IMG/VR virus record: IMGVR_UViG_3300031706_000024
Span: 1-30,766 of that record
DNA from: a virus
Direction: 5' to 3' (one strand)
DNA: 30,766 nucleotides
The notes under the pieces: generated by a model
Database searches by the model: none
The model's input: the letters and a program-made list of their open reading frames with translations, nothing else
What the model was told of the DNA's origin: nothing
Shown: positions 1 through 30,766 of the stretch, in pieces
Layout of the letters: each line of letters begins with the position of its first letter
Position numbering within the stretch: the stretch's first letter is position 1
Made by a program: the position numbers and the translations under genes

Positions 1-1
1 T

Positions 2-1024
2 TCGCAAATGAGCATCAAAATTGCCATGAACTCGTTATATGGTGCAACTGCTAACAAATATTTCTTATACTATATTAATGAAATGGCTGAGGCAATTACA
101 ACAAGTGGTCAGTTAGGTATTCGTTATGCTGAAAAGTCGGTTAATGATTACTTAAATAGAACTCTAGGCACAACTGACTATGACTATATCATCTATATTG
201 ATACTGACTCCATCTATGTTGACTTTGGTCCTTTGATTAAAGAAGTATTTGGTACGACTGATATTGATAAAGATAAAGGCGAAGAGTTCCTTGATAGAAT
301 CTGTTCAACAAAAATTGAGCAAATCATTGAAGATGGTTATGAAAAGCTTGCTGCTGATCTAGGTACATATCGTAATGCGATGGTAATGAAACGTGAAAAG
401 ATTACTAACAGGGCAATCTTTGTTGCTAAGAAACGTTACATACTAAATACATTGAACTCAGAAGGTGTTCACTACGATACTCCTAAGGTATCAGTAACAG
501 GATTAGAATCAGTAAGATCTTCTACTCCTGAGATCTGTCGTTCTAAACTCAAGAAATGTTTTGAAATCATTATGAATGAAGATGAAGAAACAACTCAAGC
601 GTTTATTGGAGATTTCAAAGAACTGTTTCGTACATTAGATCCTATGGCAATCGCAAAGACCTCGGGCGTTAATGAACTTAAGAAGTACGAAGATAAAGGA
701 TCTATATACAGAAAAGGTACACCAATGCATGTTCGCGGTTCCTTGATGTATAACCACTTTATCAAAGAGAAAGGTCTTGGCAAGAAGTTTCCAATGATAC
801 AAGGCGGAGATAAAGTCAAGCTATTATATTTAAAGGTACCTAATCCTATTCGTGAGAACGCGATATCGGTTCCTGGCCTTTTGCCAAAACAACTTGGACT
901 ACATGATTATGTTGATACTGAACTTCAGTTTGATAAAGTATTCTTGAGTCCTATTCAATCAATACTCGACGCAGTTGGATGGTCGGCAGAGAAGGTTAAT
1001 ACCCTCGATGACTTTTTCAGTTAA
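2..1024 (+). CDS. 43: DNA polymerase, family B (T4 gp43), C-terminal part
   Basis: Replicative DNA polymerase; only the palm (C-terminal half), thumb and tail are inside the window, and the frame is open to the left edge. Numbering from the first internal Met (position 8), motif B is visible as K4-x3-N8-S9-x-Y11-G12 and motif C as YIDTDS with D65 and D67, the metal-binding aspartates. The order of blocks (AKKRY, LESVRSSTP, HVRGSLMY) follows T4/RB69 gp43. The protein ends in LDDFFS, a hydrophobic tail like the gp45 clamp-binding peptide at the end of T4 gp43. A sigma70-type promoter starts 5 bases after the stop codon. The 5' part of the gene is missing because of the window edge, not truncation. 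Confidence 0.96.
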   Translation, partial: SQMSIKIAMNSLYGATANKYFLYYINEMAEAITTSGQLGIRYAEKSVNDYLNRTLGTTDYDYIIYIDTDSIYVDFGPLIKEVFGTTDIDKDKGEEFLDRICSTKIEQIIEDGYEKLAADLGTYRNAMVMKREKITNRAIFVAKKRYILNTLNSEGVHYDTPKVSVTGLESVRSSTPEICRSKLKKCFEIIMNEDEETTQAFIGDFKELFRTLDPMAIAKTSGVNELKKYEDKGSIYRKGTPMHVRGSLMYNHFIKEKGLGKKFPMIQGGDKVKLLYLKVPNPIRENAISVPGLLPKQLGLHDYVDTELQFDKVFLSPIQSILDAVGWSAEKVNTLDDFFS

Positions 1025-1029
1025 GACTA

Positions 1030-1058
1030 TTGACATTTATATCAAACTGTGTTATAAT
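1030..1058 (+). promoter_or_regulatory. Early sigma70-type promoter (before Sm-like/glutaredoxin cluster)
   Basis: TTGACA at 1030-1035 and TATAAT at 1053-1058 with a 17-base spacer, a perfect consensus. It sits between the polymerase stop and the gene at 1082, whose SD (AAAGGAG) follows. Confidence 0.9.
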
Positions 1059-1081
1059 ATACACAATAAAGGAGAAAAACA

Positions 1082-1369
1082 ATGAGTGATGTACAAATCG
1101 TAAGATTATCAACCGGTGAAGAGGTTGTAGCAAAAGTAACTTTTGATAAAGGTTTCTATACCTTAACAGACGGAATATTATTAATACCAGCAGGAGAAGG
1201 TAAAATTGGAATGATCCCATTCGTACCTTACGCTAAAAGAGACCCTGTTGTTATCGGTGAAGCGCACGTTATGTTTACTGTTGAACCGGGTGCAGAGTTA
1301 AAGAGACAAGTTCTCGAAGCAACATCTAGTATTATCATGCCTGATACAGGCGGACTAACACTAGTATGA
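1082..1369 (+). CDS. Sm/LSm-like small protein
   Basis: A 95-residue protein with a beta-rich pattern: an opening VRLSTGEEVVAKV strand pair, a central PAGEGKIGMIPFVPYA stretch and a hydrophilic tail. Small proteins of this type are widespread in marine T4-like phages, and an environmental homologue is, as I recall, structurally Sm/LSm-like, so an RNA-binding role is possible but unproven. The start has a strong SD (AAAGGAG, 1069-1075). It is the first gene after the promoter at 1030, and its stop overlaps the start of the glutaredoxin gene, so the two are probably translationally coupled. No catalytic motif is visible. Confidence 0.75.
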   Translation: MSDVQIVRLSTGEEVVAKVTFDKGFYTLTDGILLIPAGEGKIGMIPFVPYAKRDPVVIGEAHVMFTVEPGAELKRQVLEATSSIIMPDTGGLTLV

Positions 1370-1581
1370 TAGAAATATACGGAAAGGCTAACTGTTCTTA
1401 TTGCAGTATGGCTAAACAGCTTTGCCAATCAAAGAAATTAGCCTTTGTGTATAAATCAATGGGTGAGGACTTTTCGCAAGAAGAGTTCTTTACTAAGTTT
1501 CCAACTGCAAGAACCTTTCCACAGATTATAATGGACGGCGAAGCAATTGGTGGATTTAATGAATTACAGGATAAATTATGA
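1366..1581 (+). CDS. nrdC: Glutaredoxin (NrdC-like)
   Basis: A 71-residue dithiol glutaredoxin. The redox centre is C10-S-Y-C13 near the N-terminus, followed by the cis-proline element TFPQI and the glycine pair of IGGF that hold the glutathione or partner peptide. In T4 relatives such proteins supply electrons to ribonucleotide reductase. Here it could also recycle the phage peroxiredoxin encoded at 14895. The gene overlaps the Sm-like gene by 4 bases upstream and the MazG-like gene by 4 bases downstream (ATGA), so it is translated as part of a coupled cluster. The length is at the short end for the family but all key elements are present. Confidence 0.9.
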   Translation: MIEIYGKANCSYCSMAKQLCQSKKLAFVYKSMGEDFSQEEFFTKFPTARTFPQIIMDGEAIGGFNELQDKL

Positions 1582-1991
1582 GTAAAGATTGGGTAAAAGA
1601 CATTGTCGACATGCAGACAAAATACAAAACGCATAGCTGGGTAGCAAACGCAGATGTGGAAAAGTTGAAAGCGTTCTTGGAATTCAGAGTTAACTTCCTA
1701 CAAGAAGAACTTGATGAAACAAGAACTGCTCAAAAAGATATCGACTCCGAAGAAATCGTTGATGGTTTAGTTGACCTTTGTGTAGTGGCAATCGGTACTC
1801 TTGATGCCTTCGGAGTCGATCCTTATAAAGCTTGGGACGCAGTTCTTCAAGCAAACATGGCCAAAGAACCTGGTATAAAGGAAGGAAGGCCGAACCCATT
1901 AGGATTACCTGATCTAATGAAACCTGAAGGATGGACGGCTCCATCACATGAAGGGAATCATGGTATCCTACCAACATTAAACGGAGAATAA
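1578..1991 (+). CDS. MazG-like nucleotide pyrophosphohydrolase
   Basis: A 137-residue all-alpha NTP pyrophosphatase of the MazG/phosphoribosyl-ATP pyrophosphohydrolase type. Metal-binding acids appear in the usual order: E43, E44 and E47 in QEELDE, then E59, D62 and D66 in EEIVDGLVDL. The C-terminal part (NMAKEPGIKEGRPNPLGLPD) is the basic segment seen in phage members. Such enzymes hydrolyse (d)NTPs to NMPs. In a phage with dCMP hydroxymethylase a dCTPase activity (the job of T4 gp56) is an attractive but unproven role. The start overlaps the glutaredoxin stop by 4 bases. Confidence 0.85.
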   Translation: MSKDWVKDIVDMQTKYKTHSWVANADVEKLKAFLEFRVNFLQEELDETRTAQKDIDSEEIVDGLVDLCVVAIGTLDAFGVDPYKAWDAVLQANMAKEPGIKEGRPNPLGLPDLMKPEGWTAPSHEGNHGILPTLNGE

Positions 1992-1992
1992 G

Positions 1993-2220
1993 ATGGCGAT
2001 AAAAGAAGTATTAGTAAACGCTTTGGTATCAAAGTATGAAGCTGCAATTGCAGTACATACAGCAAATATCATGGTGATGCTTGAGAACGGAGTAGGTGTA
2101 GCAGAACATCCTGGTACCATAGAAACGATTGATGGAGAAGTTGCCCTGCTTGCAGAAGCTGAAGATAAGTTATCAACAGTTAGACGTTTCGCGGTTGCAG
2201 TTCCACCAAAAGTTGTATAA
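1993..2220 (+). CDS. Small conserved phage protein of unknown function
   Basis: A 75-residue, mostly helical, acidic protein. It opens with a helix (KEVLVNALVSKYEAAIAVHTANI), has a linker containing GVGVAEHPGTIET, then a second amphipathic helix. I recognise the VGVAEHP pattern from hypothetical proteins of marine T4-like phages, but no function is known to me. It has a good SD (GGAGAA) 6 bases before the ATG and follows the MazG-like stop by one base. No signal peptide, membrane segment or cysteine is present. The stop at 2218-2220 is directly followed by the folded leader at 2233. Confidence 0.75.
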   Translation: MAIKEVLVNALVSKYEAAIAVHTANIMVMLENGVGVAEHPGTIETIDGEVALLAEAEDKLSTVRRFAVAVPPKVV

Positions 2221-2232
2221 CTTTCATGAATA

Positions 2233-2317
2233 CTGTCTCCTACCTGTATATATAATTTATATGTAACAGAATTGTAACACGGTTGTTACATTAGAAACAT
2301 TACAGAATAGGAGACAG
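2233..2317 (+). promoter_or_regulatory. Structured leader RNA (three-way junction) hiding an SD
   Basis: A perfect 10-bp inverted repeat pairs CTGTCTCCTA (2233-2242) with TAGGAGACAG (2308-2317); the second arm contains the SD of the gene at 2319. Inside are two more hairpins. One is 2244-2269 (10 bp with one bulged A at 2265, 5-base loop); the other is 2273-2290 (TGTAACA, loop CGGT, TGTTACA). Junction strands are 1, 3 and 17 bases. The shape is riboswitch-like. The ligand or trigger is unknown, and I do not recognise it as any named riboswitch class. Confidence 0.6.
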
Positions 2318-2318
2318 C

Positions 2319-2408
2319 ATGGCAAAAGCATTTAAAGCCTTTCATAAACTAATGAAATCAGGCAGACTTAACAAAGTCATTAAAATTTGTACAAATAATC
2401 AGAAATAA
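2319..2408 (+). CDS. 29-residue basic peptide under a structured leader
   Basis: A short reading frame of 29 codons plus stop. The peptide begins MAKAFKAFHKLMKSGRL and has eight Lys/Arg and no acidic residue, consistent with a cationic amphipathic helix. The case for translation is the SD TAGGAG (2308-2313) at good spacing before the ATG, and the elaborate leader whose closing stem covers that SD. It lies between a conserved gene and the promoter at 2422. Possible roles are a small inhibitor of a host process, a nucleic-acid-binding peptide, or a leader peptide. No homologue is known to me, and it could be a non-functional ORF. Confidence 0.5.
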   Translation: MAKAFKAFHKLMKSGRLNKVIKICTNNQK

Positions 2409-2421
2409 TCCCAAATAACTA

Positions 2422-2450
2422 TTGACATCATAAAGAAACTATGGTATAAT
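2422..2450 (+). promoter_or_regulatory. Early sigma70-type promoter (before 2489 gene)
   Basis: TTGACA 2422-2427 and TATAAT 2445-2450, 17-base spacer. The start codon of the following gene is about 39 bases downstream of the -10 box. Confidence 0.9.
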
Positions 2451-2488
2451 GGTACTATAAATTGATAAACTGAATGGGAACATTTATA

Positions 2489-2812
2489 ATGATTGATTCT
2501 AAATACGCAAACTATTACGGTTACTCTGATGTTAGTCCTTACGAAATTACCAAGGTAGTTTCTGATTTAACGTTAGAAGTTCGGGCAATGAAAGCAACAT
2601 TAGATCCTAGTTTCAAATGTGAAACAATTCCTGGTGGATTCTTCGGACATACCACCAATAACAACAAACAATCTTATTCTTACGAATCTATCGCTGATGC
2701 TGTTATTACACGCATTCGTTATAGTAAAGCAAAGAAAGGTTGGTTCAGTCCTTGTGGCCGTCGTCACGTCTTAGAGAATAAACCTGTTCGTTTTTATGAC
2801 TATAACTTTTAA
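2489..2812 (+). CDS. Conserved hypothetical protein (KYANYYGYSD...VRFYDYNF type)
   Basis: A 107-residue protein that I recognise as a widespread but uncharacterised phage and bacterial family. It has an N-terminal YYGYSDVSPYEITKVVS block, a central PGGFFGHTTNN loop, an RIRYSKAKKGW segment and a C-terminal VRFYDYNF. An in-frame ATG at 2474 would add five residues. I prefer 2489 because the family normally begins just before KYANYYG and a weak SD (GGGAA, 2476-2480) fits only that start. It is the first gene of the transcript from the promoter at 2422, followed 10 bases later by the 2823 gene. It is probably soluble; function unknown. Confidence 0.8.
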   Translation: MIDSKYANYYGYSDVSPYEITKVVSDLTLEVRAMKATLDPSFKCETIPGGFFGHTTNNNKQSYSYESIADAVITRIRYSKAKKGWFSPCGRRHVLENKPVRFYDYNF

Positions 2813-2822
2813 GGAGTAGATT

Positions 2823-3320
2823 ATGGATAAGTTAACAGAATTACTTGAACGTGCTTTACATAAACATAAACAAGGTAAGCTGTGTGGTACAGGAGATCTG
2901 TACAAATCACTTATCGGTTCGTTAGGCGAATCAAAAGTTGTTGAACTAACCGAAGGTGAATCAGTTAATGGCAAATTTGATGTACTCGGTAAAGTCCGAT
3001 TCCCAGGTCGAATCGAAGTCAAAACAGCAAACAAATCTACAGACGGTCAATTAGGAGCTTGGAGTTTACTGTGTAAACATAATTCTTGTGATTGGGTCGC
3101 CTTAGTTGATGCTTCGGCTATTGAAGATTCTGATTACAGAATATCCATGATTCCCCACGATGCTTTCTTTGAGCATCTTCTTACTCCAAATTCTAAAGGT
3201 AATTGTCCAGATTATATTCGATGGTCTGAAACCTATAACGAATCTGATAACAAATCAGTCGCAGCAACAAATCTTTTCTTAAAATACGAAGTTTCCATTG
3301 ACATTATCAAGAATCTTTGA
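2823..3320 (+). CDS. PD-(D/E)XK-like nuclease-fold protein
   Basis: A 165-residue protein. The segment GKFDVLGKVRFPGRIEVKTAN places D53 about 12 residues before E65-V-K67, the D...ExK pattern of PD-(D/E)XK nucleases, with an upstream helix (SLIGSLGESKVVELTEG) that could carry an extra acidic ligand (E36). A later GAWSLLCKHNSCDWVALVDA block resembles the strand after the catalytic core. This suggests a DNA- or RNA-cleaving enzyme, or a catalytically idle fold member. I cannot name the family. It is co-transcribed with the 2489 gene. The promoter at 3298 lies in its last codons, so the next gene is expressed separately. Confidence 0.7.
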   Translation: MDKLTELLERALHKHKQGKLCGTGDLYKSLIGSLGESKVVELTEGESVNGKFDVLGKVRFPGRIEVKTANKSTDGQLGAWSLLCKHNSCDWVALVDASAIEDSDYRISMIPHDAFFEHLLTPNSKGNCPDYIRWSETYNESDNKSVAATNLFLKYEVSIDIIKNL

Positions 3321-3326
3321 TATAAT
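3298..3326 (+). promoter_or_regulatory. Early sigma70-type promoter (before 3356 gene)
   Basis: TTGACA 3298-3303 and TATAAT 3321-3326, 17-base spacer. The -35 box and spacer are inside the end of the upstream coding region, so the protein C-terminus and the promoter share sequence. Confidence 0.88.
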
Positions 3327-3355
3327 ATATTATATTAAATTATGGAGAAACAATT

Positions 3356-3601
3356 ATGACAGTACCTTTTAAATACATTGATGACGGAAGATATTATGGA
3401 ATGGCCAAGGATTCTACTGTAACGTGGAAACCTAAGATCTATCCGGCTGATAAGTTTGACTACGAAAAGGTTAAAGCTAGAGTAGAGAAGTACCAAGAAG
3501 AAGGCAATAAGAAAGGTCTTAAAACAATGGCACGAAACTTCGAAAGAGTATGTAAAGATAATCCAGGTGTATTCGATCATTTCTTAGAGTTATTAAAATA
3601 A
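3356..3601 (+). CDS. Small hypothetical protein
   Basis: An 81-residue lysine-rich, probably helical protein with a C-terminal segment KTMARNFERVCKDNPGVFDHFLELL. No signal peptide, membrane segment or known motif is present. The SD TGGAGAA (3342-3348) is well placed. It is a single-gene unit, flanked by its own promoter at 3298 and another at 3605, as is typical of host-takeover genes of T4-like phages. I do not recognise it. Confidence 0.7.
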   Translation: MTVPFKYIDDGRYYGMAKDSTVTWKPKIYPADKFDYEKVKARVEKYQEEGNKKGLKTMARNFERVCKDNPGVFDHFLELLK

Positions 3602-3604
3602 CCA

Positions 3605-3633
3605 TTGACAAATTAGTTAAATTGTGTTATAAT
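3605..3633 (+). promoter_or_regulatory. Early sigma70-type promoter (nucleotide-modification operon)
   Basis: TTGACA 3605-3610 and TATAAT 3628-3633, 17-base spacer, starting 3 bases after the upstream stop. It should drive the coupled genes from 3657 to 5375. Confidence 0.9.
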
Positions 3634-3656
3634 ATATTTTTTATTATGGAGTCTAT

Positions 3657-4001
3657 ATGACAAAACCAACCAACCCAGTTTCGGTCGATATACTACAAGA
3701 GTGCGTTGACCTTCAATTGAAAAAGTCGAGAGATTATCAAAATCCAAACTCGACTGTTCAACAAGCTGACTACTATCCTAACGGAATTATAACCATTCAT
3801 GATATTATGCATGCAAAAATGCTACGTATGAAATCAGTAATGGAAGCAATGCAGTCAGATGATTACGATCCTAACTTTGAGTCTCTTGAAGATTCAGCAA
3901 AAGATTTGATTAACTATTCAAGTTTCTTTGTTGCATATTGTCGTCAAGGTATTAAAGGTCAGAATCAAACTAAAAATGTATTTAACAGGAGTACTATATA
4001 A
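3657..4001 (+). CDS. Nmad1/DUF1599-like nucleotide-modification-associated protein
   Basis: A 114-residue protein resembling 'nucleotide modification associated domain 1' (DUF1599), a relative of all-alpha NTP pyrophosphatases. Visible features are KKSRDYQNPNS near the N-terminus, YYPNGIITIHDIMHAKMLRMKSV in the middle, and ESLEDSAKDLINYSSFFVAYC, where acidic residues of the last helix match the ExxD metal site. The family is found beside genes for modified DNA bases, as here, where dCMP hydroxymethylase follows two genes later. A role in removing unmodified nucleotides is inference. SD GGAG (3649-3652); its stop overlaps the next start (TAATG). Confidence 0.75.
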   Translation: MTKPTNPVSVDILQECVDLQLKKSRDYQNPNSTVQQADYYPNGIITIHDIMHAKMLRMKSVMEAMQSDDYDPNFESLEDSAKDLINYSSFFVAYCRQGIKGQNQTKNVFNRSTI

Positions 4002-4255
4002 TGAGCAATATAATTTTACCATCTTCACCAGAAGACTTGAAACGAATCCGTGGTTGCATGGAAGAAATGAGTAATTCTTTTACAAGAATGGAAGCAGAAC
4101 GTGATTTTCAGAAAGAAGCAATTAATGCTTTGGCTGAAGAATGCGAAATCCCAAAATCAATTCTTCGTAAAACCGCAAGAGCTTTCCATAACCAAAACGT
4201 TACAGATCTAATTGCTGAAGTCTCTGATATTGAAGCATTGATGGAATCTATCTAA
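4001..4255 (+). CDS. dsbA: DsbA-like dsDNA-binding / late transcription accessory protein
   Basis: An 84-residue, all-helical protein beginning MSNIILPSSPEDLKRIRGCM, with EEMSNSFTRMEAERDFQKEA in the middle. It resembles small proteins annotated as DsbA, the double-stranded DNA-binding protein of T4 relatives that binds near late promoters. The assignment rests on overall pattern and size, so it is moderate. It overlaps its neighbours on both sides through TAATG junctions and is therefore translated in step with the Nmad1-like and dCMP hydroxymethylase genes. No cysteine motif or membrane segment supports another role. Confidence 0.6.
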   Translation: MSNIILPSSPEDLKRIRGCMEEMSNSFTRMEAERDFQKEAINALAEECEIPKSILRKTARAFHNQNVTDLIAEVSDIEALMESI

Positions 4256-4935
4256 TGAAGTGTACAAATGATATCCGAGCCGACCTTATTGAGAAATATC
4301 TTGAACAAGATTTTGTCATTGATAGGACAGGTGCCAAGACTATTGAAGTTCTTGGCGAATCATTTGTTGCTACTGAAGATTGGTTAATCCGTACACCAGC
4401 ATATAAGTACATTGAACGAGAACTACAATGGTACGATTCTCAATCCTTATATGTTGATGATATTCCTGGAGCGACACCACAGATTTGGAAAGATATATCT
4501 TCTAACGAAGGTAAGATCAATTCTAATTATGGTTGGTGTATTTACTCTGAGGAGAATGGTAATCAATACAAACACGTTCTTCATGAGTTAAAAAATAATC
4601 CTAATAGCAGACGTGCAGTTATGTTATATAACAGACCATCTATGCACTTAGATTATAGTCGTGACGGTATGAATGATTTCATATGTACCTATTCTAATAC
4701 ATTTATGATTAGAGATGGTTGTTTGATTTCCCATTACCTAATGCGTTCTAACGATGCAGTGTTTGGTTATAACAATGACGTTGCTTGGGCAAAGTTTGTT
4801 CAAGGCCAACTTGCTTATGATCTTGGTATTCCATGCGGTGATCTAATTTGGACTGCAACTAATCTTCATGTATATGAAAGACATTTTGAATTTATTGAAG
4901 ATCTTGTACGTGCACAACATAAGGTAGTTACATGA
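4255..4935 (+). CDS. 42: dCMP hydroxymethylase (T4 gp42)
   Basis: Makes 5-hydroxymethyl-dCMP from dCMP and methylene-tetrahydrofolate. The 226-residue protein follows T4 gp42 (246 residues) closely: DFVIDRTGAKTIEVLGESFV near the N-terminus, then INSNYGW, SRRAVMLYNRPSM and MNDFICTYSNTF. The catalytic cysteine is C144 (T4 C148). The residue that separates this enzyme from thymidylate synthase is D175 in GYNNDVAW, matching T4 D179, where thymidylate synthase has asparagine. The substrate is therefore predicted to be dCMP. It overlaps the previous and next genes by a few bases. The consequence is that genomic cytosine is probably replaced by hydroxymethylcytosine, the acceptor for the transferase encoded at 7159. 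Confidence 0.95.
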   Translation: MKCTNDIRADLIEKYLEQDFVIDRTGAKTIEVLGESFVATEDWLIRTPAYKYIERELQWYDSQSLYVDDIPGATPQIWKDISSNEGKINSNYGWCIYSEENGNQYKHVLHELKNNPNSRRAVMLYNRPSMHLDYSRDGMNDFICTYSNTFMIRDGCLISHYLMRSNDAVFGYNNDVAWAKFVQGQLAYDLGIPCGDLIWTATNLHVYERHFEFIEDLVRAQHKVVT

Positions 4936-5375
4936 TAGATTTAACTTGGGATAAACGATTCCTAGCCGTAGCAAAAGAAATCTCTACTTGGTCGAAAGAT
5001 CCTAGTAAAAAGATTGGTGCAATTATTGTTAAAGATAAGCGTATCCTTGCTACAGGCTATAATGGGTTTCCTAAAGGTATTGATGATAGTCTTGAGCGTT
5101 ATGAGAACAGGGAAGTTAAGTACGAATTGGTTGTCCATGCTGAGATGAACGCAATTTACAATGCAGCTGCTAATGGTATCTCTTGTAAAGACGCAACGTT
5201 ATATGTTTATGGATTACCAGTTTGTTCTAACTGCGCAAAAGGAATTGTTCAGACCGGCATAAATAGAATTGTAATGGATGCAACGGATGTTCCACAGCGA
5301 TGGATAGATTCATTTGACAAAACAAAAGATATGTTTGATGAAGTCGGTATATCATGGAGTTTGACTGGTGATTAA
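4932..5375 (+). CDS. cd: dCMP deaminase
   Basis: Converts dCMP to dUMP, the precursor of dTMP, balancing T and hydroxymethyl-C supply. The zinc site is complete: H69-A-E71 with the catalytic glutamate, and C98-S-N-C101 in PVCSNCAK. The GYNGFPKGIDD substrate loop and the KDPSKKIGAIIV strand are typical of the phage and eukaryotic deaminase group. The length is 147 residues against about 190 in T4; the C-terminal allosteric part is short. The start overlaps the end of the hydroxymethylase gene (ATGA), ending the operon driven from 3605. The two enzymes compete for the same dCMP pool. Confidence 0.93.
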   Translation: MIDLTWDKRFLAVAKEISTWSKDPSKKIGAIIVKDKRILATGYNGFPKGIDDSLERYENREVKYELVVHAEMNAIYNAAANGISCKDATLYVYGLPVCSNCAKGIVQTGINRIVMDATDVPQRWIDSFDKTKDMFDEVGISWSLTGD

Positions 5376-5392
5376 AAAGTTGAAGAAAACTA

Positions 5393-5421
5393 TTGACAAC
5401 ATCCTTAAAATTTGTTATAAT
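5393..5421 (+). promoter_or_regulatory. Early sigma70-type promoter (DNA-decoration operon)
   Basis: TTGACA 5393-5398 and TATAAT 5416-5421, 17-base spacer. No other promoter of this type is seen until 9626, so it probably serves all genes from 5449 to 9620. Confidence 0.9.
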
Positions 5422-5448
5422 AGTAAATATTAACAAGGAAACTATATT

Positions 5449-5652
5449 ATGAAAGAAACACTTAAAGACTTCGGATTTGGCGTGGCAACTGTGTTGCTCA
5501 TTCTTGGAGTTATCTCAGCTCTCATCGGTCTCGGTGAATTGGTTGGTGCAACTGCTGATACAATACGACTCGCACTTGCAGCTCCATTCTTCCTATACTT
5601 CACCTACCTCTTTGGTGGATTAACTCGAAACATTTATTTTAAGAAGGACTAA
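5449..5652 (+). CDS. Small membrane protein, two predicted TM helices
   Basis: A 67-residue protein with two hydrophobic stretches, roughly residues 9-32 (FGVATVLLILGVISALIG) and 40-58 (LALAAPFFLYFTYLFGG). The end is basic (RNIYFKKD), which by the positive-inside rule puts the C-terminus in the cytoplasm. No signal cleavage site. It is the first gene after the promoter at 5393 and precedes the HAD-kinase gene by 2 bases, so it is co-expressed with the putative DNA-decoration enzymes. Superinfection exclusion or holin-like activity would be possible, but nothing in the sequence proves either. Confidence 0.75.
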   Translation: MKETLKDFGFGVATVLLILGVISALIGLGELVGATADTIRLALAAPFFLYFTYLFGGLTRNIYFKKD

Positions 5653-5654
5653 TT

Positions 5655-6710
5655 ATGTCACCGCATAAAAGAATAGTTCTTGACTTTGATGACACCTTAG
5701 CATTTACGTCAAATAGAGATTGGGATAATGCAAAACCCAATGTTGCTCTAATTGAAAAGTGTAATGAACTATATAATCAAGGTTGGATTGTTGACATATA
5801 TACAGCTCGTGGTTCTATTTCTTGTAGGAGTAGAGAAGAAGCTGCAGATAAGTATGGTCCTCAAATCGAATCGTGGTTGTTAAAGAACCACGTCAAGTAT
5901 CACGCACTCAGTTTTAACAAACCACTCGCGGCATATTATATTGATGATAAAGGTATTACACCTGAAGATTTTATACTTGCCGATATTCGTGAATTAGAAG
6001 GCGGCCTATCAGGCTCTGACATTTACACCGACGGTAAGTTTGTTCACAAGACAGCTAAAAACGCTCATGAAGCCGCACTTTGGTATGAGAAAACCGGTTG
6101 GGCAGTATGTACACCTGATATTCATCGAGTGGTTGGTGATACGATTACAATGGATTATATTGATAACGATCCTAATTTTTTCGAAGAGAGTCCTCATAAA
6201 GCAATGGCACTGATTCAAGAAGCTCTTGATGCTTTTGGCGATATGCCAACCGAATCAAAGTTTTTAACCTTTGATGATTATATAGCAAGAATCGTAAATC
6301 ACTGTACTGGTGCTAACCTTGAACCTTTTAATGATATCGCTGAAAAACTATCTTCTATTGAATTAGAGTATGGTTATTGTCATGGAGATTTTGGTATTAA
6401 GAACATGCTATTTAATGACAGTGACAGTATGTACTTAATTGATCCTATTCCTAACGTATTTGGTTGTCGTGAACTTGACATAGCAAAGTTTATCGCAAGT
6501 TTAATAATCAATCGTTATGATAGTCATACGCAAGATCTTGTTATTAATACAATGTTGGCATATAACAATTGGATAGATAAGTATGAGTTGTTAACGCTAA
6601 CAGCAGCTGAAGTTATTCGAGTATATAAGTACCACCCAGATAAAGACTTTATCATTCAGTGTGTTAACGATCTATTGGATATTATCGAGGAAGAAAATGT
6701 TTCTAGATAG
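5655..6710 (+). CDS. HAD-family phosphatase fused to APH/choline-kinase-like kinase
   Basis: A two-domain enzyme of 351 residues. Residues 1 to about 110 are a HAD domain: D10-F-D12-D-T (motif I), T50 in IYTARG (motif II), K89 in FNKPL (motif III) and YYIDDK, D97/D98 (motif IV). From about 115 it is an aminoglycoside-phosphotransferase/choline-kinase-like domain: the GGLSGSDIY loop, a lysine near 132, the catalytic loop H243-G-D245-x4-N250 and the metal aspartate D263 in LIDP. The kinase would phosphorylate a hydroxyl of a small molecule; the HAD half could trim a phosphate from a precursor or product. The next gene is a cytidylyltransferase and overlaps by 14 bases. The kinase half alone could be called choline or ethanolamine kinase; the substrate is not readable. 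Confidence 0.85.
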   Translation: MSPHKRIVLDFDDTLAFTSNRDWDNAKPNVALIEKCNELYNQGWIVDIYTARGSISCRSREEAADKYGPQIESWLLKNHVKYHALSFNKPLAAYYIDDKGITPEDFILADIRELEGGLSGSDIYTDGKFVHKTAKNAHEAALWYEKTGWAVCTPDIHRVVGDTITMDYIDNDPNFFEESPHKAMALIQEALDAFGDMPTESKFLTFDDYIARIVNHCTGANLEPFNDIAEKLSSIELEYGYCHGDFGIKNMLFNDSDSMYLIDPIPNVFGCRELDIAKFIASLIINRYDSHTQDLVINTMLAYNNWIDKYELLTLTAAEVIRVYKYHPDKDFIIQCVNDLLDIIEEENVSR

Positions 6711-7131
6711 GAAAAAATTACCAACAGATTGTAAAGTCGGATTTACATGTTCAACGTTTGATCTGTTTCATGCAGGTCATATTGTAATGTTACAAGAAGC
6801 AAAGACGTTGTGTGATTACTTGATTGTTGGATTATTGATTGACCCAACGGTAGATCGTCCTGATGCAAAGAACGCACCAGTTCAGACTCCATTTGAAAGA
6901 TACATACAGTTATCTTCTTGTAAATATGTAGACGAGGTAATACCTTTCTCAACTGAGCAAGAATTGGTTGATATGATTTTAACTATCAATCCTGACATTC
7001 GAATTGTTGGTGAAGAATATAAAGATGTTGAGCATACTGGAAAAGGTTTATGTCCTGTTCATTATAATCGCAGAAGGCATTCTTTCAGTTCGTCAGAGCT
7101 CAGACAACGTGTGGTCAATTCAGATAAATAA
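6697..7131 (+). CDS. Cytidylyltransferase-family nucleotidyltransferase (TagD-like)
   Basis: A 144-residue nucleotidyltransferase of the glycerol-3-phosphate cytidylyltransferase type. H25-A-G-H28 in the STFDLFHAGH block is the nucleotide-binding HxGH motif, YVDEVIPF is the conserved middle strand, and SFSSSELRQRV corresponds to the C-terminal signature. It would couple CTP (or another NTP) to a phosphorylated small molecule, releasing pyrophosphate. A longer frame begins at 6661, but the ATG at 6697 has a strong SD (GAGGAA) and overlaps the HAD-kinase end by 14 bases, as expected for coupling. With that kinase it would make a CDP-type donor; the glycosyltransferase 28 bases downstream is the natural user. 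Confidence 0.88.
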   Translation: MFLDRKKLPTDCKVGFTCSTFDLFHAGHIVMLQEAKTLCDYLIVGLLIDPTVDRPDAKNAPVQTPFERYIQLSSCKYVDEVIPFSTEQELVDMILTINPDIRIVGEEYKDVEHTGKGLCPVHYNRRRHSFSSSELRQRVVNSDK

Positions 7132-7158
7132 ATTTAACAGAACGGCAAACTTTATATT

Positions 7159-8400
7159 ATGAAAAACATTGGATTTGGAAAGATCGGTAAATCGGTCAAG
7201 TTTAAGCGGAATCGCTTTTCTCCTATTGGTGGAGACAACGAGCCGTCTACAGTACTTATTGCACTCGCAAATAATAACCCAGACAAAAAATTCTACATTA
7301 TCGGACGATCTGATTTCAGTACTCTAAATGAGTCTGAATCATTGGAGTTGTTTCCCTTTGATAATGTAATTGATATTTGGAAAGGTATTAAAAATAAAGA
7401 TGAGGATGCCTTCTTTAATCATGTGATTGATTACTTTAAGAGTAGGTCAATGAAATTAGACTATACTGTTTTAATGGTTGGTCAAGTTGGTACGGTAACA
7501 ATCCCAGGTAAAATTGAACAAGTTAAAGATCGTTCATTATACGCTTCTGTGATTGATATGACAAAGAATTATACGTCACCAATTGCGATTTGGATTAACG
7601 AAGAGAATCCTGATTATGTTGAGATTGTAAACGATCCTCGGTACGTTATGAATCAATCAAGAGACATATTCAATTTACCAAATATATCTTTAGGTCAATA
7701 CGATTACGAATATAAGGTAAGTAGTATTAAGTCATATAAAGAACAAGATCGTTATGACAGATCAATGCCTTCAACATATGCAGGAATGGAAACTTGTTTC
7801 TGTATTAACTATCAACATACTGAACAGTTCAACTTAAATCGTAACGTTCCTTTTATGGTTATCTTAAACGAAGCTAAACCTTCAAGATACAAATTATTAA
7901 AGGATTGGGTATTAGATGAACATGATGATGTTGAGATCTATGGTAAATGGGAACATCCTAATACCGAAACAGACGCAAGGTTCAAAGGATCTATTCATCT
8001 TGATGATGTAATGGCTAAAATGAATAATGTTAAATTTACTTTTATTATTCCAATCGCAAAAGGTTGGGTAACTTCAAAGTATATTGAAATGGTACATGCT
8101 GGTGTGATACCGTTCTTGCATCCATCTTATGATGAACAAGGGCATTTGCCAATACCAGATTTTTTAAGACCGAAGACTCCTGCTGAATTTAAAGAAAGGA
8201 TGAATAGGTTATTAAATAATGAACAGGAGTACGAATCAGTAATTACAGGATTGCGCAAACTTATATGCAAACCTGAATACTACGATGGTACATTCTTAAA
8301 TAATAAAATTATGACAGCGATTGATAATGATTATGTTGCACCTGATGTAACACAATTTGATAAAAAAGTAGCTGCAACACTTGAGGATTTTTTCGGATGA
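7159..8400 (+). CDS. GT-B fold glycosyltransferase, probable DNA (hmC) glycosyltransferase
   Basis: 413 residues. The N-terminal half holds FSPIGGDNEP and FYIIGRSDF, like a first Rossmann domain. The C-terminal half has VEIYGKWE, FKGSIHLDDVMAKMN, FIIPIAKGWVTSKYIEMVHAGVIPF and a final AEFKERMNRLL helix. This order follows T4 beta-glucosyltransferase (FFGNAREK, TGKIPMNMV, LRVWETMASDAVML), the region that binds the nucleotide sugar. The protein ends in LEDFFG, nearly the same as the polymerase tail LDDFFS, suggesting it docks on the gp45 clamp; T4 alpha-glucosyltransferase is reported to bind gp45. It follows the cytidylyltransferase and overlaps the methyltransferase by 4 bases. Specificity for a sugar or other donor is unknown. 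Confidence 0.78.
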   Translation: MKNIGFGKIGKSVKFKRNRFSPIGGDNEPSTVLIALANNNPDKKFYIIGRSDFSTLNESESLELFPFDNVIDIWKGIKNKDEDAFFNHVIDYFKSRSMKLDYTVLMVGQVGTVTIPGKIEQVKDRSLYASVIDMTKNYTSPIAIWINEENPDYVEIVNDPRYVMNQSRDIFNLPNISLGQYDYEYKVSSIKSYKEQDRYDRSMPSTYAGMETCFCINYQHTEQFNLNRNVPFMVILNEAKPSRYKLLKDWVLDEHDDVEIYGKWEHPNTETDARFKGSIHLDDVMAKMNNVKFTFIIPIAKGWVTSKYIEMVHAGVIPFLHPSYDEQGHLPIPDFLRPKTPAEFKERMNRLLNNEQEYESVITGLRKLICKPEYYDGTFLNNKIMTAIDNDYVAPDVTQFDKKVAATLEDFFG

Positions 8401-9620
8401 ACAAAAAAGAAATAACATGGGCACCACTTATTCCACTTATCGGTGGACAAGCTTTAGGAGCAGAGAAGGCATTTGGTAAACCACCCGAAGCCATTTACTC
8501 TTTCGGTGGATTTGAATCTAATGATAGCCATTACGTAAACTATCAACAAAATACATTAGGGCGTGATATTCCTTATGTATTATTAGATTCAGAGAATCCT
8601 AGTATTAAACAAGTTGATGTAGTGACAGGTACTCCACCTTGTGCTGCCCTATCCCAGTTAAATACAGGAACGACAACTGAATCAAAAGGACCAGGTTGCG
8701 CAAAGAACGAATTTATGTATATGGTCTTTGAAAATGGCATTGATGTTCTTGGAGCAAAGGTAGTCATTGTTGAAAATGCTCCTGCGCTTTTTACAAACAA
8801 AGGACGTCCTGTAGCAAATAAACTTTACGAAATTTGTAAAGAACGTGGATTCTCATTAACATTATTTAAAACATCAACAAGATTTCATGGAGTTCCACAA
8901 GGTCGTGATAGATGTTTTGCGATTGGTTGGAAATCAGAATCATCACCAGTTATGAATTACTATAATCGTGATAGAAAAGACTTTGCAGAATATCTTCAAG
9001 AGATTCCTGAAAACGCTTTACATCAGGATATTATTATTAATAAGAATGTACCTGACGAACCATATTATAATTTCATCAAGACAAAAACAAATCGTGATGT
9101 TCGAGAAATTATGATTGAAGAAGGTGTTAAGACAACTCTGAATTATGTAAACAAAAAAGGTTGGATGAAAGAAGCTAACGAATGGTTCCATAAAACAGGT
9201 AATGAAAAAGGTATTAAGTATTCAGATCATGCAATGATGAAGTATGCAGATGGCAAAGGTGTATGGGATGGATCAGTACATGTCTTTGGCGAATATATGA
9301 ATGCAGTGATTGGTCGTAATATGGTTGATACAATGCATCCTACTGAAGAAAGGTCATTAACAATTCGAGAAGCTTTACATATGATGGGATTCCCTGAAGA
9401 TTTTGAGTTACTTGATGGATTAAAGAAAATGAATCATATTGCTCAGAACTGTCCTGTACCAACATCAAGAGATATGCATTTAGAAATTAGTAAGTTTCTA
9501 ACAGGTGAGCTTGATATGTCAGAGTCAACTTATCTTCGACAGAACAACCTTAAGCAATTAATGGAACATGATAAGAATGGAGTAGATACAACTCCTAACT
9601 TAGCTGAATTCTTTGCATAA
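8397..9620 (+). CDS. C5-cytosine DNA methyltransferase family protein
   Basis: 407 residues with the methyltransferase motifs in order. Motif I is a divergent IGGQALGAEKAFG. Motif IV is GTPPCAALSQLN with catalytic C82. Motif VI is E126-N127 in IVENAPALF. Motif VIII is Q168-G-R170-D-R172. Motif X is QNCPVPTSR. A target-recognition region lies between about 185 and 330. The catalytic residues look intact, so it should attack cytosine C6 and alkylate C5. That position is predicted to carry hydroxymethyl in this phage, so the real substrate is puzzling. The tail LAEFFA resembles the clamp-binding ends of the polymerase and the upstream transferase. It is the last gene of the operon from 5393, overlapping the upstream stop (ATGA). 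Confidence 0.87.
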   Translation: MNKKEITWAPLIPLIGGQALGAEKAFGKPPEAIYSFGGFESNDSHYVNYQQNTLGRDIPYVLLDSENPSIKQVDVVTGTPPCAALSQLNTGTTTESKGPGCAKNEFMYMVFENGIDVLGAKVVIVENAPALFTNKGRPVANKLYEICKERGFSLTLFKTSTRFHGVPQGRDRCFAIGWKSESSPVMNYYNRDRKDFAEYLQEIPENALHQDIIINKNVPDEPYYNFIKTKTNRDVREIMIEEGVKTTLNYVNKKGWMKEANEWFHKTGNEKGIKYSDHAMMKYADGKGVWDGSVHVFGEYMNAVIGRNMVDTMHPTEERSLTIREALHMMGFPEDFELLDGLKKMNHIAQNCPVPTSRDMHLEISKFLTGELDMSESTYLRQNNLKQLMEHDKNGVDTTPNLAEFFA

Positions 9621-9625
9621 AACTA

Positions 9626-9654
9626 TTGACAAGACTGAGAAAGTTTGTTATAAT
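9626..9654 (+). promoter_or_regulatory. Early sigma70-type promoter (before dexA)
   Basis: TTGACA 9626-9631 and TATAAT 9649-9654, 17-base spacer, 6 bases after the methyltransferase stop. The -10 region GTTATAATAGTA is identical to that of the promoter at 5393. Confidence 0.9.
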
Positions 9655-9680
9655 AGTATATTGAAATTTAGGAATATAGT

Positions 9681-10319
9681 ATGAGAAATGATTTAATCAT
9701 CGACTTCGAAACAATGGGACAAGATGTTCATAACTGTGCAGTCATTGATGTATCTGTAATGGTATTTCAGTGGGACAAGTTTACATCTGATAATCCTTAC
9801 AACTTAAGCGATGTATTCAAAGCAAAGAAATTTAAATTGAATGTGGCTGAACAAGTAAAGAATTATAATTGGGTAGTTGATAGAAGTACTCTCGACTTTT
9901 GGTCTAAACAGGATTCAGAAGTAAGAAAGAATATTGCTCCTAAAAGTTCAGACCTATCGGTTGAAGACTTTGTGAAACAGTTTACCGACTTTTTAATTGA
10001 TGCTCCAAAGATTAACTATTGGTGGTCAAGATCTAATTCCTTTGACCCTGTTATTCTTGAAAGGCTTTTTAAGTCTCAAGGTAAAGTAGGTCATTTACAA
10101 TCACACCTTAAACATTGGGCTGTTAGAGATACAAGAACCTTTATTGATGCAAAGTTTGATTTTGGTTTAAAGAAGAATGGATTCCCTCCATGTTCAAACG
10201 AGGAGAAGTGGGATTCAGTATTTAAAGCACATGATTCGGCATGGGACATATTGGCTGATGTATTAAGATTACAGTCAATCACTCGAGCCGAAAACGACTT
10301 GGAGCAAATTACAGTATGA
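9681..10319 (+). CDS. dexA: DexA-like 3'-5' exonuclease (DEDD family)
   Basis: 212 residues (T4 DexA 227). The N-terminal IIDFETMG carries the first two metal ligands (D8, E10), STLDFWSKQD and EVRKNIAP follow T4 DexA, SNSFDPVILERLF supplies the third aspartate, and AHDSAWDILADV holds the last aspartates. It degrades DNA from the 3' end; in T4 it is an early, largely dispensable nuclease. SD AGGAAT precedes the ATG. The downstream glycosyltransferase start overlaps its stop by 4 bases, so the two are coupled, which could hint at a shared link to modified DNA or merely shared timing. Confidence 0.92.
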   Translation: MRNDLIIDFETMGQDVHNCAVIDVSVMVFQWDKFTSDNPYNLSDVFKAKKFKLNVAEQVKNYNWVVDRSTLDFWSKQDSEVRKNIAPKSSDLSVEDFVKQFTDFLIDAPKINYWWSRSNSFDPVILERLFKSQGKVGHLQSHLKHWAVRDTRTFIDAKFDFGLKKNGFPPCSNEEKWDSVFKAHDSAWDILADVLRLQSITRAENDLEQITV

Positions 10320-11185
10320 AGTTAGAAGTAAAGACAGAAGAACTACAAAAACAAAGACTCTTTATTGGTACACCTATGTATGGTGGTCAGTGTACAGGAC
10401 TATATACCAAATCAACTAACGATTTAAGTATGCTATGTAGTTCTCACAAAATTCCAATGAAGTACTACTTTCTATTCAACGAAAGTTTAATTCAACGAGC
10501 AAGGAACTATATCGTAGATGAATTCCTTCGTTCTGATTGTACTCATTTATTGTTTATTGATGCAGACATTGGATTTGATCCACGTGACGCGTTAGCATTA
10601 CTTGCATTACAGATTTCAGATCCAGAAAAATACGATGTTGTATGCGGTCCATATCCTAAGAAGACAATTGCTTGGGAAAAGGTAGCTGCAGCTTCTAAGG
10701 CTGGTGTAGGCGTAGAGAATCCTTTTGACTTAGAAAAATTTACATCAGATTTTGTTTTTAATCCAGTTGGAGATATAAAACAATTTAAACTCGCAGAACC
10801 TGTTGAAGTTGCCGAAGGCGGAACTGGGTTTATGTTAATTACAAGAGATGCATTAGAGAAATATCGAGATGCTTATCCTGAAATGGCATATAGACCAGAT
10901 CACGTTAGGACAGAACAATTTGACGGTACTCGCGATATCCACGCTTTCTTTGATTGTGTCATTGACCCAGAATCTAGAAGGTACTTATCCGAAGACTACT
11001 TCTTCTGTAAGATGGCTCGTAAAGCTGGTCTATCAGTATGGATGTGTCCATGGATGAAAATCAACCATGTTGGTTCTTATATCTTTAAGGGTGACATGGG
11101 ATCTCTCGGTCAATTAGGTGTTACGGCAACTGCAGATGAAACTGCTAACAGAAAGTCTTACAATCCTATTGACAAATCTAAATAA
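10316..11185 (+). CDS. GT-A-like glycosyltransferase
   Basis: 289 residues. LLFIDADIGFDPRDAL contains D82-A-D84, the DxD metal/nucleotide-sugar motif of GT-A enzymes. NESLIQRARNYIVDEF precedes it as the usual helix, and EVAEGGTGFMLITRDALEK plus YLSEDYFFCKMARKAGL match the acceptor half (a conserved E-D before the last helices). Related proteins occur in many marine T4-like phages, including ones without hydroxymethylcytosine, so the target may be lipopolysaccharide, a virion protein or DNA. It has no clamp-type tail. It is coupled to dexA by a 4-base overlap. The promoter for the clamp gene begins inside its last codons (11169). Confidence 0.78.
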   Translation: MKLEVKTEELQKQRLFIGTPMYGGQCTGLYTKSTNDLSMLCSSHKIPMKYYFLFNESLIQRARNYIVDEFLRSDCTHLLFIDADIGFDPRDALALLALQISDPEKYDVVCGPYPKKTIAWEKVAAASKAGVGVENPFDLEKFTSDFVFNPVGDIKQFKLAEPVEVAEGGTGFMLITRDALEKYRDAYPEMAYRPDHVRTEQFDGTRDIHAFFDCVIDPESRRYLSEDYFFCKMARKAGLSVWMCPWMKINHVGSYIFKGDMGSLGQLGVTATADETANRKSYNPIDKSK

Positions 11186-11197
11186 ACCTGTTATAAT
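11169..11197 (+). promoter_or_regulatory. Early sigma70-type promoter (before gp45)
   Basis: TTGACA 11169-11174 (inside the end of the upstream gene) and TATAAT 11192-11197, 17-base spacer. It precedes the clamp and clamp-loader cluster. Confidence 0.9.
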
Positions 11198-11230
11198 ATA
11201 CAACAATAAACTAATGGAGAAACCTATATA

Positions 11231-11893
11231 ATGAAATTTTCTAACGAAACCTTGACGGTCCTAAAAAGCTTTACCTCTATCAACAAGTCTATCTTGTTGG
11301 CGGAAGGTTCAGTTATTAAGACTATAACTCCAGAGAAAACACTGATTGCGATCGCGAATATCAGTCAAGAAATACCGGCTGATGCTTGTATTTACGACTT
11401 ATCGCGGTTTCTTTCAATTTTATCTCTGTACAACGATCCTGATGTAGAGTTTAATGATAAATACTTTATTATATCAGAAGGTAAAAGACGTACCAAGTAT
11501 GTTTTTGCCGATCTGTCGATGATTCACACCCCACCAGAAAAGGAAATTAATATTCCTACGGCTGATGTTGTTGTGGATGTAACGGCAGATACACTGTCTT
11601 CAGTATTGAAGGCTGCAGGGGTATTACAATTTTCAGAGATCGCGTTTGTAGGCGAAGGCGGCAAATGCTATCTGAAAGCAATCGACAGTGCCAATAGCAA
11701 CGCAGATGACTTTGGCGTTGAAATTGGGGAAACTGTCGATGAGTTCAGGATTATCATTAAAACTGATAACTTGAAACTGATGCCAATAGATTATGAGGTT
11801 ACGCTTTGTTCAAAAGGTATCTCACAATTTAAAGGCGAAGGCGTCACGTATTACGTGGCAATTGATTCAAAGTCGACTTATAATAAAAGGTAA
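11231..11893 (+). CDS. 45: Sliding clamp (T4 gp45)
   Basis: 220 residues (T4 gp45 228). The start MKFSNETLTVLKSFTSINKS, the core (ISQEIPADACIYDLSRFLSILSLY) and the end (GVTYYVAIDS) follow the gp45 pattern of two similar beta-alpha-beta domains that assemble as a trimer around DNA. It tethers polymerase and, in T4, also activates late transcription through gp33/gp55. It is the predicted partner of the tails ending gp43 and the modification enzymes at 7159 and 8397. SD GGAG (11216-11219). It heads the order 45-unknown-44-zinc ribbon-62-regA that is typical of T4-type phages. Confidence 0.95.
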   Translation: MKFSNETLTVLKSFTSINKSILLAEGSVIKTITPEKTLIAIANISQEIPADACIYDLSRFLSILSLYNDPDVEFNDKYFIISEGKRRTKYVFADLSMIHTPPEKEINIPTADVVVDVTADTLSSVLKAAGVLQFSEIAFVGEGGKCYLKAIDSANSNADDFGVEIGETVDEFRIIIKTDNLKLMPIDYEVTLCSKGISQFKGEGVTYYVAIDSKSTYNKR

Positions 11894-12177
11894 TGAATAT
11901 GAATGATGCAATGCAACAAGGCCAACAAGGCCAACAGCAAGAAAAAGAAGCTGTAATTACTCTTGGAGATATCTCAACGCTACTACAGATCATTGACGTG
12001 GTCAGTACTCGCGGTGGATTCCAAGGGCAAGAACTAGCTGGTATCGGTATGCTAAGAAATAAACTCGAAGCGTACCTAAGACAGAAAGGTCCTAAGCAAG
12101 ACGAAAGTGTTGGTGACGGTTCCGTAGATGTTGATACTAGTGGTGATGGCGAAATGGCTAGCAAGCTCGTAGGTTAA
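11893..12177 (+). CDS. Conserved hypothetical protein between gp45 and gp44
   Basis: 94 residues. It has a Gln-rich start (MQQGQQGQQQEKE), an ordered middle (VITLGDISTLLQIIDVVSTR then QELAGIGMLRNKLEAYLRQK) that looks like two helices, and an acidic Gly/Ser/Asp tail. I recognise the type from the same place in other marine T4-like genomes, but know no function; the position suggests a replication accessory role. The ATG at 11893 overlaps the gp45 stop (TAATG). The ATG two codons later, at 11899, has the better SD distance and may be the true start. The following 92 bases to gp44 are non-coding and structured. Confidence 0.75.
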   Translation: MNMNDAMQQGQQGQQQEKEAVITLGDISTLLQIIDVVSTRGGFQGQELAGIGMLRNKLEAYLRQKGPKQDESVGDGSVDVDTSGDGEMASKLVG

Positions 12178-12179
12178 AC

Positions 12180-12213
12180 TACAGCTCATTTCTCGAGAAG
12201 TGGGGAAACTGTA
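12180..12213 (+). promoter_or_regulatory. Stable hairpin between the 11893 gene and gp44
   Basis: A 13-bp stem: TACAG (12180-12184) with CTGTA (12209-12213), then CTCATTTC (12185-12192) with GAAGTGGG (12197-12204, two G-T pairs). The loop is TCGA and a four-base bulge GAAA (12205-12208) interrupts the 3' arm. It is not followed directly by a T run. It lies 56 bases before the gp44 start. Likely an mRNA processing, stability or translation-control element; function not determined. Confidence 0.5.
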
Positions 12214-12269
12214 AAAGGGGACCCCGCGTTTTTGACTCGAATTTTTTTATATTATGTTTATGGTGAATT

Positions 12270-13223
12270 ATGATTGATGCAAAATCAAATGAAGTCTTAT
12301 GGGTTGAGAAGTACCGTCCGCAAATCGTTGATGATACTATCCTACCAAGCAAGACAAAAGAATCCTTTCGCAAGTTCGTATCAGACGGAAGTGTTCCAAA
12401 TCTATTATTAACCGGTGGTCCAGGTGTAGGTAAAACTACAATTGCGAAAGCTATGTTAGAAGAACTAGGTTGCGATTATATCGTAAAGAATGGTTCTCTT
12501 AATGTTAATATAGATACCCTCCGATACGACATCTCTACTTTCGCTTCCGCTGTTTCTCTCACAGGAACAGGTCGTAAGTATGTTATCTTTGACGAAGCAG
12601 ATTATTTGAACGCAGCAAACGTTCAGCCTGCTCTTCGTAACTTTATTGAAGAATACAGTTCAAACTGTGGCTTTATCTTTACTTGTAATTTCAAGAATCG
12701 TATTATCAGTCCATTACGTTCAAGGTTGTCTGAAATAGACTTCTCTATTGATACTGCTGACCGTCCACAGATGGCAATGGAATTCTTTAAACGCGTTAAG
12801 GCAATACTCGAACAAGAAGAAGTTCAATACGATCCTAAGGTTGTTGCTAAAGTAATTGAGAAACACTTTCCAGATTTCCGTAGAGTATTAACTGAATTAC
12901 AATCGTATGCTGCATCTGGTAAAATCGATGAAGGTATCTTTGTTAATCTTGCTCAGGAATCTATTGATGATCTGTTTCGTTTGCTTAAAGCAAAACAATT
13001 TACCGATATGCGCAAATGGGTTGCCAAGAACTCTGACCAAGATATGAATGAAATGTTTCGACGTATCTACGATATGTGTTCAGATAAAGTTACATTACAA
13101 TCACAAGCAGGATTTATAGTTACATTAGCTGATTATATGTACAAGTCCGGTTTGGTTGCTGACCAAGAAATTAATATGGTTGCATTCCTTACAGAAGTAA
13201 TGATTGAATGTGAGTATTCGTAA
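12270..13223 (+). CDS. 44: Clamp loader large subunit, AAA+ ATPase (T4 gp44)
   Basis: 317 residues (T4 gp44 319). N-terminal WVEKYRPQIVDD is the RFC/gp44 box II. Walker A is GGPGVGKTT (G49-T57), Walker B is VIFDEAD, sensor 1 is FTCNFKNRI, and SPLRSR is the SRC-like arginine finger block. It loads gp45 on DNA with gp62. The start context TTATGGTGAATTATG has a weak SD and is AU-rich, resembling the start of T4 gene 44, a known RegA target, so translational repression by the RegA encoded at 13857 is plausible (inference). Its stop overlaps the start of the next gene (TAATG). Confidence 0.95.
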   Translation: MIDAKSNEVLWVEKYRPQIVDDTILPSKTKESFRKFVSDGSVPNLLLTGGPGVGKTTIAKAMLEELGCDYIVKNGSLNVNIDTLRYDISTFASAVSLTGTGRKYVIFDEADYLNAANVQPALRNFIEEYSSNCGFIFTCNFKNRIISPLRSRLSEIDFSIDTADRPQMAMEFFKRVKAILEQEEVQYDPKVVAKVIEKHFPDFRRVLTELQSYAASGKIDEGIFVNLAQESIDDLFRLLKAKQFTDMRKWVAKNSDQDMNEMFRRIYDMCSDKVTLQSQAGFIVTLADYMYKSGLVADQEINMVAFLTEVMIECEYS

Positions 13224-13408
13224 TGATCGGCCGACTTGTTTGTTTCAGCTGCAAAGCTAAAACTTCAAAGAAGAAAGCTTATACGGTTGAAATGGTTACA
13301 GCAGATGGTAAACATACAGTAACTCTCTGTGAACCTTGTGGTAAAGACTTTGATATAATAGCAAAAGAATTAATAGAGGTACTCGATGAAAGACCTAACA
13401 CCATTTGA
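13223..13408 (+). CDS. Small zinc-ribbon protein
   Basis: 61 residues with two CxxC pairs, C7-F-S-C10 and C36-E-P-C39, spaced as in a zinc ribbon with a beta-hairpin (KKKAYTVEMV, HTVTLCEPC) between them, followed by a C-terminal acidic helix. It sits between the two clamp loader genes, overlapping gp44 by a TAATG junction and gp62 by 23 bases in another frame, so production is tied to theirs. A replication-factor-binding or nucleic-acid-binding role is inferred from position. I know no function for it. Confidence 0.78.
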   Translation: MIGRLVCFSCKAKTSKKKAYTVEMVTADGKHTVTLCEPCGKDFDIIAKELIEVLDERPNTI

Positions 13409-13778
13409 TTTTATGAACGCTGCGTCCTTTTCTAAGGAAGATATTATTCGCAATAGCGATATACCTGAACACACTGAAAAGATGTATAGCGCCTATGTGG
13501 TGAACCGTGGCTTCACTAATTTTGAGGATACGATCTTACACGCAAATGAAATGAATATGCGACATGGTTTATTTGACGGCGCTCAGTTTGATTACTATAA
13601 AGCTGTACTTCGTAAACGCAAAAGATTCTCAAAATGGCCAAAGGCTGATAAGGATATAAACCTAGATGCAATACAGGAAGTGTATCAATGCAACCGTACA
13701 GTTGCGAAACAATATCTTAAAGTATTAAACAAAGAACAACTTGAAACTATCCATGATAAAATTAATGAAGGTGGCTAA
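13386..13778 (+). CDS. 62: Clamp loader small subunit (T4 gp62)
   Basis: 130 residues, shorter than T4 gp62 (187). TPFDFMNAASFSKEDII near the N-terminus and the block MYSAYVVNRGFTNFEDTILHANEMN match gp62. The second half is a basic helical region (AVLRKRKRFSKWPK). It completes the gp44/62 loader. An SD GAGG (13376-13379) lies inside the zinc-ribbon gene, and the start overlaps that gene by 23 bases, so translation is coupled. The next gene, regA, is 78 bases downstream with a late-type promoter between. Confidence 0.9.
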   Translation: MKDLTPFDFMNAASFSKEDIIRNSDIPEHTEKMYSAYVVNRGFTNFEDTILHANEMNMRHGLFDGAQFDYYKAVLRKRKRFSKWPKADKDINLDAIQEVYQCNRTVAKQYLKVLNKEQLETIHDKINEGG

Positions 13779-13783
13779 GATAG

Positions 13784-13818
13784 GATTATTATAAATAATC
13801 TTATATGGTTTAAACCAT
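13784..13818 (+). promoter_or_regulatory. Late-type promoter TATAAATA plus palindromes before regA
   Basis: TATAAATA at 13790-13797 matches the T4 late promoter consensus and lies in a 7-bp inverted repeat (GATTATT 13784-13790, AATAATC 13794-13800). A perfect 14-base palindrome, ATGGTTTAAACCAT, follows at 13805-13818 and could be an operator or form a small hairpin in the leader RNA. Confidence 0.55.
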
Positions 13819-13856
13819 TGCCACTAACTATAATAATTAACAGGTGAATATTAATC

Positions 13857-14258
13857 ATGGACACGGATATTTTCAAGGGAGTAGGTGTCGAAGTTGAATT
13901 ACCCACGCAGGATTCTTTCCTCAAAGTAAAAGAGACTCTGACTCGTATAGGCATTTCAAGCCGCAAAGAAAAGAAGTTATACCAATCATGTCATATCCTA
14001 CACAAACAAGGTAGGTATGCTATTCTGCACTTTAAAGAATTGTTTATTTTGGATGGAAAGCACAACACGTTATCAGAAGAAGATATCTCTCGTCGTAATA
14101 CGATTGTTAACTTATTAGAAGAATGGGAACTTGTTAAAATAGTGGATCCTTCAAAGTCAGCAGATCCAGTTGCTTCTCTAAATCAAATTAAAATTATTTC
14201 GTTTAAAGAAAAGAATGATTGGGAACTAACAGTAAAATACAATATTGGAAAAAAATAG
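13857..14258 (+). CDS. regA: Translational repressor RegA
   Basis: 133 residues (T4 RegA 122). The central region is strikingly similar to T4: DSFLKVKETLTRIGISS, KKLYQSCHILHKQGRYAILHFKE, SEEDISRRNTIVNLLEEW and a final WELTVKYNIGKK. RegA binds AU-rich start regions of early mRNAs, including those of clamp loader and nucleotide genes, and blocks translation. About 13 extra N-terminal residues precede the conserved part; an SD AGGTGAA lies at 13842-13848. In T4 regA is early/middle and autoregulated; here a TATAAATA box also precedes it, so late expression is likely too. Confidence 0.96.
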   Translation: MDTDIFKGVGVEVELPTQDSFLKVKETLTRIGISSRKEKKLYQSCHILHKQGRYAILHFKELFILDGKHNTLSEEDISRRNTIVNLLEEWELVKIVDPSKSADPVASLNQIKIISFKEKNDWELTVKYNIGKK

Positions 14259-14287
14259 TTGACATTTTTCTAAAACTGTTGTATAAT
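14259..14287 (+). promoter_or_regulatory. Early sigma70-type promoter (before hsp20)
   Basis: TTGACA 14259-14264 and TATAAT 14282-14287, 17-base spacer, with the regA stop codon overlapping its left edge. Transcripts would start near 14294 and carry a leader of about 95 bases. Confidence 0.88.
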
Positions 14288-14293
14288 TGGTTG

Positions 14294-14301
14294 TATAAAT
14301 A
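14294..14301 (+). promoter_or_regulatory. Late-type promoter TATAAATA (before hsp20)
   Basis: An exact T4-type late box, 7 bases after the early -10 box. Together they give hsp20 both early and late expression. Late transcripts would begin about 10 bases further on, near the base of the first leader hairpin. Confidence 0.6.
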
Positions 14302-14304
14302 GAT

Positions 14305-14388
14305 TTGTAGGATGCCGATAGGGTCTTACAACTAACCGATGGGTATTACCATCAGATAACAATTAATCTTGCTTAATAGGAGAATAAC
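14305..14388 (+). promoter_or_regulatory. Candidate ROSE-like RNA thermometer in the hsp20 leader
   Basis: Three hairpins in a row. The first is 14305-14331 (TTGTAG...TTACAA with inner GAT/GTC and CC/GG pairs, loop GATA). The second is 14338-14353 (GATGG, loop GTATTA, CCATC). In the third, 14363-14387, TTGCT (14369-14373) faces AGGA (14378-14381) across a TAAT loop, with G14371 bulged. Pairing continues C14368-G14382, T14367-A14383, an A-A mismatch, then TTA/TAA. It hides the SD of hsp20. UYGCU opposite the SD with a disrupting G is the hallmark of ROSE thermometers. Confidence 0.6.
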
Positions 14389-14838
14389 ATGACTGGATTA
14401 AATATAAACCAACTACACCCGTTTGCACTCGGATTCGATAGAGTTTTCGACAGACTGGAGCAGTTCCCTCAACATCAATCTCAAGGCTTCCCGCCTTATA
14501 ATATCAGAACCGACAAGGGCGAAAAGTTCTTTATTGATCTTGCTTTAGCAGGTCTTGATATAGATGATGTAGAAATAGAAGTAAAAGAAGATAATTTAAC
14601 TGTTCGTTCCACATGGGATGAAGCAGGAGATTACTTCAACGGTGGCGGTGAATACGTTCATCGTGGAATTTCCTTTAAAAAGTTTACAAGAAGTTTTATT
14701 CTTGGAGACGACATTGAGGTAATTGACGCTAACTTCAAAAACGGACTTTTAACAGTTGCACTGGAACGAATAATTCCAGAAAGTAAAAAGGCTCGTAAAA
14801 TAAAGATTAATACTAAGAAGGAATTCTTAAAGGGTTAA
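14389..14838 (+). CDS. hsp20: Small heat shock protein Hsp20
   Basis: 149 residues. It has an N-terminal arm rich in Phe/Gln (FDRVFDRLEQFPQ), an alpha-crystallin domain from about residue 36 (YNIRTDKGEKFFIDLALAGL, VEIEVKEDNLTVRS, FTRSFILGDDIEV, ANFKNGLLTVALERIIPE) and a basic tail. Phage Hsp20 proteins are common in marine T4-like viruses and are thought to hold unfolded virion or host proteins. The gene has early and late promoters and a leader with a candidate thermometer that covers its SD. A 7-bp hairpin follows it at 14853. Confidence 0.95.
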   Translation: MTGLNINQLHPFALGFDRVFDRLEQFPQHQSQGFPPYNIRTDKGEKFFIDLALAGLDIDDVEIEVKEDNLTVRSTWDEAGDYFNGGGEYVHRGISFKKFTRSFILGDDIEVIDANFKNGLLTVALERIIPESKKARKIKINTKKEFLKG

Positions 14839-14852
14839 TCTATAATCAATCT

Positions 14853-14871
14853 GGGAGGCGCAATGCCTCCC
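14853..14871 (+). terminator. GC-rich hairpin between hsp20 and the peroxiredoxin gene
   Basis: Perfect stem GGGAGGC (14853-14859) and GCCTCCC (14865-14871) with loop GCAAT. No T run follows, so it is not a standard terminator. It could stop 3' exonucleases at the end of the hsp20 mRNA or weaken read-through. Confidence 0.45.
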
Positions 14872-14894
14872 ATCTATAAAATGGAAACTATATA

Positions 14895-15407
14895 ATGAAA
14901 ACTATACCTAACGTAACTTTTAAAGTAAGAACTAGGAATGTTGATAGTGGAGAGTTCGATTGGACCCATCCTACAACGGAAGACTATTTTAAAAATAAAA
15001 GAGTAGTTGTTTTTTCTCTACCCGGCGCATTTACCCCAACCTGTTCAAATAATCAAGTCCCAGGATTTGACGTACTACACGATCAAATTATTGAGAATGA
15101 TGTTGATGAGATTTATTGTATTGCATGTAACGATACATTCGTTATGAATGCTTGGGCTGAAGATTTAAGAGTTAAAAACGTTAAATTTATTCCTGATGGT
15201 TCTTGTGAATTTACAGCAGGAATGGATATGTTAGTCGCAAAAGATAATCTTGGTTTCGGTAAAAGATCTTGGAGATATGCTATGGTCGTAGACGATGGTA
15301 CTGTTGAAAGAATGTTTGCTGAAGAAGGAATGGAAGATGACTGTGGAACAGATCCATATAGCGAAACAACGCCTGAAAAAGTACTTGAGTATTTAAAAGG
15401 CAAATAG
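14895..15407 (+). CDS. Peroxiredoxin (Prx5/AhpC-TSA family)
   Basis: 170 residues, full length for the Prx5 type. The peroxidatic centre PGAFTPTC holds T47 and C50; VDEIYCIACNDTFVMNAW is the conserved following strand and helix; GKRSWRYAMVVDDG contains the third active-site residue, an arginine. It would reduce hydrogen peroxide or alkyl peroxides. Prx5 enzymes often use glutathione and glutaredoxin, and this phage has a glutaredoxin at 1366. SD TGGAAA is 8 bases before the ATG. The gene follows hsp20 and ends at a strong terminator, giving a stress-protection pair. Other cysteines (near 75, 78, 110 and 154) could be resolving residues. Confidence 0.93.
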   Translation: MKTIPNVTFKVRTRNVDSGEFDWTHPTTEDYFKNKRVVVFSLPGAFTPTCSNNQVPGFDVLHDQIIENDVDEIYCIACNDTFVMNAWAEDLRVKNVKFIPDGSCEFTAGMDMLVAKDNLGFGKRSWRYAMVVDDGTVERMFAEEGMEDDCGTDPYSETTPEKVLEYLKGK

Positions 15408-15466
15408 ATTAAAACAATCCACATTGGACGACACTGATAAAGTCGCCTCCAAACTGGCCGTTTTGT

Positions 15467-15490
15467 GGAACCCTTCGGGGTTCCTTTTTT
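15467..15490 (+). terminator. Intrinsic terminator after the peroxiredoxin gene
   Basis: Stem GGAACCC (15467-15473), UUCG loop (15474-15477), GGGTTCC (15478-15484), then six T (15485-15490). It is a textbook rho-independent terminator for the rightward transcript. The leftward strand has no T run after the stem, so it is one-directional. The stop codon of the leftward tape-measure-like gene overlaps its T run. Confidence 0.93.
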
Positions 15491-17345
15491 ATGCCATTGA
15501 GCCAGACGGTAAACTGGTTCCGCCGCCAAATCTTCCGCCAGGACTTCCCACAACAACAGCATTAGTACTATTCTGTGAAGATACTCGATTATCAGAAGTA
15601 TTCTGTACCATTGTATCTCCACCTTTGGAAATATAATTATTCGTTATGTTTAAAGCAAATCCACCAGCTGCAACTGTTTGTTTTTTATCTCTTTCTTCAA
15701 CTGATGGAGCTATATTTGGTTTGGCTGCCTTTACTTCTGCCGTAACTTCATCAACCTGATCATTTAATTTATTTGTTTTTTCAACTGTCACTTCAGCAGC
15801 TTTTAGTTCAACTGTTCTCATTTCTAATATTTTTCTTGAGGTGATTAATTGTTGTTCTCTTAATAATCTTTCTTTCTTCGCATCTTCAAGATCTTTTATA
15901 ACCTTAGACTTACGTACTGACTTACCATCCACCATAACATAATCAGTGGCATTACTTCTACCTATTCTCTTGTTTGTTGTTTCGCCAGCCAACCCAGCTT
16001 CCAGAGCTTTAATGTTAAGGTCATCGGCGAGATTTGAAGTTGTTAGACCATCAATGATTTCTTGCACGCGAGCTGTTGTAGTAGCAGTTAAGGCCGCGGC
16101 CTTTTGATCCCTTCCGTACATCAATGATAACTTGTTCTGTCTTTTTTCGTTTTTTAACGCTTTCTCTAATTCGTTAGGAATTTTATCTACATCATTCCTA
16201 ACATCATCTACAAAATCGTATCCAACCGCGCCGATGCCCGATACAGCCCCAAAGATCGCGCCAGCAATTGCACCAGGTATAGCTCCAACCCCACCACCAC
16301 CTACAGCGCCAATCGCACCACCAACACCAGCACCAGTAAGAGTTTCTGTTAAAATTGTTCCGAAGCCTTTTCTTTCATTTTCAAACGTATCTACTAATTT
16401 TTTCGTAACTGCAGCATCTTCAGCATCGCCCGCAGCATTAATTTTTGCGATATCTGCTGTAAGATCTATGGGCTCGTCATCGTCACTCAACATATACTGA
16501 ACACCGCCAATAGTTACTAACGATAATGCGCCAACAACAAGTCCGCCTTTACCTTTAGCTTTGCCGAGAATCTTTTTGAATCTAGCTTTCTTTGATGTTT
16601 TCTTATCAGGACCATCACCACCCGTACCTATAACATCAGGGCCGCCGCCACCACCAACACCCATTGTTTTTGCAGCAAGCATCATAGTTGCATACATAAC
16701 ACCCCACTTAATTCCGGCCATAGCTAATAAACCAGCACCAATAGATGTCCATGGGTTGTTAAAGATAAATTTACCAAATTCACTTTCACCAACTTTTTTA
16801 TAGAAGCTAGACATTTCACCTTCACCAAAGATCCTATCAAGTAACCCTTTAATTGCGCCTGCTAATACTGGTATTATAATTGCCCACTTGCCAATGCTTA
16901 ATAACGAACCCCACGGATCTGCCTTTATTGCCATGAATCCATCTTTTAGACCTTTGAATCCACCCATAAGAGCTAACTTTAAAGATTTAGCTTCAATAAT
17001 AGATTCAGACTTATTTTCTTTATTTGTGATAGAATCTTTTTGAGCTTCTTTTCTTCTTGCCAGTTCGGCAGCTTTTTCTGTCTTATCCAAGCCATTCAAA
17101 CTTTCATCAATATTTTGAAGTAATACTTCGTTTCCTTGCCAAGAATCTGTTAAGACTTTAGCTGTTTGTTCAGAGCTTATTTGAATTGCAGCAAAAGCAT
17201 CAGTAAATTTCTCAAGATTAATTGTAATTGCTTTAATCGAATTCGTGCCAGAGTTCCTTACAAGATCTCCTTCAGATTTAAGACGATTAACTATAGCCTC
17301 AGTCTCTGGGCTTAGATTCTTTTTCTTTGGTGTTGTTTCAGCCAT
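15489..17345 (-). CDS. Tail tape-measure-like protein
   Basis: 618 residues, close to T4 gp29 (590). The N-terminal 130 residues are helical and charged. Hydrophobic segments lie around 147-172 (SLLSIGKWAIIIPVLAGAI), 200-228 (TSIGAGLLAMAGIKWG, MMLAAKTMG) and 268-285. A Gly/Ala-rich stretch near 330-380 (GAGVGGAIGAVGGGGVGA) and a coiled-coil-like region near 480-540 follow. This pattern fits a tape measure that sets tail length and later helps form the DNA channel. The strongest support is position: it starts 12 bases after the frameshift extension of gp26, the order of tail assembly chaperone then tape measure seen across tailed phages. Similarity to T4 gp29 itself is not obvious to me. Confidence 0.65.
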   Translation of the reverse strand: MAETTPKKKNLSPETEAIVNRLKSEGDLVRNSGTNSIKAITINLEKFTDAFAAIQISSEQTAKVLTDSWQGNEVLLQNIDESLNGLDKTEKAAELARRKEAQKDSITNKENKSESIIEAKSLKLALMGGFKGLKDGFMAIKADPWGSLLSIGKWAIIIPVLAGAIKGLLDRIFGEGEMSSFYKKVGESEFGKFIFNNPWTSIGAGLLAMAGIKWGVMYATMMLAAKTMGVGGGGGPDVIGTGGDGPDKKTSKKARFKKILGKAKGKGGLVVGALSLVTIGGVQYMLSDDDEPIDLTADIAKINAAGDAEDAAVTKKLVDTFENERKGFGTILTETLTGAGVGGAIGAVGGGGVGAIPGAIAGAIFGAVSGIGAVGYDFVDDVRNDVDKIPNELEKALKNEKRQNKLSLMYGRDQKAAALTATTTARVQEIIDGLTTSNLADDLNIKALEAGLAGETTNKRIGRSNATDYVMVDGKSVRKSKVIKDLEDAKKERLLREQQLITSRKILEMRTVELKAAEVTVEKTNKLNDQVDEVTAEVKAAKPNIAPSVEERDKKQTVAAGGFALNITNNYISKGGDTMVQNTSDNRVSSQNSTNAVVVGSPGGRFGGGTSLPSGSMA

Positions 17346-17356
17346 TTATATTAACC

Positions 17357-17533
17357 CTATTGCTTTCGTTGTTCATTCTGTTCTTCTATCCAATTAACTA
17401 GCATACTAAAATAAAGATCTCTTTCAAAAGGCATCATAGCCTCAATTTCAGACACAGACCATTTGTGGTGTTGCGCCATGGAGAAAATCATTTGATAGTA
17501 ATGCCCTAACGTTATATGGCTAAGGCTTAGATA
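17357..17533 (-). CDS. Frameshift extension of gp26 (tail assembly chaperone second part)
   Basis: After a -1 slip at 17533-17539 the frame stays open for 58 codons and ends at TAG (17357-17359). Its product would be fused to residue 232 of gp26, giving a 290-residue protein. The extension contains LGHYYQMIFSMAQHH and then SEIEAMMPFERDLYFSML, with a charged C-terminal helix; the MPFERDLY pattern is typical of tail assembly chaperone C-terminal parts. No SD precedes its internal ATG codons (17491 and 17479), so independent initiation looks less likely than frameshifting. An independent 44-residue protein from 17491 remains possible. Confidence 0.6.
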   Translation of the reverse strand, partial: YLSLSHITLGHYYQMIFSMAQHHKWSVSEIEAMMPFERDLYFSMLVNWIEEQNEQRKQ

Positions 17534-18228
17534 AAAAAACTACGGGTGCCCTCCACGACAAACGTATTTTCTTTACCTTCACTATTCGTATATGGTAATT
17601 CTTTTCGTATCTTCGGCATTGTTTCAAAGAACGAAGTAATTCCTCGAATAACATCTCCACCGAGACTATCCATAAAGGACTCAATATCTTCATCACTATA
17701 ATCTTTAAAACTATGTACTTCATCTTCTGAAGCTAATGTATCTAAACAAGAAATCATTACAAAATAGTTAACTAAAGGATCTTGACTATTCATACCAACA
17801 ATCTTTATGAATTCATTAATAGATGGATACTTTAGAAACAGAGTATACTCATCGTTTACTTTAATTTCATTTGTATGAGTTTCATCTCGAGCAATATCAA
17901 TCTCTCTCATATCAAGTTCTAATTCAATTTCTTCATCCGTGTCAGGATCTTTAATTTTGAACTTAGCCAAGTTATCAACTGAGCGTGCTCTTAATGTTAA
18001 ATAAACATATTCAAAATCAAACAACGCAAGTTCTTCAACATCTTTATCAATTAAGCAATTAGAAATGATTTGTTTCATTGCTAATACTTCTTGTTCCGCG
18101 TCATCCGCTTCTTGTGAAACTAATAATATCTTTTCTTCCGCTACAGAAAAAGGTCTATATTTAGTTTTTTCACCTGTACTCGGTAAAATCAATTCCGAGA
18201 TCGGTAAGTTAATTTTTGGTAGTGCCAT
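17527..18228 (-). CDS. 26: Baseplate hub/tail assembly protein gp26
   Basis: 233 residues. The start MALPKINLPISELILPSTGE, then TKYRPFSVAEEKILLVSQE and MKQIISNCLIDKDVEELALFDFEYVYLTLRARS, are typical of proteins annotated gp26 in T4-like phages; the length is close to T4 gp26 (208). It acts in hub and tail assembly. The last codons are AGT TTT TTT ATC TAA, a slippery run that opens a 58-codon -1 extension, so gp26 here may be the short form of a tail assembly chaperone pair. SD AGGAG on the minus strand precedes the ATG. Confidence 0.85.
   Translation of the reverse strand: MALPKINLPISELILPSTGEKTKYRPFSVAEEKILLVSQEADDAEQEVLAMKQIISNCLIDKDVEELALFDFEYVYLTLRARSVDNLAKFKIKDPDTDEEIELELDMREIDIARDETHTNEIKVNDEYTLFLKYPSINEFIKIVGMNSQDPLVNYFVMISCLDTLASEDEVHSFKDYSDEDIESFMDSLGGDVIRGITSFFETMPKIRKELPYTNSEGKENTFVVEGTRSFFI
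17533..17539 (-). other. Slippery heptamer T TTT TTT (putative programmed -1 frameshift site)
   Basis: On the minus strand the gp26 frame reads AGT TTT TTT ATC TAA. The heptamer T_TTT_TTT has the X_XXY_YYZ form with correct phase. A shift by -1 avoids the stop three bases on (17527-17529) and enters the 58-codon extension. I see no convincing downstream pseudoknot, but lambda-type sites do not need one. Confidence 0.6.
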
Positions 18229-18259
18229 ACTATACTCCTATAATTTAAAATTGTATCAC

Positions 18260-19039
18260 TTATATTTTTCCAAATGCATTACCAAGTCTATCTAATTTAT
18301 TGATAGCATCCTGTATGCTTGTCGGTTTCCCGCTTTTTAATGTTCCTCTTACCGCGTCTCCGAAGCCTGCGATATCTCCAAGGATATCTAACAAGCCACT
18401 TGCTCTCGATAATCTGCTATTTGTTTTTCCTGTCTTTGCTCCACTGAATGACATATCAGTAACTGTAAACGAAACGTCTAATGTAAGAGCTGTTTTTGTT
18501 GACCAATCTAAACCTAATGCTCCAATAGATACTGGCCATACTCCTTGTAGTTTAGTTTCGTAATATACGTCAGGATAAGTATCTGTTGAATAATGTTTAA
18601 TAATCATATCACACGAAAAGTCTTTCTTAAATCCAACTTCATGTGGAAGTTTACCGTCTACTTCGGCAAATGAATTATCGCCTTTATTATAATTTACAAT
18701 GTTTTGAGCCCAAGCGTGAAAGAACCTTAAAACGTGATGATCAGAATCAACAAAGAAAGATGCCGCCATTGGACCTGGATTCTGAACTCTCGTTGGATGC
18801 TTCTTTTTCATTTGTCCTGTATATGCTACTTCAGATGTATTAATAGCAACCGCAGGCAAATCAATTTTGTTACAAAAGAAAGTAAACGTATGACCCATAT
18901 CAAAAGCATTATTTTCTGTTGGTTGTATTCTTGCACGAAGCTTTTCTGGTAGTGTTACTTGAACAGAAAATAGATTTGACATAGCTGGCCCGCCATATCT
19001 ATCGAACTGGCTTTTAAATTCACTAATGTTAAATGGCAT
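18260..19039 (-). CDS. 54: Baseplate tail-tube initiator (gp54-like, tail-tube fold)
   Basis: 259 residues. It resembles the tail tube (gp19) superfamily that includes gp54 and gp48: the N-terminal SEFKSQFDRYGGPAMSNLFS, VTLPEKLRA, the loop FFCNKIDLPAVAINTSEV followed by YTGQMKKKHPT, and a central Trp-rich segment. A C-terminal helical extension (SGLLDILGDIAGFGDAVRG) goes beyond the tube core, as expected for an initiator between baseplate and tube. A separate gp48-like gene is at 20212, leaving gp54 as the best name. The start follows the end of the 19043 gene by 3 bases. A simple tail tube protein is the alternative. Confidence 0.75.
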   Translation of the reverse strand: MPFNISEFKSQFDRYGGPAMSNLFSVQVTLPEKLRARIQPTENNAFDMGHTFTFFCNKIDLPAVAINTSEVAYTGQMKKKHPTRVQNPGPMAASFFVDSDHHVLRFFHAWAQNIVNYNKGDNSFAEVDGKLPHEVGFKKDFSCDMIIKHYSTDTYPDVYYETKLQGVWPVSIGALGLDWSTKTALTLDVSFTVTDMSFSGAKTGKTNSRLSRASGLLDILGDIAGFGDAVRGTLKSGKPTSIQDAINKLDRLGNAFGKI

Positions 19040-19042
19040 TTA

Positions 19043-19660
19043 TTACTTCCCCGCTACGATCTTTCTTGAGTCTGCCCAAACTTTGGATGACCCAGCTTTT
19101 TGGAAACTTTGTACTGGTAAAAATAACGCAGTGTCCCATTCTGATGAATTGATTTTAACAAACTTAGATCTTACGTGTTTTGCCAAATACATTTTAACAC
19201 AAGGTGCAAAGAACCTCATGTTGGCGGCACTATTTAAAATCTTGTAGTTTATATTCAATGCTGTATTCTCATCATATCTTTTATCTGATACAGTTGTATA
19301 TAGAGCATCCATTAATTGAGCTCTCATCTTTGGTGGTAAGTAATGCATGTTCAATCCAAGTATACCACCCTTTACTTTATTTATAGGAAATATGCAAGGA
19401 AAGGCGTCGTAATATGGTAAAGTAGTTTTATGTTTAGGATCATACCTAAAAAAGTACATTGATCCGTAAACAGAATCACCACGCAACTGCGCTTTATTTC
19501 TTCCTTTATCAGTATTACCTACAATCTCATCTTCTGTAATTCTTTTGCCCGCTGCTAACGTTGCTTGTTTACGGTACCATTCCCTCGCACCTTTCGTTCT
19601 AGCAGGTACTTGACCTGATGTTATTCCTTTTACTAGAATATCTGAGAATAAGCTTGCCAC
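19043..19660 (-). CDS. Conserved virion/assembly protein of unknown function
   Basis: 205 residues without membrane segments or a signal peptide. Recognisable blocks are MYFFRYDPKHKTTLPYYDAF, an LGLNMHYLPPKMRAQLMDAL helix and SSEWDTALFLPVQSFQKA. I have seen this pattern in late regions of marine T4-like phages, but it has no function I can name with confidence. Its place next to gp4 (head completion) and before gp54 suggests a head-completion, neck or baseplate role; correspondence to T4 gp2 was considered but I cannot support it. It directly follows the gp4 stop, and a leftward TATAAATA box lies inside it. Confidence 0.75.
   Translation of the reverse strand: MASLFSDILVKGITSGQVPARTKGAREWYRKQATLAAGKRITEDEIVGNTDKGRNKAQLRGDSVYGSMYFFRYDPKHKTTLPYYDAFPCIFPINKVKGGILGLNMHYLPPKMRAQLMDALYTTVSDKRYDENTALNINYKILNSAANMRFFAPCVKMYLAKHVRSKFVKINSSEWDTALFLPVQSFQKAGSSKVWADSRKIVAGK
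19378..19385 (-). promoter_or_regulatory. Possible late promoter TATAAATA inside the 19043 gene
   Basis: The minus strand reads TATAAATA here, about 340 bases before the gp54-like start. It would give extra expression of gp54, gp26 and the tape measure. It lies in coding sequence and may be a chance match in AT-rich DNA. Confidence 0.3.
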
Positions 19661-20122
19661 TTAACGTGCTCCTGGTATATGTTTTTCTGTCATTATTGTC
19701 CACTGCCATCCGCGGTCAGCGCAAAAGTTTTTTGCTGCTTTCCATTTTGCTTCGTTAACACCCCACGTCTTAACTTCATTTAAATATCTTCTTGATACTC
19801 TACCTGTCTTTGTCTTGTTCTTATTTTTAATATCAGGCGGTCTACATTGACTACTTGGTTTAATCTCAATCATAATTGTTTGAGGTTGCCCTGCACCGTC
19901 TCTTTTATGTACAACTACATCTGGATAATATCTATGTATCTTTCCGTCAATCGGTGATCTATATGGAACAATCACTTCTTCGGATTGCCACCATATTACA
20001 TCTGGGTGAGAATCCATCCATTTAAATACCTTGAACTCCCACAAAGACCTATAAATAATTTTTGTAGGGTCACCTTTATACTTGGGCGGATTTTTTGGTC
20101 TAAATTTACCTTTATATGACAT
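19661..20122 (-). CDS. 4: Head completion protein gp4 (nuclease-fold)
   Basis: 153 residues, as T4 gp4 (150). KGKFRPKNPPKYKGDPTKI, YRSLWEFKVFKWMD, VIWWQSEEVIVPYRSPIDGK and the end WGVNEAKWKAAKNFCADRGW match gp4 closely. P67-D68 in RYYPDVV and E86-x-K88 in MIEIKPS form the PD-(D/E)XK nuclease-like core noted for this family. The protein acts at the end of head filling, before tail joining. It is the first leftward gene, divergent from gp48, with a short 89-base space between them. Confidence 0.94.
   Translation of the reverse strand: MSYKGKFRPKNPPKYKGDPTKIIYRSLWEFKVFKWMDSHPDVIWWQSEEVIVPYRSPIDGKIHRYYPDVVVHKRDGAGQPQTIMIEIKPSSQCRPPDIKNKNKTKTGRVSRRYLNEVKTWGVNEAKWKAAKNFCADRGWQWTIMTEKHIPGAR
20050..20057 (+). 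promoter_or_regulatory. Possible distal late promoter TATAAATA (inside gp4)
   Basis: An exact rightward late box, 94 bases before the better-placed one at 20144. It lies in gp4 coding sequence on the other strand. It may add to gp48-operon expression or be a chance match. Confidence 0.35.
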
Positions 20123-20143
20123 AATATACTTTCCGATTTTTAT

Positions 20144-20151
20144 TATAAATA
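20144..20151 (+). promoter_or_regulatory. Late promoter TATAAATA before the gp48 operon
   Basis: An exact T4-type late box in the 89-base divergent space between gp4 and gp48, about 60 bases before the gp48 start. It probably drives the long coupled run of baseplate genes to the window end. Confidence 0.7.
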
Positions 20152-20170
20152 ATTACATTACCCGTATACA

Positions 20171-20178
20171 TATTTATT
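20171..20178 (-). promoter_or_regulatory. Possible leftward late promoter before gp4 (one mismatch)
   Basis: The minus strand reads AATAAATA, one base from the late consensus, 49 bases before the gp4 start. It is the only late-like box in the proper place for the leftward operon and overlaps the reach of the rightward promoter at 20144. Confidence 0.35.
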
Positions 20179-20211
20179 AGAATTAGACGGAGACAGCAAA
20201 GGAAATAAACA

Positions 20212-21189
20212 ATGGCAAGACCAAATACAAATAGAACTAAGTCGCCTGGCGGAGATGAACGACTATTCTTTCCTGAGAGCGGGTTTCCACACGGCATTCA
20301 ATTAATATTTAAAAAGTATGATTATTCAGGCTTAATACTAGGTACAGGCGCGGAAGGTAATAAGAAAGGTAAAAAGTCTCAATTTACAAGTGCTGAAGAA
20401 ACTGGTTTGTTGGCTGTTGAACTTCCAATGCCTAGTACATTAACAGATGCAACTGGTCTTCAAGTAAATGGGTTTGAAAGAACTTTCTTAGAATCGTTTA
20501 TTGCTGATACGTTGGCTCCTGCATTTGAAGGCAGCTTTAGTGACATTGGTAAAGAACTGATGGCATTGGGCGAAGCTGGCATGAAAGGTGCAATTGACAC
20601 AGTGTTCGGAGATAAAGCTAAAAATGCCGCGCAAGGAAAAGCAGCAGGTCAAGCTTCTAGGATAGCGTCGTTCATGGCAAGTAATGCTTTAAATAGTTTT
20701 TCCCCAGGATTAGGTAAAGCGATGGGGGCTTCGAGAGGAACTGCAATTAACCCACAGGCAACGCTTTCTTTTGAAGGAGTGAACCTAAGAACCTTCTCAT
20801 TTGATTGGACACTATATCCTGAAAGCGGAAAGGAAGCCGAAGATATTAAAAAAATCATAAGATCAATAAAAAGAAACATATTACCAGGAATACAAGATGT
20901 AACTGGCGGTAAGGGTGTAGCTGCTGAAGCAACAACTCTTTCAGGTAACACATTAGCTCGAGCCTTTTTAGAATATCCTGCGGTTGTTAGTATTAATCTA
21001 TTGGGTATTGATGAATCATACTTCCTTAGATTTAAACCATGTATGGTCGATAGTTTTAATGTTGACTATGGAGCAAGTGGTGAAATTGTTATTGCTGAAG
21101 GTGGTGTACCTCAAGGTATTAAACTTTCTATGAGCTTTAAGGAACTAGAAATACAAACGGCCGGAGATTATGAAGGAGACGACCTATAA
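20212..21189 (+). CDS. 48: Baseplate tail-tube cap (T4 gp48)
   Basis: 325 residues. LAVELPMPSTLTDATGLQVN near residue 65, NPQATLSFEGVNLRTFSFDWTLYPES in the middle and EYPAVVSINLLGI plus FKPCMVDSFNVDYGASGE near the end match gp48 of T4-like phages, which sits on the hub and starts the tail tube together with gp54. A Gly/Ala-rich central linker (residues about 110-175) is longer than I would expect from T4. SD AAGGAAAT is 8 bases before the ATG. It is the first gene of the rightward baseplate operon, and its stop overlaps the gp53 start (TAATG). Confidence 0.88.
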   Translation: MARPNTNRTKSPGGDERLFFPESGFPHGIQLIFKKYDYSGLILGTGAEGNKKGKKSQFTSAEETGLLAVELPMPSTLTDATGLQVNGFERTFLESFIADTLAPAFEGSFSDIGKELMALGEAGMKGAIDTVFGDKAKNAAQGKAAGQASRIASFMASNALNSFSPGLGKAMGASRGTAINPQATLSFEGVNLRTFSFDWTLYPESGKEAEDIKKIIRSIKRNILPGIQDVTGGKGVAAEATTLSGNTLARAFLEYPAVVSINLLGIDESYFLRFKPCMVDSFNVDYGASGEIVIAEGGVPQGIKLSMSFKELEIQTAGDYEGDDL

Positions 21190-21569
21190 TGGCAACCAAA
21201 TATTTTGAACATTTTCCAGTTATAGAATACCAAGGTAGAAAGATTAGAGATATATCTCGGCGACCTTCGTTTGTAAGAGCAGTCGCGAATAACCCTTATC
21301 TTTATTATTCTTATACAGTTACTGAAGGTGAGAGAGCAGAAGATATTGCGTTATCGTATTATGGTTCTGTTGATTACATTTGGTTAGTGTATATGGCAAA
21401 CAATATCATAGATCCTTATTACGAATGGCCAATGAATGCTCAAACGTTTAATGACTATATGGTCGATAAATATCAAGAGCAGTCTGGTAGAATTGGAGAA
21501 GATGTTCTTGATTGGATAAAAGATGAATCTATTGATGAAAACATTATATATTATATTAAAACAGTTTAG
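21189..21569 (+). CDS. 53: Baseplate wedge protein gp53
   Basis: 126 residues, shorter than T4 gp53 (196) but with the family pattern: KYFEHFPVIEYQGRKIRDIS at the start, the LysM-like part YTVTEGERAEDIALSYYGSV, then IWLVYMANNIIDPYYEWPM and FNDYMVDKYQEQ. It joins wedges in the baseplate rim around the hub. It overlaps gp48 through TAATG and precedes a small unknown gene by 10 bases. Confidence 0.92.
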   Translation: MATKYFEHFPVIEYQGRKIRDISRRPSFVRAVANNPYLYYSYTVTEGERAEDIALSYYGSVDYIWLVYMANNIIDPYYEWPMNAQTFNDYMVDKYQEQSGRIGEDVLDWIKDESIDENIIYYIKTV

Positions 21570-21579
21570 GAAATAACAA

Positions 21580-21837
21580 ATGGCAGTCGATAATTTAATC
21601 TTAGCACCGGAATCTTTCCGAACAATTTATCTTCGCAAAGAAGATCGCGTGATTATGCGTACAGAACGCGGACAGAAGATAATCATTAAAAGAATCATTC
21701 CTGAAGATTGGGTTCCTTATCGTATCTTTGAATATGAAGAGCAAATCAATGATAACAAAAAAGAAATCTTTTTATTCGATAACTCGTTCTTAGGTCAACT
21801 ATCACGTGAATTTAAAAACTCGGTAAGTACTGAATAA
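21580..21837 (+). CDS. Small baseplate-operon protein of unknown function
   Basis: 85 residues, beta-rich in the first half (FRTIYLRKEDRVIMRTERGQKIIIKRII) and more mixed after. The charge pattern and WVPYRIFEYEEQ segment suggest a compact virion or chaperone protein. I do not recognise a family. It lies between gp53 and gp27 with SD TTTAGGAAAT, and its stop overlaps the gp27 start (TAATG), so it is made in step with hub proteins. Confidence 0.75.
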   Translation: MAVDNLILAPESFRTIYLRKEDRVIMRTERGQKIIIKRIIPEDWVPYRIFEYEEQINDNKKEIFLFDNSFLGQLSREFKNSVSTE

Positions 21838-23228
21838 TGTCTGAATCTTTTAATCCTTCTCAATGTACTATAGAAAGCGCGATGATTAAATCGGCGGACA
21901 ATAGAGACGCTTCTATTACTGCTTTAATATATGGATTTAATCTAACGCAGTCAATCTATAGCTCTTCTTTTTCTGGAACGCTTAAGGTCTTAGACCAAGT
22001 TGGAACGTTACATGATTTCCCATTAAGAGCAGAAGAAGAATTAGAATTAATAATTAAAGGACATGATCTTCAAACAGAATTAAATATTAAAGGCCAAATA
22101 ATTAAAATTGATGGTTTAAGTAAAAACGATTTAGGTGATGGTTATTTCTATACATTACATTTTATAAGTAGAACAACCTTTAGAGCAGCAATACAAAACG
22201 TGATCACTGCGTTTACAAACAAATCAGGATCCCATGCCGCAAAGCAATTATTTAAAAAGTATTTCAATCAAGGTAAAGAATTGACACTAGCAACGTCAAC
22301 GGGTGAAATGCCTGATAACTCTGAAAGTTTACAGTTAAGTTCAAATAAAGGTAGAGCGTTTTATATCGAAGAATCCGATGGTCAGATGAGAACGATCATT
22401 CCTGATTATACTCCATCCCAAGCAATGAACTTTTTGGCAAGTAAATCAAAAGCAGGAGCGCAATCCCCATCAAACATGTATCGTTTCTTTGAAACTTTTG
22501 ATGGTTACTATTGGGTAACTGACGAATGGTTATTAAAAAGAGCAATAAAGAATGAAAGTAAGATTAAAGACTTTTACTATTTAAGCTTTTCAGAACAAGA
22601 TGCATCGCAGTATGCTGACATAATGGTAAGAAACGTTGTATCTTTTGAAAATTCAAATCATGTTGATACAGGAGCTGACCTCGATAGTGGTGCTTATAAG
22701 AATACGGTAATGGAAATTGATTTCGTGAATCATACGCGTACTTCTTATAACTTTGATTATCAAAAAGCAAAAAAGAAATACATTAGTATGACAGGACAAC
22801 CAAGAACATCAAACGTTGGTGCAGTACATTCAGATAAGTTTATTACTGAAACGTTTAAGGATGAAAATAAAAATGCAAAACAATTTGTTGTGTACCGTGA
22901 TTGGCAACCTGATGGAGTTACTTCAATACCAGGCCAAGTACTTCGTACACCACAAAACATGGTTGAGATTATTCAAAACAGAGTTGCTTATAATTACCAT
23001 TTAAATAATTCAACGGTTTCTTTGGGTATTGAAGGTAGGATAGATTTAGTACCAGGCGATGTGATTAATCTAATTACACAAGAACCTAACATTGCGTTAG
23101 AGAATAAACAAAACGAAAGATTGAGTGGTAAATATTTAATTGCTGCCGTTGACCACTCGATGGACCAAAACACTCTGAAGACTCAGGTGGAAGCAATAAA
23201 ATATGGTTGGCAGAAAGGTGATATATGA
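21837..23228 (+). CDS. 27: Baseplate hub protein gp27
   Basis: 463 residues (T4 gp27 391). The opening (SALI- and FNLTQSIYSSSFSGTLKVLD), the EELELIIKGH strand and the end GRIDLVPGDVINLITQEP then GKYLIAAVDHSM are typical of hub proteins with two gp27 tube-like domains. A central region (NMYRFFETFDGYYWVTDEW) matches the part that holds gp5. Trimers form the torus that joins tube and spike. The start overlaps the preceding gene, and its stop overlaps the gp5 start (ATGA), in agreement with the 27-5 complex. Confidence 0.9.
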   Translation: MSESFNPSQCTIESAMIKSADNRDASITALIYGFNLTQSIYSSSFSGTLKVLDQVGTLHDFPLRAEEELELIIKGHDLQTELNIKGQIIKIDGLSKNDLGDGYFYTLHFISRTTFRAAIQNVITAFTNKSGSHAAKQLFKKYFNQGKELTLATSTGEMPDNSESLQLSSNKGRAFYIEESDGQMRTIIPDYTPSQAMNFLASKSKAGAQSPSNMYRFFETFDGYYWVTDEWLLKRAIKNESKIKDFYYLSFSEQDASQYADIMVRNVVSFENSNHVDTGADLDSGAYKNTVMEIDFVNHTRTSYNFDYQKAKKKYISMTGQPRTSNVGAVHSDKFITETFKDENKNAKQFVVYRDWQPDGVTSIPGQVLRTPQNMVEIIQNRVAYNYHLNNSTVSLGIEGRIDLVPGDVINLITQEPNIALENKQNERLSGKYLIAAVDHSMDQNTLKTQVEAIKYGWQKGDI

Positions 23229-24958
23229 TTGATGGTTCAGGAATAAGTAATCCGTTCTTCTTCATCGGTATGGTTGAAGGTAATAACGATGAAACTCACG
23301 AAGGTCGAGTAAGAGTTCGCGCGTTTGGCGTGCACGGAACAAATGAAGAAATTGCGACAACCGATTTGCCGTGGGCAATGTGTGCTGCAGGTAATTACGA
23401 TCCAAACAATCCACCCCCATCATTAGGATCTTATGTATACGGAATGTTCTTAGATGGTAAGATGGCTCAACATCCAATCATATTAGGTTTATTACCTGGT
23501 ATGTATAATACAGTATCGGATCCAACCAAAGACGGTGAAGGTGTTATTCCTGAAAAGAATGGCGATCTGCTAGCAAGAGGTTATAACCCAAATGATTTTA
23601 ACGCGGGCGGCGGACCAGATAGATTAGCTCGTGGTGAATTGTTAAATGAAACTTATCTATTACAACAAGCAGCCAATCGTACACATGATCAAAAGATTGC
23701 TGATATGGATGAAACGTGGTCTGAACCTCCTCCAGCTTACGCAGCTAAATATCCATTTAATAGAGTAATTAAATCAGGAAGACATAGTATTGAATTAGAT
23801 GATTCTCCTGGTGCAGAAAGAATTATGATTCATCACGATAGTGGTGCATATATCCAAATAGATTCAAAAGGTACAGTTTCTGAAAGAGCTGCTGCAGATC
23901 GTTATGAAATTAATATCGGAACAAAACATGAATCATCAGGACATAGTGTAGTTACAGTTAATGGTAACGCTCATGTTTATGTTAAAGGAAATAAGACAGA
24001 AGAAATAGAAGGTGATTATAAATTACTTGTACATGGTCATACTGAAATTGCTTCGGGTGCTTCATTAAATATTAACGGAAGTGATCAAGTTAATATAAGA
24101 GGAGCAGAAGTTAAGGTTGAAGCCAATGCAGGTATTATGACTCTGTTTGCGAAAAAGGAAATACAATTTGAAGCAAGAAATCAATTAAACTTTGTTGCCA
24201 AAAATATTAAAGCTACTGCATTAAATACTTACGATGTATTCTCAACAAAAGCAATTAAGTTATCAACTCCAGGTGATATACATAATACAGCTTCAAACAT
24301 AATCAGTTTAGCAAGTGGTTTAATACCACCTACTCCGTTAACAGGAACTGCTGTACCAACACCAGGTTGGAGTTTAACAACACCTACCATGCAAATTGCT
24401 TCAGTCTCAACTTCTCATACAGGAGTATTTAATACAACTGCTATTAACTCTGGTATCATTACTTCAAGCAGTGTTGTTAATTCGCCTGCGGTTGTCGCAA
24501 CAACGGTAGCAGCAACGTCTGGTGACTTTACTACTTTAGGTGCACCACTCATGACGGCAACAGGAGCTGCATATAACGGAGCCTATCGTACACCAGTTGT
24601 AAGTGTATCAATACCAACCGTACCTGCTTTATTACCTCCTGCTGTTTCAGCTCCGATTGTTGCTCCTCTCCCAGGATTAACTTCGGGTTGGGCGTATCCT
24701 ACAGGTAATAGTCCAGAATTTATTGCCAAAGTATTAGATCCTGTGAATGCGTTTGCCGCAATTATCGCTGACTTCTTACCACTTGGTTTAGGAGCATGGG
24801 GAATGACTTTAGCCAAGATGCCTGAACCACCTAAGAAGTCAACTTCGATTGTACCTCGTGGTTATTTTGCTATGGGATATTCTGGTGGATATATTTCAGC
24901 ATTAGATGATTCGGCGAAAGATCAAACGAAATCTCTAACAAGAAGAGGGTTTAGATAA
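23225..24958 (+). CDS. 5: Central spike protein gp5, without a lysozyme domain
   Basis: 577 residues. Residues about 10-100 are the OB-fold (FIGMVEGNNDETHEGRVRVR, VYGMFLDGKMAQHPIILGLL) shared by gp5 and VgrG. After a linker comes a beta-helix segment (GRHSIELDDSPGAERIMIHH, then IEGDYKLLVHGHTEIASGAS and QVNIRGAEVKVEAN) like the T4 membrane-piercing needle. T4 gp5 has a lysozyme domain between these two parts; here only about 60 residues separate them, and no lysozyme motif is visible. A Ser/Thr/Ala-rich C-terminal third (from about residue 370) is unlike T4. The next gene has an M15 peptidase domain that may supply wall cutting. Confidence 0.9.
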   Translation: MIDGSGISNPFFFIGMVEGNNDETHEGRVRVRAFGVHGTNEEIATTDLPWAMCAAGNYDPNNPPPSLGSYVYGMFLDGKMAQHPIILGLLPGMYNTVSDPTKDGEGVIPEKNGDLLARGYNPNDFNAGGGPDRLARGELLNETYLLQQAANRTHDQKIADMDETWSEPPPAYAAKYPFNRVIKSGRHSIELDDSPGAERIMIHHDSGAYIQIDSKGTVSERAAADRYEINIGTKHESSGHSVVTVNGNAHVYVKGNKTEEIEGDYKLLVHGHTEIASGASLNINGSDQVNIRGAEVKVEANAGIMTLFAKKEIQFEARNQLNFVAKNIKATALNTYDVFSTKAIKLSTPGDIHNTASNIISLASGLIPPTPLTGTAVPTPGWSLTTPTMQIASVSTSHTGVFNTTAINSGIITSSSVVNSPAVVATTVAATSGDFTTLGAPLMTATGAAYNGAYRTPVVSVSIPTVPALLPPAVSAPIVAPLPGLTSGWAYPTGNSPEFIAKVLDPVNAFAAIIADFLPLGLGAWGMTLAKMPEPPKKSTSIVPRGYFAMGYSGGYISALDDSAKDQTKSLTRRGFR

Positions 24959-26520
24959 TGGTTGATGCATGCGTAGACGGTAATGATCAAGTAACTCAGA
25001 ATACTTTATTAATTAATAAAATTCCAGCCATTGATGGTGCAGGAAGATATACTCTCGGACAAATTGATCTTGTGACTCAGGAGATTGCGAATAGCATACT
25101 TCAAGACGCAGAAACAAATCCGTTAAGCAGAGCAGTTAACAAATACGGTAACAAGATATATGACGCGACCGGTTATTTAAATGGTTTACTTCGACAACGA
25201 ATAGGCAGTCTTGATAGTTATCCTGATTTATCTGATAGATGGCAGCGAGGCGATATATCAAATCTTGAAACTGCTGACTTTATGCAAAAATATAACTATA
25301 CACCTGCTAATTTAATTAGTGATAATGATGCGCCTAAACTGGCAAGAAACCTTGATGCGTATTATAAGGATGATTTCAATACTTCTATCTTAGGTGGATT
25401 CTGTGATGCCTTTGATAAATTCTTTTTAGCAGTAGATGCTTTCTTTGATTTAATTGGAGTGGTTGATGGTATTATAGCTGATGCGTTAGCACTAGCTGAT
25501 AAAATTGAAAGAGGTTATGATGGTATTAAAGATCTAACCGCAGAAGAATTAATCAAAAAATTAATTAAAGCAATTAAAGAAAAGATTGAAGAAGTAATTG
25601 ATAAAGTGTTTGATGAAGTACAGGATATGATTAATAACTTTGATCCAGGCGCTCTAGTTGCTGACGCAGAAACATTTGTGAATGCAAAAGTTGTAAAAGG
25701 CATTATGACAACAAGAGAACAGATGTGTGCATTCTTTACTGAAGAAAATAAGAAAGGTATTAAAGATAAGATAAAGGGTTTAATTGATTACGCAGTAGCT
25801 GCATTTGAATCGCCTGGTATCGAAGAGATTCAATACATCGTATCTAGGATCTGCGCACTTGCAGGGTCAATAGAATCATTGATAAGGGACATTAATAAAC
25901 CCCTTGATGATTATACAAGGCGATACAGTACGATCGTAGATCGTCTTAAAAACATCTCAAGAATCAATGAGTCATCTGCTATTAGAGCAGGAGCTATAAG
26001 GTATTCTCCATCAACTAGGAAAGAGGTAATAAATAGATTACAAGGTAGATGGACTTCTCCTGGTGGTAATGAAAAGACTGATACGGGCAAAATACCGCAG
26101 AATGTTAAACCTATTACTGCTGCGGACTATAAAAACCTTCCAAGATGTGGTAATGTATTTAATGGATCGTCAGACGTATTTAAACTCGAAGGAGATTCGT
26201 TTGATGAAAAAGAAGGTATTGGTATATACGCATGGACAAGAATTGATCTCGATGTTAAAGTATACTTAGAAAGATTACAGAAATCAACGAATTCAGAAAA
26301 GCCTTTAACAATAACAGAAGGCTGGGTAAGTAAAGCTTATAACACAAAGGCAGACGGACCTGAAGACAATTCACACTTGAGTGGTTTGGTTATTGATGTT
26401 AAAAGAGATATGGCAGATCCTGAAGCCTTTATTCAAAATGCATTAAAAGGTGGATTTAAATATGTTAAGGATTACCCAGAACTAAATAAGATTCATTTAG
26501 ATATAAGAGAAATACTATAA
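24958..26520 (+). CDS. Baseplate hub protein with C-terminal M15-type peptidase domain
   Basis: 520 residues. The first 330 are largely helical (for example AEELIKKLIKAIKEKIEEVI near residues 195-215). The last 130 look like a zinc D,D-carboxypeptidase/endopeptidase of the M15 type: LTITEGWVSKAYN, then H473-L-S-G-L-V-I-D480, and GGFKYVKDY followed by H513-L-D. The H-x6-D...H set matches M15 zinc ligands. It would cleave peptidoglycan peptide bridges during entry. It starts at the gp5 stop (TAATG) and ends at the gp25 start, deep within the hub operon, so a virion-bound enzyme is more likely than a free lysin. Confidence 0.72.
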   Translation: MVDACVDGNDQVTQNTLLINKIPAIDGAGRYTLGQIDLVTQEIANSILQDAETNPLSRAVNKYGNKIYDATGYLNGLLRQRIGSLDSYPDLSDRWQRGDISNLETADFMQKYNYTPANLISDNDAPKLARNLDAYYKDDFNTSILGGFCDAFDKFFLAVDAFFDLIGVVDGIIADALALADKIERGYDGIKDLTAEELIKKLIKAIKEKIEEVIDKVFDEVQDMINNFDPGALVADAETFVNAKVVKGIMTTREQMCAFFTEENKKGIKDKIKGLIDYAVAAFESPGIEEIQYIVSRICALAGSIESLIRDINKPLDDYTRRYSTIVDRLKNISRINESSAIRAGAIRYSPSTRKEVINRLQGRWTSPGGNEKTDTGKIPQNVKPITAADYKNLPRCGNVFNGSSDVFKLEGDSFDEKEGIGIYAWTRIDLDVKVYLERLQKSTNSEKPLTITEGWVSKAYNTKADGPEDNSHLSGLVIDVKRDMADPEAFIQNALKGGFKYVKDYPELNKIHLDIREIL

Positions 26521-26939
26521 TGGCAATAGCAGATTACATTTCACCAGTAAAGAAAAAAATTAGTCTTAACTCTGATTTTCGTAAAGATCTGCTTGTGAGT
26601 CCAGTTTCATTTGATGTAGTGCTACTCAAAGATGAGGAAGCAGTTAAAGAATCAATTAAAAATTTAATATTAACTGATCGTGGCGAAAGATTAATGCAAC
26701 CTTATATGGGTGGCAATATCAGAGCGATGTTATTTGAAAATTTAACACCCGGTACATTAAAATTAATAGAAGATAGAGTAACGTCAACAATTCAGACCTA
26801 TGAACCAAGAGCTCAATTAATTAATGTTGCAGTAAGTTCAAAGCCTGACGATGGTGAAGTCTACGTTGGGATTACTTTTTATATTAGACAGGTTGAACAG
26901 CCAATACAGTTAGACGTTGTATTACAAAGGAATAGATAG
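26520..26939 (+). CDS. 25: Baseplate wedge protein gp25
   Basis: 139 residues (T4 gp25 132). ISLNSDFRKDLLVSPVSFDVV, KESIKNLILTDRGERLMQPYMGGNIR and the ENLTPGTLKLIEDRVTSTI segment are the gp25/gpW-like lysozyme-fold core that forms the sheath-baseplate link. It has no catalytic glutamate pattern and is structural. It overlaps the M15 gene by TAATG and lies 2 bases before gp6, the same order as in T4-like genomes. Confidence 0.96.
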   Translation: MAIADYISPVKKKISLNSDFRKDLLVSPVSFDVVLLKDEEAVKESIKNLILTDRGERLMQPYMGGNIRAMLFENLTPGTLKLIEDRVTSTIQTYEPRAQLINVAVSSKPDDGEVYVGITFYIRQVEQPIQLDVVLQRNR

Positions 26940-26941
26940 AG

Positions 26942-28825
26942 ATGGCAAATCCAAAAACACCAATTACCGAACTTGACTTTGACGGAATAAAAGGTCAACT
27001 TAGGAGTTATTTAGAAACACAAACGCAATTCAAGGATTATAACTTTGATGGCTCAAACATGAGTGTCATGTTAGATGTTCTTGCGTTTAATAGTTATCAG
27101 AATAACTTCTATACAAACATGGCACTTAACGAAATGTTTCTTGACTCTGCCGTCCTTAAGAACTCAATCGTTTCCCATGCAAAAGAATTAAACTATATTC
27201 CAAGATCTCGTAAATCTGCTAAGGCAACACTATATGTTGCTATTCAAGATCCAACGCGGGAAACTGCAACAATTACAATTCCAAAATATTCTCAGTTTAA
27301 AGTGAATCACCAAGGCGAAAGTTTTTCATTCGTCACAGATCAAATGTATACGGCTAGAAAAGTATTATCAACTGACATTAATCCTCAAACTGGAATCGCG
27401 TTTGACGTAGGTACATTTGTTGCTGATAGCGTTGATGTTTACGAAGGTGAAATGTTAGCAAGTTTCCAAAGAGAAGGATTTATTGTTGACGCAGATGGAG
27501 TACTTAGAGTATTCCTTACGAACAACGAAGTAGATACGGATTCAATTGTTGTCTTTATTGATGCAGAAGCAACTGATGATGCAAACGTATATACAAGAGC
27601 AAATACTATTTACGGTGTTAAACCAACAGATAAAGTATTCTATCTTGAACCATATCTTGATGAAAAGTATTCTATTTACTTTGGTAAGAACATGTTTGGT
27701 GCGCAACCTCAAGAATTCGAAGATGTAAGAGTACGTTATAGAATCTGTTCAGGTCCTGAGTCTAACGGCGCAGGTAAAGATAGTTCGTTCTCAGGATCCT
27801 TTATCGAAAACGCAACGATCTCTGCTTATACATTAGCTGCAGCATCAGGTGGTTCCGAAAGAGAGTCGATGGACTCAATTCGATACTTTGCTCCTAAATC
27901 ATTACAGGTTCAAGAAAGAGCAGTTACATCTAAAGATTACGAAGTATTATTACAACAAGCATTCCCTGAGATATCTGCGGTTTCTGCTTATGGCGGAGAA
28001 CAGTTAGATCCACCTCAATTTGGGCGTGTTGCTGTTTCTGTTTATTTAAATGATGATACACAAATTATATCTACAACATTATCTAATTCTTATTTAGCTT
28101 ATTTGAAAGAAAGAGCTCCTTTAGGTATTGAACCAATCTTTAAACAGACCGAGTTTGTTTATGGTGATATGCAAGTGATTGTAAATTACAGCAGAAAGAA
28201 TACAGAAAAAGGTGAAGCAGAATTAGAAACGTTAGTAAGAGCAGCGATTCAACTATATTCTGATGATAACCTTGAAGGATTTGATAAAACTTTAAGACGA
28301 TCTAAAATATCAGGTATTATTGATGGATTGGATGCAGGTATATTAAGTAGTGAAATTGTGGTATGTCCTGTTATTGAATATTCACCTCCACTTAATTTTA
28401 ATACAAATCCAACATTCAGATTTGAAACGCCGCTAGTAAAACCTTATAATTTCAATGCGGCAAATGGTTTCGCAAACTTTAAACCTGCGGTTAAATCAAC
28501 ACCGTTTGATATAAATGGTACTTGTGTATACTTCCAAGATGATGGTAGTGGAAATATTATGATCATCACGGACGAGGCAACGAATCCACAGATTATTAAT
28601 CCAACTGCTGGCACGATTGATTATGATAAAGGTGAAGTGAAACTAACAAACTTTAAGGTAGACACATTCACAGGCAGTGCGATTAAAGTATCTGCGAAAA
28701 CTATAGATAACGATGTTGTTGCTCCAAAGGGGCGAGTGTTTATATTAAGAGATACAGACGTTAAAGTAGTATTGGCTTTGGACGAGTTTATAGCTCCACA
28801 GTCGACTAACTCAACAAGTTATTAA
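26942..28825 (+). CDS. 6: Baseplate wedge protein gp6
   Basis: 627 residues (T4 gp6 660). The start NPKTPITELDFDGIKGQLRS, then MLDVLAFNSYQNNFYTNMALNEMFLDSA, ELNYIPRSRKSAKATLYVA and ERAVTSKDYEVLLQQAFPEI, match gp6/gpJ-type wedge proteins, with the J-like domain in residues about 320-450. It forms the ring of the baseplate. SD AGGAATAGATAG is upstream. It is followed by the gp7-like gene 15 bases later. Confidence 0.96.
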   Translation: MANPKTPITELDFDGIKGQLRSYLETQTQFKDYNFDGSNMSVMLDVLAFNSYQNNFYTNMALNEMFLDSAVLKNSIVSHAKELNYIPRSRKSAKATLYVAIQDPTRETATITIPKYSQFKVNHQGESFSFVTDQMYTARKVLSTDINPQTGIAFDVGTFVADSVDVYEGEMLASFQREGFIVDADGVLRVFLTNNEVDTDSIVVFIDAEATDDANVYTRANTIYGVKPTDKVFYLEPYLDEKYSIYFGKNMFGAQPQEFEDVRVRYRICSGPESNGAGKDSSFSGSFIENATISAYTLAAASGGSERESMDSIRYFAPKSLQVQERAVTSKDYEVLLQQAFPEISAVSAYGGEQLDPPQFGRVAVSVYLNDDTQIISTTLSNSYLAYLKERAPLGIEPIFKQTEFVYGDMQVIVNYSRKNTEKGEAELETLVRAAIQLYSDDNLEGFDKTLRRSKISGIIDGLDAGILSSEIVVCPVIEYSPPLNFNTNPTFRFETPLVKPYNFNAANGFANFKPAVKSTPFDINGTCVYFQDDGSGNIMIITDEATNPQIINPTAGTIDYDKGEVKLTNFKVDTFTGSAIKVSAKTIDNDVVAPKGRVFILRDTDVKVVLALDEFIAPQSTNSTSY

Positions 28826-28840
28826 TAAGAGAGAAAAATA

Positions 28841-30766
28841 ATGCCTCAGGGTGAAATCGAAAAAAATCTGTCGCTTTTCATTAAGAATCAGTTCCCCGCT
28901 ATTTACAGGGAAGATGGACCTGAGCTTGTTAAATTAGTTGAAGAGTATTATAAGTGGTCTGAAACCCAAGAGAATCAGCATATCTATCAGTCAAGACGTT
29001 TATTTGAAACGAGAGATATTGATAGTACACTTAATAGTATGCTTATCTTTTTTAAGAAAAAGTTCCTTGCTGATCTTCCACTAAAAGCCGACATCATTAA
29101 GTTTGTTGTTAAAAATATACTTGACTTATATCGAGCAAAAGGTACTGCTCGAGGTATTGAGTTATTCTTTGCTATATTTTATCAAGAGTTTGAAATTGAA
29201 ATTTTATACCCTGCCAAAAAGATGCAAAAGGTATCTGACTCTGAATGGAAGCAAGGCACTTATCTACAGATGTTTCCAAACAATAACTTCTTTACTTCAA
29301 AAACTGGAAAAGAATATCAGTATCTTGATTTATTAGCTCGTAACATTGAAGGTTCGGTAACTGGTGCAAAGGCATCTGTAAGATCAATTAACTTCTTTAT
29401 TCTAAATGGTATTAAAACACCAGTGATATATCTTGATGGTATTCAAGGTACATTTAATAAGTATGAAGATATTCTTTGTAATGTAAACGGCGAAGTAGTA
29501 CAGTTTGGTAAAACAAATGGATCTCTTTCAAAGTTTACTATTGTTGATAAATCAGGTGTAGGAGCAAAAAGAAAGAATCTCTCAGGTAGAGAAATTGGCG
29601 AAGTTCTTAATGTACATCAGAAAGATGGCAATGCTGGTAAAGCAATTGTTACAGCAGTTACCGATACAGCCTCAGGCCAAATTAAATATGATTTAGTAAA
29701 TGGTGGTTATGGGTATACGATTGATAATACAAGATTACTTGTTTCAGACCAATCTATTATTCTTGATAACAGTGAGTTCGGCTATGATCAAGAATTTGTT
29801 GTGGGTGAAACATTACAAGATGCGGGAGGTCGTACTGGTATCGTTATCGGACAAAGTTTATCTTCAATAGGAGTTAAGCTTGACACAGCATTCGCTAATA
29901 CTGGATTCGCTGATAATACCACGGTTACAACAGTCAGGCCAAATATTATCGTTGGTGGTGTGTCTACTCCTGTATCTCAATTATCAATTAACTTAGCCCT
30001 TGTAGCAAATCAATTAGTATCAGTGAATGGTTCTTCTCCTGGTCCGCTTTATCCTGATACGTCAAATGTTGAAGATGTAATAGTTTCATCTATTACCGAT
30101 GCGTCTATTGCTTCAATTATTACTGATGTCATATCGCCATTCTTACCAATACAATTACATCAAACTGATATTGGTCCAGCTGTGACTGGTGATCCAAACG
30201 TAAGTGATTATAATAGTGGCGCAACTAATATGACGGGCACTACCGTTGCTCCAAATATTTACACAGTATTATCAGACGCCTTTGATATTCAAGATTTAAC
30301 AATTGGTTCTATTGTAGGATTTGATAATATTAATCCTGGTTCCGATTACCAGAATGATGTATTTGCGATTGCGCAAGATTCGTTACTTAAAAATATAGAT
30401 CGCAAGAATCAAATTGTTTTATTTACTGATGCTGGTGACGCAGGTTCGTTCTCTGTAAAAGATAGAATAAGCGGTGCAACTTCTGGTATAAATGGTGTCG
30501 TAACAGATGTTAATCAACAAGATGGATTTATTACTATTACTCCATTTAATATTGATGGATTAAACAGAAACGAAAACATTACATTTGAGAATGCACCAAC
30601 TCAGATAAAAAATGTTTTAAGTATATCAACTGATTTCGCAGGAACCGGAAGATTTGGTGATAATGCAATTGTTGAACCAGAAACAGAATTTGCCGTAGGA
30701 AAGATTTCAGAAGTAAATATATTAAATTCTGGTTTTGGTTATTGGGAATACGAAGTAGACGAATCA
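28841..30766 (+). CDS. 7: gp7-like baseplate wedge protein, partial (runs off the window)
   Basis: 642 codons are open to the right edge with no stop. The start NLSLFIKNQFPAIYREDGPE, LVKLVEEYYKWSE and the helix IVKFVVKN-type region (residues about 85-110, AKGTARGIELFFAIF) are typical of the large gp7-like protein of marine T4-like phages. Later parts repeat a GxGY theme (VNGGYGYTIDN near 290, NPGSDYQND near 505, NSGFGYWEY at the end), suggesting beta-rich repeats. The start at 28841 has SD AGAGAG. The full protein is probably far longer than T4 gp7 (1032 residues); the name is by position and N-terminal pattern. Confidence 0.8.
   Translation, partial: MPQGEIEKNLSLFIKNQFPAIYREDGPELVKLVEEYYKWSETQENQHIYQSRRLFETRDIDSTLNSMLIFFKKKFLADLPLKADIIKFVVKNILDLYRAKGTARGIELFFAIFYQEFEIEILYPAKKMQKVSDSEWKQGTYLQMFPNNNFFTSKTGKEYQYLDLLARNIEGSVTGAKASVRSINFFILNGIKTPVIYLDGIQGTFNKYEDILCNVNGEVVQFGKTNGSLSKFTIVDKSGVGAKRKNLSGREIGEVLNVHQKDGNAGKAIVTAVTDTASGQIKYDLVNGGYGYTIDNTRLLVSDQSIILDNSEFGYDQEFVVGETLQDAGGRTGIVIGQSLSSIGVKLDTAFANTGFADNTTVTTVRPNIIVGGVSTPVSQLSINLALVANQLVSVNGSSPGPLYPDTSNVEDVIVSSITDASIASIITDVISPFLPIQLHQTDIGPAVTGDPNVSDYNSGATNMTGTTVAPNIYTVLSDAFDIQDLTIGSIVGFDNINPGSDYQNDVFAIAQDSLLKNIDRKNQIVLFTDAGDAGSFSVKDRISGATSGINGVVTDVNQQDGFITITPFNIDGLNRNENITFENAPTQIKNVLSISTDFAGTGRFGDNAIVEPETEFAVGKISEVNILNSGFGYWEYEVDES

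Follow-up and report, generated by a model that had tools for sequence, protein, structure and literature searches.

A T4-type gp26 homologue of an uncultured phage as a probable tail assembly chaperone gene read in two forms by -1 frameshifting

In E. coli dnaX, a -1 frameshift takes place on the heptamer A AAA AAG, with a Shine-Dalgarno (SD) sequence ~10 nt before it and a stem downstream, and the shift shortens the protein. The tail chaperones G and GT of lambda, reportedly treated by Xu, Hendrix and Duda in 2004, are a short form and a long form made by -1 frameshift, from a gene directly before the tape measure gene. For the T4-like phages, the abstract of the 2022 study by Vladimirov is said to describe frameshifting conserved in several groups. 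According to two papers that cite this study (PMC10885494, PMC12846349), the T4-type tail assembly chaperone (TAC) genes were identified by Vladimirov, Gautam and Davidson (Virology 2022, 566:9-15). Citing the same work, the PRFect paper (PMC10885494) attributes to some T4-like phages a pair of TAC genes, one of them short and the other a long fusion, and the Adele paper (PMC12846349) poly-T slippery sequences to T4-like TAC-N genes. The latter also describes a TAC of Vandenendeviridae/Andersonviridae with a -1 frameshift at GTTTTT that is routinely missed in annotation. The role of T4 gp26 and gp51 in hub assembly has been unclear. A review of the T4 tail lists both as hub assembly chaperones, with gp51 essential and of unknown function (PMC3004832). 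A short gp51 of cyanophages was noted by Sullivan et al. 2010, with no frameshift named in the relevant passages (PMC3037559), and in one Acinetobacter phage record both gp26 and gp51 are already annotated as tape measure protein assembly chaperones.

Here, we analysed a stretch of 30,766 nucleotides from an uncultured virus (IMG/VR record IMGVR_UViG_3300031706_000024, the window). Its gp26 locus is very probably the TAC gene of a T4-type phage that makes a short and a long form by -1 ribosomal frameshifting. The earlier note on this DNA was not aware of a frameshift established for T4-type gp26, but this was already the subject of Vladimirov et al. 2022, as cited in PMC10885494 and PMC12846349, and the frameshift described here is a further member of that published system. 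As far as the citing papers describe the T4-type TACs, they have in common with our locus the protein family and the short/long pair; what is added here is an uncultured relative, together with a stem whose 3' arm shifts and an SD-like bias. The features of the locus are as follows.

17550..17554, minus strand: GGAGG, SD-like element and candidate frameshift stimulator, 10 nt 5' of the heptamer.
17540..17542, minus strand: TAG in the -1 frame, immediately 5' of the heptamer (sequence).
17533..17539, minus strand: slippery heptamer T TTT TTT, in phase with gp26; T TTT TTN in 115/119 non-redundant homologues.
17527..18228, minus strand: gene of a gp26 homologue, read in the zero frame to give TAC-N (233 aa) and closed by TAA at 17529-17527; matches PF12322 and phrog_150.
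17503..17526, minus strand: 8-bp hairpin, candidate frameshift stimulator, arms 17526-17519 and 17510-17503, starting 6 nt after the heptamer.
17360..17533, minus strand: -1 frame extension (TAC-C), 58 codons; phrog_634, conserved in homologues with mostly third-position changes.
17357..17359, minus strand: TAG, stop of the extension (sequence).
15489..17345, minus strand: probable tape measure protein, 618 aa, from its position, size and hydrophobic segments.

Re-reading the sequence bore out what the earlier note had said of the two frames: the gene (18228-17527) ends AGT TTT TTT ATC TAA with the heptamer in phase at 17539-17533, and 58 codons can be read in the -1 frame (17533-17360) before the TAG at 17359-17357. 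The gap to the tape-measure-like gene, given there as 12 bases, is 11 bases from the extension stop to the ATG at 17345. The DNA pattern GATTTTTTTATC has no match in the window, because the context there is a TAG before the T run and then seven T, i.e., AGTTTTTTTATC. As this TAG (17542-17540) directly precedes the heptamer, translation begun further upstream in the -1 frame cannot run into the extension. We infer that slippage takes place at this site, at a rate by which most ribosomes would stop at the gp26 TAA and release the short chaperone (TAC-N), while a minority would move back by one base at T TTT TTT and make a predicted long form of 290 aa (TAC-NC) carrying a gp51-type C-terminal domain. 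The upstream SD-like sequence and the downstream hairpin would help the slip, and the frameshift would thus set the ratio of TAC-N to TAC-NC. By analogy with lambda G/GT, both forms may coat the tape measure protein, probably the product of the next gene, and deliver it during tail tube assembly.

The locus resembles dnaX in the upstream SD sequence ~10 nt from the heptamer, in the slippery heptamer itself and in the downstream stem, and differs in having a T run instead of A AAA AAG, as well as in the outcome, since the dnaX shift shortens the protein. The likeness to lambda G/GT lies in the arrangement, with a short form and a predicted frameshifted long form from a gene directly before the tape measure gene (here a probable one); gp26 is longer, and its fold match is limited to the N-terminal 93 residues. 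With the Vandenendeviridae/Andersonviridae TAC (PMC12846349) it has in common a poly-T -1 frameshift at the end of TAC-N; these are different phage families, likened here by their sites.

The family assignments and the fold both bear on the identity of the gene. The fused query matches PF12322 (T4_baseplate, E 1.1e-46) and phrog_150 (E 3.3e-60), the extension falls into phrog_634 (gp51; "baseplate hub assembly catalyst") with E 2e-22, and the window record holds one copy of PF12322. An AlphaFold2 model of gp26 (pLDDT 85.8) has as its best PDB matches 3fgx (Z 7.6), the HK97 tail assembly chaperone 2ob9 (7.5), YqbN 3klu (6.9) and 5ir0 (5.5), with the next one at 4.3; all of these Z values are under 8, which may mean only a common arrangement. 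Foldseek matches the model to a TAC at E 0.38, and the fold match covers residues 1-93. The comparison of this model suggests, without being decisive, that the N-terminal domain of gp26 most resembles HK97-type TACs, in agreement with the proposal of the earlier note that gp26 may be recast as a tail assembly chaperone.

The 618-aa protein encoded downstream is taken as a tape measure protein from its position, size and hydrophobic segments; a search by sequence found no tape-measure family or known tape measure protein matching it. Comparable proteins follow the extension in most relatives, most of the complete ones having 500-1,100 aa. Facing the end of these tail genes from the opposite strand is a peroxiredoxin-like gene (window 14895-15407; phrog_2281, E 1.1e-65). 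Elsewhere in the window, the N-terminal part of a protein encoded at 5655-6710 matches phosphoheptose isomerase (phrog_1238, E 4.3e-20), and 8-1024 encodes the C-terminal part of a DNA polymerase (phrog_262 positions 514-851) with an initial ATG close to the edge of the window.

To see how far the site is conserved, 179 gp26 loci whose 3' end is complete were gathered from viral contigs and annotated phage records, 119 of them non-redundant at 90% identity. The earlier note had asked whether homologues keep a slippery run at the end of gp26 and an open -1 frame; 115 of the 119 keep both, with T TTT TTN in phase beside the stop (69 TTC, 38 TTT, 5 TTA and 3 TTG). The distance from heptamer to stop is 0-9 nt, and exactly one codon in 101 loci. 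The -1 frame is open over a median of 59 codons (minimum 51 among loci uncut by a contig end), against a median of 4 codons for the +1 frame; one locus, L182, extends off its contig end. Other xF[F/L] tripeptides within gp26 are encoded with T6N in just 16/252 cases, and the product of the synonymous-choice probabilities for the T run is ~10^-48 over the 115 sequences before allowing for relatedness, so that it overstates the significance, these sequences being related. The spread over phage groups does not depend on this figure: the layout of the window recurs in independently sequenced isolates of Kyanoviridae, KVP40-type phages, Aeromonas PX29, Rhizobium/Sinorhizobium phages and Pseudomonas pf16. 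From codon 2 of the -1 frame on, differences in 31 disjoint pairs of close relatives fall at third positions in 140 cases versus 78 at first and 44 at second positions; the -1 frame is under purifying selection from just past the slip site.

These data also bear on two explanations in which the ribosome does not slip. Homopolymers are error-prone with some technologies, and the frame break could in principle be a sequencing or assembly error within what is really one ORF. However, the break recurs, always as -1, in more than 100 lineages including complete isolate genomes, and in the sole apparent in-frame fusion (L040), 185 bases of the otherwise identical locus L037 are missing; we regard such an error as practically out of the question. 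L040 matches L037 exactly upstream of the missing stretch and with one base different downstream, and was discounted as the product of a deletion or of a junction made in assembly. The loss, in the region L040:1179-1900, spans the gp26/extension junction and is joined at a short repeat. Alternatively, the fusion could arise by slippage of RNA polymerase on the T run, for which the window offers seven consecutive T. Since 69 of the 115 non-redundant loci carry only six T (T TTT TTC), this is very unlikely, all the more as the heptamer is always in phase and is accompanied by SD-like and stem signals that polymerase slippage does not need.

The two signals flanking the ribosomal slip site were compared with recoded and shuffled sequences. 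In the 26 nt before the heptamer, pairing to the anti-SD exceeds that of synonymous recodings (mean z -0.99, 115 loci; control regions +0.12); GGAGG is present in the window at this place and may act as a stimulator of the slip. Downstream, 70-nt segments fold more stably than dinucleotide shuffles (mean z -2.1, versus -0.3 for controls within gp26), and 87-nt segments more stably than synonymous recodings (mean z -2.39, 113 loci). In the window itself, the 79-nt stretch containing the hairpin has a folding z of -2.6, and against synonymous recoding the hairpin region has a moderate advantage only (z -1.65); three pairs of this hairpin are changed on both sides in 7 relatives, against 0 or 1 in slid controls.

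In the clades with a strong stem, its 5' arm begins ~5-7 nt past the heptamer, and the end of the 3' arm lies near position 29, 35, 64 or 88, according to clade. Compensatory changes are found in four clade groups, with far lower values in slid controls: a covariation of 0.250 versus at most 0.062 in the first group, 0.262 versus 0.083 in the group of the window, 0.125 versus 0.051 in the third and 0.321 versus 0.073 in the fourth. These groups were picked for a shared stem position, which biases the percentage paired upward, so the compensatory changes are the evidence, their counts being of sequences and not of independent events. Both the SD-like element and the stem are thus present, in keeping with a ribosomal frameshift, and would stimulate the slip.

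The extension connects the locus with T4 gp51, which matches PF12322 over residues 1-201 and phrog_634 over residues 147-246. This content rules out gp51 as an unrelated protein; T4 gp51 is a paralogue of gp26 that carries the extension in the same reading frame. The homology between the window and T4 gp51 is drawn from their matches to these shared families, since a direct phmmer comparison of the window fusion with gp51 gives a weak match. Counted over whole records, two PF12322 copies are present in T4, JSE, KP15, Konradin, VP8 and CfP1, and one in all other sampled records. The gp26 gene ends without an in-phase T TTT TTN in 6/6 of these two-copy phages, T4 included, and with one in all sampled single-copy records but four Vibrio/Ackermannviridae-like ones. 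The gp51 copies group together (100/99) in a tree built from the shared domain, where one branch (100/98) splits all copies of the two-gene phages from the single-gene phages. This tree is unrooted and fits either one duplication that took the place of frameshifting in the T4 lineage or the opposite order of events.

The four exceptions among the single-copy phages (GR28A, SD25, K469 and SUMAE) cluster in the tree (99/95) and keep the extension in the -1 frame without a canonical heptamer. The loci of this type are given on the following line.

L093:4150-4420, L190:4200-4430, L189:4180-4410 and L092:4180-4425: Vibrio/Ackermannviridae-like gp26 loci without T TTT TTN.

In place of the heptamer, these phages carry NNT TTY NNN TAA (GCT TTC, GTT TTT, CTT TTT and CTT TTC), where a slip on one tRNA or a restart after the stop may operate. 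The GTTTTT of Vandenendeviridae/Andersonviridae resembles these sites, e.g., CAC GTT TTT CGC TAA. Apart from this one side group, every sampled single-copy lineage keeps the heptamer, the open -1 frame, the extension and the RNA signals as a set. Phages that lack the slippery run and encode the second part as a separate gene, which the earlier note had named as evidence against a frameshift, correspond in part only to what is found in the T-even phages, with their full fused second copy (gp51), and in the Vibrio/Ackermannviridae-like group, with its non-canonical site or stop-start overlap.

Alternatively, the extension could be read as a separate small gene, i.e., a truncated gp51 with its own start or made by termination-reinitiation, and no fusion. 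In GR28A, SD25 and K469 the stop overlaps an ATG by one base (TAATG), many public records annotate the extension in this way, with a separate CDS in several, and cyanophage gp51 is described in the relevant passages of Sullivan et al. 2010 (PMC3037559) as having ~20% of the non-cyanophage length. However, the first ATG of the extension moves between codon 2 and codon 25, and 9 of 113 loci have none within the first 31 codons; in the window, where it is codon 15, conserved residues precede it. As its place is not conserved, an own start is unlikely. Moreover, a separate gene gives no reason for the retention of the in-phase heptamer, and the T4 homologue has the segment fused to a gp26-like domain. 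Overall, we consider a separate gene improbable, and frameshifting into the extension remains the reading that we prefer.

For the family as a whole, we put forward a tentative model, somewhat short of a probable one. The T4-type TAC frameshift would be driven by a stem with a fixed 5' arm (5-7 nt after the heptamer) whose 3' partner has been relocated between clades (~29, 35, 64 and 88 nt), each version being kept by compensation, so that the stimulator would have been rebuilt repeatedly; in addition, the Vibrio/Ackermannviridae-like group would have replaced the canonical heptamer by a slip on a single codon or by coupling of stop and start. In the literature consulted, in which Vladimirov 2022 is represented by the papers citing it, we found no description of an RNA stem with a clade-shifting 3' arm or of a Vibrio/Ackermannviridae-like group without the canonical heptamer.

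In none of the 12 isolate loci examined are gp26 and the extension joined in the annotation. These unjoined frames, as well as the marine "gp51" called truncated, would both be explained by an extension that is the latter half of a frameshift product. The versions of the conserved stem provide a natural set of frameshift stimulators for testing, and a locus of the type found in the window connects the phages that frameshift a single gene with T4 and its two genes, gp26 and gp51.
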